The notes under the pieces were generated by a model. It was not told the origin of the DNA and did not search any database. It was given only the letters and a program-made list of their open reading frames with translations. A stretch of DNA of 64,000 bases from positions 1,240,001 through 1,304,000 of the forward strand of contig CP073750.1 of the NCBI GenBank assembly GCA_024398135.1, read 5' to 3'. A program made the translations under genes and the position numbers. Source of the stretch: a bacterium SCSIO 12643 (GTDB lineage: Bacteria; Bacteroidota; Bacteroidia; Flavobacteriales_G; Salibacteraceae). Below are positions 1 through 64,000 of the stretch, one piece after another; position 1 is the first letter of the stretch, and the number at the start of each line of letters is the position of its first letter.

Positions 1-3000
1 GAAATCCATTGATACACACAAGGAATGACAAACAAATTCAAAATCGTGGCCGATACCAGACCTCCCAGTATCACAATCGCCATGGGGCTTTGAATCTCAT
101 TTCCAGCCTCGCTTCCCTTTAAAGCTAAAGGAATCAGAGCCAGACCTGTGGTAAATGCAGTCATTAAAATTGGATTCAATCTATCCACTGCACCTTCCAA
201 TAGTAATTTCACCCCTTGAAACCCTTCTTTGCGCAAATCTTCATATCTGGACACCAATAAGATTCCATTCCGGGTCGCTATTCCAAATAAACTTATAAAT
301 CCAATAGTAGCAGCAATGCTGATAATTCCAGATGTAAAATACACCATCAGAATCCCTCCTATTAGCGCTAATGGTAGATTCAACAACACTACCAATGATA
401 GCTTTACATCTTTGAATTCAAGATATAGCAATATAAAAATCACCAGAACTGCAAGAACTGCACTAATCATTAGTAATTGAGAAGCTTTCGTTTCACTTTC
501 AAATTGACCTCCGTATTTAACACGATAACCCTCTGGCAAGTTGACCTCAGATTCTATGATCATTTGAATGTCATTCACAACACTTCTTAAATCTCTCCCA
601 TGCACATTCGCAGCCACAACAATTTTTCGTTGCACTTCTTCCCTACTAATCGTATTCGGACTACTCAAAGAACGGATTTCTGCCAACTCTTGAAGCGGAA
701 CAAAACCTCCATCGGGCAAATGAATCAATGCATTAGCCATTCGCTCCTTACTATTTCTAAACGCTGGTGCCAGACGCACCATCAAATCGAAATATCGCTG
801 ACCTTCATAAATCTCTCCGGCTTTTTCTCCCGCAAAAGAAATATCTACTTGTTGCATCAATTCCGAAATAGTCATTCCATAAGCAGCAAGCATTTCACGT
901 TTGGGAACAATGCGTAATTGCGGCACTTCAATTTGTTGATCCACCGCCACATCAGCAATCCCGCTCACATTTTTAATCTTTGATTCTACATCCTTTCCCA
1001 CTTCAAATAATCGCTGAAGGTCAGGACCAAAAATTTTAATTGCAATATTGGCTCTGGTACCGGAAAGCATATGGTCTATGCGATGCGCAATAGGTTGTCC
1101 CAAAGTAATATTCACTCCTGGAACAACACGCAACTTATGACGTACCTCTTCAAAAAATTCTTCTTTGCTTTTCCCGTTTAATACAAATGGCACATCTACT
1201 TCCGCAGCATTTACCCCTTGCGCATGTTCGTCCAGCTCAGCTCTTCCTGTTCTTCGTGTAACAACTTCCACTTCAGGCAACTCCAATAATAATTGTTCTA
1301 CGAGTCGGCCCGTCTTATTACTCTCTTCCAAAGACATTCCCGGAACGCCTACTACACTAATCACCAAAGAGCCTTCATTAAATTCCGGCAAGAAACTTCT
1401 ACCCAGCTGTGTGAATACAACTAAACTCAAAATAAAAGCTCCTAACGTCCCTCCGATCACCAGTTTTGGCATTTGCAATGCACCTTGTAGCGTTTTCCTA
1501 TAAATGCTCCGCAACCAGATTTCTACTCGCGTTCCCTGCGCCTGATTTGACAATACGCTTTCTTTTTGAAGCAAATAGGAACATAATACGGGTGTAACTG
1601 TAACCGCAACTATTAATGAGGTCAATACAGAAGTGATAAAAGCAATTCCGAGAGGTTGAAGCAATCGACCTTCCATACCTCCCAAAAAGAATAATGGAAT
1701 AAAGGAAACTATAATAATGAGCGTAGCGATAATGATAGAACTCCTGATTTCAATTGAAGCTTTTCGAACCACTTCAAGTATCGGAAGTCGCTCAGAAACA
1801 GGTTTACGAACATTCTCCCTCAGTCGTTTGAAAACATTCTCCACATCAATAATAGCATCATCTACCAAAGCTCCAACTGCAATCGCCATTCCTCCCAAAC
1901 TCATTGTATTCATTGTGTAACCCAACACATTCAAAACAATTATAGACACCATTAATGAGATCGGAATAGCCAATAATGAAATCACAGTCGTTCGCCAATT
2001 CATCAGAAAAACAAACAAAACAATAACTACAAAAAATGCACCTTCCAAAAGGGTTTGTTTTAGATTGCTTACTGATGCCTCTATAAAATTGGCTTGTCTA
2101 AAAATATGACTTTGAATCAGTACATTTTCGGGTAAATCCGCTTGTAAATCAGTAATGACCTGATCTAAATTCTCGGTCAACTTTAACGTATTCACATTAG
2201 GTTGCTTCGATATCACCAAAATTACCGCTGGATTACCATTTAATGATCCGTCACCAATCTTATCTGAAGCCCCAATTTGGACATCGGCTACATCTCTAAT
2301 TCGAATAGTTTGCCCATCAACATACTTCAGGACAGCCTCCTTCAACTGGTCTACTTGATAGACTCTCCCACTCCCCTTTACAATATATTGATTTCCATAT
2401 TCCTGAATTACACCTCCGGGAGCATTTACATTAGCTGCACGTACTTTTTCAAGTACCTGAGACAAACTCACCTGATAATAGCTCAACTTTTGAGGATTTA
2501 CCAAAACCTGATATTGTTTAAACTCTCCTCCAATGACCATCACTTTTGCGATTCCACTGACTGATTTAACACGAGGGCGAATAGTCCAATCTGAAATTGT
2601 TCGCAGTTCCATCGGAGATAAACCATCAGAAGTTACTCCCAATAACATCACTTCTCCCATAATAGAAGAAATGGGTGCCATAGTTGGTGTTCCAACTCCC
2701 TCGGGAAGATTTTCACTGACCATTGGAATTCGCTCACTCACAATTTGTCTGGCCCGATAAATATCGGTTCCCCATTCAAACTCCACCCACACAATAGAAA
2801 TCCCAGCAGCTGAAGATGATCTGATCCGTCTCACATTTGGAGAACCGTTCATAGCAGTTTCCAATTGATACGTGACCAACTTCTCCACCTCTTCAGATTC
2901 CATTCCATGCGCCTCGGTAAGAATCGTTACCGTAGGAGCTGTGAGATCTGGAAACACATCCACATTCATGGTTCTTGCCAAATACACTCCGGAAATACTT

Positions 3001-3068
3001 AATATGACCGCTGCAAGCAAAACCATCAATCGGTTGTTTAATGAAAAAATTAAAATTCTATTTAACAC
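1..3068 (-). CDS. CusA/CzcA-type heavy-metal RND efflux pump (3' end cut by window)
   Basis: Inner-membrane proton-driven pump of the heavy-metal efflux RND family, which exports metal cations with an adaptor and a TolC-like channel. About 1022 codons are visible and the frame is open to the left edge, so only the extreme C-terminus is missing. The start is taken as GTG at 3068, giving MLNRILIFSLNNRLMV, the usual N-terminus of this family. The TM4 motif reads VGALVDDAIIDVENVF, with the acidic pair expected for proton relay. The last visible residues, LNLFVIPCVYQW, are the final transmembrane helix. Spot translations at 1-60 and 1861-1920 stay in frame. It is the last visible gene of a minus-strand operon behind the adaptor, with a 20-base gap. 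Copper, silver, zinc or cobalt cannot be separated from sequence alone. Confidence 0.95.
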   Translation of the reverse strand, partial: MLNRILIFSLNNRLMVLLAAVILSISGVYLARTMNVDVFPDLTAPTVTILTEAHGMESEEVEKLVTYQLETAMNGSPNVRRIRSSSAAGISIVWVEFEWGTDIYRARQIVSERIPMVSENLPEGVGTPTMAPISSIMGEVMLLGVTSDGLSPMELRTISDWTIRPRVKSVSGIAKVMVIGGEFKQYQVLVNPQKLSYYQVSLSQVLEKVRAANVNAPGGVIQEYGNQYIVKGSGRVYQVDQLKEAVLKYVDGQTIRIRDVADVQIGASDKIGDGSLNGNPAVILVISKQPNVNTLKLTENLDQVITDLQADLPENVLIQSHIFRQANFIEASVSNLKQTLLEGAFFVVIVLFVFLMNWRTTVISLLAIPISLMVSIIVLNVLGYTMNTMSLGGMAIAVGALVDDAIIDVENVFKRLRENVRKPVSERLPILEVVRKASIEIRSSIIIATLIIIVSFIPLFFLGGMEGRLLQPLGIAFITSVLTSLIVAVTVTPVLCSYLLQKESVLSNQAQGTRVEIWLRSIYRKTLQGALQMPKLVIGGTLGAFILSLVVFTQLGRSFLPEFNEGSLVISVVGVPGMSLEESNKTGRLVEQLLLELPEVEVVTRRTGRAELDEHAQGVNAAEVDVPFVLNGKSKEEFFEEVRHKLRVVPGVNITLGQPIAHRIDHMLSGTRANIAIKIFGPDLQRLFEVGKDVESKIKNVSGIADVAVDQQIEVPQLRIVPKREMLAAYGMTISELMQQVDISFAGEKAGEIYEGQRYFDLMVRLAPAFRNSKERMANALIHLPDGGFVPLQELAEIRSLSSPNTISREEVQRKIVVAANVHGRDLRSVVNDIQMIIESEVNLPEGYRVKYGGQFESETKASQLLMISAVLAVLVIFILLYLEFKDVKLSLVVLLNLPLALIGGILMVYFTSGIISIAATIGFISLFGIATRNGILLVSRYEDLRKEGFQGVKLLLEGAVDRLNPILMTAFTTGLALIPLALKGSEAGNEIQSPMAIVILGGLVSATILNLFVIPCVYQWI

Positions 3069-3088
3069 TTGACTCTGTTTTTATGAAT

Positions 3089-4597
3089 TTAATGTGCATG
3101 TCCGTGCGCAGGTGCCTGACCTGACATGGATGCCATTTTCACTTGATACGCGCCTTTGGTTACCACGATCTCTCCTTCAGAAAGACCTTTGATAATTTCC
3201 ACTTCAGATCCATTTGTTCGTCCAATAACCACAGGTCTTCGCTCAAAGCTTTCCCCTGATAATTGTACAATCACTGAGTATTTCCCATAGTCTTCCAACA
3301 AAGCGGCTACAGGAATCACTTTACCTGTACTCTGGCTCCCTGTTTGAATATGAACTGGAGTATACGCCCCTTCCGGCATGGTCACCATTTCATTGATTTG
3401 CCCAAACACTTCCAGCATAGGCTGATCTCTTTCCACGGCTTTTCCAACAGAAATCAATTCTCCCTCTGTACTTAATAGATCTGACCATATCCCAGTTCTT
3501 GGTTGATACCAAATATTGTGTACCGTCTGCAAATCTTCTGTATCATCAATACTTACAAAGGTTTCCAATATACTTGAAGCTTGTTTGGACACGGTTATCA
3601 GGATATCTCCCTGATCTACATACGCTCCATTTTCTTGTAATACAGACTTTATATATCCATCAAACGGAGCCATGATTTGCTTTCCAGAACCCGAATAATT
3701 GGATTTTAAAGTTTCATATTGAGATTTTGCGATTAAATATTCTCGCTCCACTTTTTCCAATTCAGATTTAGGAATAATCTTAGAGTTATAGAGTTGTTGC
3801 TTACGCTGATACGCAGCCTCTAACTTTTCCAGATTCACTTGTGCTTCACGGATTTCAGCTTCCAGATTATTTTCCGTGAGCCCCTGACTATTGATCGTTA
3901 AAAGCACATCACCTTTCCGAACTTTTTGACCGGCAACAAGTCCCTCGCTATGATATTTCACTGTCCCACTAGCCGTGGCCACAATGGTTTGCGCGTTTTG
4001 CGGTGCAACCTTCCAGATCCCGTAAGTTTGGATCACATCATAGACTTCCTTTTCAACCACAGGGTATGTTTGAAAATCTATTTTCCAGGCTTGTTCCTTC
4101 AGAAATGTAATTTCATTTGAAGGGCTCTCTTCCGTAACGTTTTGTTGCGCTTCATCCAATGTTGCATATACCACAACATCCTGAACAATCACACGATCAG
4201 TTACCTCGGGAGTGATCAGATCAAAAACCAATTGATACACACCTGGCTCTTTTGGTTGTAAAGTCGGTTTAAAAATACCAGGAGAATCCGGAGCTTCAAC
4301 GGTTTGTCGAATTCCGTTTTTTCCCTTTATCAAACTCACCGTCACTTTTCCTTCTGTAACCGCTTGATGTTGATCCAGAATTGTAAAATGTGCTGCAAAT
4401 CTGCTCGTTTCACCCACAACTAAAACCGGGAATTCCACAAACAACTCTGTTTTCTCAGTCCAGATCGTGACATCTTCTCTAGGAACCTCTTCAGAGCTTC
4501 CCATATGATTTCCTTCTGAATCATGAGCATGCCCATGATTTGAAGCAGATTGGCAGGATGTTACCATCACTGCCAATAATATCACCAAATATTTCAT
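3089..4597 (-). CDS. RND efflux periplasmic adaptor (CusB/CzcB-like lipoprotein)
   Basis: Membrane-fusion protein that links the RND pump to the outer-membrane channel. It is 502 residues, longer than a minimal adaptor. The N-terminus is a lipoprotein signal with lipobox Cys15 (VTSC), followed by a short His-rich patch. Residues about 40-145 form an extra beta-rich domain resembling YtkA/FixH-like domains, seen as the run ending GVYQLVFDL. The canonical adaptor follows: lipoyl/barrel halves around a coiled coil (about 235-300, rich in Glu, Lys and Gln), a beta-barrel and a membrane-proximal domain. The C-terminus ends in APAHGHAH, a second likely metal-binding tail. It lies between the His-rich lipoprotein gene and the pump gene in one operon. 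The YtkA-like call is my reading of the fold and is less certain than the family assignment. Confidence 0.93.
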   Translation of the reverse strand: MKYLVILLAVMVTSCQSASNHGHAHDSEGNHMGSSEEVPREDVTIWTEKTELFVEFPVLVVGETSRFAAHFTILDQHQAVTEGKVTVSLIKGKNGIRQTVEAPDSPGIFKPTLQPKEPGVYQLVFDLITPEVTDRVIVQDVVVYATLDEAQQNVTEESPSNEITFLKEQAWKIDFQTYPVVEKEVYDVIQTYGIWKVAPQNAQTIVATASGTVKYHSEGLVAGQKVRKGDVLLTINSQGLTENNLEAEIREAQVNLEKLEAAYQRKQQLYNSKIIPKSELEKVEREYLIAKSQYETLKSNYSGSGKQIMAPFDGYIKSVLQENGAYVDQGDILITVSKQASSILETFVSIDDTEDLQTVHNIWYQPRTGIWSDLLSTEGELISVGKAVERDQPMLEVFGQINEMVTMPEGAYTPVHIQTGSQSTGKVIPVAALLEDYGKYSVIVQLSGESFERRPVVIGRTNGSEVEIIKGLSEGEIVVTKGAYQVKMASMSGQAPAHGHAH

Positions 4598-4614
4598 TTC
4601 AATTATTCATTAAA

Positions 4615-4902
4615 TTAATGGTGATGATCTGCTTCGTTTCCATCATGGTCGTGGTCATGATCATGTGTATCTTCCATTAAAGAATCCTGACCTACCACAA
4701 ACTCTTCTTGCGCGTGGTGTTCATGTGCATCGCCATGTTCATGTCCATGAGATTCTTCTCCATGTGCATGACCGTGCGCCTCTTCACCATGATCATGAGA
4801 ATGTCCTCCGGCTTCATGTGAATGACCTTTCTCTTGATTTGGGGCACTACATGCGCCTAGTAAAAACATTGTGGATACGATAACTATATTTACGATTTTC
4901 AT
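4615..4902 (-). CDS. small histidine-rich lipoprotein of the metal efflux operon
   Basis: A 95-residue protein with 21 histidines, mostly as alternating His-Gly/Asp/Glu/Ala pairs from residue 26 to the end, and an HHH terminus. The first 18 residues are a lipoprotein signal with lipobox LGAC, so the mature protein is an acylated periplasmic or outer-membrane peptide. There is no recognisable folded domain. Its position between the TolC-like gene (46-base gap) and the adaptor gene (17-base gap) suggests co-transcription. The likely role is to bind or buffer metal ions for the pump; this is inferred from composition and context and no defined family is recognised. An opposite-strand reading frame over the same bases is only a shadow of the CAT/CAC repeats. 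Confidence 0.8.
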   Translation of the reverse strand: MKIVNIVIVSTMFLLGACSAPNQEKGHSHEAGGHSHDHGEEAHGHAHGEESHGHEHGDAHEHHAQEEFVVGQDSLMEDTHDHDHDHDGNEADHHH

Positions 4903-4948
4903 AATTTCTATTTTTTAAATTTTATTTAATTCTTGTTTTGAGTTAAAC

Positions 4949-6133
4949 TCATAATTGATAATCTAAAAGACTTGCTTTTAGAACATGCATTTCCATTTCC
5001 ATCTTGAGCATAGTATCCATGGCGTCTCGATAAAACTGTAATTCCATGAAATACTCCAAATAAGAGATCTGCCCCAGGTGATACGCCTCTAGCAACATAC
5101 TTTCACTATTCAGATCAGAAAGAGTAGATACATATTCTGTGTATTTACTCTTCAGAACCTGATAGTTGTTATACTGCTTTTGGAATTCAGCATAATGACT
5201 TTGCGCTACTACTTGATTCAACGACTGACTATACTGATATGCAGATGCTGCGGATTTGACTTTATTTCTATTACTCCATAATGGGATGGATAAACCACCA
5301 TAAATCCCCGAGTAATTTGAACCAGATACTCCTTGATAATTATACCCGGCAGTCAAATTCGGCAGTCCTTTATTTTTTGATAGTTTGTAATTCTGTAAAG
5401 CAACTTCTTCTTGCTGATTCAAACTTCTCAATTCAGGATCTCGATTTTGTTTTTCCACCCATAAAGAATCTACCGGATCTATTTCAATTTCGGTTTCATA
5501 TGAGGATGGAGAAAACATTATTTCATTCCCACCATTCAACTGCTGTAATGTCAACAACACATTCTGCATTTTGGTTTCTAACTCAGTTACCCTGAATTGC
5601 TCTTGGATCCAGGAAATTTTAGCCTTATTTACATCCAATAAGCTGACTTCTTCACTGTTATACATTTCAGAAATATGATTAAAAACCTGTTGAGCCTGTT
5701 GGACTCTTTTTTCTTCAACCTCTTTCTTCTTCTGTAGATAAACCAATTGCAAACAATATTGCTTTGCCGGGAGCAATACCGATTTTCTCTTTTCGGCATA
5801 CTCCAGTTCTAACTGAGTATACTGTTTATCTATCAGTTTACTCCTTACCGAATAAACTGTTGGAAATTCAAATGACTGGGTAATCTGAAACTCTGAATAA
5901 TCTCCGGTTTGATGTTCCCCCCAAGGTAAATAATACACCCCAACTTGAGGGTCCGGCAAATTATTTTGTGTTTTTAAAGCCAACTTCCGACTTTCAATCC
6001 AGGAAGCATATGCTTTGATTTCATTGTTGTTTTGTTCTATTTCCTGTAAAATCCGATTGATCTCATTGGTTTGTCCCCAAACAGATACTACAGAGATATA
6101 CAGGAATAAAACAGTTCCTATATTTTTTAACAT
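4949..6133 (-). CDS. TolC-family outer-membrane channel (metal efflux)
   Basis: Outer-membrane efflux protein expected to form a trimeric alpha-barrel/beta-barrel tunnel for the RND pump. It is 394 residues, slightly shorter than the usual 420-480. A Sec signal ends near VWGQ (about residue 21). The remainder is helix-rich with the two-fold repeat typical of the family: long Gln/Glu/Lys coiled coils about 100-200 and 290-390. The motif NLTAGYNYQG followed by GLSIPLWSNRNK is the usual strand and turn before the second repeat. It is third in order from the operon promoter side, between the two His-rich genes. Confidence 0.92.
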   Translation of the reverse strand: MLKNIGTVLFLYISVVSVWGQTNEINRILQEIEQNNNEIKAYASWIESRKLALKTQNNLPDPQVGVYYLPWGEHQTGDYSEFQITQSFEFPTVYSVRSKLIDKQYTQLELEYAEKRKSVLLPAKQYCLQLVYLQKKKEVEEKRVQQAQQVFNHISEMYNSEEVSLLDVNKAKISWIQEQFRVTELETKMQNVLLTLQQLNGGNEIMFSPSSYETEIEIDPVDSLWVEKQNRDPELRSLNQQEEVALQNYKLSKNKGLPNLTAGYNYQGVSGSNYSGIYGGLSIPLWSNRNKVKSAASAYQYSQSLNQVVAQSHYAEFQKQYNNYQVLKSKYTEYVSTLSDLNSESMLLEAYHLGQISYLEYFMELQFYRDAMDTMLKMEMEMHVLKASLLDYQL

Positions 6134-6194
6134 TTAAAATTATTTTAGGTTAAACGGACGGATGTCCATCAATACATTAGTTGTACCTATTGCA

Positions 6195-6653
6195 TTAACC
6201 TAAAGAAGGAGGGCCTCGAAATGAAAATCCACTGACTAGCGGGTCGGAATATATTTGATACGGTTGATCTTTAATAGGAACCTTATCCCTAACAGTCCCA
6301 ATATGTATGATTTGCTTCTGATCTACATCAAAAAAAGTCCCGGTTACAATTTGTAAAGAGTAACTTCTCTTAGTATACTCAGACGCTTCGTGCACATGAT
6401 ACACATGTGAATGATCTCCAAAAAATAAAGACCAAAGCAAACCATCTGAATCTTCTTCTGAATGATCAGAATCCTGATGGTGAGAATGTGTTCCTAAATG
6501 ATCGTGATCATGTCTACCATCATGGTGATGATGAGATTCAGCTACCGGGTGTTCATGATGTGAATGATGCACATGAGGCACCACATTATGCAACATCAAA
6601 ATACTAATGATGCCTAATAAAAAAATGGCTTTTAGTTGTTGCAACTGCTTCAT
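6195..6653 (-). CDS. histidine-rich exported protein, first gene of the metal efflux operon
   Basis: A 152-residue protein with 23 histidines. Residues about 8-22 form a hydrophobic signal or anchor segment (IFLLGIISILML), followed at once by a His/Asp/Ser-rich region (about 22-65) with an HHHH run. The C-terminal 70 residues are not low complexity and end in FRGPPSLG, so this is more than a simple His tail. No lipobox is present. I do not recognise a named family. A strong promoter match lies directly upstream (6661-6690), which would make this the first gene of the operon. Periplasmic metal binding or sensing is inferred from composition and position only. Confidence 0.75.
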   Translation of the reverse strand: MKQLQQLKAIFLLGIISILMLHNVVPHVHHSHHEHPVAESHHHHDGRHDHDHLGTHSHHQDSDHSEEDSDGLLWSLFFGDHSHVYHVHEASEYTKRSYSLQIVTGTFFDVDQKQIIHIGTVRDKVPIKDQPYQIYSDPLVSGFSFRGPPSLG

Positions 6654-6660
6654 GAGCTAA

Positions 6661-6690
6661 CAAAATTATTCATTATCACTCAACTAACAA
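6661..6690 (-). promoter_or_regulatory. Bacteroidota-type promoter of the metal efflux operon
   Basis: Read on the minus strand, TTG (6690-6688) is followed after exactly 19 bases by TAATTTTG (6668-6661). This fits the TTG-N19-TAnnTTTG pattern of the primary Bacteroidota sigma factor. Transcription would begin near 6656, only a few bases before the ATG at 6653, so the transcript would be nearly leaderless. The match is seen directly; use in vivo is inferred. Confidence 0.55.
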
Positions 6691-6723
6691 TAAAAATATT
6701 ATATGCAAATTCACTTATTTGAC

Positions 6724-6741
6724 AATAAGTTTAAACTTATT
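6724..6741. promoter_or_regulatory. perfect 18-base palindrome in the divergent metal/zinc-ribbon region
   Basis: AATAAGTTTAAACTTATT is a perfect palindrome about 35 bases upstream of the efflux promoter -33 element and 68 bases before the zinc-ribbon gene start. It is flanked by two direct copies of an ACTTATTTGAC-like sequence. It is a candidate operator, perhaps for a metal-responsive regulator. No regulator gene adjoins it, and AT-rich DNA raises the chance rate. Confidence 0.35.
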
Positions 6742-6808
6742 TTGACCTTATTCATTATTTTTCGGACATCGAATCAATCATTATTCAAAATTTATTAAAA
6801 CTATACTT

Positions 6809-7414
6809 ATGATCATTTACGGAACCAAGCCTGTAAATCTATTGTCTAAAAACTCTAAAAATACTACGTGCCCCAACTGTCAAACCGAAGGCTCTATTAC
6901 TTATCACATCTATCGTAAACATGCCCACATTTTTTGGATCCCATTATTCCCTCTCGGAAAAAAAGGATATTCGGAATGTTCTCATTGTAAAAATGTTTTA
7001 GAGCCAAAAGAAATGCCCCGAAACATGCAAATGGAATTGGATATTGTAAAAAATGAAGCACGTGGTCCAATCTGGCAATTCGCTGGTTTAGGAATTATCG
7101 CCATACTATTCGTTTGGGGTGGTTTTGCCAGCAAACAGGATAAAAAAATGGAACTTCAATACCTTGCCGCTCCAGCCGTAAATGACGTATATGAATACAA
7201 AGCTGAACCGGGAAGTTATAGCACCATGAAAGTTGTTGAAGTAACAAGCGATAGTGTTTTTGTTGCTCCAAACATGTATGAAATCTCTAAAATGAGTAAG
7301 ATTTATAAAATTGATAAATCGGAAAATTATTCTGAAGATGTATATGGTATATCGAAAATTGATTTGAATAAAATGTATTCGGATGGAAAAATTTTCGATA
7401 TCAATAGAGACTAA
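6809..7414 (+). CDS. membrane-anchored zinc-ribbon protein
   Basis: A 201-residue protein of unknown function. The N-terminal 60 residues form a zinc ribbon with CPNC (Cys21, Cys24) and CSHC (Cys57, Cys60), separated by a hydrophobic FWIPLFPLGKK stretch typical of zinc-ribbon_15-like proteins. One transmembrane helix follows at about 90-108 (FAGLGIIAILFVWGGF). The C-terminal 90 residues are soluble, predicted beta-rich, with no recognised domain. It is divergent from the metal efflux operon and is followed by a strong hairpin terminator, so it looks monocistronic. A link to metal handling is possible only through position. Confidence 0.8.
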   Translation: MIIYGTKPVNLLSKNSKNTTCPNCQTEGSITYHIYRKHAHIFWIPLFPLGKKGYSECSHCKNVLEPKEMPRNMQMELDIVKNEARGPIWQFAGLGIIAILFVWGGFASKQDKKMELQYLAAPAVNDVYEYKAEPGSYSTMKVVEVTSDSVFVAPNMYEISKMSKIYKIDKSENYSEDVYGISKIDLNKMYSDGKIFDINRD

Positions 7415-7429
7415 GAATTTTCTTGTTTT

Positions 7430-7470
7430 GAAACAAAGTCATCTACTTACCGGGTGACTTTGTTTCTTAT
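7430..7470 (+). terminator. hairpin terminator after the zinc-ribbon gene
   Basis: Perfect 12-base arms GAAACAAAGTCA (7430-7441) and TGACTTTGTTTC (7455-7466) enclose a 13-base loop, 15 bases after the stop codon. The run after the stem is short (TTAT), so it may act with a weak U tract. Confidence 0.6.
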
Positions 7471-7632
7471 CACATCAACCCATCAAATACTTTTTCGTCA
7501 TTTAAAACGTTATTGATCAGATCAATTCACCCATTAAAGAACATTCTATATGACATTTTCACCAACTATCTATTGCAACGACTTTGCGCGTAATGTTCTT
7601 CCAATCCAATCTTTATTTTATTTCCTCTCAAT

Positions 7633-8055
7633 ATGAAAACCTGCCCACAATGTCGCCAAAACGTTTCCTACAAGAAATCTTTTACTCCGGATAATGCCAT
7701 TAATATTCGAAAGCGTTCGCAAAAAGAACTATATATCTTCAAAGGTTGGTGTCCCAACTGCCAGATAGAACTCAGAAAAAAGGTAGAAGGTAATAAGGAA
7801 AGCAAATGGTATATCCACAAACTGGATAATCTCAAAGATTTGCCTCCTCCTATTTCAGATTCCGAACTTCATGAAATTGAACGCAAGCTATATCGTCATA
7901 TCGAAAACCGGTATAAATGGAAGACCTTCCTGTCATATCGCAAGCCGAATGATACCATCCATAGATTTAAACATCTCAATGGCTCACAAAAAAACATTGC
8001 AATTGTTCGAAAAGACATGATAATTGCCGAATTTTCAGCTTTTATTGAGTTATAG
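7633..8055 (+). CDS. small double-CxxC zinc-ribbon protein
   Basis: A 140-residue cytoplasmic protein with CPQC at residues 4-7 and CPNC at 40-43, spaced as one zinc ribbon. The rest is basic and aromatic (ELHEIERKLYRHIE, YKWKTFLSYRKPND) with no known domain. It has no signal or membrane segment. Its stop codon is immediately followed by the ATG of the next gene (8056), so the two are probably co-translated. Function is unknown. Confidence 0.7.
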   Translation: MKTCPQCRQNVSYKKSFTPDNAINIRKRSQKELYIFKGWCPNCQIELRKKVEGNKESKWYIHKLDNLKDLPPPISDSELHEIERKLYRHIENRYKWKTFLSYRKPNDTIHRFKHLNGSQKNIAIVRKDMIIAEFSAFIEL

Positions 8056-8607
8056 ATGAGTGATGTCCATATTGATGAAAGCATTTTTATCTGGATCTTT
8101 TTAACGGTATCCATTTTCTTTTATGCCTTTCATTTCGGTCAACTCCTACTTATTAATTTCTTCGAAAAACAAATCCGCACTTACCTCAGAATCCCTACAA
8201 CAGGTACTTTTAATCAGATAACAGGCCCCATTTTAAGTAGTGTCATATTCTTTTATTTGATGGAAATGATCCTATTCTCAACAATCTCATCAACCAATGT
8301 ATTTTTCTTCTTTCTAGAATTTTATAGCCCTTTTCATTTTGGATACATCTTCTTTATACTTGGCATGAGTTTTTTAAGTCTTTCAAGATTTTCTATCGAT
8401 TCGAAAAAAACATACGAACAAAAGCTCACCAGAAGACAGTATTTGAAACGTGTCTTTGTATTATCCTCCATCACCTATGGTTTATTGATCATACAAAAGA
8501 CTACTCATCTTTTTCCTAAACATTTCTGGGCAGTGTATATTATCGTACAAACTTTGGTTCTTTATTTAATATTCAATTGGAATAATCGCTCAACATATGG
8601 TCATTAA
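8056..8607 (+). CDS. hypothetical polytopic membrane protein
   Basis: A 183-residue protein with about five hydrophobic segments: roughly 10-30, 55-75, 80-110, 130-150 and 160-178. It is very rich in Phe, Leu and Ile. There are no recognised motifs and I cannot assign a family. The start codon abuts the previous stop codon, and its end overlaps the next gene by 11 bases, indicating a three-gene unit with the zinc-ribbon protein and the acetyltransferase. Confidence 0.7.
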   Translation: MSDVHIDESIFIWIFLTVSIFFYAFHFGQLLLINFFEKQIRTYLRIPTTGTFNQITGPILSSVIFFYLMEMILFSTISSTNVFFFFLEFYSPFHFGYIFFILGMSFLSLSRFSIDSKKTYEQKLTRRQYLKRVFVLSSITYGLLIIQKTTHLFPKHFWAVYIIVQTLVLYLIFNWNNRSTYGH

Positions 8608-9421
8608 ATCTTTAGAGCACATCTCATTTGACTCCATTATTACATGCTTTTTTAAAGCATTCGAAAATTACTTTGTTCCTCTACCAAACAACAAAGATCT
8701 GTTTAAAGCCAGATGGGAAAATGCGGGAGTGAATTTTAAATATTCTTACGGAATGTTTGATGGTGATCAACTTATAGCTTTTATTATTCATGCCATAGAT
8801 TATAGAAAAGGACACAAAACCGCATTTAATACCGGGACCGGAGTTTTACCAGGTTACAGAGGACAACGAATCGTTCAAAAGTTATATGATGCCGCCATCC
8901 CAGAGTTAAAAAAACACGATATTACCCGTTGTACTCTTGAGGTCATTACTCAAAATAACAATGCCATTAAAGCGTATAAACGTATCGGTTTTAAAATCAC
9001 GAAAGAATACCATTGTTATAACGGTTCCATCGCTCACATTGAACCGAATTCAAATACTCAAATAAAACAAGTCACTTCATCGGAAATCGATTGGGAATCC
9101 TTACCTCGACAAGAGGTTTATTCCTGGGATCATCAAAAAGAAACCTTGAAAAAATCTGATTTCACTTTGTTTAAAGTTTTTTATGATGACCAATGGGAAT
9201 CATATTTCATTATGGATACCTCAAGAGGCTACATAGCTCAGTTTGACGTTTTGGTTCATTCAAACAATGTGTGGGACAGACTGTTCCAGAGTATTCGCAA
9301 GTTAGCTCATAACATCAAAGTTAATAATGTGGATTCTAAAATTGAAGCAAAAATTGCGACTTTGAAAAGAGTCCATCTACCACATATCATAGATCAGTAT
9401 GAAATGGAACTTTTTATATGA
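8597..9421 (+). CDS. GNAT-family N-acetyltransferase
   Basis: A 274-residue protein whose N-terminal half is a GNAT fold. The acetyl-CoA loop is seen as VLPGYRGQRIVQKLYDAA (motif A, Q/R-x-x-G-x-G/A type), followed by LEVITQNNNAIKAYKRIGFK, the classic motif B in which the residue after NxxAIxxY supports the co-substrate. The C-terminal 120 residues form a second, weaker domain that could be a degenerate GNAT copy. The acceptor is unknown. It overlaps the membrane-protein gene upstream by 11 bases. Confidence 0.88.
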   Translation: MVIKSLEHISFDSIITCFFKAFENYFVPLPNNKDLFKARWENAGVNFKYSYGMFDGDQLIAFIIHAIDYRKGHKTAFNTGTGVLPGYRGQRIVQKLYDAAIPELKKHDITRCTLEVITQNNNAIKAYKRIGFKITKEYHCYNGSIAHIEPNSNTQIKQVTSSEIDWESLPRQEVYSWDHQKETLKKSDFTLFKVFYDDQWESYFIMDTSRGYIAQFDVLVHSNNVWDRLFQSIRKLAHNIKVNNVDSKIEAKIATLKRVHLPHIIDQYEMELFI

Positions 9422-9453
9422 TTAATATTGTTCATCGTTATCATATTTAATCT

Positions 9454-10029
9454 ATGCGTTCTATTTCTGATTTATTAAACGATCCTTCCGATCATACGGC
9501 CTTGCTTTTTGATGCTTTTAAGGAACATATCAAAATTAAAGTCGTTCCTAAAGGTACTATCCTGCAATATCAGGGAGACCAAAGTGGCACAGGTTACTAT
9601 GTCAAAAAGGGACTTCTCAAAAGTTATATTATAGACGAAAAAGGAAAGGAACACATATTTATGTTCGCTCCTGAAAAGTGGATTATTTCAGATATCGAAT
9701 CTCAGATTTTTGATATCCCTTCAGAACTTTTTATTGAGACCCTTGAAGATTCTGAAATCTATGTCCTGAAAAAAGAACTTCTAAATCAATCGTTATTGCC
9801 AGACCATTTGGTAAAAAGTGAAGTCATTCGACTTCTGAAAAGAATTTCTGTTTTGCAAAAAAGAGTCATCATGCTAATGAGTGCTCCTGCAATAAAACGC
9901 TTTGAGCATTTTATGGAAACTTATCCGGATATCATTCATCGGGTTCCTCAAAAAATGATTGCTTCGTATCTGGGCATCACACCAGAAGCTTTAAGCAAAA
10001 TTAAAAGTGATCAATTCAAAAAGCCTTAA
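9454..10029 (+). CDS. Crp/Fnr-family transcriptional regulator
   Basis: A 191-residue protein with a cyclic-nucleotide-binding-like beta-roll at about 20-115 (KGTILQYQGDQSGTGYYVKKG is the expected turn) and a helix-turn-helix at the C-terminus (QKMIASYLGITPEALSKIK). The Arg/Glu phosphate-binding cassette of true cAMP receptors is not evident, so the effector is unknown. There are no Cys clusters, so it is not an Fnr-type Fe-S sensor. A YceI gene follows 77 bases later on the same strand and may be a target. Confidence 0.9.
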   Translation: MRSISDLLNDPSDHTALLFDAFKEHIKIKVVPKGTILQYQGDQSGTGYYVKKGLLKSYIIDEKGKEHIFMFAPEKWIISDIESQIFDIPSELFIETLEDSEIYVLKKELLNQSLLPDHLVKSEVIRLLKRISVLQKRVIMLMSAPAIKRFEHFMETYPDIIHRVPQKMIASYLGITPEALSKIKSDQFKKP

Positions 10030-10106
10030 GTCATTTCTTAATCTACATTAATGCATAGTAGATCTGTCCATCGGAATTTTGCATTATAAATTTAAAATTG
10101 AAACTT

Positions 10107-10631
10107 ATGAGAAAAGAAATCTGGTTATGGGTAATAGGTTTAATGCTATTTCTACCTACTCAAGCACAAAAAATAAATGCAGAAACTTCAAAAGTTACTT
10201 TTGAAATTGGAAACATGGCGTTCAGAGTGGTGGACGGATCGTTTAAAGAAATGAGTGGGCAGATTAATTTTAATGTAGCGAACTTATCTACTTCAACTTT
10301 TAATGTGTGTATCAATCCTGAAACAGTAGATACAGATAACAAAAAACGAGATGAACATCTTAAAAATGAAGACTTCTTTAATACGGCTAAATATCCTACA
10401 ATCTGTTTTGAATCTACAGAAATCAAGAAAGGGGACAATGGTTTTATTGCTATTGGGAAATTAACTATGCATGGAGTCACCAAAGAAGTTCAAATTCCAT
10501 TTACATATAATCAAAATACATTTACAGGAACCTTAAACCTCAACCGTTTGGATTACAATGTAGGCGAAGACACCAGTACATTTATGGTTGCAGATGAAGT
10601 AGCCATTACTATTATTTGTAACGTAAACTAA
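10107..10631 (+). CDS. YceI-family exported protein
   Basis: A 174-residue protein of the YceI-like lipocalin family, which binds isoprenoid-type lipids in the periplasm. The signal peptide is MRKEIWLWVIGLMLFLPTQAQ. Family hallmarks are RDEHLKNEDFFNTAKYP, then GKLTMHGVTKEV and a final strand with YNVGEDTSTFMVADEV. The ATG at 10107 is preferred to a TTG at 10098, because it starts the signal directly. It follows the Crp/Fnr gene and ends in a strong terminator. A second, distinct YceI gene lies at 38786. Confidence 0.92.
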   Translation: MRKEIWLWVIGLMLFLPTQAQKINAETSKVTFEIGNMAFRVVDGSFKEMSGQINFNVANLSTSTFNVCINPETVDTDNKKRDEHLKNEDFFNTAKYPTICFESTEIKKGDNGFIAIGKLTMHGVTKEVQIPFTYNQNTFTGTLNLNRLDYNVGEDTSTFMVADEVAITIICNVN

Positions 10632-10633
10632 CT

Positions 10634-10675
10634 AAATCAGGAGGGAGTTAAAACTATGACTTCCTCCTGATTTTA
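10634..10675 (+). terminator. hairpin terminator after the first YceI gene
   Basis: Fifteen-base arms at 10634-10648 and 10659-10673, with one G-U pair and a 10-base loop, begin 3 bases after the stop and end in TTTT. A clear intrinsic terminator. Confidence 0.8.
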
Positions 10676-10748
10676 ATATTTATCATTTGACCCGTAACTA
10701 TTCGTCATTAAAATCGTCTATTTTGTAATCTAAAATATTCAGGTTTTT

Positions 10749-11654
10749 ATGACTTATTTTTTCAAGTTGCTCAGATCACTTTTATTGATTTCCATCGGAA
10801 TTTCCGCCCCATATTTCGTTATCGCCCAAAGTTTCACATTTGGCGTTTTAAATCAGGAATTAAAATGCTCTCAAGAACCCCAAAACCATATGGAGCCAGG
10901 CACTACGATTCCTGATTCATTAACATTACCCGATTCTGTAACGGTTCCACAAGGTACTCTAGTTTATCTTTCTACTTCCGCTTCAAATCCTAAAAACCAG
11001 ATTTTATATACTATAGATATGGGAACTGAAAAAACGTTGATTTTAGATAGCTCTCAACCCATTCCATATCGGTCTCTAAGTCAAAAAAAAAGCAATCAGA
11101 TTCAAAAAAAGTTAGCCAAAGACATCAATATCATCGGAATCAATTATCCCAATCAACCCTGGGTAGATTTTGTGTGTTTGATCAATAAAAAAGGAGAATA
11201 TCTTCAAAACTCCTCAGTAGCTTACGCTCAGTTTTTTCAACAATATGTTTACCTTGCAAAACGCACCGTATATCTAAAAGAGAGCACCTCGACTAGTATA
11301 ATTTCAACTCAAATTCCGGCTACCCCTTTAAAAAGTCATTGTCAATTTGCTATGGATACGACCACCTCCAAATCTGATTCAATTCCATATATCACCTCAT
11401 TAAAAAAAATCAACCAAAAAAATTGTTCTACGCCAAACTATGAAGGTTTACTATCTGGTCTTAAGAAGCATGAAAACCTAACTGATTCCGAACCTCATCT
11501 ACAGTTCTTAGTCATTGGTGTCATAGATTTAGATCATGACCATATCAATGAACTCATCATTGAAGCACGAGGATATGAAAGTCACCATTATCTGATCTAT
11601 TCATTTGATGAAAAGTGGAATCTGGTATACTCTGGGGGCGGTTGTGGTATTTAA
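10749..11654 (+). CDS. hypothetical exported protein
   Basis: A 301-residue protein with a signal peptide ending near VIAQS (about residue 27). The mature part is rich in Ser, Thr, Gln and Pro, with a segment IPDSLTLPDSVTVPQG. The C-terminal part contains VIGVIDLDHDHINELIIEARG, which resembles FG-GAP/VCBS-type or calcium-binding D-x-D-x-D repeats found in 'integrin alpha-like' exported proteins, followed by a GGGCGI end. No enzyme motif is seen and function is unknown. It sits 31 bases before a GT-C-like gene. Confidence 0.65.
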   Translation: MTYFFKLLRSLLLISIGISAPYFVIAQSFTFGVLNQELKCSQEPQNHMEPGTTIPDSLTLPDSVTVPQGTLVYLSTSASNPKNQILYTIDMGTEKTLILDSSQPIPYRSLSQKKSNQIQKKLAKDINIIGINYPNQPWVDFVCLINKKGEYLQNSSVAYAQFFQQYVYLAKRTVYLKESTSTSIISTQIPATPLKSHCQFAMDTTTSKSDSIPYITSLKKINQKNCSTPNYEGLLSGLKKHENLTDSEPHLQFLVIGVIDLDHDHINELIIEARGYESHHYLIYSFDEKWNLVYSGGGCGI

Positions 11655-11685
11655 TCGATTTAAATACATTTAGATTTTCTATTCC

Positions 11686-13170
11686 ATGCGTTTTTCCAAC
11701 ATCCAGATTGTTATCGTACTTACGGTTCTCGGAACTCTAATTCGATGGATATATGGATTATACTTCGAAGCATGGAATCAGGCTCCTGATCATATCGCAT
11801 GGGAACTTATTCTTCGAGAAGGATCATGGAATTATACGCAACTGATCCATTATCCTCATGAAGGTGGAAGTATTTTGGTTTCCTTAATTAGTCGCTTTAT
11901 TGGCTTCTTTACCTCTTATGATTCTCTTGCTATCTCCGCACTTATCCTCGATAGTATTTCAAGGTTTGTTCAGTTATGGGTGGTATCTAAAGTCTTTTCC
12001 AGAAAAGTGTTTTGGGGCTTTGGAGCTTGGACGCTACTGGCTACGCCTTTCCTATTAATGTGGGGGATGGTCAATTTCGGACTTCACAATACATCCAGTG
12101 TATTCCCATTTATTTTTCTTTATCTACTAGGGCTTCCCCAATCACAAAAAAACCAATGGTTATTGGGAATATTTTTAGGAATTGCTATCTGGTTCTCGTA
12201 TACCAACCTGATTTTGTTACCCATCTATTTGATCTATCAATTCATAACTTCTTCAAAAAAACAATCTGTGATTCATACCATTTTGGCGTTTATGGTTGTT
12301 TTTGGAATACATGTTTTGATCCGTTTAAATTTTGATCCCGGTTTCCATCTTTCTAATTATGGAATGACATCTATCCGTGGTATTGACTTCCTTTCATTTT
12401 CATCAGTCCATATGCAACATCTGTTAGGAACCTGGATCAAAGCTATTCCCCAATTAGCTGTAGGAAATACAACTACACACTTCGCTTTAATTCCAACAGC
12501 TATCATTTGGTTTATCCTGTTCATTTTAAGCCTGAAAGGTATTTATACTTCATTTCAAAATCGCAAATTTTCTAAATCCGTCTATTACGCCTTTCTAACT
12601 ATTCCGGTTTTTCTAATTGCCTATGGTTTAAGTCCATTTTATTATGGGAATATCCAAAATGGAAACTTCACTACTTATCGACATCTCACGTATATCTTTC
12701 CTATTCTATCAATGATGATCATTGTAGGTCTCTCGGAGCTGAAGTATCAAAAAACTTTGATTATGACTTATTTATTTGTGCCTGTTGTTACGGCAGGAAT
12801 ATCGGTCATAAATCCGATAAAGAATTCTCAAAGCCGTACTTCAACCCTAAAATCTGCCGGATGGGTGATTGGTTATAAGTTTGGACATGATCCTTCTAAA
12901 CTCCAAAGCATTATTTCAGATTCGGAGAATTATGATTTACTTCTGGAAGGTACCGGATGGGGTGTATGTACCGCTTTATTTGAAAAACCTACGACTTCCT
13001 CAGAGGAAATGTCTAACAAAATAAATCAGCTACTCAGAATTAATAATCAGTTTAAACCTTCAGAACAAATTATTTTTCTTCAAGGTGTAAAATATGCTTT
13101 TAGTCCAAAGGCAAATCCGCAACTTCCTCAGGAAACACTACATCAAATTTTAGAAAAGACTGCTCCTTAA
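11686..13170 (+). CDS. GT-C-like polytopic membrane protein
   Basis: A 494-residue protein with about 10-12 transmembrane helices and a short soluble C-terminus (about 385-494). The first loop after TM1 contains acidic and aromatic residues (FEAWNQAPDHIAWE), the place where GT-C glycosyltransferases carry their catalytic acid. Architecture suggests a lipid-linked-sugar glycosyltransferase of the dolichyl-phosphate-mannose mannosyltransferase superfamily, but the motif is weaker than in the paralogous pair at 19363-22550. Its stop is 2 bases from the end of the convergent subtilase gene. The substrate is unknown. Confidence 0.6.
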   Translation: MRFSNIQIVIVLTVLGTLIRWIYGLYFEAWNQAPDHIAWELILREGSWNYTQLIHYPHEGGSILVSLISRFIGFFTSYDSLAISALILDSISRFVQLWVVSKVFSRKVFWGFGAWTLLATPFLLMWGMVNFGLHNTSSVFPFIFLYLLGLPQSQKNQWLLGIFLGIAIWFSYTNLILLPIYLIYQFITSSKKQSVIHTILAFMVVFGIHVLIRLNFDPGFHLSNYGMTSIRGIDFLSFSSVHMQHLLGTWIKAIPQLAVGNTTTHFALIPTAIIWFILFILSLKGIYTSFQNRKFSKSVYYAFLTIPVFLIAYGLSPFYYGNIQNGNFTTYRHLTYIFPILSMMIIVGLSELKYQKTLIMTYLFVPVVTAGISVINPIKNSQSRTSTLKSAGWVIGYKFGHDPSKLQSIISDSENYDLLLEGTGWGVCTALFEKPTTSSEEMSNKINQLLRINNQFKPSEQIIFLQGVKYAFSPKANPQLPQETLHQILEKTAP

Positions 13171-13172
13171 GC

Positions 13173-15335
13173 TTACTGCTTGATAAACTTCATCACACCA
13201 AAATCAGAATCAGACTCCAAATGCAACACATAAGTTCCTGCAGGTAATTGCTGTACATCTATCAATTGTGTCGCAGATCCAGTATAAACCAATTGTCCAT
13301 TTATCGAGAATACTTTTACACGATATGGCTGACCGGAAACATCCTGAATATTTAAATAATCCTTAGTGACAGTTGGATATACTTTGACACCTTCAATTAT
13401 TGGTTGATCCTCTACTGATAACAAAATACGTACGGCTTCTTTTACAGCGGCATAAGCATCAACCTTTCCCCATCCCCATTCAGCACTACCTGTTGCAGGA
13501 ATAGCTCCTGTCTTATCATCTTGTCTTGCTTTTGTTTTTAAAATATCTTTAATCTGAGCCGGAGTTAAATACGGATTCGCTTCCAACATTAAAGCAACCA
13601 CACCAGTAGCTGCCGGAGATGACATAGATGTTCCTGAGAACTTGGAGAATTCGTACGTTCTTCCATTAAAAGTTGTTGAAGATGTTGGTGTATATGCTCT
13701 GGTAGTAAATGACGAAATAGACGACTCCACACTAACTCCAGGTGCAGAAATATCCGGTTTGATTCGCTCATCAATTGTTGGGCCTTCACTTGAGAAATTG
13801 GCTAATGCGCCATTTATTACCGTTCCATTTGGAATACGAACTTCACTGGTATGTGCCGCAACGGTAATTACATCTTTTGCGCAAGCCGGTTCCCCGACAG
13901 CATATAATGCATCGCCAACCATACTGTTAGGACCAAATGAGGTAAAAGGCATTCCCCAGTTACCCGCACCATTACTCAATTCAGTCACATTATGATAATG
14001 TACTGTTCCCGTATTGGCATAAGATTTTAGTACTACGCGCAAATTTGAATTGGTATTCTTTACACGCAATGTCATATGAGGTCTTTGATTTTGTGGATGA
14101 GCCGCATCGGTAGCTAAATTGAAAAATATGGTATCCGTTCCGGTAATCAACATCGAATCCAAATACGAAACCGCTGTTGCCGTTTCATATATCGGAGACT
14201 TCACCTTTAACGTGTTACCACTATAAATTTCAATTCCCGAACGAAATTCATGACCACTTTCTCCCCACATGGAAACACTCTGTCCCCACATGCTTGGGTG
14301 CGCATTGTAGTTGTAAAAGTTAATGGTAGTCACCACAGAATCCTGATTAAAATCTTTCTTGATATGGAAATTCACATCACCATTATTTCCTCCGGAAGTC
14401 ACAATCACTACACCATCATTTACAAATCCATCTAATGCCTGACTTAATAAAGACGTTCCATCTAAAGGTCCCAGGTGATACAGTCCCCAACTCATATTGA
14501 TCACTAGTCTTTTGTTTTCTGCATTGGCAAAATCCTTCATCCAACTCACCGCATCAATCACCGATCCGGCATCTAAATGAATGGCAGTAAACAAGTATTC
14601 CGATTCAAAAGCCACTCCTCTTAGACCTATTCCGGCTCCACTTCCACCAGCAATTCCTGCCACATGACTCCCATGAGTTGCGTAATCATAATATGTACAT
14701 GCGGTATCCGATTGTGCCGTCATTAACTCCGTTGCACCTACATACTCGGTACCATAACTCATAGATGACGGTGCCGGACCTGAAGTTTTGAATTGATCCC
14801 AGGAAGCTAAAATTCTGGTTTCCTGTAAAGCAGTATCATAGAACATAGGATGTGTATAATCAAATCCCCAATCCGTTACTCCAATAATCACATTTTTACC
14901 TGTATAAGAATTATCCAGTCCTAAACCCTGATGCACTGAATCTGCTCTTAAATCTAAAACCGCTTTAGCAACTTCCGGTTGGATTCTATTCGCAATCTCT
15001 ATGTAACGAACGCTTTTTAAACTCTGAATTTTATTCAGTTGATCAACAGGCACTTTTAAAGTTACAATATTGTTGATCTGAGTTCCTGGTATAATTCCCT
15101 TCGGTAAATCAGTTGGCGAAAATGATTCTGTCACCATTGCTACCATCGACAAATGATCGGTTCCGTTTATTGAATAAATCGGATATTTTTCATCCAAAAC
15201 GTTCAATTGACGTGACTGAACAGATTTTTGTATTTCACTTAAGATGTGCTGATCTCCACTTGAAATCCCTACTTGTCCATATAACCAACTACTTATACTT
15301 AAAAACAATACCGATGTAAAAAACTTCATACGCAT
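13173..15335 (-). CDS. secreted S8 subtilisin-family protease with T9SS sorting domain
   Basis: A 720-residue exported serine protease. The signal peptide is MRMKFFTSVLFLSISSWLYGQ; this start (15335) is preferred to the far-upstream ATG at 15386, which would add a polar extension before the signal. The catalytic triad is visible: Asp in VTDWGFDYTHP, His in THGSHVAGIAGG, Ser in FSGTSMSSPAATG. A beta-rich insertion (about 330-450) lies between His and Ser. The last 75 residues (VKVYPTVTKDYLNIQ to FGVMKFIKQ) are a type A T9SS C-terminal sorting domain, so the enzyme is exported across the outer membrane and released or anchored. It is convergent with the GT-C-like gene. Confidence 0.94.
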   Translation of the reverse strand: MRMKFFTSVLFLSISSWLYGQVGISSGDQHILSEIQKSVQSRQLNVLDEKYPIYSINGTDHLSMVAMVTESFSPTDLPKGIIPGTQINNIVTLKVPVDQLNKIQSLKSVRYIEIANRIQPEVAKAVLDLRADSVHQGLGLDNSYTGKNVIIGVTDWGFDYTHPMFYDTALQETRILASWDQFKTSGPAPSSMSYGTEYVGATELMTAQSDTACTYYDYATHGSHVAGIAGGSGAGIGLRGVAFESEYLFTAIHLDAGSVIDAVSWMKDFANAENKRLVINMSWGLYHLGPLDGTSLLSQALDGFVNDGVVIVTSGGNNGDVNFHIKKDFNQDSVVTTINFYNYNAHPSMWGQSVSMWGESGHEFRSGIEIYSGNTLKVKSPIYETATAVSYLDSMLITGTDTIFFNLATDAAHPQNQRPHMTLRVKNTNSNLRVVLKSYANTGTVHYHNVTELSNGAGNWGMPFTSFGPNSMVGDALYAVGEPACAKDVITVAAHTSEVRIPNGTVINGALANFSSEGPTIDERIKPDISAPGVSVESSISSFTTRAYTPTSSTTFNGRTYEFSKFSGTSMSSPAATGVVALMLEANPYLTPAQIKDILKTKARQDDKTGAIPATGSAEWGWGKVDAYAAVKEAVRILLSVEDQPIIEGVKVYPTVTKDYLNIQDVSGQPYRVKVFSINGQLVYTGSATQLIDVQQLPAGTYVLHLESDSDFGVMKFIKQ

Positions 15336-15477
15336 AATTTGAAATTGCAATGTACCAAAATTTTCATTTTCACAAATGTCTTCCATCGATCATATGGGAA
15401 TTAAATCTGAGATTCGTTTGTTGTTCTCCTTACTTATCCAAATCGATTTCTACTTTCGCATCCTGTAACAATATTTG

Positions 15478-17175
15478 ATGAATTCTTCCAAGGCACATAC
15501 TGATCCCTGTTTCATTCCTTTCAAACAGGCTTTTAAAGATGAAGATTTACCATCGAAATTCACATTTCCTTTTCAATATCAACCGCATCCAATAGCCCAA
15601 ATGGCTACAAAGGAGCTACAGGAATATCTGGAAACACAAACTTCGTGGACACATCAATTTTGGGAACCATCGGCTGACCAAAACAAAGCTGTTGGCAAAA
15701 TGTTTGGCGTATTGATTGTCAAAAATACTTATGGTCGATTGGGATACCTTACCGCCTTCTCCGGAATATTGGGAAGTCAAACATTAGTCGGGCGATTTGT
15801 TCCTCCGATTTATGATCGTAAAGGTGAGTCAAGTCTTTTTCTAAAAATTGAAAAAGAGATTTCTCAGATCAATCATCAAATTGAACAGCTTCAAAAAGCT
15901 ACAGATTATCTCGATCTCAAACAGTATTTACAAACATTACAAGAAGAATCTCAAAAGGAGATTGCTCAAAATAAACTAGCTGCAAAAGCGGCTAAAAAAG
16001 AACGTGATCACAAAAGGGATCATTTCAAAAACATATTGGATCAGGAAGCATACGAAGAATTATTGAACGCACTTCGTAAGGAAAGTATGGACTTAGATTA
16101 CCAGCATAAAAAAGCTTCTAAATCCTGGAAAATTCAAATTGAGGAGACTTTGGAAAAACTCAAGGAAAAAGAAGATTTCATCCTACAACTTAAAAGCTTA
16201 CGGAAACAAAAATCAACAGAACTACAGGATGTTCTATTTCATGAATATCAGGTATTAGATAGTCGGGGTAATTCACGCAGTGTTCTGGATATTTTTAAAG
16301 ATCAATTGGATAAAAAGCCTCCAGCTGGAACTGGAGATTGCGCAGCTCCTAAACTAATCCAATATGCTTTCCAAAAAGGTTATCAGCCAATTGCTCTGGC
16401 TGAATTTTGGTGGGGTAAATCTCCACAATTGGAAGATCGAAAACATGGGCAATTCTACCCAGCATGTCGAACAAAATGTGAACCTGTATTAAATTATATG
16501 CTTGCTGATGTGGATATGGATCCCAACCCCATAGATGCGATAACAACCCAAAATCTGGATATTCAATTCCTATTTGAGGATGATCATATTGCAGTGATTC
16601 ATAAACCGGCAAATCTACTTTCTGTTCCTGGTAAAAAAATACGGGATTCGGTTTTCACCAGAATGAAAAAAAAGTTTCCAGATGCAACCGGTCCATTATT
16701 AGCTCATCGATTGGATATGTCCACTTCCGGAATCATGGTCATTTCTAAATCTTTGGAAGTCCACCGTGTTTTGCAAAAACAATTTACTGATAGAACCGTT
16801 CAAAAACGGTATGTGGCCCTATTGGCTGGACATCCAAAATATACGTCTGGAATTATTGATCTCCCTTTAAGAGTTGACCTGGACCATAGACCGCATCAAA
16901 TAGTTTGTGATCGCTATGGTAAACCTGCCAGAACCAAATGGTCGGTTATTGAAAAAACAGAACAACATACACGGGTGTATTTTTACCCCATCACCGGTCG
17001 CACACATCAACTAAGGGTTCATGCTTCGCACCCAAGTGGATTAAATTGTCCAATCGTAGGTGATGATTTATATGGAATTCCGGACACACGTCTACATCTT
17101 CATGCAGAATCCATCACCTTTAAACACCCTGTTACTCAGGAGCAAATATCTTTCCAATCTGATCCCGATTTCTAA
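15478..17175 (+). CDS. RluA-family RNA pseudouridine synthase with large N-terminal extension
   Basis: A 565-residue protein. The C-terminal 210 residues are an RluA/RsuA-type pseudouridine synthase: the catalytic Asp lies in LLAHRLDMSTSGIMV, followed by KRYVALLAG and PITGRTHQLRVH. The first 350 residues are not part of the usual enzyme. They comprise a globular segment (about 1-120), a long Lys/Glu coiled coil (about 125-255) and a segment with PPAGTGDCAAPKL and FYPACRTKCEP, whose Cys residues could bind metal or be catalytic. Large RluA proteins with such N-termini are known in other bacteria but their target RNA is unclear. The ATG at 15478 is taken rather than the TTG at 15475. Confidence 0.88.
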   Translation: MNSSKAHTDPCFIPFKQAFKDEDLPSKFTFPFQYQPHPIAQMATKELQEYLETQTSWTHQFWEPSADQNKAVGKMFGVLIVKNTYGRLGYLTAFSGILGSQTLVGRFVPPIYDRKGESSLFLKIEKEISQINHQIEQLQKATDYLDLKQYLQTLQEESQKEIAQNKLAAKAAKKERDHKRDHFKNILDQEAYEELLNALRKESMDLDYQHKKASKSWKIQIEETLEKLKEKEDFILQLKSLRKQKSTELQDVLFHEYQVLDSRGNSRSVLDIFKDQLDKKPPAGTGDCAAPKLIQYAFQKGYQPIALAEFWWGKSPQLEDRKHGQFYPACRTKCEPVLNYMLADVDMDPNPIDAITTQNLDIQFLFEDDHIAVIHKPANLLSVPGKKIRDSVFTRMKKKFPDATGPLLAHRLDMSTSGIMVISKSLEVHRVLQKQFTDRTVQKRYVALLAGHPKYTSGIIDLPLRVDLDHRPHQIVCDRYGKPARTKWSVIEKTEQHTRVYFYPITGRTHQLRVHASHPSGLNCPIVGDDLYGIPDTRLHLHAESITFKHPVTQEQISFQSDPDF

Positions 17176-17238
17176 ATTCTATTCATCAGAAACACATACC
17201 TTTATAACCCAATTGATCAAATCAAAAATCTTGCTATT

Positions 17239-17793
17239 ATGTTAGTCACAGAAGAAGAACTTTATAAACTCAGGTTTCCCGTAGGAGAGTTTAACGCGCC
17301 CGAAACCATCATTTCAGCACAAATCAATCAATGGGTAGATGTTATTGCGGCATTTCCACATCGAGTGAATGAAGCCACAAAACGTCTTAACACCACCGAA
17401 AAGAACTGGAGATATCGCCCGGATGGATGGAGACTCAAGCAAGTCGTTCATCACTGTGCAGATAGTCATATGAATAGCATCATTCGATTCAAACTCACTT
17501 TAACCGAAAAAGCTCCAACCATAAGACCATATATGGAACACCTTTGGGCTGAATTGGTGGATAGTCAGGATGACGATCTATCTCATTCCGTTTCAATTCT
17601 AACCAGTGTACATCATAAATGGGTACAACTACTTTCGAATTTTACTTCGGAGGATTACGCAAAATATTATGTCCACCCGGAATATGGAACCAACTACCGA
17701 CTGGATGAAGCTATCGGCTTATATGCCTGGCATTGTCAACATCATTTTGCGCATATCCAACAAGCGCTTGAATCAGAAGGGAAATACAATTAG
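17239..17793 (+). CDS. DinB/YfiT-like metal-dependent thiol transferase family protein
   Basis: A 184-residue four-helix protein of the DinB/YfiT superfamily. The His ligands are seen in VVHHCADSHMNS (about residue 72) and WHCQHHFAHI near the C-terminus, the conserved metal-binding set. Related proteins are annotated as putative bacillithiol S-transferases or metal hydrolases. Since bacillithiol occurs in some Bacteroidota this is possible, but the true substrate is not shown. It ends 4 bases inside the convergent alpha/beta hydrolase gene. Confidence 0.85.
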   Translation: MLVTEEELYKLRFPVGEFNAPETIISAQINQWVDVIAAFPHRVNEATKRLNTTEKNWRYRPDGWRLKQVVHHCADSHMNSIIRFKLTLTEKAPTIRPYMEHLWAELVDSQDDDLSHSVSILTSVHHKWVQLLSNFTSEDYAKYYVHPEYGTNYRLDEAIGLYAWHCQHHFAHIQQALESEGKYN

Positions 17794-18665
17794 TTATTCA
17801 AGTAGACTGCTAGTTTAGCATTTAATGGTGGATAATTAACTGGAGGTGCATGTTTACAATTCGGTAATAAACTCCCTTCTACAAAATTGGGAAATACCTC
17901 CTTGGCACGTTCAATTACCTGCTCTCCCGGAAAGAAAACATCTTCATCCGCACCTAAAACATACACTGGAGCTTGTAAAGATTCCATTTGCGCTTTAGTT
18001 ACCAACGGAGGTTTACGCATGTCCATATCAACATATTTAAAAATATCCGCCTGGAATTCATGCCAACCTTCCGGATCGGTAAAAATATTATCTAAGAGTT
18101 GATCCAGATTCTTCCTGGACGGAATTAAGTTATATTTCAACATGGGCCAGGCTACTTTTTTAACGGATACCCACGGTGAACTATCCACAATCCCTCCAGG
18201 TACCACCAATATCAGTTTTGAAATTCTTTGTGGGGCATATGCCGCCAATTTCATGGATACGAAAGCACCGTAAGAAACACCCACTATATTCACCTGGCTA
18301 ATAGATAAATGATCTAAGACTTCTTCAAACCAAACGCCATAGCTGTGGTCTTTAATACTTGGTCTGTGCTCTGCGCTTCTTCCAGTCTGACCAATCATAT
18401 CCGGGGCATAAACTCTATGCGTTTTAACCAACTCTGAAATCGCCAATAATGCTATAGGTGCATTCGCTCCAACTCCATGCATGACCACAACTGGTGGGGC
18501 CTCCTCAGGACCCGCAATCAATACGTTTGTAGCCCCGAAACTGGTTTCAAAATTCTTCTCCACAAAATCAAATGGTAGCTTAGACAATGCTTGTCGGTAA
18601 TGCCCTTGAAATTTTCTTCGACCTTCTTCTGATTTATATATGGTTGACTGTTTCATAAAACTCAT
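17790..18665 (-). CDS. alpha/beta hydrolase
   Basis: A 291-residue alpha/beta-hydrolase-fold enzyme. The oxyanion motif is VMHGVGAN (about 61-68); the nucleophile is Ser131 in GVSYGAF; the acid is in LGADEDVFFPGE and the His in NCKHAPPVNYP. The start MSFMKQ at 18665 is adjacent to the divergent TetR promoter; an internal ATG at 18656 is also possible. The gene is divergent from a TetR regulator with a palindrome between them, so it is probably the regulated target. The substrate (an ester, epoxide or lactone) cannot be told. Confidence 0.9.
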   Translation of the reverse strand: MSFMKQSTIYKSEEGRRKFQGHYRQALSKLPFDFVEKNFETSFGATNVLIAGPEEAPPVVVMHGVGANAPIALLAISELVKTHRVYAPDMIGQTGRSAEHRPSIKDHSYGVWFEEVLDHLSISQVNIVGVSYGAFVSMKLAAYAPQRISKLILVVPGGIVDSSPWVSVKKVAWPMLKYNLIPSRKNLDQLLDNIFTDPEGWHEFQADIFKYVDMDMRKPPLVTKAQMESLQAPVYVLGADEDVFFPGEQVIERAKEVFPNFVEGSLLPNCKHAPPVNYPPLNAKLAVYLNN

Positions 18666-18694
18666 TTTTGTAGTACAAATGTATTCAAAAAATC

Positions 18695-18720
18695 AAAATT
18701 AGGACGATTGGTCTAATTTT
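18695..18720. promoter_or_regulatory. TetR operator candidate between hydrolase and tetR-like genes
   Basis: A 26-base inverted repeat with perfect 8-base arms AAAATTAG (18695-18702) and CTAATTTT (18713-18720) around the core GACGATTGGT, itself partly symmetric. It lies 30 bases upstream of the hydrolase start and 15 bases before the regulator start, the usual place for an operator controlling both. Confidence 0.65.
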
Positions 18721-18735
18721 AATATTTTAGAGGTT

Positions 18736-19371
18736 ATGAAAACCAAAGAGAAAATTTTATCCTCCGCATTAAACTTGTTCAATCAACAGGGCGTAAGCTC
18801 TATTTCTTTACGTGATATCGCGCAATCTACCGGTATTAGCAAAGGAAACATCGGTTACCATTTTCCCCTTAAAGAGGATATCGTTTACCAGTTATATACT
18901 CAAATGAAGGAAGAGTTATATGAAATCTCAAAGCAGTTTGTCTCTACACCTGACTTACTAGAAATGTTGCTAAATGCACCAATTCTCACTTATGAATTAT
19001 CTCATAAATATCGTTTTCTATACACCGAATACGTTCATGTATTACAACAATATCCAAGAATAAAAGAAGAACACCAACAGGAAGTTTCGGAAAGGAAAAA
19101 TCAATTTAAATTCATTCTTCAAGGTCTTCAATCCACTCAGATCTTAAGAAATGATATTAGTAAACCTCAATGGGATATTATTTTACAGCAGAGTGGCCTT
19201 GTTAGGACCATGTGGTTTGCATATACTGCATTCCAACAAGACCTTTCCAAAAAAGATAAACTTTGGAATTACGTAGAAATGGTGAACCAATTATTATGGC
19301 CATATCTAACACCTAAAGGAATCTCACAATACGACCAAATTACTCAAAAAATCAAAAAATCATTAATGTAA
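18736..19371 (+). CDS. TetR/AcrR-family transcriptional regulator
   Basis: A 211-residue repressor. The N-terminal helix-turn-helix is standard: KEKILSSALNLFNQQGVSSI, then LRDIAQSTGISKGNIGYHF (about 24-42). The ligand-binding C-terminal domain is divergent and helical. It is divergent from the alpha/beta hydrolase gene and probably represses both through the 18695-18720 palindrome; the ligand would be a substrate or product of the hydrolase. Its end overlaps the convergent GT-C-like gene by 9 bases. Confidence 0.92.
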   Translation: MKTKEKILSSALNLFNQQGVSSISLRDIAQSTGISKGNIGYHFPLKEDIVYQLYTQMKEELYEISKQFVSTPDLLEMLLNAPILTYELSHKYRFLYTEYVHVLQQYPRIKEEHQQEVSERKNQFKFILQGLQSTQILRNDISKPQWDIILQQSGLVRTMWFAYTAFQQDLSKKDKLWNYVEMVNQLLWPYLTPKGISQYDQITQKIKKSLM

Positions 19372-20916
19372 TTGAATTCGCTCATCCCAGCCTCCGCCTA
19401 TAACACCAACTCTTAATAAGTCTCCTTCAAGTTTAGGATATGCGATTAACACCGGATAATTTTCCTCGACCTCATAAACGTCATGATTAAACGAAATTGT
19501 ATCGCTGAAAACAACATCACCACCTTTTTGTATTTCCCTAAATATTCTGGTCTCTTCTGCTAAATCTTTCAAACTTAATGTCACCAATCCCAAATCTTGA
19601 TATACCAACACCTTTCTTTCTTCATTTTCGGTGAGCACAATCGAAGTGTATTCTTTTAATTGCTCCAAAAAATTCTGGTGGTATCTATCTTTCCTCAAAT
19701 AATATACTTCATGAGGATAAATTTCTCTGTCATAGTTAGCCAGGATATCCAAGGGTTTTCTCCATTGTACAGCCTTGGTGTCTAACCTTTTTTGATACTC
19801 ACTTTGATTATAAAAATTATCAATCAATAAACCCAGAACCCCCATGTTGATTACAATAAACACAAGCTTTGGAATTTTTAAACGGTCCATAATCGGATCC
19901 AATATTTCCATTAAAGAAATCACTACCAGAGGCCAAAACGGCAACAATACTCTTCCGGTAGGCAAAGGTTTATTTCCGATCCAGGCCATTGTAATAATCA
20001 AAGCAAATGTACCAATGGTAATAAGTCCAATAGGGTTCTTAAATTTTGAAATAAAAAAGAAACCGATAATCAAGCCCACAATCAAAAAAGTCGCAGGAAT
20101 TATATAAGCCATTTCCATTTCAGAACGCCCCAAAAATCTGGAGATGAAATCATATGGTATAGCCTCAATGACCCCTTCTTCATAAGCTCCATAAAGAGGC
20201 TTTCCCTCTCGTGTAACCGAAAAAAAGCCGTAAACTCCAAGTAAAAACAGTCCTATAATCCACCTCAATTTCTTCTTAGGAATTTCGGGTAATTTCCATT
20301 TAAAATCAAAAACAAAAATGTAAGCGCCCATTACCAGAATAATTGGAATAGCTACATAATTCGCATACATGGCTAAAAGGAATAAATATGCCAACCATAG
20401 ATACCATTGGTTAAACTTGTCCTTATTCTTGTACACAAAAACAGATGCCAATAAAAATGCGGCAGACATTCCATATCCTCTGGCCATTGACAAATAGGTT
20501 GTAAAATAGTAAAAGAGCAACAGCAGTCCTAAAAATATCAATCGGTTTTTAAATTGTTTTGAAAACGATATTGCCGTGGAAATATAAACCCCTGCCAATA
20601 ACACGGCCGGTAATCTAATTGCAAAATCGTTATAAGGGAAAAACAGTGTGGTTACCGTCATCAATAGCGAATTCAAGACATGTGTATTCGCTATTCTAAA
20701 TTGATATATTTTCCAAACATCCTGAATTCTGCCGGTATTCATATAGGTATAGGCCTCATCATAGGTCATATCCATATATGCAGCCTGGAAGATGACCCAA
20801 ACGAAAATCACAGTACCTAATAAAATACTCACCACATCCTCAAAACTCTTGATCTTTAAATCAAAAAAAGGTTTCAATTTTTTTCCAAATTCTGATAACG
20901 TAGTTATTATTCCCAT
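19363..20916 (-). CDS. GT-C-fold glycosyltransferase-like membrane protein (paralog 1)
   Basis: A 517-residue polytopic protein with about 10-11 helices and a soluble C-terminal region (about 385-517). In the first periplasmic loop MTYDEAYTYMNTGRIQD carries the Asp-Glu pair at the position of the GT-C catalytic acid. A second conserved segment is GNKPLPTGRVLLPFWPL. It is closely similar throughout to the next gene (20979-22550), so the two arose by tandem duplication. The likely activity is transfer of a sugar from a polyprenyl-phosphate donor to an acceptor outside the inner membrane; neither is known. Confidence 0.75.
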   Translation of the reverse strand: MGIITTLSEFGKKLKPFFDLKIKSFEDVVSILLGTVIFVWVIFQAAYMDMTYDEAYTYMNTGRIQDVWKIYQFRIANTHVLNSLLMTVTTLFFPYNDFAIRLPAVLLAGVYISTAISFSKQFKNRLIFLGLLLLFYYFTTYLSMARGYGMSAAFLLASVFVYKNKDKFNQWYLWLAYLFLLAMYANYVAIPIILVMGAYIFVFDFKWKLPEIPKKKLRWIIGLFLLGVYGFFSVTREGKPLYGAYEEGVIEAIPYDFISRFLGRSEMEMAYIIPATFLIVGLIIGFFFISKFKNPIGLITIGTFALIITMAWIGNKPLPTGRVLLPFWPLVVISLMEILDPIMDRLKIPKLVFIVINMGVLGLLIDNFYNQSEYQKRLDTKAVQWRKPLDILANYDREIYPHEVYYLRKDRYHQNFLEQLKEYTSIVLTENEERKVLVYQDLGLVTLSLKDLAEETRIFREIQKGGDVVFSDTISFNHDVYEVEENYPVLIAYPKLEGDLLRVGVIGGGWDERIQLH

Positions 20917-20978
20917 GAAATCTATTTCCTGCGAAAATAGGTTAGTCCTTTTTATGAATAAGCATTCTTCTATATATA

Positions 20979-22550
20979 TTAGCGAATATCTATATCAATT
21001 GACCAGTCACAATTATTGGGAATCAATACGATTTTATCCCCATCCACATTTGAAGGATAAGACAAATAAGTCCACATTTGATTTCCAGACTTATACAAAT
21101 AATATTCAAGAATCCACTCATCCTCATAAATCAACTCACCGGTTTTATAAACTTTCCTATAAAACCTATCGAAATATGGCTTTCTATTAAAATCAAAAGC
21201 CACTACTCTCAGTTGATCATACCCAGACCACTTCACACCATTTTTCTCCATAACAAATGATGGTTTCATTTGACTTAACTTTTTTTGAATAAGTCCATGA
21301 TAAAGGTCTTTCTCCAAAACATATCTATCGTGAGGGAAATAATAAGTATCAAAAGGATAAATATCTTTATCATAATCTGCTAATATAATAAGAGGCTTCC
21401 TCCACAATTCCAGTTTATCTTTATATAGATTTGAAAAATACGTCTGATTAGAGAAATTGATCATAAACACGACTAAAAACAAAACGTTAAATAATAAAAC
21501 CACCTTTTTAGATATCCTTAGGGATTCAGTTAAATAATCCAATATTTCAATTATAAGAAGTACTATCAATGGCCAAAATGGAATCAATACTCTGCCGGTC
21601 GGTAGAGGTTTATTTCCTATCCAACTAATACCTATTATTAATACCAATGTACTTATCAAGATTACACCATACATTTTTTGCGCACGGGTTACCAGGAACG
21701 TTCCTAATGATAAAAAAACCAAACCCAATGTCCCTATAACAACCCAATGCTCAGAAATATTGGATGAATCAATAAAACGACTGACCAAATCATAAGGAAT
21801 AGCTTTAAAAAAACCAATATCATATGCGCCATATAAAGGTCTCCCCCCTCTTGTTACCAAAAAAAAAGCAAAAATGCTGATTGCAAAAAGTGTTATTATT
21901 CTAATCCACTTTGACCTGGAAATTCTGGGTATTAAAAACTTAAAGTCAACAACCCAGATATAAATGCTAAAAACACATACTATAGGTATTGCTACGAAAT
22001 TGGAATATATGGACAATAAAAAGAAATTGGCCATCCATAAATACCAATTATGAAATTGCTGTTTATTCTTATGCACATAAACAGCGGCAAGAAGGAAAGC
22101 TGCGCACATCCCATAACCTCTTGCCAACGATAAATACCATGTGAAATAAAAAAAACCAAAAAGTAATCCAAGAAAGATCAACCTGTTCTTAAACTGTTTA
22201 GAAATTGATAATGCCACAGAGATGTAAAATCCAGCTATTAAAATAGCAGGTAATCGAATAGCAAAATCATTATACGGGAAAAATAAAGTGGTCACGGTCA
22301 TCAAAAGAGAATTCAATATATGGGTATTGGCAATCTCAAATTTGAATATTCCCCAAAAATCTTGGATACGACCAGTATGAAGATACGTATACGCCTCGTC
22401 ATAGGTCATATCTAAAGTTATCCCATGAAAAACGACAATTACGAATATTAGTACGCCTAGCACCAATGAGAACAGGTCTTCAAAGTTCTCTATTTTAAAA
22501 TTAAAAAAAGGGGTAAGACCTTTTAGGAGGTCCGAGTTTAGTAGGCTCAT
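20979..22550 (-). CDS. GT-C-fold glycosyltransferase-like membrane protein (paralog 2)
   Basis: A 523-residue paralog of the neighbouring gene, with the same acidic loop motif (DMTYDEAYTYLHTGRIQD), the same NTHILNSLLMTVTTLFFPYN block and the same GNKPLPTGRVLIPFWPL block. The soluble C-terminus (about 390-523) is more divergent, suggesting different acceptors. It lies upstream of paralog 1 on the same strand with a 62-base gap. The DNA here is AT-rich, a little more so than the flanking genes. Confidence 0.75.
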   Translation of the reverse strand: MSLLNSDLLKGLTPFFNFKIENFEDLFSLVLGVLIFVIVVFHGITLDMTYDEAYTYLHTGRIQDFWGIFKFEIANTHILNSLLMTVTTLFFPYNDFAIRLPAILIAGFYISVALSISKQFKNRLIFLGLLFGFFYFTWYLSLARGYGMCAAFLLAAVYVHKNKQQFHNWYLWMANFFLLSIYSNFVAIPIVCVFSIYIWVVDFKFLIPRISRSKWIRIITLFAISIFAFFLVTRGGRPLYGAYDIGFFKAIPYDLVSRFIDSSNISEHWVVIGTLGLVFLSLGTFLVTRAQKMYGVILISTLVLIIGISWIGNKPLPTGRVLIPFWPLIVLLIIEILDYLTESLRISKKVVLLFNVLFLVVFMINFSNQTYFSNLYKDKLELWRKPLIILADYDKDIYPFDTYYFPHDRYVLEKDLYHGLIQKKLSQMKPSFVMEKNGVKWSGYDQLRVVAFDFNRKPYFDRFYRKVYKTGELIYEDEWILEYYLYKSGNQMWTYLSYPSNVDGDKIVLIPNNCDWSIDIDIR

Positions 22551-22650
22551 TCAAAATTATTTAAAACTAAAATAATTAATGTACACTATAAATTAAGATC
22601 AGACCTAAGAATACTTTATTCCGAGAGATTACATTTGCTAAAAAATCAAA

Positions 22651-23121
22651 GTGTACTCATTTACATTAGCACTTCATTCATGGAACCGATGGGCAGTTCT
22701 TATAAGCCTGATTCTTATCTGTATCACCTCTTTTAGAGGGTGGAAAAAACAACTTGTTTTTGAACGGAAAAATAGAATCCTACAAACAGTTACTCTATCA
22801 ATTGCGCATTTACAATTGTTCATTGGCCTCTATTTATATTTTATCAGCCCAATTAGCAGCTACTTTCTTTCTCACTTTTCTGAAGGGATTCATGAGCGGG
22901 AACTGCGTTTCTTTGGAATGGAGCACGTCTTTGTGATGGTCATCGCCATCGTATTGATAACCATTGGAAATTCCAAAATAAAGAATGCACAAACAGACAA
23001 TAGAAAATTCAAGCTCCAATTCGTATGGTTTGGAATTGGATTAATTTTGATTATAAGTTCTATTCCGTGGAGTTTTTCTCCACTGATTAGTCGTCCTTTA
23101 TTTAGGCCTTTTATTTTTTAA
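22651..23121 (+). CDS. cytochrome-b-like integral membrane protein
   Basis: A 156-residue protein with four transmembrane helices. It starts HSWNRWAVL after a few residues, with further His in SIAHLQLFIG and GMEHVFVM, placed so that they could bind heme. Proteins of this type are often annotated as cytochrome B in flavobacteria, but no function is established. The start is GTG at 22651; no other start keeps the first helix. Its last 11 bases overlap the convergent ABC-F gene. Confidence 0.65.
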   Translation: MYSFTLALHSWNRWAVLISLILICITSFRGWKKQLVFERKNRILQTVTLSIAHLQLFIGLYLYFISPISSYFLSHFSEGIHERELRFFGMEHVFVMVIAIVLITIGNSKIKNAQTDNRKFKLQFVWFGIGLILIISSIPWSFSPLISRPLFRPFIF

Positions 23122-24748
23122 GGTCAATCTCTTTTAAATTTTCAATTCTATTTCGTTCAAGAAAGTCATCAATTGTTTCGAAATGTTCAATGACTCTTTG
23201 ATCTTTAAATTCAAAAACCTTTTGAGATAATCCTTGTAAAAAGTCTCTATCGTGAGATACTAATATTAATGTCCCATCAAACGCGCTCAGTGCTTCTTTT
23301 AGAACATCTTTAGATTTTAAATCCAAATGATTGGTCGGCTCATCCAGGATCAGAACATTCACGGGTTCCAATAACAACTTCACCATTGCCAACCTGGTCT
23401 TTTCTCCTCCGGAAAGCACACTCACTTTCTTATCAATCGCATCTCCGCTAAACATAAACTGACCTAGAATATTCTTGATTTGCTTACGAATATCTCCTTT
23501 GGCCACCTGATCTACAGTCTCAAAAATCGTGAGACTCGGATCCAATAATGAAGCTTGATTTTGAGCAAAATATCCAACCTGCGCATTATGTCCCAAACCA
23601 CATTCTCCTTCAAATTCAATCTCCCTCATAATGGCTTTGATCATAGTGGACTTCCCCTCTCCATTCCTTCCAACGAAAGATACTTTTTGACCACGTTCAA
23701 TACTCATATTGGCATTTTTAAATACCGCATGATCTCCGTACCTTTTTGACATTTCCCTTACCACAACCGGAAAATCGCCTGAACGTTGTGCTGGAGGAAA
23801 TCTTAATTTCAAAGAAGAATTATCTACTTCATCAATCTCAATAATTTCGAGCTTCTCCAACATTCTCTCTCTAGAATTCACCTGATTTGTTTTGGAATAC
23901 GTTCCTCTAAATCGTTCGATAAAAGCTTTATTATCTGCAATGAACTTTTGTTGTTCCTGATATGCCTTTAACTGGTGTGCTCTACGTTCTTCTCTTAAGG
24001 TTAAATAATGGCTATAATTGGCTTTATAGTCATATATTTTACCCATAGTGACTTCAATCGTTCGATTGGTAATATTGTCAATAAATGCTCTATCGTGTGA
24101 AATCACCACAACAGCCTTCGCTTTATTCACCAAAAAGTTTTCCAACCAAATCACCGATTCAATATCCACATGATTCGTAGGCTCATCCAAAAGAATTAAA
24201 TCTGGTTTTTGCAGTAGTATTTTGGCCAACTCAATTCTCATTCGCCACCCCCCGCTAAACTCACTGGTTTGACGATTAAAATCTGAACGTTTAAACCCCA
24301 GACCTTGTAAAGCTTTTTCAACTTCTGCATCGTAATTGACATCTTCAATGGCATAGAATTTCTCACCCAACTCTGTCACACGTTCAATGATCTTCATATA
24401 CTCCGCAGATTCATAATCCGTTCGCGTTTCTAATTCTTTATTTAGACGATCAATTTCGTCTCGCATAGAGAATATATGCGCAAACGCCTTGGAAGCTTCC
24501 CCAAAAACGGTACAATTGTCTTCCGTCAATAAATGCTGCGGTAAATACGCAATTACGGTATCACCAGGGGCACTCACATTTCCTTTAGATGGCTTCTGAA
24601 CTCCAGCAATAATCTTCATCATGGTGGATTTTCCCGCACCATTCTTCCCCATCAAAGCGATCTTATCATTCTCATTGATCACAAACGAAACATCACTAAA
24701 CAATGTATGTCCGCTAAACTCAACTCCTAAACCATCTACAGATATCAT
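23111..24748 (-). CDS. ABC-F family ATPase (translation factor type)
   Basis: A 545-residue soluble protein with two ABC ATPase domains and no membrane domain. Walker A motifs are GKNGAGKST (about 34-42) and GRNGEGKST; signature motifs are FSGGWRMRIELAK and LSGGEKTRLAMVK; Walker B is followed by DEPTNHVD and DEPTNHLD. The domains are joined by a charged linker (about 240-320) typical of ribosome-binding ABC-F proteins such as Ettl/Uup/YbiT-like factors. A role in relieving stalled ribosomes is expected; subfamily is not assigned. It is not clearly linked to its neighbours. Confidence 0.94.
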   Translation of the reverse strand: MISVDGLGVEFSGHTLFSDVSFVINENDKIALMGKNGAGKSTMMKIIAGVQKPSKGNVSAPGDTVIAYLPQHLLTEDNCTVFGEASKAFAHIFSMRDEIDRLNKELETRTDYESAEYMKIIERVTELGEKFYAIEDVNYDAEVEKALQGLGFKRSDFNRQTSEFSGGWRMRIELAKILLQKPDLILLDEPTNHVDIESVIWLENFLVNKAKAVVVISHDRAFIDNITNRTIEVTMGKIYDYKANYSHYLTLREERRAHQLKAYQEQQKFIADNKAFIERFRGTYSKTNQVNSRERMLEKLEIIEIDEVDNSSLKLRFPPAQRSGDFPVVVREMSKRYGDHAVFKNANMSIERGQKVSFVGRNGEGKSTMIKAIMREIEFEGECGLGHNAQVGYFAQNQASLLDPSLTIFETVDQVAKGDIRKQIKNILGQFMFSGDAIDKKVSVLSGGEKTRLAMVKLLLEPVNVLILDEPTNHLDLKSKDVLKEALSAFDGTLILVSHDRDFLQGLSQKVFEFKDQRVIEHFETIDDFLERNRIENLKEIDLKK

Positions 24749-24896
24749 ATCAAAAAAATTATGGCGGCAAATCTAATGATTCCTTACCGGGTATAATTAA
24801 ATCTTTAGACATCAGAATTTCCATTTTTTGATTTAGGTCAAAAAATAATTTCATCACTCAAATGACCTTTGCACCGCAAATCAACCAAATCCAATT

Positions 24897-25460
24897 ATGA
24901 AATTACATTACACATTAAAAATCTATATTTTCTTTACATTTCTGCTTTCTGCACAACTGATACAGGCACAATCTGATAGTTATTATCTTATCGGATTAAA
25001 AGGTGGAGTCAATGTAGCCAACCTTCAAGGATCAGAAGGTTCAACACTCACAGGTTTTACAGGTGGGCTATATGCTGAATATTTAATTTCCCCTGTATTT
25101 ACGCTTAGATCTGAAGCGCTATACTCTCTTCAGGGAAATCGAAATGATCTACTTAGTGATCGCATCAAACTACATTATTTAAACTGGCCTATTTTAGGTA
25201 AAGTTTATGTTTCCGATATGCTTGGATTAGAATTTGGGCCTCAAATTGGTTTTCTGCTAAGTGGTACCGGAGGCACATTACCAAGTGGAGCATATAACGC
25301 TGTAGACTTTGGGTTGGCATTCGGAACTTCTGTGAATGTAGTGTCCAATCTGGACATCGGTGTGCGTTATAATCTAGGATTAACGGAAGTCACAAAAACG
25401 CATCAAAACATAAAAAACTCAGTTTTTCAATTTACCCTGGGCTATACTTTGGGTTATTAA
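24897..25460 (+). CDS. outer-membrane beta-barrel protein (PorT-like)
   Basis: A 187-residue protein with a signal peptide ending LIQAQS (about residue 25) and a small eight-strand-type barrel, seen in alternating strands such as YYLIGLKGGVNVANLQG, SPVFTLRSEALYSLQG and NLDIGVRYNLGLTEV. It belongs to the OMP_b-brl_2 / PorT-like group common in Bacteroidota. No further function can be given. It is a single plus-strand gene. Confidence 0.82.
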   Translation: MKLHYTLKIYIFFTFLLSAQLIQAQSDSYYLIGLKGGVNVANLQGSEGSTLTGFTGGLYAEYLISPVFTLRSEALYSLQGNRNDLLSDRIKLHYLNWPILGKVYVSDMLGLEFGPQIGFLLSGTGGTLPSGAYNAVDFGLAFGTSVNVVSNLDIGVRYNLGLTEVTKTHQNIKNSVFQFTLGYTLGY

Positions 25461-25499
25461 GTCCGTTTAATTTGATTACTTTAGATTCAAAGTATTCTT

Positions 25500-25879
25500 A
25501 TGGCAGATTTAAATGTATTCGGACAACCACTCATCCCATGTAGTATGGAACCTCTTACTGGTTATTTTAGAGATGGCTGTTGTAATACAGATGAAACTGA
25601 TGTAGGCGTACACACTGTTTGTATTGTGGCTACGAAAGAATTTCTAGATTTTTCAAAATCCGTAGGTAACGTAACGATCTTTCTACGCCATTACCTCAAT
25701 GGAATTTTGCAGGAGTTAAACCAGGTGACAAATGGTGTTTATGTGCAGCGAGGTTTTTACAGGCACATCAAAATCACGCGGCTCCAAAAGTCGTTCTAGA
25801 AGCTACCAATGAAAAAACATTGGAAATTGTTTCAATGGATATCCTACTGGAATATGCTTTTTATAGTAATCCGTCTTAG
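25500..25879 (+). pseudogene. DUF2237-family gene with a 5-base tandem duplication frameshift
   Basis: The first 57 codons encode a clear DUF2237 start: NVFGQPLIPCSMEPLTGYF, GCCNTDETDVGVHTVCIV and EFLDFSKSVGN. At 25666-25675 GTAAC occurs twice in tandem, shifting the frame by two. If one copy is removed the frame continues as DLSTPLPQWNFAGVKPGDKW, CLCAARFLQAHQ and VVLEATNEKTLEIVSMDIL to a TAG at 25877, giving a full-length protein of about 125 residues. As written, only a chimeric 99-residue product would be made. The rest of the gene is undamaged, so this is a very recent mutation, a reversible slippage, or a sequence error. Confidence 0.85.
25666..25675 (+). repeat. GTAAC tandem duplication disrupting the DUF2237 gene
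   Basis: Two adjacent copies of GTAAC. Removing one restores the frame across the whole family-conserved region. Confidence 0.9.
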
Positions 25880-25894
25880 AAATTTCTAAGACGG
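25871..25894. terminator. bidirectional palindromic terminator between DUF2237 and hemL
   Basis: A perfect 24-base palindrome, CCGTCTTAG, AAATTT, CTAAGACGG. It overlaps the stop codon of the DUF2237 gene and lies 13 bases from the convergent end of hemL, with T-rich sequence downstream on the plus strand. It probably terminates both genes. Confidence 0.7.
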
Positions 25895-25907
25895 ATTAAT
25901 CTTTTAT

Positions 25908-27200
25908 CTACTTAGCAATAGTCGCTAAAGTTTCAGCTGCTCGTTTTACAGTGTTATCAATATCTTCGTAAGACAATGCATCACAGATAAACCAGGTTTC
26001 GTATGCTGATGGTGCTAAATACACACCTCTTTCCAACATTCCATGAAAGAATGCTTTAAACTTAGGATTATCCCCTGCCTTAGCGGTCTCAAAATCGATC
26101 ACCTCTGAATCACAAAAATGCACAGAAATCATAGACCCATATCTGTTGATGGTATACGCATGTCCTGAAGCACTGAAAACAGCATCTAACTCTTTATGCA
26201 AATAAGCTGTTTTCTCATTGATTCGCGTATAGATTTCTCTGTCCTCATTCAATGCAGATAACATCGCTAGTCCAGCCGACATCGCCAATGGATTCCCTGA
26301 CAATGTACCTGCCTGATAAACTGCTCCTAATGGGGCCAACATATTCATAATTTCATTACGTGCCGCAAAAGCACCTACAGGAAGTCCGCCTCCAATGATT
26401 TTTCCAAAGCACACAATATCTGCTGTAATTCCGAAAACTTCCTGTGCGCCACCTGGCGCCAATCTAAATCCGGTCATCACCTCATCAAAGATCAGTAATA
26501 TTCCTTTCGATTCAGTATATGCTCTAAGCTCATTTAAAAACCCTGGTTGTGGAGGAATACACCCCATGTTTCCGGCAACAGGCTCAATAATAATCGCTGC
26601 AATTTCGCCTTCATGTTCTTCCACTATGCTTTTAACATGCGCCATGTCATTATAGTTCGCCAACAAAGTATCTTTTGCGGTACCTTGTGTCACTCCAGGG
26701 CTATTTGGTGCACCGAATGTCACCGCTCCACTACCTGCTGCAATCAAAAATGAGTCCGAATGACCATGATAGCATCCTGCAAACTTGATAATCTTGTCTT
26801 TTCCGGTAAAACCACGAGCCAAACGAATCGCACTCATACACGCTTCCGTTCCTGAATTTACCATTCTGATTTGATCAATGCCAGGTACCATAGAAACAAT
26901 CAATTTCGCAATCTCAGTTTCCACTTCTGTTGGTGTTCCAAATGAAGTTCCTTTTCTGGCTCTATCGACCACTGCATTTACAACTGGCTGATATGCATGC
27001 CCCAAAATCTGCGGACCCCAGGAATTGATATAATCAATATAGGTATGTCCATCCTCATCTTCTAAATAAGGCCCTTCAGCACCTTTAATATAAATAGGTG
27101 TTCCACCTACAGATTTAAATGCTCTCACCGGAGAATTTACTCCTCCCGGAATATACTTCTGTGCATCTTGAAACAACGCACTACTTCTTTGATAACGCAT
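25908..27200 (-). CDS. hemL: glutamate-1-semialdehyde 2,1-aminomutase
   Basis: PLP enzyme converting glutamate-1-semialdehyde to 5-aminolevulinate, the second step of the C5 heme pathway. 430 residues from the ATG at 27200 ([20 protein letters not shown]). The upstream ATG at 27254 would add 18 residues inside the hemH coding region and is not supported. The PLP Lys is in [33 protein letters not shown] and [11 protein letters not shown] are the cofactor and substrate loops, and [10 protein letters not shown] holds the Asp that contacts the pyridine nitrogen. It follows hemH on the minus strand with an 8-base gap. Confidence 0.98.
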
Positions 27201-27208
27201 CAATAATT

Positions 27209-28252
27209 CTATTTTATTTTCAAATATTCTTTTTCGCCCTTTTCTTCTTTCCAATCATCACTCCATTTACGCAAAACGTCTATCCATCCGGGGTACGTAT
27301 TTAAGCAGGAAATAAACTGATATTTCTCTCCCCCTGACTCCATAAAAACCTCTCGATTTTCCATATCCATCTCCTCTAAAGTCTCAAGGCAATCTGCCAC
27401 AAAAGATGGTGCCACAACCTTAATATTTTTTTTACCCTCTTGCGCCAGTTTGACTAATGTCTCATCAGTATAAGGCTGCAACCACGGATCACGGCCCAAT
27501 CTACTTTGAAACGAAGTCGAGTAAGTTCCTTCTTTTAATCCTAATCTTGAGGCAATTTCTTCAGTGCTTTTGTATGCCTGGTGTCTATAGCAAAACTCAT
27601 GTGCCGGAGATGGAGTCACACAGCAACTCGCATCAATCTTACAATGAGATTGAGTAATATCTGATTTTTTTATATGTCTTTCCGGTAAACCGTGATAGGA
27701 AAACAAAAAGTGATCATATACATCATCTTCCTGCTCAGACTTCATTTGTTCGGAAATCACTGATAAATATGATTCATCATTATAAAATGCAGGTAAAACC
27801 TCCATGGTCATATTTTCAAACTGGCGTAAATCTTCTTTTGCCTGTTCGATCACGGTTTCGGTGGTCGACATTGCAAATTGCGGATATAATGGAATCATTA
27901 AAACCTCATCAACACCTTGTTGATCTAACGCTTTTAACCCATCTGCGATTGAAGGTGAACCATAACGCATTCCCAAAGCAATCGGGCAATCTATTTTTTC
28001 TTGTAATCGATCTACCATCTTCTGCGAAATCACCACCAATGGAGAACCTTCTTTGGTCCAGATTTTTTGATATGCTGCGGCAGATTTTTTCGCTCTGGTA
28101 TTTACAATGATCCCCTTAACCAGTAACCATCTAAAAATAAAGGGAATATCAATCACTCTTTCATCCATTAAAAACTGCCCCAAATAACGTTTTACATCTG
28201 TAGGGGTCGGACTATCAGGGGATCCCAAATTCACCAATAAAATTCCTTTCAT
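27209..28252 (-). CDS. hemH: ferrochelatase
   Basis: Inserts Fe2+ into protoporphyrin IX (or into coproporphyrin III in Gram-positive types), the last step of heme synthesis. 347 residues. The conserved [14 protein letters not shown] (about 184) contains the catalytic His. A Cys-rich segment, [18 protein letters not shown], follows; some ferrochelatases carry an iron-sulfur cluster near the C-terminus but the spacing here does not settle this. It is the upstream gene of the hemH-hemL unit, divergent from hemA with about 170 bases between. HemN and HemJ in the cluster imply the protoporphyrin route. Confidence 0.97.
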
Positions 28253-28393
28253 CTAAAAAAATCTAAATCTGCTATTTTTAAAACTATACAAAAGAAACAT
28301 TTGTTTGTTCCCAATCAAATATCCCATTCAAATGCCTGTAAAATCATGACACTTTCTTTACAAAAGGTCCGAATGATTCCTTTCAGGGCTCCG

Positions 28394-28401
28394 TATATTT
28401 G
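28394..28401 (+). promoter_or_regulatory. candidate -7 element of the hemA operon
   Basis: TATATTTG fits TAnnTTTG and lies 24 bases before the hemA ATG at 28426. No convincing TTG is found 19 bases upstream, so only half of the promoter is supported. Confidence 0.35.
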
Positions 28402-28425
28402 CGGGACACTAAATCAATCCATAAT

Positions 28426-29688
28426 ATGCGGTATTTGGATCAAAATAATCCGACACAATTTTATGTCATCGGGTTATCTTATAAAAAAACAGATGCAGAG
28501 ACCAGAGGACTTTTTAGTATTGGATCAGATCAACAATTAGAGTTGTTAGAGAACTCCAAATTGGTTCAATGTAAAAGTTCATTATTGATCTCAACTTGTA
28601 ACAGAACCGAGCTTTACGGTTTTGTTTCAGATCCTGAGGTTCTATTTGAGTTATTGGTAAAATATTCAAAAGGGAATCTCGATCTACTTAAAGAAATAGC
28701 ATACATATATAAAGGCGAAGAAGCGATCAACCACTTATTTAAAGTGGCATGTGGCCTGGATAGTCAAATCATTGGTGATTTTGAAATTATTAGTCAGGTT
28801 AAGAAAAGCTACGAACAGTCTTTAGAAGTTAAAACTTCAGATGTTTTTCTGGATCGCTTGATCAACTCCGTAATTCAAGCCAGTCGAAAAGTAAAGTTTG
28901 AAACGGAATTAAGTTCAGGTGCAACTTCAGTTTCGTTTGCAGGTGTACAATATATTAGAGAACAGTTTCAGGATTTAAATGATAAAAAAATCCTATTGTA
29001 TGGAACCGGCAAATTAGGAAGAAACACCTGCGAAAACCTGATCAAACATACCGATCATGATGCCATTACATTGATCAACAGGAGTCAGGAAAAAGCAAAT
29101 GTACTCGGACAAAAATTTGACATCCATGTTAAAAATCATCAATACTTAAATGATGAAATTGGTGCTTGTGATATCCTATTTGTCGCTACTGGTGCCCAGA
29201 TTCCTACTGTTACCAAAGAAAATATTACCAACGATACTCCTCTACTCATTCTGGATTTATCTATTCCTAGAAATGTAGACCCATCGGTGGCTGAGTTACC
29301 AAATGTTTCTCTGATCCATATGGATGAATTGAGTAAAAAAACCAATGAAACCTTAAAGAACAGAGAAAAATATCTTCCACGTGCATATAAAGTTATGGAC
29401 GAACTCAAAGCTGAGTTTTATGCCTGGATTGATTCACGAAAAATGGTACCTACAATCACCGCGCTCAATCAAAAACTGAAACAGTACAAAGACAGCGAAC
29501 TCCAAAAGCTATCAAAGTCTATCGGTGAAAAAGAGCAAGAACAGATGATGATGCTCTCAGACAAAATTGTTCAAAAGTTAACGGGACAATTCGCAAGTTA
29601 CCTGAGAAACAACAGCACTGAATTTGATCGGGATCTAAATTTCATTCAGGAAGTATTTAAACTAGAAGAAGTACAGGCACATGAGTAA
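28426..29688 (+). CDS. hemA: glutamyl-tRNA reductase
   Basis: NADPH-dependent reduction of glutamyl-tRNA to glutamate-1-semialdehyde, the first committed step of the C5 pathway and usual control point. 420 residues from the ATG at 28426; a TTG at 28399 would only add a poor extension. The catalytic Cys is in LISTCNRTELYGF; the Rossmann loop is LLYGTGKLGRNTCENL; the C-terminal dimerisation domain is helical. It is the first of a six-gene hemACDEBN operon and overlaps hemC by 8 bases, indicating coupled translation. Confidence 0.98.
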   Translation: MRYLDQNNPTQFYVIGLSYKKTDAETRGLFSIGSDQQLELLENSKLVQCKSSLLISTCNRTELYGFVSDPEVLFELLVKYSKGNLDLLKEIAYIYKGEEAINHLFKVACGLDSQIIGDFEIISQVKKSYEQSLEVKTSDVFLDRLINSVIQASRKVKFETELSSGATSVSFAGVQYIREQFQDLNDKKILLYGTGKLGRNTCENLIKHTDHDAITLINRSQEKANVLGQKFDIHVKNHQYLNDEIGACDILFVATGAQIPTVTKENITNDTPLLILDLSIPRNVDPSVAELPNVSLIHMDELSKKTNETLKNREKYLPRAYKVMDELKAEFYAWIDSRKMVPTITALNQKLKQYKDSELQKLSKSIGEKEQEQMMMLSDKIVQKLTGQFASYLRNNSTEFDRDLNFIQEVFKLEEVQAHE

Positions 29689-30598
29689 TGTAGTTAGAAT
29701 CGGAACCAGAGATAGTGTACTAGCCATGTGGCAAGCGCACTTTGTTCGTGATGAAATTGAAAAACTGGGATTAGAAACTGAAATTGTTCCTATCAATACT
29801 AAAGGCGATCAAAATACCGTAGTCCCGTTATATGAATTTGGGGTGACCGGAATTTTCACAAAAAGCTTAGATATTGCCTTATTGGAAGATCGCATTGATA
29901 TCGCGGTACATTCCATGAAAGATGTCCCAACCATTTTACCAAAAGGAATTTCTGAATTTGCCATTCCTCAGAGAGGGGGCATTCACGACACTATGGTTTA
30001 TAATGGTTCTCCGGAAGATTTTCTAAATAACTCCTCCCGTGTAATCGCTACCTCTAGTCTAAGAAGAAAAGCGCAATGGTTATATCGTTATCCAAACGAT
30101 ACTATCACTGGAATTAGAGGAAATGTGATTACCAGATTAGAAAAACTAGCATCCAATCCTTGGGATGGAGCCGTATTTGCCGAGGTTGGATTAAAAAGAA
30201 TTGAAAAGCTTCCTACTCATTCTATGCGGTTGGATTGGATGGTTCCCGCAGCTGCACAAGGTGCGTTGCTGATCGTTGGAAAAACTGAAAACACAGAATT
30301 ACAGAATCGTTTGGCTTCTCTTAATGATGAAAATACAGCCGCAGCTGTGACTATTGAAAGAGATTTTATGCATACGCTTGAAGCTGGTTGTACTGCTCCG
30401 ATTGGGGCGCATGCCGAAGTTCGCGATCAACACATACATTTTCACGGAGTGGTAAACTCGATCGATGGTTCACAACAACTTGAAATCAAAGAATCTGTGG
30501 CTTGGGATGACCGCGAGCATTTCGGAGCTAAATGTGCTCAAACCATTTTAGGTCAGGGTGCCAAAGAAATTTTAGATGAAATAAAAAGTAGTCAATAA
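29681..30598 (+). CDS. hemC: porphobilinogen deaminase (hydroxymethylbilane synthase)
   Basis: Polymerises four porphobilinogens to hydroxymethylbilane. 305 residues, normal length. MKDVPT and TSSLRRKAQWLYRYP are the substrate-binding loops with paired Arg residues; the dipyrromethane cofactor attaches to Cys in LEAGCTAPIGAHA. It overlaps hemA by 8 bases and hemD by one base (TAATG), so it sits in a tight operon. Confidence 0.98.
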   Translation: MSNVVRIGTRDSVLAMWQAHFVRDEIEKLGLETEIVPINTKGDQNTVVPLYEFGVTGIFTKSLDIALLEDRIDIAVHSMKDVPTILPKGISEFAIPQRGGIHDTMVYNGSPEDFLNNSSRVIATSSLRRKAQWLYRYPNDTITGIRGNVITRLEKLASNPWDGAVFAEVGLKRIEKLPTHSMRLDWMVPAAAQGALLIVGKTENTELQNRLASLNDENTAAAVTIERDFMHTLEAGCTAPIGAHAEVRDQHIHFHGVVNSIDGSQQLEIKESVAWDDREHFGAKCAQTILGQGAKEILDEIKSSQ

Positions 30599-31268
30599 TG
30601 ACGCCTGTGGCTTCCATATTATCTACAAAGGTCCTCTCTGAAGATTTACGTGAGCAATTGATTTCAAATCATATTGCCATTCGGGATGAGGATTTTATTT
30701 CAATCGCATACAATCAGGTTGATTTAAAAAGAGATGCTTTAGATCATGTGGTGCTCATTACCAGTAAGAATGTTATTCAATCTTTGTTGGATTCAAATCA
30801 GATACATGTTTTGGAAGGAAAGGAGATTCATTGTGTGGGAGATTCTATTCCGAAGCTTCTGAAACCATATGGCATATCGATTCAGCAATCATTTCAAAAT
30901 GCAAAAGCACTGGGCGAGTTTATAGTGCAACAAGATATTAAGTCGGTTACTTTTTTAAGAGGCAACAAGAGCCGACCAGAATTGCCTCAATTGTTACTAG
31001 ATCATGGCGTTCTCCTGAAACAATATGAATTGTATACCACCAGATTGACCCCAAAGAAAATGGATCAATCATTTGACGGGCTACTATTCTTTTGTCCTTC
31101 TGCGGTAGAAAGTTACCTCACGAATCATCACATTAACAACGAACAGATTATATGTATTGGTCAGACCACTGCTTCAGCGGTTCAACCATATTCTAATAAT
31201 ATTATGATTGCCGATCACCAAAAGGTCTCTTCGGTGATTCAAAAAACCATTGAATTATTTCAAAAATC

Positions 31269-31272
<4 letters not shown>
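30598..31272 (+). CDS. hemD: uroporphyrinogen-III synthase
   Basis: Cyclises hydroxymethylbilane to uroporphyrinogen III. 224 residues. This family is poorly conserved, but the two-lobe pattern is visible: [15 protein letters not shown] in the first lobe and [15 protein letters not shown], then [14 protein letters not shown] in the second, which is the standard signature. Position between hemC and hemE makes the call firm. It overlaps hemE by 4 bases (ATGA). Confidence 0.95.
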
Positions 31273-33274
<2,002 letters not shown>

Positions 33275-33286
33275 AAGATCAAAAAG

Positions 33287-34651
33287 ATGAATCAAAATCT
33301 AATTCAGAAATACAATATTCCGGGACCGCGATATACAAGTTATCCAACAGTTCCATATTGGGAAGCTGATACAATCGATCAGGATTCCTGGAAAGAATCT
33401 GTAATTCGTTCTTTCAACGAGAGTAATTCAGAAGAAGGCATTAGTATTTATATTCATCTTCCTTTTTGTGAAAACCTATGCACATTCTGTGGATGTCATA
33501 AAAAAATCACCAAAAGACATACTGTAGAATCTCCATACATCGAAGCCGTTTTAAACGAATGGAATTCTTATGTAAAACTGTTTGACGAAACACCCATCAT
33601 TAAAGAGTTACATCTTGGTGGTGGCACACCTACCTTTTTTGCTCCGGAACATTTAGAACAATTAATTACCGGATTATTTAAATCAGCAAAACGAGCTGAG
33701 AATCACGAATTCAGTTTTGAAGCGCATCCGAATAACACCACGAAAGAGCATCTTACAACACTTTTCAACTTAGGCTTCGAACGTTGCAGTTTTGGGATTC
33801 AGGATTACGATCCAAAAGTTCAAAAAACCATTAATCGAATTCAGAGTTTCGAACAGGTAAAAATGGTAACAGAATGGGCCAGAGAAGTAGGATATACATC
33901 AATAAGTCATGATCTTATTTTTGGTCTACCACATCAAACCCTGGAAAATGTTCAGGATACTATTCGTAAAACCAACGAACTTTTGCCGGATCGATTGGCA
34001 TTTTACAGTTACGCGCATGTTCCTTGGATTAAGGGAAATGGCCAGCGAGGTTATAGCGAAGCTGACCTACCAAAAAATGAGGTTAAACGCGCGCTTTACG
34101 AAGCTGGGAAAAAGATGTTTTCCGAATTGGGATATGTAGAAATCGGGATGGATCATTTCGCTTTAAAATCAGATTCCCTGTATAAGTCTCTCGAGAGCAA
34201 AAAACTACATCGTAATTTCATGGGGTATACCGCAAGTAAAACCCAGTTAATGATCGGGTTGGGAATGTCGGCTATTAGTGACTCGTGGTACGCTTTTGCT
34301 CAAAATGAAAAATCCGTAACGGATTATGAGAATAGAGCAAATGCGGGTGAACTCCCAATTTTTAGAGGTCATTTACTCACCGATGAAGATCGTGTAATTA
34401 GACAGCATATTTTGAATATCATGTGCCATTTCGAGACTTCATGGAAAGAACCTGATGCTCAATTCCCAGAACTTCCTGAATGTCTCGACAAATTAAAAGA
34501 AATGGAATCTGATGGTTTACTCACCATTCAAGATGATATGTTGTTTGTTCCTGAACATGCCAGACCTTTCGTAAGAAATATCTGTATGGCTTTTGATTTG
34601 AGACTCCTTAGAAAGGCTCCGCAAACGAGAGTATTTTCAATGACGATCTAG
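33287..34651 (+). CDS. hemN: oxygen-independent coproporphyrinogen III oxidase
   Basis: Radical SAM enzyme converting coproporphyrinogen III to protoporphyrinogen IX without oxygen. 454 residues, the full length of HemN rather than the shorter HemW. The cluster motif is CENLCTFCGC (CX3CX2CXC), with the extra Cys diagnostic of HemN, and the N-terminal YNIPGPRYTSYPTVP is also typical. Last gene of the plus-strand hem operon; its stop overlaps that of convergent hemJ by 4 bases. Confidence 0.97.
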   Translation: MNQNLIQKYNIPGPRYTSYPTVPYWEADTIDQDSWKESVIRSFNESNSEEGISIYIHLPFCENLCTFCGCHKKITKRHTVESPYIEAVLNEWNSYVKLFDETPIIKELHLGGGTPTFFAPEHLEQLITGLFKSAKRAENHEFSFEAHPNNTTKEHLTTLFNLGFERCSFGIQDYDPKVQKTINRIQSFEQVKMVTEWAREVGYTSISHDLIFGLPHQTLENVQDTIRKTNELLPDRLAFYSYAHVPWIKGNGQRGYSEADLPKNEVKRALYEAGKKMFSELGYVEIGMDHFALKSDSLYKSLESKKLHRNFMGYTASKTQLMIGLGMSAISDSWYAFAQNEKSVTDYENRANAGELPIFRGHLLTDEDRVIRQHILNIMCHFETSWKEPDAQFPELPECLDKLKEMESDGLLTIQDDMLFVPEHARPFVRNICMAFDLRLLRKAPQTRVFSMTI

Positions 34652-35187
34652 TTGCGTTTTTCTCTTTGCCTTTTGTAAATTTTGATGGCCATCATCAATA
34701 CAACAGCAAAAGCAACCAGTCCCAATAATCCGTATAACCAATCGGTTGCCGTTTGGAATATCACCAAAAAGATTATAGCGAATAAAAATAAAGTTGCTGC
34801 TTCATTCCATATTCTCAGTTTGGTAGAAGTCCATGAATATTGGTTGTTTTGAAGTTGCACAAAAATTCTGTGATTTAGAAAGTGATATACAAATAATAGG
34901 ATTACAAATGTCAGTTTGATGTGCATCCAGGGTTGTTTTAAAAAGAACGGTCTTTGTAACAAAACGCTGGTTCCAAAAATTAGAGTCAGTATAGCAGAAG
35001 GCCATGTAATTCCATACCACAGTCTTTTACTCATTAACTGAAACTGGCGCGTCAAAATATCTTTTTCTACCTCAGGTTTATCCTGAGCTTCAGTCTGATA
35101 AATAAATAACCGAACGATGTAAAACAATCCCGCAAACCACGTTACCACAAAAATGATGTGCAACGATTTCAACCATAAAAAAGACAT
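34648..35187 (-). CDS. hemJ: protoporphyrinogen IX oxidase, HemJ type
   Basis: Oxidises protoporphyrinogen IX to protoporphyrin IX in the membrane. 179 residues with four helices and the HemJ start LKSLHIIFVVTWFAGLFYI, in which His is an essential heme ligand. The central QFQLMSKRLWYGITWPSA block is also characteristic. With hemN it supplies the two oxidation steps between coproporphyrinogen and ferrochelatase. It is convergent with hemN, unlike the rest of the operon. Confidence 0.93.
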   Translation of the reverse strand: MSFLWLKSLHIIFVVTWFAGLFYIVRLFIYQTEAQDKPEVEKDILTRQFQLMSKRLWYGITWPSAILTLIFGTSVLLQRPFFLKQPWMHIKLTFVILLFVYHFLNHRIFVQLQNNQYSWTSTKLRIWNEAATLFLFAIIFLVIFQTATDWLYGLLGLVAFAVVLMMAIKIYKRQREKRN

Positions 35188-35241
35188 ATTGTTCCTTTTG
35201 AGTAAAAGCCCAAAGAAACAATAAATTCTAAAACAACAATC

Positions 35242-35661
35242 CTATTCCTCAAAAGGAGCTCCTACTCCTTTTTCACAGTAGTTTCTTAAACTCTCCAAAT
35301 ACCTACCCCAACTGAAATTTATGTTTCCAAGCGCTGAATAATCATCAGAAAAAGCACCATGTGTAAACTGAACCATGACTTTATTATCATTTTCAGATAA
35401 CTTAAAAGCGATATGCGTTCCTTCCCAATCAGGATTTCCCGAAACGGATTTCCAGACAACCATCAGATTTTCCTGAACCTGAACAACCTTCATTTCAAAC
35501 GTGGCATATTCTGCGAATTTAAAAAATACGGTTCCGTTCAAATTGGCGTCTCCACTGGTGGTTTTAGTCCACCAACCGGATAACCCGTCAATTGTAGTGA
35601 GCGACTCAAATACCTTTTCGAAGGTGGAGTCAATATGAAATGTATGATATAGTGTTTGCAT
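35242..35661 (-). CDS. SRPBCC/AHSA1-domain protein
   Basis: A 139-residue START-like (SRPBCC) protein. The family pattern is clear: FHIDSTFEKVFESLTTIDGLSGWW at the N-terminus, GTVFFKF in the centre and FTHGAF and WGRYLESLRNY near the end. Such proteins bind small hydrophobic ligands or act as co-chaperone-like domains. It is preceded by a YCII gene on the same strand (58 bases between), a pairing often seen with AraC or sigma regulators. The ligand is unknown. Confidence 0.88.
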   Translation of the reverse strand: MQTLYHTFHIDSTFEKVFESLTTIDGLSGWWTKTTSGDANLNGTVFFKFAEYATFEMKVVQVQENLMVVWKSVSGNPDWEGTHIAFKLSENDNKVMVQFTHGAFSDDYSALGNINFSWGRYLESLRNYCEKGVGAPFEE

Positions 35662-35719
35662 AAATCAAATTTGTTAAAACAAAAAGCGCGGCTGATGCCA
35701 CGCTTTTTAAAATGAGTTT

Positions 35720-36058
35720 TTACATTGGTAAGCACTCTCTGATTTCCAGATTTCCGTTGTGCTCAAACACCGGGCAACCTTTTGATAATTCTACAGCCTG
35801 ATCGTAATTTTCTGCTTTAATCATCAAATATCCTCCAATTGCTTCTCCACTATCCGAGTTTACCACACCATCAGTTGTGCCAGCCGTGGTTAAAATTCTA
35901 CCATCCTGACCTAATGGTAATCCTCCGGCAAGATTTCCTGATTGCGCCAGACCTCCCATAAATACATTCCATTTCTCCATGTGTGCTGCAGTTTCAGCTT
36001 CTGTTAAATCTGCCATTCTTGCGTCACCACCTCGAATTAATACTAAATAATCTTTCAT
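35720..36058 (-). CDS. YCII-related (DGPF-domain) protein
   Basis: A 112-residue ferredoxin-like-fold protein of the YCII/DGPF group. The start MKDYLVLIRGGDARMADLTEA and the SGEAIGGYLMIKAENYDQAVELSKG block match the family; the latter carries the conserved Gly and acid. Function is poorly defined. It is divergent from a DJ-1/AraC regulator and probably forms a unit with the SRPBCC gene behind it. Confidence 0.88.
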   Translation of the reverse strand: MKDYLVLIRGGDARMADLTEAETAAHMEKWNVFMGGLAQSGNLAGGLPLGQDGRILTTAGTTDGVVNSDSGEAIGGYLMIKAENYDQAVELSKGCPVFEHNGNLEIRECLPM

Positions 36059-36085
36059 AGTTAAAATGTTTTTGGTTTATGCTAA

Positions 36086-36107
36086 CAAAGGTAAATCCCA
36101 CTTTACC
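36086..36107. promoter_or_regulatory. promoter/operator candidate of the YCII gene
   Basis: On the minus strand TACCTTTG (36093-36086) fits TAnnTTTG and lies 28 bases before the YCII start. It overlaps an inverted repeat GGTAAA-N6-TTTACC (36090-36107). No matching TTG was found 19 bases upstream. Confidence 0.35.
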
Positions 36108-36164
36108 CTTTTTATGGGTGTATTTCCGACACTTACACGGGTGTTTTGAGACACATAGTTTGTA

Positions 36165-36172
36165 TACATTTG
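36165..36172 (+). promoter_or_regulatory. candidate -7 element of the DJ-1/AraC regulator gene
   Basis: TACATTTG fits TAnnTTTG, 28 bases before the ATG at 36200. A TTG lies at 36146-36148 with a 16-base spacer, shorter than the usual 19. Confidence 0.35.
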
Positions 36173-36199
36173 TTTTTCAACATCTTCAAAACAAAGGCC

Positions 36200-37192
36200 A
36201 TGAAACATATTAGTGTTATAGTTCCTAACGGGGAAGCAGTTTTAAGCTCTATCATTGGTGCTTATAAGATATTTAATAAAGTCAACGATTATTTACTACA
36301 GACCGGTCAAATCTCATCTGACATGTTTAAAGTGGATCTGGTTGGATTGAATTCTAAGACTGATTTGTATAATGGTGCTTTTACTGTAACACCTAACAAA
36401 ACGATTGATCAGATAGAACGTACGGACCTGATCATTGTAACTACAATTGTTGGAGATATGCAGAAGGAACTGGCCAATAATGCGGAATTTATTCCTTGGA
36501 TTAAAAAGCAAAGAATTCAAAACGATGCGGAAGTGGCTAGCTTGTGTACTGGGGCTTTTCTTTTAGCTGAAACCGGATTGTTAAATGGTAAGACCTGTAC
36601 GACACATTGGTTTGCTGCAGATAACTTTAGACAAATGTATCCCCAAATTACACTTCTAAATGAAAGAATTATTACTGAAGATAATGGCATTTATACTTCC
36701 GGAGGGGCCTATTCCTTTCTAAATCTCCTATTGTATCTGGTTGAAAAATACTGTGGACGTCAAACGGCCATTTGGTGTTCCAAAATGTTTGAAATCGAAT
36801 TTGACCGTAGCAATCAAAATCAGTTCACCATTTTTAATGGGCAGAAAGAACATGAAGATGAATCCATAAAAAATGCGCAGACTTTTATCGAAGGTCACTT
36901 TGGTGATAAAATAAATGTAGAAGAGCTGGCCAACAAATTTGCTTTGAGTCGTAGAAACTTTGTGAGAAGATTTAAGAAAGCTACTTCAAACACACCAATC
37001 GAATATATCCAGCGTGTTAAAATTGAAGCAGCTAAAAAAAGTCTGGAGTCCTCCACTTATTCTGTAAGTGATGTTATGTACAATGTGGGTTACACAGATG
37101 ACAAATCATTTCGTAATACTTTTAAAAAGTTCACCGGGTTATCTCCAATGGAATACCGTAAGAAGTATAATCGCGAGATGAGCTTATTATAG
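36200..37192 (+). CDS. GlxA-like transcriptional regulator (DJ-1/PfpI domain plus AraC HTH)
   Basis: A 330-residue protein. Residues 1-190 are a DJ-1/PfpI class I amidotransferase-like domain, with the nucleophile-elbow Cys in ASLCTGAFLLAETGLL; the following TCTTHW is also family-typical. The C-terminal 100 residues are a double AraC helix-turn-helix: NVEELANKFALSRRNFVRRF and VSDVMYNVGYTDDKSFRNTF. The ATG at 36200 (MKHISVIVPNG) is used rather than one at 36146. It is divergent from YCII and SRPBCC genes, which may be its targets. The inducer is unknown. Confidence 0.93.
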   Translation: MKHISVIVPNGEAVLSSIIGAYKIFNKVNDYLLQTGQISSDMFKVDLVGLNSKTDLYNGAFTVTPNKTIDQIERTDLIIVTTIVGDMQKELANNAEFIPWIKKQRIQNDAEVASLCTGAFLLAETGLLNGKTCTTHWFAADNFRQMYPQITLLNERIITEDNGIYTSGGAYSFLNLLLYLVEKYCGRQTAIWCSKMFEIEFDRSNQNQFTIFNGQKEHEDESIKNAQTFIEGHFGDKINVEELANKFALSRRNFVRRFKKATSNTPIEYIQRVKIEAAKKSLESSTYSVSDVMYNVGYTDDKSFRNTFKKFTGLSPMEYRKKYNREMSLL

Positions 37193-37257
37193 TCAGACAA
37201 TATTATTTTATAACAAATTTTAATATCCCAATTCTTTTCCTAATTCAAAAGTCATTT

Positions 37258-37275
37258 TAAATTTGTCGCATGCGA
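37258..37275 (+). promoter_or_regulatory. -7 element and palindrome upstream of glutathione peroxidase
   Basis: TAAATTTG (37258-37265) fits TAnnTTTG and is followed at once by the perfect 10-base palindrome TCGCATGCGA (37266-37275), about 30 bases before the ATG. The palindrome would lie at the transcription start and could be the operator of the OhrR-like regulator encoded downstream. Confidence 0.35.
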
Positions 37276-37304
37276 TATAATCGCTCACGATTTAAATTAA
37301 GATC

Positions 37305-37781
37305 ATGGAATTTTACGATTTAACATTCGAAACGCCATCTGGAAAAAGTATTTCCATGGCTGACTTCAAAGGAAAAGTAGTTTTAGTAGTTAACACGGCC
37401 ACCAAATGTGGACTTACTCCGCAATTTGACGGACTGGAACAACTACATCAAAAATACAAAGACAAGGGATTAGTTGTTTTAGGTTTTCCTTGTAACCAAT
37501 TTAAAAATCAAGAACCGGAAACCAACGATACTATTGAAGAAGTATGCCGCATCAACCACGGTGTTACCTTTCAATTAACGAAAAAAGTGGATGTAAATGG
37601 AGAAAATACACATCCTGTATATAAATACTTAAAAAGTCAACTCGGTAGTTTCCTAGGACGAAAAATCAAATGGAACTTTGAAAAGTTTCTAATTGACAGT
37701 AATGGTAAACCATATAAGAGATATTTACCCACTACCGTGCCCTCCAAACTAGAAAAGGATATTGTTAAACTATTATCATAA
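37305..37781 (+). CDS. glutathione peroxidase family thiol peroxidase
   Basis: A 158-residue peroxidase reducing hydrogen peroxide or organic hydroperoxides. The peroxidatic residue is Cys35 (NTATKCGLTPQF), not selenocysteine; LGFPCNQFKNQEP contains the likely resolving Cys and Gln, and KWNFEKFLID the catalytic Trp/Asn. Non-selenium forms of this type often use thioredoxin. It is followed 4 bases later by an OhrR-like regulator, forming a peroxide-response pair. Confidence 0.94.
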   Translation: MEFYDLTFETPSGKSISMADFKGKVVLVVNTATKCGLTPQFDGLEQLHQKYKDKGLVVLGFPCNQFKNQEPETNDTIEEVCRINHGVTFQLTKKVDVNGENTHPVYKYLKSQLGSFLGRKIKWNFEKFLIDSNGKPYKRYLPTTVPSKLEKDIVKLLS

Positions 37782-37785
37782 AGTC

Positions 37786-38220
37786 ATGAAAGATCAATCA
37801 CAGCTTTTACTGGAAAATCAACTCTGCTTTCCGATTTATGCCACATCTCGGATGATCACAAGATTGTATCAACCGCTATTAGATGTGATTGGTCTTACCT
37901 ATCCTCAATACCTGGTGATGTTAGTGATGTGGGAGCATGAAAATCTAAGCGTGAGTCAATTGGGAAACAAGCTCTTCCTGAATACCAATACGATTACTCC
38001 GCTCCTCAAAAAAATGGAGCTTAAGGGGCTAATTGTTAAAAAAAGGTCTTCGGAAGACGAACGAACGGTAAATGTTTCACTGACCAAATCTGGACAACAA
38101 CTCAAAATAAAAGCGCTGGATATCCCGGAAAAACTAGCTACGACAAGTAACATTCCAATTACGGAGTTAAATCAACTAAGATCCACAATGTGGAAAATGT
38201 TAAATTTTATTGAAAAATAG
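37786..38220 (+). CDS. OhrR-like MarR-family peroxide-sensing repressor
   Basis: A 144-residue winged-helix regulator. LLENQLCFPIYATSRMI places a Cys (Cys14) exactly where OhrR keeps its redox-sensing Cys, and LTYPQYLVMLVMWEH is the typical OhrR helix. The wing is KRSSEDERTVNVSLT. Start at 37786 (MKDQSQL), not at 37762, which lies within the peroxidase gene. It is co-directional with the glutathione peroxidase gene, suggesting it represses that gene until oxidised. Confidence 0.9.
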   Translation: MKDQSQLLLENQLCFPIYATSRMITRLYQPLLDVIGLTYPQYLVMLVMWEHENLSVSQLGNKLFLNTNTITPLLKKMELKGLIVKKRSSEDERTVNVSLTKSGQQLKIKALDIPEKLATTSNIPITELNQLRSTMWKMLNFIEK

Positions 38221-38228
38221 ATTCACTT

Positions 38229-38254
38229 ACAACAATTGTATATACATTTGTTGT
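38229..38254. promoter_or_regulatory. near-perfect 26-base operator before the second MarR gene
   Basis: ACAACAATTGTATATACATTTGTTGT style palindrome at 38229-38254, symmetric except at one base pair. It contains TACATTTG (38243-38250), a -7 match, so a bound regulator would block the promoter. Its core TGTATATACA recurs at 38741-38752 upstream of the YceI gene, which points to one regulator controlling both. Key positions only are given; the arms are ACAACAAT and its partner. Confidence 0.7.
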
Positions 38255-38269
38255 CTCAACAATAAAAAA

Positions 38270-38722
38270 ATGAAATTAGAAGAGGAATTAAAAATGGGTG
38301 ACATTCAAGATGCACATCATCGTGCCACACTAAATGTAATATTTACAGGAGCGTGGATGTCTGAAAGAATGAATAGCCTTTTAAAACCTTTTGGAATTTC
38401 AGAGCAACAATATAACATATTACGCATCTTAAGAGGTCAAAAAGGAAAGGCGATTAGTCTTCAGGATATTTCAGGTCGTATGGTACATAAAATGAGTAAT
38501 ACTACGCGTTTGGTAGAAAAACTTCGCATCAAGGGATTGGTAGATCGTCAGATTTGTCCAGCCAATCGTAGGAAGGTAGATATTTCCATATTGCCGGCCG
38601 GACTAGATTTATTAGAGAAAACATCTAATGAACTCAATGAAATGAACCAATCTTTTAGAGATAGCCTAACGGAACAGGAGGCTTCTACTCTCGCTGACTT
38701 ATTAGATAAGATTAGGAATTAA
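38270..38722 (+). CDS. MarR-family transcriptional regulator
   Basis: A 150-residue winged-helix protein. PFGISEQQYNILRILRGQKG is the first helical block, SLQDISGRMVHKMSNTTRLV the recognition helix, and CPANRRKVDISIL the wing. It has a single Cys in the wing, so it is not an obvious OhrR. Start at 38270 (MKLEEELKMG), since the upstream ATG at 38210 lies in the previous gene. A strong palindrome covers its promoter and a similar one the next promoter, so autoregulation and control of the yceI-pirin cluster are likely. Confidence 0.92.
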   Translation: MKLEEELKMGDIQDAHHRATLNVIFTGAWMSERMNSLLKPFGISEQQYNILRILRGQKGKAISLQDISGRMVHKMSNTTRLVEKLRIKGLVDRQICPANRRKVDISILPAGLDLLEKTSNELNEMNQSFRDSLTEQEASTLADLLDKIRN

Positions 38723-38733
38723 AAAATTTTACA

Positions 38734-38758
38734 ACAACCATTGTATATACAATTATTA
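38734..38758. promoter_or_regulatory. second copy of the MarR operator, before the YceI-pirin operon
   Basis: Contains the perfect 12-base palindrome TTGTATATACAA (38741-38752) within CCATTGTATATACAATTATT. It shares ATTGTATATACA with the operator at 38229-38254. It sits 34 bases before the YceI start. Confidence 0.65.
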
Positions 38759-38785
38759 ACATCACAACAATTAAAAACAAACATC

Positions 38786-39382
38786 ATGAAAAAATCAACA
38801 TTATTATTAGGACTTGGATTTGCAACAGTATTAGGTTTAAGCGCCTTTACTTCAGCTGGTGAAAAAGAAGCAAGTAAATCCACATCGATTATCGAATGGA
38901 CTGGCTCTAAAGTTATCGGTGGAGATCATAAGGGAACGATTTCTATTAAAGAAAGTGATTTCGAATTCAAAAAAGATCAATTGATAAAAGGAACGGTAGT
39001 CGCAGATATGACTTCAATTACAAATTCCGACTTAGAAGGTGAATGGCAACAAAAATTGATTGGCCATCTAAATTCTGATGACTTCTTCTCTACTTCGAAG
39101 TATCCAACCGCGACAATTAAAACGACTAAGGTTACTCCGGGGAAACAAGCGAATACATACGACATCGTAGCGGATTTGACCATTAAAGGCATTACCAAAT
39201 CTCAAAGTTTTACTGCAATCGTAAAGCCGAATGGTAAGGGGCATATCATCACCGCTAACGTGGATATAGATAGAACCAAATATGAAGTGAAATATGGTTC
39301 ATCTAGTTATTTTGATAGTTTGGGAGACAAGGCAATTAGTGATAACTTCAACTTAAAGGTCACTATTTATAGCCAAAACTAA
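38786..39382 (+). CDS. YceI-family exported protein (second)
   Basis: A 198-residue YceI-like lipid-binding protein. The signal peptide MKKSTLLLGLGFATVLG is followed by STSIIEWTGSKVIGGDHKG, the usual first strand. LIGHLNSDDFFSTSKYPTA and ADLTIKGITKSQ are the family motifs. It differs from the copy at 10107. The ATG at 38786 is used, not the one at 38741 inside the palindrome. It is the first gene of an operon with a pirin, a nitroreductase and a second pirin. Confidence 0.93.
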   Translation: MKKSTLLLGLGFATVLGLSAFTSAGEKEASKSTSIIEWTGSKVIGGDHKGTISIKESDFEFKKDQLIKGTVVADMTSITNSDLEGEWQQKLIGHLNSDDFFSTSKYPTATIKTTKVTPGKQANTYDIVADLTIKGITKSQSFTAIVKPNGKGHIITANVDIDRTKYEVKYGSSSYFDSLGDKAISDNFNLKVTIYSQN

Positions 39383-39411
39383 ATCGAGTCTATCCCATTA
39401 AAACATTCAAC

Positions 39412-40290
39412 ATGGATAGAAAAAGTTTTTTAAAAAAGGCATTGATAGCGGGTTCAGTGGGAGCAATAGCTCCCACAGTTCTGGCGTCAGAAAAAGATTC
39501 CAAAAACCAGAATGATATAAAAGTCATTTCTCAGGAAGGTTTTAATCATATTCCCAACAAAGAAATACGAACTATGAAAACGGTTTTACATAAAGCAAAT
39601 ACCCGTGGTCAGGCGAATCATGGTTGGTTAAAAGCGAATCACTCTTTTAGCTTTGCAAATTACTATAATCCTGAACGAATGAATTTTGGAGTGCTTCGTG
39701 TACTAAATGATGATCATATTGCTCCGGGAGCAGGATTTCCAACCCATCCACATGACAATATGGAGATCATTACTATTCCATTAAGTGGACAGGTGGAGCA
39801 TAAAGATAGTATGGGCAATTCGGGAGTGATTAGTCCAGGAGAAATTCAGGTGATGAGCGCTGGTACAGGAATCCAACACAGCGAATTTAATAAAAACAAG
39901 GATCAAGATTTAAAGCTCTTGCAGATCTGGGTTTTCCCTAACCAAAAACAAGTTACTCCGCGCTACGATCAACATCAAATTAATGCAACACAGCAGATCA
40001 ATGGATTTAGACAGATCCTATCTCCCAGTTCAAATGATGATGGCGTTTGGATTCACCAAAACGCCTGGTTTCATCTAGGTGAAATGAATTCTAGTGAACA
40101 ATTCACGTATGAACTTAGAGATAAAAACAATGGAGTGTATATCTTCCTGATCGAAGGGAATGTCCAAATTGAAGGAGAAAATCTATCCGCACGTGATGGT
40201 TTAGGCGCATGGGATAGTGAAGAATTATTAATAAAATCACAAGCAAAAAGCAAAGTACTTGTAATGGAAGTACCTTTGCGCATCAACTAA
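39412..40290 (+). CDS. pirin-family protein with an N-terminal export-type signal
   Basis: A 292-residue bicupin of the pirin family. The cupin metal site is present: FPTHPHDNMEIITIP and GTGIQHSEFN supply three His and a Glu, the iron-binding set of pirin. Unusually, the N-terminus is MDRKSFLKKALIAGSVGAIA, a Tat- or Sec-like signal (R-K rather than R-R) followed by about 35 polar residues before the cupin. An internal Met at 39571 begins the canonical pirin (MKTVLHKANTRGQ) and could be an alternative cytoplasmic start. Quercetinase activity is known for some pirins but is not implied here. Confidence 0.9.
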   Translation: MDRKSFLKKALIAGSVGAIAPTVLASEKDSKNQNDIKVISQEGFNHIPNKEIRTMKTVLHKANTRGQANHGWLKANHSFSFANYYNPERMNFGVLRVLNDDHIAPGAGFPTHPHDNMEIITIPLSGQVEHKDSMGNSGVISPGEIQVMSAGTGIQHSEFNKNKDQDLKLLQIWVFPNQKQVTPRYDQHQINATQQINGFRQILSPSSNDDGVWIHQNAWFHLGEMNSSEQFTYELRDKNNGVYIFLIEGNVQIEGENLSARDGLGAWDSEELLIKSQAKSKVLVMEVPLRIN

Positions 40291-40305
40291 GAAAAAAATC
40301 AAACT

Positions 40306-40935
40306 ATGTCATTAATAGAAAATTTAAACTGGCGTTACGCAACTAAAAAATTCGATGCCACTAAAAAAGTATCTAATGCCGATATCGATACCATTAAAGA
40401 AGCCATCAGCTTATCTGCAACATCATACGGGTTGGAAGCTTATAAAGTGCTTATTGTAAAAGATGAAAGCCTAAGACAAGAGTTGGTGGCAGCATCATGG
40501 GGACAATCTCAGGTTTCTGATGCTTCTCATTTAATGATTTTTTGTAACTTCAACGAAGTTACTCCTGAATATATCGATCAATATGTTGATTTAAAATCAA
40601 GCGTTCAGGGCATCCCATCAGAAAACTTAAAAGGATATGGGGATTTTATGAAAAAGACTATTGGTTCTTTTCCTGAAGAAATTACCAGAACCTGGACTGC
40701 AAAGCAAACCTATATTGCTATGGCAAACGCAATGGCAGCTTGTGCCGAACTAAAAATTGATTCTTGTCCGATGGAAGGTTTCGATGCTGCAAAGTATAAC
40801 GCGATTTTAGGTCTGGAAGCAAAAGGATTATCTGCTGCTTTGGTTTTACCAATCGGTTACAGATCAGAAGAAGATCAAACCCAGCACGGCAAAAAAGTAA
40901 GAAAACCACTTACTGATTTATTTGAAGTTGTATAA
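40306..40935 (+). CDS. NAD(P)H-dependent nitroreductase-like flavoprotein
   Basis: A 209-residue FMN enzyme of the NfsB type. NWRYATKKFD at the N-terminus binds FMN phosphate; TAKQTYIAMANAMAACAEL is the dimer helix, SCPMEGFDAAKYNAIL the conserved FMN/nicotinamide segment and LPIGYRSEEDQ the last flavin-contact motif. It reduces quinones, nitro compounds or similar electrophiles. Between two pirin genes, 16 bases from the first. Confidence 0.93.
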   Translation: MSLIENLNWRYATKKFDATKKVSNADIDTIKEAISLSATSYGLEAYKVLIVKDESLRQELVAASWGQSQVSDASHLMIFCNFNEVTPEYIDQYVDLKSSVQGIPSENLKGYGDFMKKTIGSFPEEITRTWTAKQTYIAMANAMAACAELKIDSCPMEGFDAAKYNAILGLEAKGLSAALVLPIGYRSEEDQTQHGKKVRKPLTDLFEVV

Positions 40936-40949
40936 CAATGCAATTCCCT

Positions 40950-40957
40950 GAAGGAGG
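40950..40957 (+). promoter_or_regulatory. strong Shine-Dalgarno before the second pirin gene
   Basis: GAAGGAGG about 6 bases before the ATG at 40963. Most genes in this window lack such a site, which makes it notable and settles the start. Confidence 0.6.
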
Positions 40958-40962
40958 GTAAA

Positions 40963-41814
40963 ATGAAAAAATCGATTGAAAGAATCGTAAACAATCAAAC
41001 GGTATGGATGGGTCAAACAAAAATTGGTCAACCTATACCTCAGGCTGAACTGGATGAAATCAGCCCATTTATTTTATTACATCATGCAGCTCCGGAGGAA
41101 ATCCCTCCCGGAGGTCCTGCATTTGAAGTAGCACCTCATCCACATCGCGGTTTTGAACCTGTTACTTTTGTTTTTCAAGGTGAAGTTGAACATCGAGATT
41201 CGAGAGGAAATCAAGCCATCGTAAAAGCAGGTGGTGTACAATGGATCACTTCCGGAATGGGAATTATTCATTCCGAGGGTGTTCCAAAATCATTTGTAGA
41301 AACCGGTGGCACATTAGAGATTATCCAACTATGGATCAACCTGCCAAAGGATTTGAAAATGGTGCAACCCAATTATCAGGTCTTTAATTCAGAAGATATC
41401 CCAGTCATTAAACAAGTGGATAGTAAGATCAATGTAATTTCCGGAGAGATTGGAGGTTATAAAGGCCCCATAAAATCATTGACAAGCATCACCGCTGCAA
41501 CTATTGAAATGCAAGAGCAAGGTAAAGTACAACTTGATCTACCTGAGGGAGAAAATGGAGCCATTTATCAATTAGCTGGTAGTTCTAAAATCAATGGGCA
41601 ACAAGTTGGAAATATGCAACTCGTACAATTGGGTACAAATGGATCGGAAATAGAAATTGTATCAGATACTGAAAGTAAACTTTTAGTTTTATCAGGACAG
41701 TCCATTGATGAACCTAAAAAGATGTGGGGACCTTACGTAATGAACACGCAAACCGAAATTATGGAAGCGCTTAGAGATTACGATATGGGTAAAATGGGGT
41801 TCTTACCAAGGTAA
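40963..41814 (+). CDS. pirin-family protein (second, cytoplasmic)
   Basis: A 283-residue pirin-like bicupin without a signal. APHPHRGFEPVTFVFQGEVEH and GMGIIHSEGVP contain the metal ligands; the C-terminal cupin is degenerate, as usual. A rare true Shine-Dalgarno-like AAGGAGG lies 7 bases before the ATG at 40963, which fixes the start. It is only distantly related to the pirin at 39412. It ends the MarR-controlled cluster just before a large hairpin. Confidence 0.93.
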   Translation: MKKSIERIVNNQTVWMGQTKIGQPIPQAELDEISPFILLHHAAPEEIPPGGPAFEVAPHPHRGFEPVTFVFQGEVEHRDSRGNQAIVKAGGVQWITSGMGIIHSEGVPKSFVETGGTLEIIQLWINLPKDLKMVQPNYQVFNSEDIPVIKQVDSKINVISGEIGGYKGPIKSLTSITAATIEMQEQGKVQLDLPEGENGAIYQLAGSSKINGQQVGNMQLVQLGTNGSEIEIVSDTESKLLVLSGQSIDEPKKMWGPYVMNTQTEIMEALRDYDMGKMGFLPR

Positions 41815-41824
41815 GAACAATGAT

Positions 41825-41881
41825 CCCCGAACAAATCAACCTATCAGGTTTAAAAAACCTGATAGGTTGATTTGTTCGGGG
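41825..41881. terminator. 57-base perfect hairpin (27-base arms, 3-base loop)
   Basis: Arms begin CCCCGAACAAATCAACC and end at CAGGTTT, mirrored perfectly after AAA. It lies 8 bases after the pirin stop codon and 9 bases before the convergent HMA gene end. It probably terminates both transcripts, but is far longer than needed, and no U tract follows directly. A 12-base piece of the stem, CCTATCAGGTTT, recurs at 52817-52828. Confidence 0.7.
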
Positions 41882-41889
41882 ACTTAATA

Positions 41890-42231
41890 TTATTTATGCG
41901 CTCCCTTTTTACAACAGGAGTGTAATTTATCATAAGCTTCTTTATCTGCAGGGACATCATCCGCATCATAACCAGTTGCTGCAACTGCTTTTCGAATCAA
42001 GTCCGGATTCGTTTTCTTAGGATTATATTCCACCGTTAAAATACTCGTTTCCACATCTAAAACTGCTTTTTTAACTCCTTTTTCGAATGCCATTCCTTTT
42101 TCGATGGTTTCTTTACACATATCACACTGTGAAGATGTTTTGATTTTTATCGTTTCCGTTCCACCTGCGAAAGCTGCATTCGTAAAAAATGAAACCGCCA
42201 TAAAAACAAGTAACAAACCTAAATTTCTCAT
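41890..42231 (-). CDS. periplasmic heavy-metal-associated (HMA) domain protein
   Basis: A 113-residue exported protein. The signal ends at NAAFAGG (about residue 22). The HMA (CopZ-like) fold carries the metal motif CDMC (Cys36, Cys39). The C-terminus has a second metal-like cluster, LHSCCKKGAHK. It is 9 bases downstream of the TonB receptor gene, so the two are co-transcribed. It probably binds copper or a similar soft metal in the periplasm in connection with the receptor. Confidence 0.88.
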   Translation of the reverse strand: MRNLGLLLVFMAVSFFTNAAFAGGTETIKIKTSSQCDMCKETIEKGMAFEKGVKKAVLDVETSILTVEYNPKKTNPDLIRKAVAATGYDADDVPADKEAYDKLHSCCKKGAHK

Positions 42232-42240
42232 ATCTATCTT

Positions 42241-44445
42241 TTATTTAATTGAATATCTAAAGCCAATATACACCATTCTTCCTGATACTGGTCCCCAAAT
42301 CATAGACGCATCAAAATGATCTCCAAAAGGGTTTTCACTATCGATAATGGGATTATCTTGTCTATAATTCAATAAGTTTTCTGCGCCCAGGTATGCCTCA
42401 AACAACCTGAACTTTCTTGTAATCTGACCATTAACAACAAAAAACGCTTCCGACTCTGTCTTTCGAACTGCATTTTCAGGGTTACCCTCTGTAGACGGCA
42501 CGCGACTCAATCCTGTCCAGAGTGTGGTAATATCAAACTTCCATTTATCAAATCGCGAACGATATCCCAGATTTAATAAAACTCTATCTTTTGGTGTAAA
42601 TGGTTTTCTTTTCAATCCAGATGCATAATCTGTCATGACATCCAGGAACTTATAAGCCGTTCTAAATTCCCAGCTTTTATACTCTATACTTCCTTCTATC
42701 TGAAATGCATGCGAATATGATTTTCCGTCTAAATTATAAAACGAAACAAAGTCCTTATTCTCTACATCAACCACTACTTGATTTTCAAAATCAGTATAAT
42801 AATAGTCTCCATTAACCGATACTTCAACATCCGAGATAGTCCACTTATGGGAGTAACTCACTCCATAATTCCATGCTCTTTCCGGATTTAAAGCTTCTAC
42901 AAAATTTACCTTCCGAGAACTCACCAAATAAGATGAATTTTCGATTAGCACATTTGTAGTTCTAAAACCCTTCCCAGCTGATAATCGAAATGCTGATCTG
43001 GATGTTAAATTGTACTTCATGTGAAATCTTGGAGATACAAATCCACCAAACTGATTATGGTGATCTCCCCGAATACCCGCAACAACCGATAATTTATCAC
43101 CAACATACGCATACTCCAAAAACACCCCTGGAACAACTTCCAAATTGGTAAATGAAGAATCGTTAAAATGATGTCTATAGTTATCGTAATTCAGACTCAA
43201 CCCTGTTTTGATACTGTTTTTCTCATCAATAATCTCATCCGCATATGTAAGATTTACATAAAAGTTTCTTTGATCTGCATCATATCTCGTTAATCCATAT
43301 GTAGATTTAAGCTCATGATATTTAAACTTTGAAATGATTGCAACACTATTATCATTATTCAATAAATATCCTCCTTTAGCGAAAGCATATAACTGATTGG
43401 TCTTGATGTTTACCTGATACGGATTCTCCAAAGCCTTCTTTTGTCCAGAGTTCACATCATTCAATACTCCCCTTACCCCAAATTGCGATCTAAACGTTTT
43501 GCCAAAATATTTCCATCGATTCATTACAATCAATGTGTTTTTTAAAGGAATATCTAAAAATTGATCATTATTACGATCTATTTCAAAACCCTGATTTCCT
43601 CCATGAATCATCAACATCGTACTCCATTTGTTATTGAGTTTTTTAGACAGATGCGTATTTAACTCAAATCGGCCCATTTCATTGGCATACACATTCACAA
43701 ACAACTTTTCGGCCACATCAGGTTTTAACAATTCCACATTGATTTGTCCTGCAATAGATTCATATCCATTCACCACTGAGCCTGCACCTTTTTTGATTTG
43801 GATAGAATTCACCCAGGTACCTGGAATATAGTCTAACCCATTTGACGCGGATAGCCCTCTTACCAACGGTAAATTCTCAAATTGAATCTGGGTATATATC
43901 CCATCCAACCCCAACATTTTAATCTTTCGAGACCCCGAAACCGCATCGGTTACATTCACATCTACAGATGCATTGGTTGTAAAACTTTCTGAAACACTAC
44001 AGCAGGCAGCCTTTTTTAATTCTTCTGCGCTTAAAGTTTCTACTTTGTCTGTAGAAATCGTCCCTACGGAAGTCGCACTTTTACGCTCTGCTACTTCGAA
44101 TTCCTTTAAATCCAGATTACTTTTTAACGTTATAGTAATCTTTTTCATATTTTCCCAAACCTTGATCGTATCGGTTTTAAATCCCACACTGGAAATCACC
44201 AATAATCCAGGGTATTTCTGCGGCACATCAATTTTAAACTTTCCAGATTCATCTGTACTCACTCCAGTCTGTGTATACGCCCACAAGACGTTCACAAAAG
44301 CCAATGGCGCATTGCTTTCATCAGTAACAACTCCACTGATTTTTTGTGCATTCAAATCAGACACACTTAGCCATAAAAAACCCATAATCAAGCCCAAGCA
44401 CTTAAGCACCGGGTTCAAATTAACTTTGAGATTTTTTATTTTCAT
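42241..44445 (-). CDS. TonB-dependent receptor (metal-linked) with carboxypeptidase-like domain
   Basis: A 734-residue outer-membrane receptor taking up a ligand at the expense of TonB energy. After the signal (ending LNAQKI) comes a carboxypeptidase D regulatory-like domain (about 32-115: SGVVTDESNAPLAFVNVLW), then a plug (about 125-240: MLGLDGIYTQIQFENLPLV, GAGSVVNGYESIAGQINVE) and a 22-strand barrel ending in YIGFRYSIK. A CC pair in the plug region (KKAACCSVSES) could bind metal. The ATG at 44445 is preferred, giving a normal signal; 44493 adds a polar extension. Co-transcription with the HMA gene supports a metal role. Confidence 0.9.
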   Translation of the reverse strand: MKIKNLKVNLNPVLKCLGLIMGFLWLSVSDLNAQKISGVVTDESNAPLAFVNVLWAYTQTGVSTDESGKFKIDVPQKYPGLLVISSVGFKTDTIKVWENMKKITITLKSNLDLKEFEVAERKSATSVGTISTDKVETLSAEELKKAACCSVSESFTTNASVDVNVTDAVSGSRKIKMLGLDGIYTQIQFENLPLVRGLSASNGLDYIPGTWVNSIQIKKGAGSVVNGYESIAGQINVELLKPDVAEKLFVNVYANEMGRFELNTHLSKKLNNKWSTMLMIHGGNQGFEIDRNNDQFLDIPLKNTLIVMNRWKYFGKTFRSQFGVRGVLNDVNSGQKKALENPYQVNIKTNQLYAFAKGGYLLNNDNSVAIISKFKYHELKSTYGLTRYDADQRNFYVNLTYADEIIDEKNSIKTGLSLNYDNYRHHFNDSSFTNLEVVPGVFLEYAYVGDKLSVVAGIRGDHHNQFGGFVSPRFHMKYNLTSRSAFRLSAGKGFRTTNVLIENSSYLVSSRKVNFVEALNPERAWNYGVSYSHKWTISDVEVSVNGDYYYTDFENQVVVDVENKDFVSFYNLDGKSYSHAFQIEGSIEYKSWEFRTAYKFLDVMTDYASGLKRKPFTPKDRVLLNLGYRSRFDKWKFDITTLWTGLSRVPSTEGNPENAVRKTESEAFFVVNGQITRKFRLFEAYLGAENLLNYRQDNPIIDSENPFGDHFDASMIWGPVSGRMVYIGFRYSIK

Positions 44446-44691
44446 GGATTCGGTTTTGCGGCTAAAATAAGTTTCGAAACTGATAGCTACCAATTTTAAT
44501 TAAATTTTAACCTTTATGTCACAAATTACTCATAAAATGAGTTCAGATTCTCATTCAAAAGTCCAACCAACAAAGATCAAAACCCCTCTTTCCTTCTTAT
44601 TTCCAGTTCTTTTCAATCCTCTTTATTTACTAGAAGTTATCCTTCTATTTCAAATTCTTATTCTTTAATAACTCAAAGTGTTTTTTTTCAC

Positions 44692-44721
44692 TTGTTACCT
44701 ACCTAAAAATAGGTATTTTTG
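44692..44721 (+). promoter_or_regulatory. suf operon promoter with palindrome in the spacer
   Basis: TTG (44692-44694), 19-base spacer, TATTTTTG (44714-44721), an exact match to the Bacteroidota consensus. The spacer holds the perfect inverted repeat TACCTA-AAAA-TAGGTA (44700-44715), which overlaps the -7 box. A repressor bound there would exclude RNA polymerase. Confidence 0.7.
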
Positions 44722-44728
44722 CGCTTAA

Positions 44729-44743
44729 TTAGAATCATTCTAA
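44729..44743. promoter_or_regulatory. Fur-box-like 7-1-7 inverted repeat in the suf leader
   Basis: TTAGAAT-C-ATTCTAA, perfect 7-base arms around one base, just after the predicted transcription start and 11 bases before the sufA ATG. It matches the Fur-type half-site TGATAAT at 5 of 7 positions. An iron-responsive regulator is plausible; the protein is not known. Confidence 0.5.
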
Positions 44744-44753
44744 ATAAACCGTT

Positions 44754-45080
44754 ATGATAGAAGTAACAAACGCAGCACGTGACGAAGCATTACGGCTATT
44801 GAAACAAAGTGATCTGGGAAATGACGCCTTTATCCGAGTAGGAGTCAAAGGCGGTGGATGTTCTGGATTGATGTATGATTTAGATTTTGATAACAAAATC
44901 ACAGAAGAGGATAAAAAAATGGAGGATAATGGGGTTACAGTTGTCGTTGACAAAAAGAGTTTCTTGTACCTCATTGGAACGAAGCTGGATTTTTCGGGTG
45001 GATTAAACGGAAAAGGTTTTCAATTTATCAATCCGAACGCTTCTCGTACCTGTGGGTGCGGTGAAAGCTTCGCTGTTTAA
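44754..45080 (+). CDS. sufA: A-type iron-sulfur carrier (SufA/IscA family)
   Basis: Receives an Fe-S cluster from the SufBCD scaffold and passes it to apoproteins. 108 residues. The three ligand Cys are present in KGGGCSGLMY and in the C-terminal TCGCGESFAV. First gene of the suf operon, with a 32-base leader from the predicted start site, 18 bases before sufB. Confidence 0.95.
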   Translation: MIEVTNAARDEALRLLKQSDLGNDAFIRVGVKGGGCSGLMYDLDFDNKITEEDKKMEDNGVTVVVDKKSFLYLIGTKLDFSGGLNGKGFQFINPNASRTCGCGESFAV

Positions 45081-45098
45081 AAATAAAAAGCACATATA

Positions 45099-46547
45099 AT
45101 GGGCTATAACGAAACAGATTTAGAAAAGGATTTAGAAGGGCAAGAATATAAATATGGTTTTGTTTCCAACTTTGAGACAGATCGTATTGAAAAAGGATTA
45201 AATGAAGACATTATTCGTTTAATCTCCAGTAAACGTGATGAACCAGAATGGTTATTGGAATTTCGATTAAAAGCCTATCGCCATTGGTTGACCATGGAAG
45301 AGCCTGATTGGGCACATGTAGAATACGAAAAGCCTAAATTTCAAGATATCAGTTATTATTCTGCGCCAAAGCCTAAAAAACAGGTAAATAGTTTAGATGA
45401 AATCGATCCTGAGCTAAAAAGCATGTATGATCGTTTAGGCATTTCGGTTGAAGAGCAAAAAAGAATGAACGGAATCGCTATTGATGTAGTGGTAGATTCT
45501 GTATCTGTTGCAACAACCTTCAAAGAAACTTTGGCAGAAAAAGGGATTATTTTCATGTCTTTTTCAGAGGCGGTAAAAGAACATCCTGAATTGGTAAGAG
45601 AATATTTAGGAAGCGTGGTTCCATCTTCAGATAATTATTATGCAGCTCTAAATTCTGCGGTATTTACGGATGGATCTTTCTGTTACATTCCAAAAGGCAC
45701 CAGATGTCCAATGGAATTATCTACTTACTTCAGAATTAACGAAGCCGGCACTGGTCAATTTGAACGTACATTGATCGTAGCTGATGAAGGCTCATATGTA
45801 AGTTATTTAGAAGGTTGTACTGCTCCAACACGTGATGAAAACCAGTTGCATGCTGCAGTGGTTGAAATCATGGTGAAAAAAGAAGCTGAGGTTAAATATT
45901 CTACTGTTCAGAACTGGTATCCTGGAGACAAGGAAGGAAAAGGCGGAGTATATAACTTCGTTACCAAACGTGCGATGTGTGCTGGATATAAATCGAAAGT
46001 ATCCTGGACACAGGTTGAAACAGGTTCAGCTGTCACGTGGAAATATCCTTCATGTATTCTAAAAGGAGACTATTCCGAGGGAGAATTTTACAGTGTTGCG
46101 GTTACCAACAACCACCAAATGGCCGATACAGGTTCGAAAATGATTCATTTAGGTAAGAACTCCAAAAGTGTCATTATTTCGAAAGGTATTTCTGCTGGCG
46201 TTTCAGAAAACAGCTACCGTGGATTGGTTCAAATTCACAAGAATGCAACAAAATCTAGAAACTTCTCTCAGTGTGATTCCTTGCTTTTGGGAGATCAATG
46301 TGGGGCGCATACTTTCCCATACATTGAGGTGAAGAATAAAAACTCACAAGTGGAACATGAAGCGACCACCTCAAAAATTGGAGAAGATCAAATATTCTAT
46401 TGCCAGCAAAGAGGTATCAGTGAAGAAAAAGCAATTAGCTTAATCGTAAATGGTTATGCACGTGAAGTATTAAACCAGTTACCAATGGAATTTGCTGCAG
46501 AAGCGCAAAAATTATTAGAAATTACATTAGAAGGATCAGTAGGGTAA
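45099..46547 (+). CDS. sufB: Fe-S cluster assembly scaffold SufB
   Basis: Scaffold subunit of the SufBC2D complex, on which the cluster is assembled. 482 residues, normal length. The right-handed beta-helix core is seen as [20 protein letters not shown] and [19 protein letters not shown]; the Cys in YLEGCTAP and the [17 protein letters not shown] region are known functional sites. It is directly followed by sufC. Confidence 0.98.
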
Positions 46548-46600
46548 ATTTAGTCTGATGACATTATTCAAATTCGTCATCGATTACAAAGAAAAAAACA

Positions 46601-47362
46601 ATGAGTACACCAATTATATCAATTAAGAATCTACATGCTGAAGTAGAAGGTCATAAAATCTTAAAAGGTTTTAATCTGGAAATTAACGCAAGTGAAATCC
46701 ATGCGATCATGGGACCAAATGGAACTGGAAAAAGTACTTTGGCCTCTGTATTGGCAGGAAGAGATGATTATGAAATTACCGAAGGAGAGGTTCTTTTCAA
46801 TGGAAAAGATCTTTTGGATTTGGAGCCAGATGAGCGTGCTGCAGAAGGTTTATTCTTAGCATTCCAATATCCGGTTGAGATCCCTGGAGTGAGTAACACC
46901 AACTTCATGAAAGCAGCGGTAAATAACATCCGTGAGTATCATGGAAAAGAACCTTTAAAAGCCAAAGATTTCTTAAAACTCATGAAAGAGAAACAAGAAT
47001 TGGTTGAGCTTAAAGGACGTTTAGCGAACCGTTCTGTAAATGAAGGTTTCTCAGGTGGTGAGAAAAAACGAAATGAAATTTTCCAAATGGCTATGTTGGA
47101 TCCTCAATTAGCTATTCTGGATGAAACCGACTCAGGATTGGATATTGACGCTTTAAAAGTGGTTTCTAACGGAGTAAATCAATTACGTAATGAAGAAAAT
47201 GCTTTTATGGTAATAACTCACTATCAAAGACTTTTGGATCATATTGTTCCGGACTTTGTTCATGTAATGTATGATGGGAAAATTGTAAAAACCGGGCCAA
47301 AAGAATTAGCATTAGAATTAGAAGCTAAAGGTTACGACTGGTTAAAAGAAACTACGGTTTAA
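46601..47362 (+). CDS. sufC: Fe-S cluster assembly ATPase SufC
   Basis: ABC-type ATPase that drives conformational changes in SufBCD. 253 residues. Walker A GPNGTGKST, signature GFSGGEKKRNEIFQM and Walker B AILDETDSGLDIDAL are complete, and the SufC-specific FQYPVEIPGVSN is present. It stands between sufB and sufD. Confidence 0.98.
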   Translation: MSTPIISIKNLHAEVEGHKILKGFNLEINASEIHAIMGPNGTGKSTLASVLAGRDDYEITEGEVLFNGKDLLDLEPDERAAEGLFLAFQYPVEIPGVSNTNFMKAAVNNIREYHGKEPLKAKDFLKLMKEKQELVELKGRLANRSVNEGFSGGEKKRNEIFQMAMLDPQLAILDETDSGLDIDALKVVSNGVNQLRNEENAFMVITHYQRLLDHIVPDFVHVMYDGKIVKTGPKELALELEAKGYDWLKETTV

Positions 47363-47381
47363 TTCTTCAAATTAGATAATT

Positions 47382-48659
47382 ATGAGTGCCATAGCACCAA
47401 TAAAAAATAAGGAGTTTGTAGATAGTATCGTAAATACCGATCATATCGTATCCGGTTTTGATCATCTTAGATCAGAGGGTTTACGTCAACTGGAAACAAC
47501 TCCATTTCCGACATTGCGAAGTGAAGTGTGGAAATACACCAAAGTTTCCGGACTTTTAAAAAAGAGTTTTATTTCTTCTCCGTCCGATCTCAAAGCAATT
47601 CCAGATTACATCAAATCCGCAATTGATGGGAACCCACATATTGTATTTGTGAATGGATTTTTTAATGCAGATTTAAGTCAACTTCCTGAAGAGCAAATCC
47701 ACATCGCAACCTTAAGTTCAGGAAATGTAAATAGCCAGGACATTTCTTCCCTTCCTACCAATTGGGAAGGTGAAAATGAAGCTTTCACGCACTTAAACGC
47801 TGCGTCTTTTACAGACGGTGTATCTATTACAATAGAAAAAAACATAAAACTAGATACTCCATTATTTGTTATTCATCTTACGAGAGGTGAAAACGTATCG
47901 GTTTCAAAAAGAAACTTTATTCGGGTAAAAAATGGAGCTGAATTGTCGGTCATCAATATGTTTGATGGAGATTCAGAAACTTCCTTTTCTAACCATTTTA
48001 ATAGCATTTCTGTAGAAGCAAATGCATATTTGAATTGGTATGATTATCACCAGGATGGAAACTTATCAAATCAGGTAAACACTACCATTGCTGATCAACA
48101 AGGTGATAGCCATTTGAATATCGGTTCTTATATCTTTGGAGGAAAACTTTTACGTAAAAACTTCTACGTAAATATCCTCGGGGAAAATGCGGATACTACT
48201 GTTAATGGCGCGTATATCTTAAACGAAAAACAAGTTGCGGATCATCGTATCATCCTGGACCACAAAGCTGCACATTGCACCTCAAATCAGATGTTCAAGG
48301 GAGTTATGGGAGATCAATCTACTGGTATTTTCAATGGAAAAATCTACGTAAGAAAAGACTCTCAAATCATTAATGCTTTCCAAAACAACCGCAACATTTT
48401 GTTAAGCGATGATGCTAACGCATATTCCCGACCACAATTGGAAATTTATGCGGATGATGTAAAATGTTCGCATGGATCTACCATTGGTCAATTAGATGAA
48501 GAAGCGCTCTTCTACTTAATGGCCAGAGGAATTCGCAGGACTGAAGCTGAAAAATTACTTGTATCTGCATTTACTGCGGATGCACTCGAAAATATTTCTT
48601 TTGAACCTTTCAAGGAGATTGTTCTCAACGCTATTGCTGAAAAAAGCGCAAAACTTTAA
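47382..48659 (+). CDS. sufD: Fe-S cluster assembly protein SufD
   Basis: Partner of SufB in the scaffold. 425 residues. The C-terminal block KCSHGSTIGQLDEEALFYL with the adjacent RGI is diagnostic, including the conserved His; the N-terminal part (about 1-150) is variable, as usual. It is 2 bases from sufS. Confidence 0.97.
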   Translation: MSAIAPIKNKEFVDSIVNTDHIVSGFDHLRSEGLRQLETTPFPTLRSEVWKYTKVSGLLKKSFISSPSDLKAIPDYIKSAIDGNPHIVFVNGFFNADLSQLPEEQIHIATLSSGNVNSQDISSLPTNWEGENEAFTHLNAASFTDGVSITIEKNIKLDTPLFVIHLTRGENVSVSKRNFIRVKNGAELSVINMFDGDSETSFSNHFNSISVEANAYLNWYDYHQDGNLSNQVNTTIADQQGDSHLNIGSYIFGGKLLRKNFYVNILGENADTTVNGAYILNEKQVADHRIILDHKAAHCTSNQMFKGVMGDQSTGIFNGKIYVRKDSQIINAFQNNRNILLSDDANAYSRPQLEIYADDVKCSHGSTIGQLDEEALFYLMARGIRRTEAEKLLVSAFTADALENISFEPFKEIVLNAIAEKSAKL

Positions 48660-48661
48660 TC

Positions 48662-49885
48662 ATGGAAAAAGTATTGGACATCTCTAAAATACGTGAAGAG
48701 TTTCCCATTTTACAGGAGAAAGTAAATGGGAAACCTTTAGTATACTTTGACAATGCGGCATCTTCTCAAAAACCAATTTCGGTAATTGAAACTATTTCAA
48801 ATTACTATTTGAAAGAACATGCCAATATTCATAGAGGGGTTCATACGTTAAGCCAAAAAGCTACTTCCAAATACGAAGCGGTTCGGGAAAACCTTGCCGA
48901 TTATATCGGTGCGGAATCAAAAGAGATCATCTTCACCAGAGGAACTACAGAAGCCATTAATTTATTTGCATCGACCTACGGAGCTGAAAATCTCATGCCG
49001 GGTGATGAAATCATTATTTCTACACTAGAGCATCATTCTAATATGGTACCCTGGCATATGTGGTGCAAAAAAACAGGAGCAATTCTAAAAATTATTCCAA
49101 TCAATGATGCCGGTGAGTTAGATTTAGAAGCCTATACTGAGCTACTCAATGAGAAGACTAAAATAGTTTCTGTAGCACATGTCTCCAATACACTCGGTAC
49201 TGTAAATGATGTGAAGTTTATTATTCAAAAAGCGCATGAATTTGGCGCAGTTGTTTTATTGGATGGTGCACAAGCTTTGCCACATATTGAAGTAAATGTT
49301 AACGATCTGGATTGTGATTTTTATGCTTCTTCTGCACACAAAATGTATGGACCAACAGGAATTGGTTTTTTATATGGTAAAGCTGAGCTTTTAGAAAAAA
49401 TGCCACCTTATCATGGTGGTGGAGAAATGATCAAATCCGTTAGTTTATTAGAGAGTACTTATGCTGATTTACCTTTCAAATTTGAGGCTGGAACTCCAAA
49501 TATTGCTGATACCATTGGTTTTGGAGCAGCCATAGACTTCTTAAAAAAATACGGAGCTCATAATATCGCAGCACATGAAAAAATGCTCCACGATTACGCA
49601 ACTGAAGAGTTAAGCAAAATTGAAGGGATTCGTTTTATCGGAACCTCAAAACACAAAGCTGGAGTAATTTCATTTTTAATTGGAGATATCCATCCATATG
49701 ATCTGGGTGTGATTTTAGACCAACTAGGTATTGCAGTACGTACGGGACATCATTGTACCGAACCATTAATGCAACACTTTAATATTCCTGGAACCGTTCG
49801 AGCTTCATTTGCAATCTATAATACCAAAGAAGAAGTCGATCAATTTATTGCAGGTGTAAAACGTGCACAAAGAATGTTATCTTAA
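48662..49885 (+). CDS. sufS: cysteine desulfurase SufS
   Basis: PLP enzyme that takes sulfur from cysteine for cluster assembly. 407 residues, type II desulfurase. PLP Lys is in SSAHKMYGPTG; the persulfide Cys in RTGHHCTEPLM; the cofactor loop is FTRGTTEAINLFA. It lies between sufD and its activator sufE. Confidence 0.98.
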   Translation: MEKVLDISKIREEFPILQEKVNGKPLVYFDNAASSQKPISVIETISNYYLKEHANIHRGVHTLSQKATSKYEAVRENLADYIGAESKEIIFTRGTTEAINLFASTYGAENLMPGDEIIISTLEHHSNMVPWHMWCKKTGAILKIIPINDAGELDLEAYTELLNEKTKIVSVAHVSNTLGTVNDVKFIIQKAHEFGAVVLLDGAQALPHIEVNVNDLDCDFYASSAHKMYGPTGIGFLYGKAELLEKMPPYHGGGEMIKSVSLLESTYADLPFKFEAGTPNIADTIGFGAAIDFLKKYGAHNIAAHEKMLHDYATEELSKIEGIRFIGTSKHKAGVISFLIGDIHPYDLGVILDQLGIAVRTGHHCTEPLMQHFNIPGTVRASFAIYNTKEEVDQFIAGVKRAQRMLS

Positions 49886-49896
49886 ATAGATACGAA

Positions 49897-50322
49897 ATGA
49901 CGATTAAAGAAAAACAAGATCAGATCATAGAAGAGTTCGCCATGTTCGATGAGTGGATGGATAAATATGAGAATATTATCGATTACGGAAAAGAACTTGA
50001 AGGGTTAAATGATTCTGATAAGACTGATGAAAATATCGTACGCGGTTGTCAAAGTAATGTTTGGCTAACTGCAACCGAAAAAGATGGAAAATTAATTTTT
50101 AATGCAGATTCAGATGCCATTATTACAAAAGGGATCATTGGGTTATTGTTAGAGATATTTTCCGGACATACCCCTCAGGAAATTGCAACAACCGAACTAT
50201 ACGCGATTGATGAAATAGGGTTGAAAGAGCATCTTTCTCCAAATAGAGCCAATGGACTCACATCAATGGTGAACAAAATTAAAATGACGGCTTTGGCTTA
50301 TAGAGCGAAGCAAAACGGATGA
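49897..50322 (+). CDS. sufE: sulfur acceptor SufE
   Basis: Accepts the persulfide from SufS and passes it to SufB. 141 residues. The acceptor Cys is in VRGCQSNVWLT (about residue 50), on the loop seen in all SufE proteins. It follows sufS by 11 bases. Confidence 0.96.
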   Translation: MTIKEKQDQIIEEFAMFDEWMDKYENIIDYGKELEGLNDSDKTDENIVRGCQSNVWLTATEKDGKLIFNADSDAIITKGIIGLLLEIFSGHTPQEIATTELYAIDEIGLKEHLSPNRANGLTSMVNKIKMTALAYRAKQNG

Positions 50323-50326
50323 GGCT

Positions 50327-50644
50327 ATGAAAATGAATAAAAAATTATTAGGAAATGAAATTATTCGGGTCTTAAAAACTATTTATGATCCGGAAATTCC
50401 TGTCGATGTATACGAACTGGGATTGATCTATGATGTTCAAATTAAAGATGATTATTCTGTATTCATCCTAATGACATTAACAACTCCAAACTGTCCGGTA
50501 GCAGAATCTCTTCCACAAGAAGTAGAAGATAAAGTTGCAGGAATTCATGATGTAACAAAAGCATCGGTGGATATTACATTTGAACCGCCATGGACCAAAG
50601 ACATGTTAAGTGAAGAAGCTATGCTTGAACTGGGAATGCTATAA
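50327..50644 (+). CDS. sufT: SufT / DUF59 (MIP18-like) Fe-S maturation protein
   Basis: A 105-residue DUF59 protein, which helps Fe-S protein maturation. IRVLKTIYDPEIPVDVYELGLIYDV is the characteristic start, and TTPNCPVAESLP holds the conserved Cys. Last gene of the suf operon; a terminator lies just behind it. The gene symbol sufT is used for this subgroup when located in suf operons. Confidence 0.92.
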   Translation: MKMNKKLLGNEIIRVLKTIYDPEIPVDVYELGLIYDVQIKDDYSVFILMTLTTPNCPVAESLPQEVEDKVAGIHDVTKASVDITFEPPWTKDMLSEEAMLELGML

Positions 50645-50649
50645 AATTG

Positions 50650-50683
50650 AAACAGCCGAAATAAATATTTCGGCTGTTTTTTT
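50650..50683 (+). terminator. intrinsic terminator of the suf operon
   Basis: Fourteen-base arms AAACAGCCGAAATA and TATTTCGGCTGTTT with a two-base loop, ending in a run of seven T. It also lies at the end of the convergent DUF389 gene and may serve both. Confidence 0.9.
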
Positions 50684-52160
50684 ATGGATAATATTGTTTG
50701 ATCCTGATCCTTGTATTGTGTGTTCGAATGGGTAACCATTCTTTCAACTTCTTCATTCTGGCATTCTTTGTTGAGGTCCCTATCTTTCGGGACCAATTAA
50801 TAAACAATGTTGGAATCGTATCTAATTTCTCTCCACTATTTTCAATTACATCGCCAAACGCCAATGTATTCACACCAGAGTACATAGAACGAATTTCATC
50901 CGAAATCTGTTGATAATCTATCATCATAGAATCTCGTTTATGAATCTGATTATTTAATTCATTAATCACAGAATCTTTCATACTTAGATTCATCCTATTC
51001 TCCAACATCATCGCATTAAAAGCCGATTGATTTTCTTCATTTTGACTAGAGGAACTTTGTTCTAACTCTTTAATCTTGTCTGATAGTAATTCATCATGAA
51101 TATCTTGAATAATGTGCAACTCCGTATTCTCCAGATTATATTCCTGCAACTTGGCCACCCAGGACTGAATTGTAGAATCACCAACCGTTTGTCCTCCCAT
51201 TAAAATCTCAATTTTTGAATCTCGATTCGGATTAAAATTAAAATTCTCAGCAATTACAAAGCTATTGCTATGTTGGATTTCCTCCTTTACAAATCTATTT
51301 GCAGCAGATTCGAATAAAGATTTACGAGTCGCATTGATAAAAAAGAAAATACTTGGAACTATTAATACAATCATCGATACCGTGATAATGATCTTTGCTT
51401 TCTTCTCTTTTCTCTTATTAACGAAAGTATGAATAGGGAATCCTATCACACGCACAAAAACGGTTGTAGAAATACTGATAATTACAGAATTCAGCATAAA
51501 CAGGTACATCGCACCCAATGCAAATTCCATTTGAAATGTGGCCAGTCCATAACCTACTGTGCATAATGGTGGCATCAGAGCAGTTGCAATAGCCACCCCT
51601 GGAATTACGGTTAGCCCCTGAGTCTTTTTTGTTCCAGCAATAGCACCAGCCAATCCACCAAATGTAGCTACCAATACATCTAGTATTGTTGGAGCCGTTC
51701 GTGCTAAGATTTCTGTATCCGCCTTATCTATTGGAGTCAATAAAAAATACAACCAGGATGTAATTAAACTTACGGTAACCATGATGACAAAATTCATGAA
51801 TGACCGTTTCAGTAAGTCAAATCTATTGGTCCCCAATGAAAAACCAACTCCAACAATGGGTCCCATTAATGGAGAAATTAACATGGCTCCGATAATGATC
51901 GCTGTAGAATTAGAATTTAACCCAATCGAAGCAATAAATATTGAGATGATCAATACCCAAACGTTAAAGCCCTGAAACTTGATTCCTTCCGCAATTCTCC
52001 TTGGAGACTCTTCATAATCAATCTCACTCTTTACACTGACCAGTGAAACCAAAAACTCTTTCAACGAGCTATATAAACCCGTCACCTTTTCTTTTACTTC
52101 GTGTTTTGCATCCTCTAACTTCTCTTGTTCCTGATTCTGGTTATCTTCAGCGGGATTCAT
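50682..52160 (-). CDS. DUF389 membrane protein with C-terminal extracytoplasmic coiled region
   Basis: A 492-residue protein. The N-terminal 300 residues contain a DUF389 domain with about six helices (GLNSNSTAIIIGAMLISPLMGPI, ATALMPPLCTVGYGLATFQ). Residues about 300-490 are soluble and partly coiled coil. DUF389 proteins resemble small transporters or channels but lack a confirmed function. It is convergent with sufT and divergent from the DUF2480 gene. Confidence 0.85.
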   Translation of the reverse strand: MNPAEDNQNQEQEKLEDAKHEVKEKVTGLYSSLKEFLVSLVSVKSEIDYEESPRRIAEGIKFQGFNVWVLIISIFIASIGLNSNSTAIIIGAMLISPLMGPIVGVGFSLGTNRFDLLKRSFMNFVIMVTVSLITSWLYFLLTPIDKADTEILARTAPTILDVLVATFGGLAGAIAGTKKTQGLTVIPGVAIATALMPPLCTVGYGLATFQMEFALGAMYLFMLNSVIISISTTVFVRVIGFPIHTFVNKRKEKKAKIIITVSMIVLIVPSIFFFINATRKSLFESAANRFVKEEIQHSNSFVIAENFNFNPNRDSKIEILMGGQTVGDSTIQSWVAKLQEYNLENTELHIIQDIHDELLSDKIKELEQSSSSQNEENQSAFNAMMLENRMNLSMKDSVINELNNQIHKRDSMMIDYQQISDEIRSMYSGVNTLAFGDVIENSGEKLDTIPTLFINWSRKIGTSTKNARMKKLKEWLPIRTHNTRIRIKQYYP

Positions 52161-52257
52161 TGGCGTAATTTTTCGGAAAGTTAGTAAATATAATTTTTTC
52201 CAAAATTCAAATCAGTATTACTTATTCGCTTATTTCTAAACATGCGGGTATAACATG

Positions 52258-52265
52258 TATTTTTG
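52258..52265 (+). promoter_or_regulatory. candidate -7 element of the DUF2480 gene
   Basis: TATTTTTG fits TAnnTTTG, 21 bases before the ATG at 52287. The upstream TTG is missing at the usual distance. A short repeat ACATG-N9-CATGT overlaps the region. Confidence 0.35.
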
Positions 52266-52286
52266 TTGTTCAATCAGATCGAACAT

Positions 52287-52796
52287 ATGTCAGAAATCAT
52301 CAACAGAGTAGAAAAAAGTGGTCTTATTCAAATTGATTTGGCAGACTATTATACCCATGGAAAAAGAACCATACTAGATATCAAACCATGGCTATTTGAA
52401 GAACTCATACTTAAAGAGAAGGATTTCAGAGATTATGTTAAAAATCATGATTGGAATCAATATCAGGACCATTTCGTTTCTGTGATCTGTAGTGTGGATG
52501 TCATTGTTCCTTCATGGGCATATCTTTTAATTGCGATAGAATTAGAATCTATTGCTAAAAAAGTGGTCTTTGGAAATACGGAAACTATGGAAACCATATT
52601 GTTTGAGGAATATTTCAATCAATTTGATTTTGTTCAATATCAAGACAAAATGCTAATTGTTAAAGGTTGTGGACATCTTCCTATTCCACAACAGGCTTAT
52701 ATGCACTTTATAATCAAAGCAAAACCCTTTGCAAAGTCTATTATGTTTGGAGAACCTTGTTCTGCTGTACCTTTGTACAAACGGTCAAAGAAATAA
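52287..52796 (+). CDS. DUF2480-family protein
   Basis: A 169-residue cytoplasmic protein of the Bacteroidota-restricted DUF2480 family: LIQIDLADYYTHGKRTILDIK and VSVICSVDVIVPSWAYLLIA are its hallmarks, and GCGHLPIPQQAYMHFI is conserved near the C-terminus. In other Bacteroidota the gene is found within or next to suf operons, as here, which suggests a link with Fe-S assembly. No activity is known. ATG at 52287 (MSEIINRVE) is chosen over one at 52263. Confidence 0.88.
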   Translation: MSEIINRVEKSGLIQIDLADYYTHGKRTILDIKPWLFEELILKEKDFRDYVKNHDWNQYQDHFVSVICSVDVIVPSWAYLLIAIELESIAKKVVFGNTETMETILFEEYFNQFDFVQYQDKMLIVKGCGHLPIPQQAYMHFIIKAKPFAKSIMFGEPCSAVPLYKRSKK

Positions 52797-52859
52797 AACA
52801 TAAACAAGTTACAACTCCTATCAGGTTTTATTAGATTTGCTCACCCAATACTCAACAAA

Positions 52860-53915
52860 ATGGATCAAAAAATTCTAATCACTGGAGGTGCAGGTTTTAT
52901 CGGTAGTCATGTTGTCAGACTATTTGTTCAGAATTACCCCAATTATCATATCTATAATCTGGATAAACTTACTTATGCGGGGAACCTGGAAAACATCAGA
53001 GATATAGAAGATGCTTCTAACTATACCTTCATTAAAGGGGATATCGTTGATGCTAGTTTTATTCAATCCATTTTTGAAGAGCACCAGTTTGATGCAGTAA
53101 TTCATTTGGCTGCAGAAAGTCATGTAGATCGTTCCATTTCAAATCCAATTGAATTTGTGATGACCAATGTGGTAGGTACGGTTAACCTTCTGAATGCTGC
53201 TAAGCATATTTGGAACAATAACTTTGAAAACAAATTATTCTATCACGTTTCTACCGATGAAGTATATGGTTCACTTGGCGAAACAGGGATGTTTTTAGAA
53301 ACTACAGCTTACGATCCTCATAGCCCATACTCAGCTTCTAAAGCAAGCTCAGATCATTTTGTGAGAGCCTATCATGATACTTATGGAATGCCAACGGTTA
53401 TTTCCAACTGTTCTAATAATTACGGTCCAAATCAATTTCCCGAAAAACTGATTCCGTTATTCATTAATAACATTAGAAACAACAAACCTTTACCAGTATA
53501 CGGTAAAGGTGAAAATGTCAGAGACTGGTTATTTGTGATTGATCATGCCCGTGCTATTGATGTCATATTCCATAAAGGAGTTGATGGAGAGACTTATAAT
53601 ATTGGAGGGGAAAACGAATGGACCAATATTGAGCTGATCAAAGTAATTTGTAAAGCCATGGATAAAAGGCTAGGCCGAGAAACAGGCACTTCAGAAAAGC
53701 TGATCACTTTTGTGAAAGATCGTGCAGGTCATGATTTAAGATATGCGATTGACTCCTCTAAACTGATGTCCGAATTAGGTTGGGAACCATCATTACAATT
53801 TGAAGAAGGAATCGAGAAAACCATAAACTGGTATATGGACCATCAGGAATGGATGGATAATATCACATCAGGTGATTACCAGAAATATTATGATGAAATG
53901 TATCTAAATAGATAA
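52860..53915 (+). CDS. rfbB: dTDP-glucose 4,6-dehydratase
   Basis: Short-chain dehydrogenase converting dTDP-glucose to dTDP-4-keto-6-deoxyglucose for rhamnose and other deoxysugars. 351 residues. NAD loop TGGAGFIGSHVVRLF; catalytic YSASKASSDHFV with STDEVYGSLG just before; AAESHVDRSI is typical of RmlB. The other rml genes are not in the window. It opens the surface polysaccharide region. Confidence 0.97.
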   Translation: MDQKILITGGAGFIGSHVVRLFVQNYPNYHIYNLDKLTYAGNLENIRDIEDASNYTFIKGDIVDASFIQSIFEEHQFDAVIHLAAESHVDRSISNPIEFVMTNVVGTVNLLNAAKHIWNNNFENKLFYHVSTDEVYGSLGETGMFLETTAYDPHSPYSASKASSDHFVRAYHDTYGMPTVISNCSNNYGPNQFPEKLIPLFINNIRNNKPLPVYGKGENVRDWLFVIDHARAIDVIFHKGVDGETYNIGGENEWTNIELIKVICKAMDKRLGRETGTSEKLITFVKDRAGHDLRYAIDSSKLMSELGWEPSLQFEEGIEKTINWYMDHQEWMDNITSGDYQKYYDEMYLNR

Positions 53916-54180
53916 TTTTTCGCCACAAATCACTTTCATCTTAACTCCATGTAAATCAAAAACATCTGCTCAGACAGTGATTTTACCAGCATTCTATTGT
54001 GATTTTTTTAACAAAAAAAGAACCTTTTCTCCAACCCTATATCCAATCAGAGTTGTCTACTTTATTAGGATGACACTCCGATAATTCCGCTCTTAATTCA
54101 TCTAAGGGTCATCCCAAATCTTGAGCAATATTCTGCTACGTCCATTTTCCGTAGCACAAATTCTAAAATGTAATATCTAG
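53916..54180. other. 265-base intergenic region with several inverted repeats
   Basis: No coding region is seen. It contains AAATCACT/AGTGATTT (53927-53934 with 53976-53983), GGATGAC/GTCATCC (54068-54074 with 54108-54114) and a tight hairpin TGCTACG/CGTAGCA with a 9-base loop (54134-54156). It probably holds the end of the rfbB transcript and the leader of the glycosyltransferase gene. Confidence 0.45.
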
Positions 54181-54924
54181 ATGATAGGGGATAAACGAAT
54201 TGTCGTGGTTATGCCTGCGTACAATGCTAAAAACACTTTACAGAAAACTTTTAATGAAATTCCATTTGACATTGTGGATGATGTTATTCTCGTAGACGAT
54301 TGTAGTACAGACAATACTGCGATTGTGGCGAGAAAAATTGGTATTCATCACATTATTAGACATCAACAAAATCGTGGTTATGGAGGAAATCAAAAAACAT
54401 GTTACCAAAAAGCGATTGAGCTTGGTGCCGATATCGTAATCATGCTCCATCCGGATTACCAGTATACACCTAAACTTATTCAATCCATGGCCTTTGTTAT
54501 TGCCAACGATCTGTATCCAGTTGTATTAGGGTCTAGAATTCTGGGTAAAGGTGCTTTAAAAGGAAATATGCCTATGATCAAATATGTGGCGAATCGATTT
54601 CTAACACTCTTCCAAAACATAATGTTGAATCAAAAACTCTCTGAATATCATACCGGATATCGTGCTTTCTCTACCCAGATATTTAAAGATATTGATATCG
54701 AAAAAAACTCTGATGACTTCATTTTCGACAATCAAATGCTATGTCAAATTTTTATGTCTAACCACGAAATCGGAGAGATTACATGCCCTACTAAATACTT
54801 TGACGAAGCTTCTTCAATTAGTCTTAAACGGAGCGCTATCTACGGTATGGGAGTTATTAAGACGTCCATCCAATATCGATTACATAGATGGGGACTGGTT
54901 GAATCACCAATATTCATGAATTAA
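54181..54924 (+). CDS. family 2 glycosyltransferase
   Basis: A 247-residue GT-A-fold enzyme of the dolichyl-phosphate-mannose-synthase-like group. VVMPAYNAKNTL and DDVILVDDCSTDNT hold the nucleotide-binding site; IVIMLHPDYQY replaces the usual DxD with HPD, as in several Bacteroidota homologues. There are no transmembrane helices. It probably makes a lipid-linked sugar used by the GT-C-like protein 10 bases downstream. Confidence 0.9.
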   Translation: MIGDKRIVVVMPAYNAKNTLQKTFNEIPFDIVDDVILVDDCSTDNTAIVARKIGIHHIIRHQQNRGYGGNQKTCYQKAIELGADIVIMLHPDYQYTPKLIQSMAFVIANDLYPVVLGSRILGKGALKGNMPMIKYVANRFLTLFQNIMLNQKLSEYHTGYRAFSTQIFKDIDIEKNSDDFIFDNQMLCQIFMSNHEIGEITCPTKYFDEASSISLKRSAIYGMGVIKTSIQYRLHRWGLVESPIFMN

Positions 54925-54934
54925 TATAAAACCT

Positions 54935-56728
54935 ATGGGGCAGTTAAAATCATCAAACATACTCGATACATTTGTATACCCACTGATTATTTCAGTTGTA
55001 TTCCTATTCATCTATGCTTTCATATTTGATATGAAATTAGATACGAATGGAGATAATTACAATTACCTCAACTATGCAACTTCAATACTAGATGGGCATG
55101 GTTACTCTTCACCTTATAATTCCAACTATTCCCCAACCAACTGGTATCCTCCAGGATACTCTTCACTTTTAGCGATTACTATGGTTTTCTTTGGTGAAAA
55201 TATTCCATTACTTAAAGTTCTTAATGGGGTACTTTACTTAGTGGGCTTAATTCTGTTTTATATCATTATCAAAAAAAGTACAAATGACTCTATTTTAGCT
55301 TTTTCAATCACTCTATTACTCACATTTAATCCTGGGTTGCTACGATTTTCAACGATTTTAATGTCCGAAATCCCATTTCTATTCTTTACGATGTTCACTG
55401 TTTATCTTGTAATCCATTTTGATGAAAACAACTTGCAATGGAGATCCCCATACTTTCTAGGGATAATTATCAGTGCAATCACGACATATTATTTCCGTAC
55501 AGCTGGAATTTCATTACTTGTAAGTATTTGCATTCACTGGGCAATTCAGAAAAAATGGAAACAAATAGGTCTATATATTACTGGGTTATTTATTCTTTAC
55601 CTTCCCTGGATTATTCGCAATTCTATTCATGGCATTAAAGGACGTTATATGGGGTCCATTATGGCCGTAAATCCATGGAGACCTGAAGAAGGTAACATCG
55701 GTTCAATTTCTGAATTTGTATCCAAAATGAAAACCAACCTTTTTGATACTGTTCTTAAAGGTTTTCCTGAAACATTATTCAACTTCTATCCCTTTAAAGA
55801 TTTATCTACAGAAAGTATGATTGTAATTGGAGGGCTCACGCTTCTCATCATCTTATTTGGAATTTGGAAACTTCAAAAAATCAATTATCTCCTTTTATTT
55901 CTGATTTTAGGTAACATCGGAATTTTTATGATTTGGCATGGAGGCAATGGTATTAGATATGTTTGGACCATTACTCCATTTTTAGCTTTGGGCTTCTTTA
56001 ACGGACTCATTCAACCTCTTAAACTTCTATTCACATTTAAAAATCAAAAAGTCTATTCCTATTTCTCTCTCTTGATTTTATTATTATTTATCCCTTACAA
56101 GCCACAACTTCAGGCTTATCATCAAAACGCACAGAAAAAGGGAAGTCCTGCATATCAAAACTATTTTAAAATCGCCAAAGAAATCAAACATATGGAAGGT
56201 CAGGATGTTACGGTTACTTCCAGAAAACCAGGAATGTTTCATTTCTATTCTGATGTATTTGTAAACAATTACAAATACACTTTAGACATTGAAGAACAGA
56301 TTGACTTTCTAAAGAAATCGGGCACCGATTATGTGGTTTTAGAACAGTTAGGTTATTCCAGTACTAACAGATATTTATATCCAGCAGTTCAGCGCTATCC
56401 TAATAAATTCAAAATAATCAAACACATTAAGAATCCCGACACCTATCTACTTAAATTCTCTCCTGACCTTGGGTACACCGGTGAATGGGAAAATAATGAA
56501 CGCTCAGGATATGGTACTTTTGTTTGGGAAAACGGGATGACATTTGCAGGGAATTGGAAAAACAATGTGCGTAATGGTAAAGGGACTTTATACTTTTCTG
56601 ATGGTCGTCAACTGGAAGGTTCCTGGGAAAATGATAAATTACATGGGCCAGCCATTATAAAATCTAAAGAAGGAACTATCATAGAAAGATGTGAATACCA
56701 ACACAATAAGAAAATTAAAATCTATTAA
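54935..56728 (+). CDS. GT-C-like glycosyltransferase fused to C-terminal MORN repeats
   Basis: A 597-residue protein. The first 390 residues have about 10-11 helices in ArnT/PMT-like order; the first loop has MKLDTNGDNYNYLNY, with Asp residues at the catalytic position of the GT-C fold. A soluble domain (about 390-510) follows. From residue 512 to 585 there are three MORN-like repeats: YTGEWENNERSGYGTFVW, FAGNWKNNVRNGKGTLYF and LEGSWENDKLHGPAII. MORN repeats bind lipids or proteins, and this fusion to a glycosyltransferase is unusual. It is 10 bases behind the GT2 gene, which may supply its lipid-linked donor. Confidence 0.8.
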   Translation: MGQLKSSNILDTFVYPLIISVVFLFIYAFIFDMKLDTNGDNYNYLNYATSILDGHGYSSPYNSNYSPTNWYPPGYSSLLAITMVFFGENIPLLKVLNGVLYLVGLILFYIIIKKSTNDSILAFSITLLLTFNPGLLRFSTILMSEIPFLFFTMFTVYLVIHFDENNLQWRSPYFLGIIISAITTYYFRTAGISLLVSICIHWAIQKKWKQIGLYITGLFILYLPWIIRNSIHGIKGRYMGSIMAVNPWRPEEGNIGSISEFVSKMKTNLFDTVLKGFPETLFNFYPFKDLSTESMIVIGGLTLLIILFGIWKLQKINYLLLFLILGNIGIFMIWHGGNGIRYVWTITPFLALGFFNGLIQPLKLLFTFKNQKVYSYFSLLILLLFIPYKPQLQAYHQNAQKKGSPAYQNYFKIAKEIKHMEGQDVTVTSRKPGMFHFYSDVFVNNYKYTLDIEEQIDFLKKSGTDYVVLEQLGYSSTNRYLYPAVQRYPNKFKIIKHIKNPDTYLLKFSPDLGYTGEWENNERSGYGTFVWENGMTFAGNWKNNVRNGKGTLYFSDGRQLEGSWENDKLHGPAIIKSKEGTIIERCEYQHNKKIKIY

Positions 56729-56832
56729 AAACAACTTTTTTGATTTTTTTTAGTCTTTTACCAACCAATCACCTCTTTCATATTGTCTATGGTATTAGGA
56801 GCATATTTAATATCATTTTATAAACACTTATT

Positions 56833-58797
56833 ATGAAAAAAATTAACAAATTAATTCTTGCGATCTTTGCGCTACTATCGGTGCAAATGGTTCAAGCCCA
56901 GTGTGACGCTTCGTTCACACATACAGGAACTGACCCTACGTTTAGTTTCTCGCCTAACACGACCCCTTCAATCAGTTCTGCTGCCTGGTGGAATTTTGGT
57001 GATGGGAATATTAGCTATACCATCAGTCCTTCACATACCTATGCTGCAAATGGAAGTTATATGGTTACATTTAATGTAATCGATTCTGCTTCAAACTGTA
57101 GTGATATCGATACCCTTTGGATCAATGTAACCAACGCAGCACCCGTTACTTGTAGTGCGGCATTTACTATTTCTGGAACATCTCCAACTTTCACGTTCAA
57201 CCCAACAGGTACTCCAACTGCTCCAGCAGGATATTATTCTTATGTATGGGATTTTGGTGATGGAAACGTGAGCTACGCAAATAATCCAACGCATACATAC
57301 ACCGCAAATGGAACATACAATGTAACTTGTATTTTCTATGATAGTATTTGGTGTGCTGATACTGTAACCAATATAGTAACGGTGACTGGTATCTCAACAC
57401 CTTCATGTGATGCTTCATTCACTGTAATTGATTCTAACGGAACTTTTATTTTCATTCCTAGCGCACCATTCCCAGGAGCAGTTTACTCATGGATTTTAAG
57501 TGATGGTAGTGTATATGGAGTACAAAACCCGGTTGTTAATTTAACTACTCCTGGCAATTACGTAATGTGTTTAACTATTTCCGATCCTTCATCAGGTTGT
57601 TCAGATACTTTCTGTGACACAGTAGTAGTTAATCCAGCAGTTTGTGATGCTTCATTTACAGTATCAAATATGGACCCTTCTTATACATTTACTCCGAACA
57701 CGGTGCCTTCAGTTTCTAGTGGTTACTTCTGGGATTTTGGTGATGGAAATACTTCTACTCTATTAAATCCAACACACACTTATGCTGCAAATGGAACTTA
57801 CAACGTTACATTTACTGTAATTGATACCTTAAACTGGTGTGGTGATTCTTCGGTTACATCAATAACTGTAACCAACATTGTTCCTACTCCAACTGTGGGA
57901 CAAATCACAGGTATTGTTGCAATGGGATTACAAGGTGCTGATGCTGGGGTAGTATTCTTAATTACATATGATTCCGCTGCAGGAACTTTAACAATGGTCG
58001 ATACTACTCAAATCGATTCTTTCGGAATGTATGCATTCTATAACGTACCTTACGGAACATATTTAGTTAAAGCTGCCCTTAGTCCAGCTTCTATTAACTA
58101 TACAAATTTCCTACCTACATATTATGCTACCTCAGTATGGGGAGGAGAATTACTATGGAACAATGCTACTGATGTAGTTCTTAACACCCCTTACCTAAAC
58201 AACGTAAACTTCAATCTGGTACCAGGTTCAAACCCTGGAGGACCAGGATTTGTTGGTGGTTTAGTAAGTCAAGGGGCAAACAAAACCGGAGATCCAATGT
58301 CTGATATCCAGATCATGATTTTAGATCAGAACGGTGATGCAGTAGCGTACGAGTACAGTGATAACACCGGATCATTTAATATTCCTGATTTACCTTACGG
58401 TACTTACACCGTTTATCCTGAAGTTCATGGTCGTGTAACTACTTCTGTTGATGTGGTTTTATCTGCAGCTCATCCAGGAACAAATCAAATTAGAATTGAA
58501 GTAAACAGTACAACTGTTGAAGCTTCTATTGCTACTGGAATTAATGATTTACCACAATTTGCTAATATCAGATTATTCCCAAATCCGGTAAAAGAAATTC
58601 TTAACGTGGATTTAGGTTCTGAATTAAGTGGAAAAACTACGCTTCAAATATTAGATTTAACTGGTAAAGTTATTTCGACTACTAACGTTTCTTCAACTGG
58701 TGTAATGACAGTTAATACTTCTGAGTTAAACACAGGAGTTTATATCTTATCTGTTGAAAATAACGGTAATAAAGCAATATATAAGTTTGTAAAATAA
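56833..58797 (+). CDS. secreted PKD-repeat surface protein with T9SS sorting domain
   Basis: A 654-residue exported protein. The signal ends VQMVQAQ (about residue 22). Four PKD-like repeats follow (about 23-110, 112-190, 190-270, 270-350), three of them with WxFGDGN and HTYAANGTYNVTF patterns and paired Cys. Then two carboxypeptidase/SpaA-like beta domains (about 355-555: GSFNIPDLPYGTYTVYPE) and a type A T9SS sorting domain (from IRLFPNPVKEILNV to YKFVK). It is expected at the cell surface as an adhesin or matrix protein. A terminator follows. Confidence 0.93.
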   Translation: MKKINKLILAIFALLSVQMVQAQCDASFTHTGTDPTFSFSPNTTPSISSAAWWNFGDGNISYTISPSHTYAANGSYMVTFNVIDSASNCSDIDTLWINVTNAAPVTCSAAFTISGTSPTFTFNPTGTPTAPAGYYSYVWDFGDGNVSYANNPTHTYTANGTYNVTCIFYDSIWCADTVTNIVTVTGISTPSCDASFTVIDSNGTFIFIPSAPFPGAVYSWILSDGSVYGVQNPVVNLTTPGNYVMCLTISDPSSGCSDTFCDTVVVNPAVCDASFTVSNMDPSYTFTPNTVPSVSSGYFWDFGDGNTSTLLNPTHTYAANGTYNVTFTVIDTLNWCGDSSVTSITVTNIVPTPTVGQITGIVAMGLQGADAGVVFLITYDSAAGTLTMVDTTQIDSFGMYAFYNVPYGTYLVKAALSPASINYTNFLPTYYATSVWGGELLWNNATDVVLNTPYLNNVNFNLVPGSNPGGPGFVGGLVSQGANKTGDPMSDIQIMILDQNGDAVAYEYSDNTGSFNIPDLPYGTYTVYPEVHGRVTTSVDVVLSAAHPGTNQIRIEVNSTTVEASIATGINDLPQFANIRLFPNPVKEILNVDLGSELSGKTTLQILDLTGKVISTTNVSSTGVMTVNTSELNTGVYILSVENNGNKAIYKFVK

Positions 58798-58820
58798 TAT
58801 CTAAATATCTCAAAATTAAT

Positions 58821-58848
58821 CTCGGTGTGGGCAAATTCCCGCACCGGG
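58821..58848 (+). terminator. terminator after the PKD protein gene
   Basis: Stem CGGTGTGGG and CCCGCACCG (one G-U pair) with a six-base loop, followed by a T-rich run. It lies just before the sigma-factor ATG at 58861, so it may also affect the sigma leader. Confidence 0.7.
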
Positions 58849-58860
58849 ATATTTTACTTT

Positions 58861-59430
58861 ATGGCGGTTGATCAAAGACTTATTCAACAGTGCATTAAAG
58901 GTAAGGAAAAGGCTTATTATGAACTATATAAGCTTTGTTTTTCAGACCTAATGGCTGTCTGTGTAAGATATTTCCGCAATAAAGAAGAAGCTGCACCAGT
59001 ATTAAACAAGGCTTTTTTAAGAATTACGCAGAATTTAGATAAGTATAAATCTGACGTTCCCTGGGATCGTTGGATTAAACGAATAATGATTAATACGATC
59101 ATTAATGAATATAAAAGTCAAAAAAGAAATAAAGATTTTTTCGTTCCAACTAGCTTTGAAAGCGGATCTTTAGAATTTGATAATTATTCATTAAATGAAA
59201 TCAAAGAACGCATTGATCTCGAACACATAAAATCTTTTATTCATGAGTTGCCCGCAACTCAGAAAGAAGTTTTTAACCTTTATGCGATAGATGGTTATAC
59301 GCATAAAGAAATAGCTGAAATGTTGGAGATTCCTTTGGGGACCTCAAAATGGTTACTTGCCGAGGCAAGAAAAAGACTTAAAACTATGGTAACAAAGTCT
59401 TTAAATATTAATACTGCAATCGCGATATGA
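58861..59430 (+). CDS. ECF-type RNA polymerase sigma factor
   Basis: A 189-residue sigma-70-family factor with region 2 (DLMAVCVRYFRNKEEAAPVLN and PWDRWIKRIMINTIINEYKS) and region 4 (LPATQKEVFNLYAIDGYTHKEIAEMLEIPLGT). ATG at 58861 is used; a GTG at 58825 lies inside the preceding terminator. It overlaps the next gene by four bases (ATGA), the usual arrangement of a sigma factor and its cognate anti-sigma factor. Confidence 0.93.
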   Translation: MAVDQRLIQQCIKGKEKAYYELYKLCFSDLMAVCVRYFRNKEEAAPVLNKAFLRITQNLDKYKSDVPWDRWIKRIMINTIINEYKSQKRNKDFFVPTSFESGSLEFDNYSLNEIKERIDLEHIKSFIHELPATQKEVFNLYAIDGYTHKEIAEMLEIPLGTSKWLLAEARKRLKTMVTKSLNINTAIAI

Positions 59431-61070
59431 ATAACGGTGATCACAATATAGATAAGTTATTTAAAGATGCTTTTGAAAGTGAAGAGCATGACTTTAATGC
59501 AGCTTACTGGCAAGATGCTCAGCAAATGCTGAACACTGGTAAATCCACGCCTATTTTTACAAAACCATATATGGTGGTTAGTGCCTTATCTATTGTTATT
59601 TCATCTATTCTATTTTTTGCAGACTCAACACCTCAACAATTTATTCAAACTAAAAACCCCATTGCTGAAAATCAAACTATCAATTCAACTGAAAAACAGC
59701 GTATTTCCAATACAACATCTTCAAACACTGATTATTCTAAAAATATTCAAATAGGCACAGAACAAAATCAAACTCTTGATTCCAAAGCTTTAACTAATGA
59801 AGAATCAAAAACTAATTCCACACCTTCTTTAATAAAAAACGAACAAGAAGCTAATTCTAAATTAGAATCCCACCTTGTAAATAACACTACGGAAATCGCC
59901 ATATCTGAGCGTCCACGCAAAATAACAGCTCAGAATACTAAAACTGAATCAAAAGTTGCTAAAGGAGAACTGACTAAATCGAATATATCAACTTCTAATA
60001 TTGCTCAAACCGCTATTGTTTCTTCCAGTATCGGAACAAATAATGCGACTAACCAAAACCAATTAACGCTTCGCAAAACAAGCAATCATACAGTTATGTC
60101 AAATGATACGGAACAGAATGTATCTCAAGAACATACTGTGAATCAACCTCATCAAGACTTACAGTACAAAAAGACCATTCTCAATCATGACTTTAAAGAA
60201 CAAGCTTTAGGTTTTATGAATACAAAGTCGCTGGTTTTATCGAAACAGGATAATTCATTAGCTATTCCTTCTTCCGACTTCGAACCCTTAAAGTCAATTC
60301 ATCTACCACTTACATTAAGATTAAGTGTGGGTAATTACTGGAGCGAGTCATTTAATACCGCATCTAGCAACGTTCAAACTTATGGACAAAATAGAAATAT
60401 CGAATTTAGCGCAGAATATCTCTTCAGACCTAATTGGGGAATTCAGGTAGGTATTTCCTATAACAACATGGTGGAAGAACAAGCACACCGAGGTTTAGGT
60501 GTGATCAACAACTCATATTGGAACGAAGTGGATAATTCCTATTGGAAATATCAAGAACAACAAATAACGATAAATGATAGTACCTGGTGGTTAGGTGGCT
60601 GGTGGCACTATGCTCCGTATCAGGATACAGTTATAGACTCCACCTACATATCAAAACATGATCAGGTCTATGTTACTAAATACGATACAACTGCTAAAAA
60701 CTTTAAATCCGAGCAAAAAATCAAACTTATTGAAGTTCCAGTATTGATCTCTTACAATTTCAATATTGAAAGATGGACTTTCCAATTGGCATCAGGTATG
60801 TCATTTGGGTTCTATTCAAACTCTTCCGGACAAATTATTCGTCCAGGAGATCCGGTGCGATTGGAAAATTCGAGTTCTTCATTGTTTCATAATATCCAAT
60901 ACAACTACCTGCTTCAAACTGAACTAGGATATAATATTACAGATCAGTGGCAACTTACGGCAAGACCTCAGATGAAAATGAACCTGAACAGCATTTATAA
61001 AAACGAATCTGGTTTCCGACATCGTTATCTATTTTATGGTGTCAATGTTGGTGTTGCATACAGATTCTAG
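59427..61070 (+). CDS. predicted anti-sigma/outer-membrane beta-barrel fusion protein
   Basis: A 547-residue protein. Residues 1-45 are cytoplasmic-type and resemble the short N-terminal helix of Bacteroidota anti-sigma factors (DKLFKDAFESEEHDFNAAYW). One transmembrane helix follows at 47-65. Residues about 66-290 form a Ser/Thr/Asn/Gln-rich unstructured linker. The rest (about 295-547) is a PorT-like beta-barrel with alternating aromatic strands (LPLTLRLSVGNYWSESF, LTARPQMKMNL) ending in FYGVNVGVAYRF, an aromatic outer-membrane end. If right, one chain spans both membranes and could carry a signal directly to the sigma factor encoded just upstream. Confidence 0.75.
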   Translation: MNNGDHNIDKLFKDAFESEEHDFNAAYWQDAQQMLNTGKSTPIFTKPYMVVSALSIVISSILFFADSTPQQFIQTKNPIAENQTINSTEKQRISNTTSSNTDYSKNIQIGTEQNQTLDSKALTNEESKTNSTPSLIKNEQEANSKLESHLVNNTTEIAISERPRKITAQNTKTESKVAKGELTKSNISTSNIAQTAIVSSSIGTNNATNQNQLTLRKTSNHTVMSNDTEQNVSQEHTVNQPHQDLQYKKTILNHDFKEQALGFMNTKSLVLSKQDNSLAIPSSDFEPLKSIHLPLTLRLSVGNYWSESFNTASSNVQTYGQNRNIEFSAEYLFRPNWGIQVGISYNNMVEEQAHRGLGVINNSYWNEVDNSYWKYQEQQITINDSTWWLGGWWHYAPYQDTVIDSTYISKHDQVYVTKYDTTAKNFKSEQKIKLIEVPVLISYNFNIERWTFQLASGMSFGFYSNSSGQIIRPGDPVRLENSSSSLFHNIQYNYLLQTELGYNITDQWQLTARPQMKMNLNSIYKNESGFRHRYLFYGVNVGVAYRF

Positions 61071-61082
61071 GCTCCCACAGCC

Positions 61083-61154
61083 GAGTATGGTAATCAGAGT
61101 GAGAAAAAGTCCCTTGGAAGATTATGACAAACGCTCGCTTTGATTACTTAACTC
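61083..61154. ncRNA. long imperfect hairpin between the anti-sigma and dikinase-like genes
   Basis: A stem of about 20 pairs with two G-U pairs, one small internal loop and a 30-base loop: GAGT plus GTAATCAGAGTGAG (61083-61103) against CTCGCTTTGATTAC plus ACTC (61134-61154). The G-U pairs suggest selection for RNA structure. It may be a terminator or a structured leader; no known RNA family is recognised. Confidence 0.35.
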
Positions 61155-61247
61155 CCCTCCTTTTGTTTTAAAAACGTATTCTTCTTAGCCATGAAAAACA
61201 TGTATTTTTACATCTAGGTTTGGCTTAATCATTGTTGTAGATAATAT

Positions 61248-63140
61248 ATGTTAAAAAAGGTTTTCATATTACTTCTTTTCATTGGATCATTTTCTCCTAT
61301 CTATACTCAAGCATATTTATCCGAATTAAAGACAAACGATGATTTTGAAACGTTAAGCGGCTTACCATTATCCAATAAGTATGGTCAACTTTCAGCTATA
61401 AAAGTGGTTGTCGACTTAAAAACTGATAAGATTTATTATTTAAATGCCTCAGATTATAAATTTCATCATGAATTTTGCGAGCAGGTTTTAAGAAATAATG
61501 TGACCCTTTCCTATTTCAATGAAGTGAATTATGAAAACTCTTCTCAACGCCAATACTTGCTTGGGAACCTCAACCTTATCGAGACTTCGGGCAAGTATTT
61601 TTTAGAACTTTCGCCAACGGATTTGATGTCTGAAAAACTCATCTATCAATTCTTCAATAAGGTTCAAAATTCATTTTATAATTCAAAAAAATTACTGTTT
61701 CTGATCAACAGTAACAGATTAAACGAAATCTCGGATTCACTAGCATTACAAATTCCCATTTTACACGCTTCGGAGATTTATCAGGATCTCGATTACCAGG
61801 CCATTGGCAAAGGTGAATCAGACGGATATTTAAAAATCATTGATGATTTGGAGACATGTGTAAATCAGTTACAACCCACTGATATTATTGTCATCAATCA
61901 AACACCTCTGTTTTTGCCTCAGGTTGCTGGCGTAATTGTTACCAAGTTTCAGACTCCTTTAAGTCACTTGAGTATTCTGGGGCAAAATAGAGATATTCCG
62001 ATCATGGCCTACACAAATGCTTTTAGGGATCATCATCTACAACGATTAAACAACAGCCCTGTTCATCTTAAAGTGGAAAGTGATACTTTTTATCTTCGAC
62101 AAATTGAAGAAGTGATTCCCAAAACCTCAGCCTCCAAAAAAATCAAATTAAAATATGATCTGGACGTAGACTCTTTAATCAGCATTAAAGATCTCAAAAG
62201 AAAATCTTCAAAATATGTGGGTAACAAAGCACAAAACTTTAGAGAACTCTATAAACTTTCTTTAAAGAACAATTTCAAAGTTCCAGAATCTGCTTTTGCA
62301 ATCCCATTCTTTTACTACCATCAGCATCTGATAGAAAATAAGATCGACACACGAATTGAACACTTCTTAACCCATTATAAAAGTTTAGAACCGGATTCCA
62401 TTCAATTCTATCTTAAACAGATCAGAAGAGAGATCAAAAACACTCCTGTTAATGATCAACTTTTAAAAGATACGGAAAACATGATTTTAGCATTAGGTAC
62501 ATACAAGCGAATGAGATTTCGATCTTCTACCAATGCCGAAGATGCTAAAGGTTTTTCAGGAGCCGGACTTTATTCTTCTAAAACGGGAATTCTATATGAC
62601 GACCAAAAAACGATTGATCGGGCCATTAAAAAGGTATGGGCAAGTTTATGGAATTATGAAGCCTTTATGGAACGTGAGTTTTTTTCAGTCGATCATCGAC
62701 AAGCGTATATGGGAATTCTGGTTCATCGTTCCTTTCCTTCAGAAGTTGTAAATGGCGTTGCCATTACTAAAAATCTATATCGATATGGTTATTTAGGGTT
62801 TACGGTAAATGCACAACTGGGAAATGAGAATGTCGTTCAACCTTCTCCTGGTGTGATTTGTGATCAGTTCATCTGCTATCCAAATACGCTTCACAACATG
62901 TATGATGAACATCATACGATTGAAATCATCACTACTTCAAGTTTAAATAATGGTGAGCTGGTCATGACTCCAGAAGAAATTTACAATTTGGCGTATCAGC
63001 TGCACGTCATCAAAAAACACTTCTTTTATACGCCATATTCCGGTGGTGAATACGCCCTTTTTGCAATGGATGTAGAATTTAAAATAGATGGTGAAAACCG
63101 TACTTTATACATCAAACAAGCCCGTCCGTTTAATGATTAG
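61248..63140 (+). CDS. exported dikinase-like protein (phosphohistidine domain plus PPDK-type ATP-grasp)
   Basis: A 630-residue protein with a Sec-type signal (MLKKVFILLLFIGSFSPIYT). Residues about 23-200 are of unknown fold. Residues about 210-265 are a PEP-utilizing/phosphohistidine mobile domain with the key His240 in TPLSHLSIL. From 320 to the end lies a PPDK_N-type ATP-grasp domain: VGNKAQNFREL (324-334), RSSTNAEDAKGFSGAG (425-440), KKVWASLWN, SEVVNGVAITKN and the terminal LYIKQARPF. The TIM barrel of PEP synthase is absent. The order His domain then ATP-grasp is the reverse of PEP synthase but is that of glucan water dikinases. Export of such an enzyme is unexpected, and the substrate is unknown. 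Confidence 0.8.
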   Translation: MLKKVFILLLFIGSFSPIYTQAYLSELKTNDDFETLSGLPLSNKYGQLSAIKVVVDLKTDKIYYLNASDYKFHHEFCEQVLRNNVTLSYFNEVNYENSSQRQYLLGNLNLIETSGKYFLELSPTDLMSEKLIYQFFNKVQNSFYNSKKLLFLINSNRLNEISDSLALQIPILHASEIYQDLDYQAIGKGESDGYLKIIDDLETCVNQLQPTDIIVINQTPLFLPQVAGVIVTKFQTPLSHLSILGQNRDIPIMAYTNAFRDHHLQRLNNSPVHLKVESDTFYLRQIEEVIPKTSASKKIKLKYDLDVDSLISIKDLKRKSSKYVGNKAQNFRELYKLSLKNNFKVPESAFAIPFFYYHQHLIENKIDTRIEHFLTHYKSLEPDSIQFYLKQIRREIKNTPVNDQLLKDTENMILALGTYKRMRFRSSTNAEDAKGFSGAGLYSSKTGILYDDQKTIDRAIKKVWASLWNYEAFMEREFFSVDHRQAYMGILVHRSFPSEVVNGVAITKNLYRYGYLGFTVNAQLGNENVVQPSPGVICDQFICYPNTLHNMYDEHHTIEIITTSSLNNGELVMTPEEIYNLAYQLHVIKKHFFYTPYSGGEYALFAMDVEFKIDGENRTLYIKQARPFND

Positions 63141-63174
63141 AAAAAGTTGATATTGTATATCTTGACACTTTTTC
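63140..63174 (+). terminator. hairpin terminator after the dikinase-like gene
   Basis: Arms GAAAAAGT and ACTTTTTC (8 pairs), with an inner GATAT-TGT-ATATC hairpin and a small asymmetric internal loop. It begins at the last base of the stop codon. Confidence 0.5.
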
Positions 63175-63321
63175 GTTTAACAAAACGCATATTCTATTTA
63201 ACTATAAATTCATTTATAAACTTTGACCGAATAGTTACATGCTTTCGTTTTCAGGATGTTCTAATTTCATATCACCAACAAACACCAACTAAATAATTGT
63301 ATAACAAACTAAAACAACACT
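63175..63321. other. intergenic region before the second PKD gene
   Basis: About 147 bases of AT-rich DNA between the dikinase-like and PKD genes. I see no gene and no convincing promoter, although a TTTG-ending hexamer (AAACTTTG near 63217) partly fits a -7 box. Confidence 0.4.
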
Positions 63322-64000
63322 ATGCAACGCAAAGACGCCCCTTTTGCATTGCTCTACGTGATTATATTGTTGTTTGCCCCAATTAACGTTAACGCTCAGG
63401 TTAATGCTAATTTTTCTTCAGTTCAAACCATTGGATGCAGTCCTTTAATGGTTGAATTTAACGATCTCTCCACAGGCTCGAACATTATCTATAGAAAATG
63501 GGAATTTGGAAATGGCAATATGTCCATTGGAAATAATACCCATCCTTACGTGATCTATAATTCTTCCGGATTTTATAGTGTTACACTTACCGTTTCAGAT
63601 GGAATCGATACCTCTACTGTTACCAAGACCAACCTCATCCATGTTACACCTCCCCCAACAGCCGCCATATCACTTCCGGTAAATCATGGTTGTGTTCCTG
63701 TTACTCTGAGTCCTCAAGATATTTCAACCGCATCGGTAGCTCCTATTGTTTCATGGGAATGGGATTTTGATGATGGTGCTTTATTGGACTCCAACCAAAA
63801 TGCAGTTCACACGTATCAAGTTAAAGGAAATTATTCCATTTCATTAAAAGTCACCGATTCACTGGGCTGCTCAGATTACACGATAATCTCACATCCCTTT
63901 AAAGTTTATAAGCCAAAATCGAGATTTTCTTCAATTGGTTCTCGATTCGCATGCAGTCCGCCCTTAAACGTAAACTTATCCAGCCAACCCATTGGCACCA
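63322..64000 (+). CDS. large PKD-repeat surface protein (3' end cut by window)
   Basis: 226 codons are visible from the ATG at 63322. The signal peptide ends NVNAQ (about residue 27). Two PKD-type repeats are visible, with a third beginning: WEFGNGNMSIGNNTHPYVIYN and WEWDFDDGALLDSNQNAVHTY, both followed by a typical GYxS/V strand. Paired Cys occur (GCSPL, GCVPV, GCSDY, ACSPP). The frame is open to the right edge, so a long repetitive adhesin-like protein is likely, probably with a T9SS tail outside the window. Confidence 0.9.
   Translation, partial: MQRKDAPFALLYVIILLFAPINVNAQVNANFSSVQTIGCSPLMVEFNDLSTGSNIIYRKWEFGNGNMSIGNNTHPYVIYNSSGFYSVTLTVSDGIDTSTVTKTNLIHVTPPPTAAISLPVNHGCVPVTLSPQDISTASVAPIVSWEWDFDDGALLDSNQNAVHTYQVKGNYSISLKVTDSLGCSDYTIISHPFKVYKPKSRFSSIGSRFACSPPLNVNLSSQPIGT

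Follow-up and report, generated by a model that had tools for sequence, protein, structure and literature searches.

How could the state of the outer membrane be reported to a cytoplasmic sigma factor by the product of a single neighboring gene? The question is raised by a gene pair of the Salibacteraceae bacterium SCSIO 12643, in which an earlier note, made from the sequence alone, placed an ECF sigma gene in 4-base overlap with a gene for a protein running in one chain from the cytoplasm to an outer-membrane barrel. We examined this pair within a 64,000-nucleotide stretch of contig CP073750.1 (the window; positions 1,240,001 to 1,304,000) and compared it with relatives in other genomes. Features of the locus are collected in Table 1; residue numbers refer to the second protein, here called the receptor, and L, G, and C numbers are our handles for loci, genomes, and contigs.

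Table 1. Features of the sigma-receptor pair and its immediate neighbors, in window coordinates.
Feature	Position	Strand	Basis
Upstream neighbor, PKD-repeat protein with T9SS type A C-terminal domain	56833..58797	+	Pfam
Hairpin, 13-bp stem, ending ~10 nt before the sigma ATG	58819..58850	+	z −5.3
ECF sigma factor, 189 aa	58861..59430	+	ORF, Pfam and NCBIfam domains, orthologs
ATGA start/stop overlap, both genes	59427..59430	.	Also in related pairs
Probable Dma/Reo-type anti-sigma receptor, 547 aa	59427..61070	+	ORF, relatives, model
Residues 1-46, putative sigma-binding N-domain (helices 8-17, 25-36)	59427..59564	+	Alignment A5, model
Residues 47-65, predicted inner-membrane helix	59565..59621	+	Charge pattern, model
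Residues 66-290, predicted mostly disordered tether, 47% S/T/N/Q	59622..60296	+	Model, composition
Residues 291-547, predicted eight-stranded outer-membrane barrel, C-terminal YRF	60297..61067	+	Model, structure comparison
Residues 355-425, long W/Y-rich low-confidence loop between strands 3 and 4	60489..60701	+	Model, composition
Downstream neighbor, PPDK_N (ATP-grasp-like) protein with signal-peptide-like hydrophobic N-terminus	61248..63140	+	Pfam

A mechanical list of open reading frames (ORFs) begins the first gene at GTG 58825. Because that codon lies inside the predicted hairpin and ATG 58861 aligns with the start codons of the two nearest orthologs, we took ATG 58861 as the start; the stop is at 59430. 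Both sigma regions of the product pass their Pfam cutoffs (region 2, Sigma70_r2, 3e-7; region 4, Sigma70_r4_2, 3.6e-13), NCBIfam model TIGR02937 scores 76.4 bits against a cutoff of 42.9, and the class assigned is sigma70-ECF. A PDB sequence search with the protein matched ECF sigmas of other groups. The ECF sigma gene of the earlier note is thus confirmed, as is its 4-base overlap with the next gene, an ATGA at positions 59427 to 59430. Within the same genome the sigma profile matched 12 sequences, this sigma included, a number that makes cognate specificity uncertain; sigma and receptor are putatively a cognate pair. Two of the matches contain an internal stop codon and are possible pseudogenes (C1:3228128-3228553 and C1:4045801-4046283).

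The hairpin that precedes the sigma gene recurs at the same position, with a different sequence, in both of two sister genomes (z = −2.8 and −4.2), and it may be a terminator of the upstream transcript that limits read-through into the sigma gene, or an attenuator. By eye, both sister genomes also carry a similar PKD/T9SS gene upstream of the pair and a similar PPDK_N gene downstream of it. An exported ATP-using domain, as the PPDK_N neighbor (61248-63140) would have, would be odd. The product of positions 54935 to 56728 resembles membrane mannosyltransferases (PF02366) and carries MORN repeats (PF02493) at its C-terminus, a combination that looks unusual.

The receptor gene runs from ATG 59427 to a stop at 61070. 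An AlphaFold model of its product, built from a 54-sequence alignment (mean pLDDT, 60.6), contains three helices (residues 8-17, 25-36, and 47-65) followed by a long stretch of low confidence and a barrel. By block means, the 92 residues with pLDDT values of 90 or more lie in the barrel, and confidence in the N-domain is moderate (55 to 78 for 10-residue blocks across residues 1 to 40). The Ser/Thr/Asn-rich linker of roughly 225 residues described previously was recovered as residues 66 to 290 (225 residues, 47% S/T/N/Q, zero Cys), with pLDDT below 50 for most of residues 66 to 265; a rough polymer estimate gives this tether a contour length of ~81 nm and a relaxed span of ~14 nm. The C-terminal outer-membrane-type barrel also stands: eight long strands are modeled within residues 295 to 546, together with three short loop strands, and the fold compares closely with solved eight-stranded barrels (NspA, Z = 16.2, rmsd 3.0, 154 residues aligned; OmpA 1bxw, Z = 15.7). 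Outer-membrane barrels usually have short periplasmic turns. Here the three turns facing the incoming tether measure 2 to 4 residues each, and the loops at the opposite end measure 8, 71, 21, and 15 residues, Trp and Tyr being abundant in the 71-residue loop. If the barrel's N end faces the periplasm, this loop (residues 355-425) would be extracellular in the model and a candidate sensor surface.

Pfam matches to the receptor at E values up to 1 were barrel families only, with PF13568 just missing its cutoff (26.3 versus 27 bits); among the 54 aligned receptors, PF13568 was matched by 39 and PF13505 by 25 (E up to 0.01), and barrel identity is low beyond the genus. The narrow miss and the low identity count against the assignment made below. 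A PDB sequence search with the receptor profile returned no barrel and no anti-sigma among its matches. Its best rows, sodium channels, were set aside, having matched over the low-complexity stretch only.

To determine how well the pair is conserved, we searched further genomes with each of its proteins. Receptor matches were found in 24 of 60 genomes, our own included. From 20 loci, one of them the second pair of this genome, 22 receptor-matching ORFs were taken; 19 have an ECF sigma gene at most 10 bp upstream (the script trimmed the ORF start in three of these), and 14 share the 4-bp overlap (a gap of −4). At L041 and at the second ORF of L050 the sigma gene lies at a distance of 70 and 557 bp, respectively, and no sigma gene was found in locus L040. 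A first contig scan, with the receptor as a single sequence, confirmed no relative. The second used the sigma alignment, and its best-scoring 80 loci were kept, 42 of them from Flavobacteriales or Saprospiraceae by title and our own count. In 75 of these 80 loci the sigma gene is followed by an ORF of 120 aa or more (67 complete, 8 cut), a proportion that is not an unbiased rate because the sigma profile was built from such pairs; the gap is again −4 in 18 of the 75. Four of the five other loci end at contig ends, and L085 is without an ORF of 120 aa. The relatives retain both the adjacency of sigma and receptor genes and the order of N-domain, transmembrane (TM) helix, linker, and C-terminal part, which suggests that the arrangement reflects more than chance.

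The N-domain can be followed apart from the rest of the protein. Its profile was made from alignment A5 (46 sequences, about the first 70 residues), in which W28 is invariant and D9 is present in at least 90%, and it detects the domain in 73 of the 75 ORFs downstream of profile-matched sigmas. Run without the sigma, the profile found matches in 50 of 198 genomes of the phylum, our own included. We retrieved 29 loci from other genomes, the top-scoring portion of a longer list, and in 28 of them an ECF sigma gene precedes the N-domain protein, whether or not that protein has a barrel; L193 has no sigma match in its locus. Twelve of the 29 proteins are only 225 to 283 aa long, with a TM segment and an adjacent sigma (L170, L172, L173, L175, L176, L180, L182, L184, L187, L188, L192, and L194), and six of the twelve, when scanned, had no Pfam match at E values up to 0.01. 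Our genome holds three N-domain proteins at E < 0.001, namely, the window receptor, a second one of barrel type (L031/L168; PF13568, 53.4 bits), and a protein ending in a T9SS type B domain. Weaker matches are a reading frame interrupted by a stop codon (E = 0.013) and a protein that adjoins a sigma gene and also ends in a T9SS type B sorting domain (E = 0.04). The two sorting domains score 35.8 and 38.8 bits against a cutoff of 35. Two to four tandem copies of ~38 residues each precede the TM helix in 7 of 75 proteins (L077, L084, L078, L079, L100, L083, and L101; i-E < 0.01), and in an eighth, weaker case (L094) the second copy scores 0.031. These tandem copies suggest an independent binding module. 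The model of a tandem-copy protein was set aside at a mean pLDDT of 46. The profile also gave weak matches in their own genomes to L310 (E = 0.013) and L315 (E = 0.09), both of them FecR-like when inspected by eye; judged by sequence, the N-domain may thus be a remote relative of the FecR pre-TM region and possibly not exclusive to sigma-adjacent receptors.

The orientation of the chain depends on the nature of helix 47-65. Among 70 relatives having an early TM-like segment, charge is more positive before the segment than after it in 61, a signal-peptidase-like A-x-A motif lies near its end in 5, and a Trp falls within residues 16 to 40 in 65. The charge pattern and the scarcity of A-x-A argue against a cleaved signal peptide, the outcome that the earlier note had named as telling against its reading; the model and the charge pattern likewise uphold its single helix after a short N-terminus. 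Were the helix instead a late signal peptide, the barrel would be an ordinary free outer-membrane protein and the N-domain a vestigial leader. The ordinary barrel fold would suit that explanation, and helices this long can be signal anchors, but it would have to account for an acidic leader 46 residues long in which a motif is conserved and W28 invariant, for the A-x-A motif in just 5 of 70 relatives, and for tandem N-domains, which are unlike a leader. We regard it as the least probable of the explanations considered here, with hardly any likelihood. The model, the charge pattern, and the conserved gene pairing together support the earlier note in part, namely, in its architecture of one chain that runs N-in/C-out through the envelope to an outer-membrane barrel and has an ECF sigma as its partner.

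Sequence coupling between the paired proteins was analyzed in two ways. For sigma and N-domain, 133 aligned pairs of 150 unique ones were used (17 dropped for gaps), and the top couplings exceed those of every re-pairing, 18 made within clusters and 8 at random. N-domain and barrel were then compared over 36 columns each in 94 barrel-type pairs, of which 8 were removed because of gaps, leaving 86. Both sets of columns exceed all 14 cluster shuffles, with top-30 z values of 10.3 (N-domain) and 12.3 (barrel). When near relatives were swapped, 7 of 14 swaps reached the highest single coupling of the N-domain and 3 of 14 that of the barrel, and the top-30 mean was reached in 0 of 14 and 1 of 14, respectively (z = 4.1 and 2.0). 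The slight edge thus belongs to the N-domain in near-relative swaps and to the barrel in cluster shuffles. Since barrel columns couple to the sigma much as N-domain columns do, shared descent suffices to explain the signal, and we claim no contact from it. Alternatively, the receptor could be a structural outer-membrane tether, merely cotranscribed with the sigma and not an anti-sigma, a role with which the coupling results would be compatible. Such a role is nevertheless very unlikely, given that the sigma-free N-domain profile leads to loci adjoining ECF sigmas in 28 of the 29 best-scoring cases, barrel or not, and that published proteins of the same layout act as anti-sigmas in the accessible parts of their reports (PMC13088901, PMC9308784).

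A second class of proteins shares the N-terminal half of this layout. In it, a similar N-domain and TM helix lead into a low-complexity stretch, after which come a PKD domain and a T9SS type B sorting domain. Two such pairs lie in our genome (G000:C1:2574243-2576055, L203 and L241; C1:3354237-3355920, L204 and L211), and relatives were collected as L212 to L220, L242 to L260, L264, L267, L268, and L270. Full-length matches were found in 10 of 60 genomes in one search and in at least 29 of 60 in the other, our own included in each. An ECF sigma gene lies upstream in all 34 loci (2 of them our own), with gaps of −17 to +8 and one of +75; the N-domain profile detects 30 of the 34 proteins at E values up to 0.1, and TIGR04131 was matched in 27 of 28 scanned (E up to 0.01). 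This class is possibly a monitor of type IX secretion. PorA, a protein with a T9SS C-terminal domain, affects PorXY-SigP signaling in a different arrangement, according to the accessible text of one study (PMC7712824). No T9SS-linked anti-sigma was found in the open-access literature searched, and this class and the tandem N-domains are possibly more novel than the window pair itself.

The Dma proteins of Bacteroides thetaiotaomicron are reportedly treated in a 2024 PNAS paper by Pardue. The accessible portion of a 2026 report describes Dma1 to Dma3 of that species as one-chain anti-sigmas spanning both membranes, Dma2 comprising an anti-sigma domain, a TM helix, a disordered tether, and a barrel; the dma2 phenotype requires the sigma Das2, encoded by das2 (PMC13088901). 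A Phocaeicola vulgatus anti-sigma (2022; now Reo) was predicted to span the periplasm and to end in a C-terminal barrel; in the sections available, its loss switches a protective regulon on, the toxin BcpT raises expression of the sigma gene 33-fold, and the response overlaps that to a BamA inhibitor (PMC9308784). Passages of two papers trace the first description of EcfO-Reo to B. fragilis (PMC9308784, PMC13114119), and Reo is there proposed to span all compartments and to be a likely sensor of outer-membrane stress (PMC13114119). The mutants presented in the available text show that the anti-sigma restrains its sigma (PMC13088901, PMC9308784). By these partial descriptions, the window receptor has in common with Dma an N-terminal anti-sigma domain (putative here), one TM helix, a disordered tether, and a C-terminal barrel, and with Reo the span from cytoplasm to outer membrane, the C-terminal barrel, and a position after the sigma gene; an adjoining ECF sigma gene is shared with Dma1 and Dma2. 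Dma hosts are gut Bacteroidales, whereas the window host probably belongs to the Flavobacteriales, and the PKD/T9SS and PPDK_N neighbors of the window pair are a difference from Reo. The novelty that the earlier note implied for a one-chain design does not hold, as the accessible text already presents this architecture in Dma1-3 and Reo. The pair is a further example of a published design, and we assign it to the Dma/Reo type beyond gut Bacteroidales, a likeness drawn from the descriptions and from relatives in NigD-bearing genomes rather than from the named sequences.

NigD had no match in the window's genome and was found in 6 of 198 genomes of a class-wide sample. The sigma and N-domain profiles were run on four NigD-bearing genomes of one family, three of which yielded five sigma-N-domain pairs (L308, L309, L312, L313, and L314), with genome-level N-domain E values of 1.7e-7, 3.1e-4, 0.0014, 0.0037, and 0.059. 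In all five proteins a TM-like segment falls within residues 45 to 80 and the C-terminus looks barrel-like; two of the five were scanned and matched OMP_b-brl, one below and one above the Pfam cutoff. Two pairs adjoin nigD divergently (G266:C16 and G301:C1). In the fourth genome (G383) the N-domain profile found no such pair; by eye, a sigma gene there is followed by a gene for a 436-aa protein with the same layout (L281). In the same genome a single ORF (L284, G383:C1, around 502863) joins an ECF sigma domain to a TM segment, a tether, and, by eye, a barrel-like end, a fusion that resembles Dma3 as far as the accessible description goes. The NigD-genome pairs would appear to be Dma/Reo orthologs.

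In the FecR/FecI/FecA system, outer-membrane signals reach an ECF sigma through an outer-membrane transporter and an anti-sigma that are separate proteins. The window pair would likewise link the outer membrane to an ECF sigma, but with the putative anti-sigma and the barrel in one chain instead of two proteins. An assignment to the FecR/FecA family was set aside: the Pfam matches of the receptor are limited to barrel families, its barrel is eight-stranded, and no TonB-dependent receptor was found among the four flanking genes scanned. Class I anti-sigma domains (ASDI) were reported in 2020 near only 6% of Bacteroidetes ECF genes, and ASDI proteins, like the window receptor, are encoded near an ECF gene in the portion of that study available (PMC7406223). 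Unlike them, the receptor has an N-domain of ~40 residues with two short helices and matches only barrel families in Pfam.

Taken together, these results make it likely that the two genes form a Dma/Reo-like sigma/anti-sigma switch, in which sequestration by residues 1 to 46, the signal, and the relay are the conjectural parts. The receptor would span the inner membrane with its N-terminus inside, the 46 residues in the cytoplasm would bind and hold this sigma, and the chain would cross the periplasm as a disordered tether to end in the predicted barrel. Disturbance of the barrel by outer-membrane damage, by failed barrel assembly, or by a ligand on the aromatic loop would cause the N-domain to free the sigma. 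As the relay, the exposed tether might be cut and the chain then cleaved within the membrane, or anchoring might be lost. We propose the proteolytic relay tentatively, judging its chances slightly short of even. Alternatively, a ligand or displacement of the barrel could pull on the tether of an intact chain and detach the N-domain mechanically, with no proteolysis, a route open to a single polypeptide with a predicted anchored barrel and an aromatic 71-residue loop that could bind a ligand. A 225-residue tether with a contour length of ~81 nm and a span of ~14 nm would, however, be slack and a poor transmitter. Because so floppy a tether poorly carries a conformational change, cutting of the tether or loss of anchoring is favored; direct pulling, ranked second, seems to us rather unlikely.

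More generally, N-domain and TM helix may form a Bacteroidota plug-in that joins a sigma-holding module to any outer-membrane or surface part, a proposal that we consider speculative and somewhat doubtful. A sigma held by a barrel-type protein would report on how the outer membrane is assembled, one held by a protein with a T9SS type B C-terminal domain would report on T9SS cargo uptake, and tandem copies could hold several sigmas. The present analysis carries the Dma/Reo design, studied in gut Bacteroidales, to a probable Flavobacteriales lineage and provides a compact sequence signature by which the putative sigma-holding module can be recognized. That module may fill part of the gap left by the 6% figure for ASDI, as given in the accessible text (PMC7406223). 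The wider N-domain module merits follow-up, above all the T9SS-linked class, whose members, if they work as proposed, would be direct reporters of type IX secretion.
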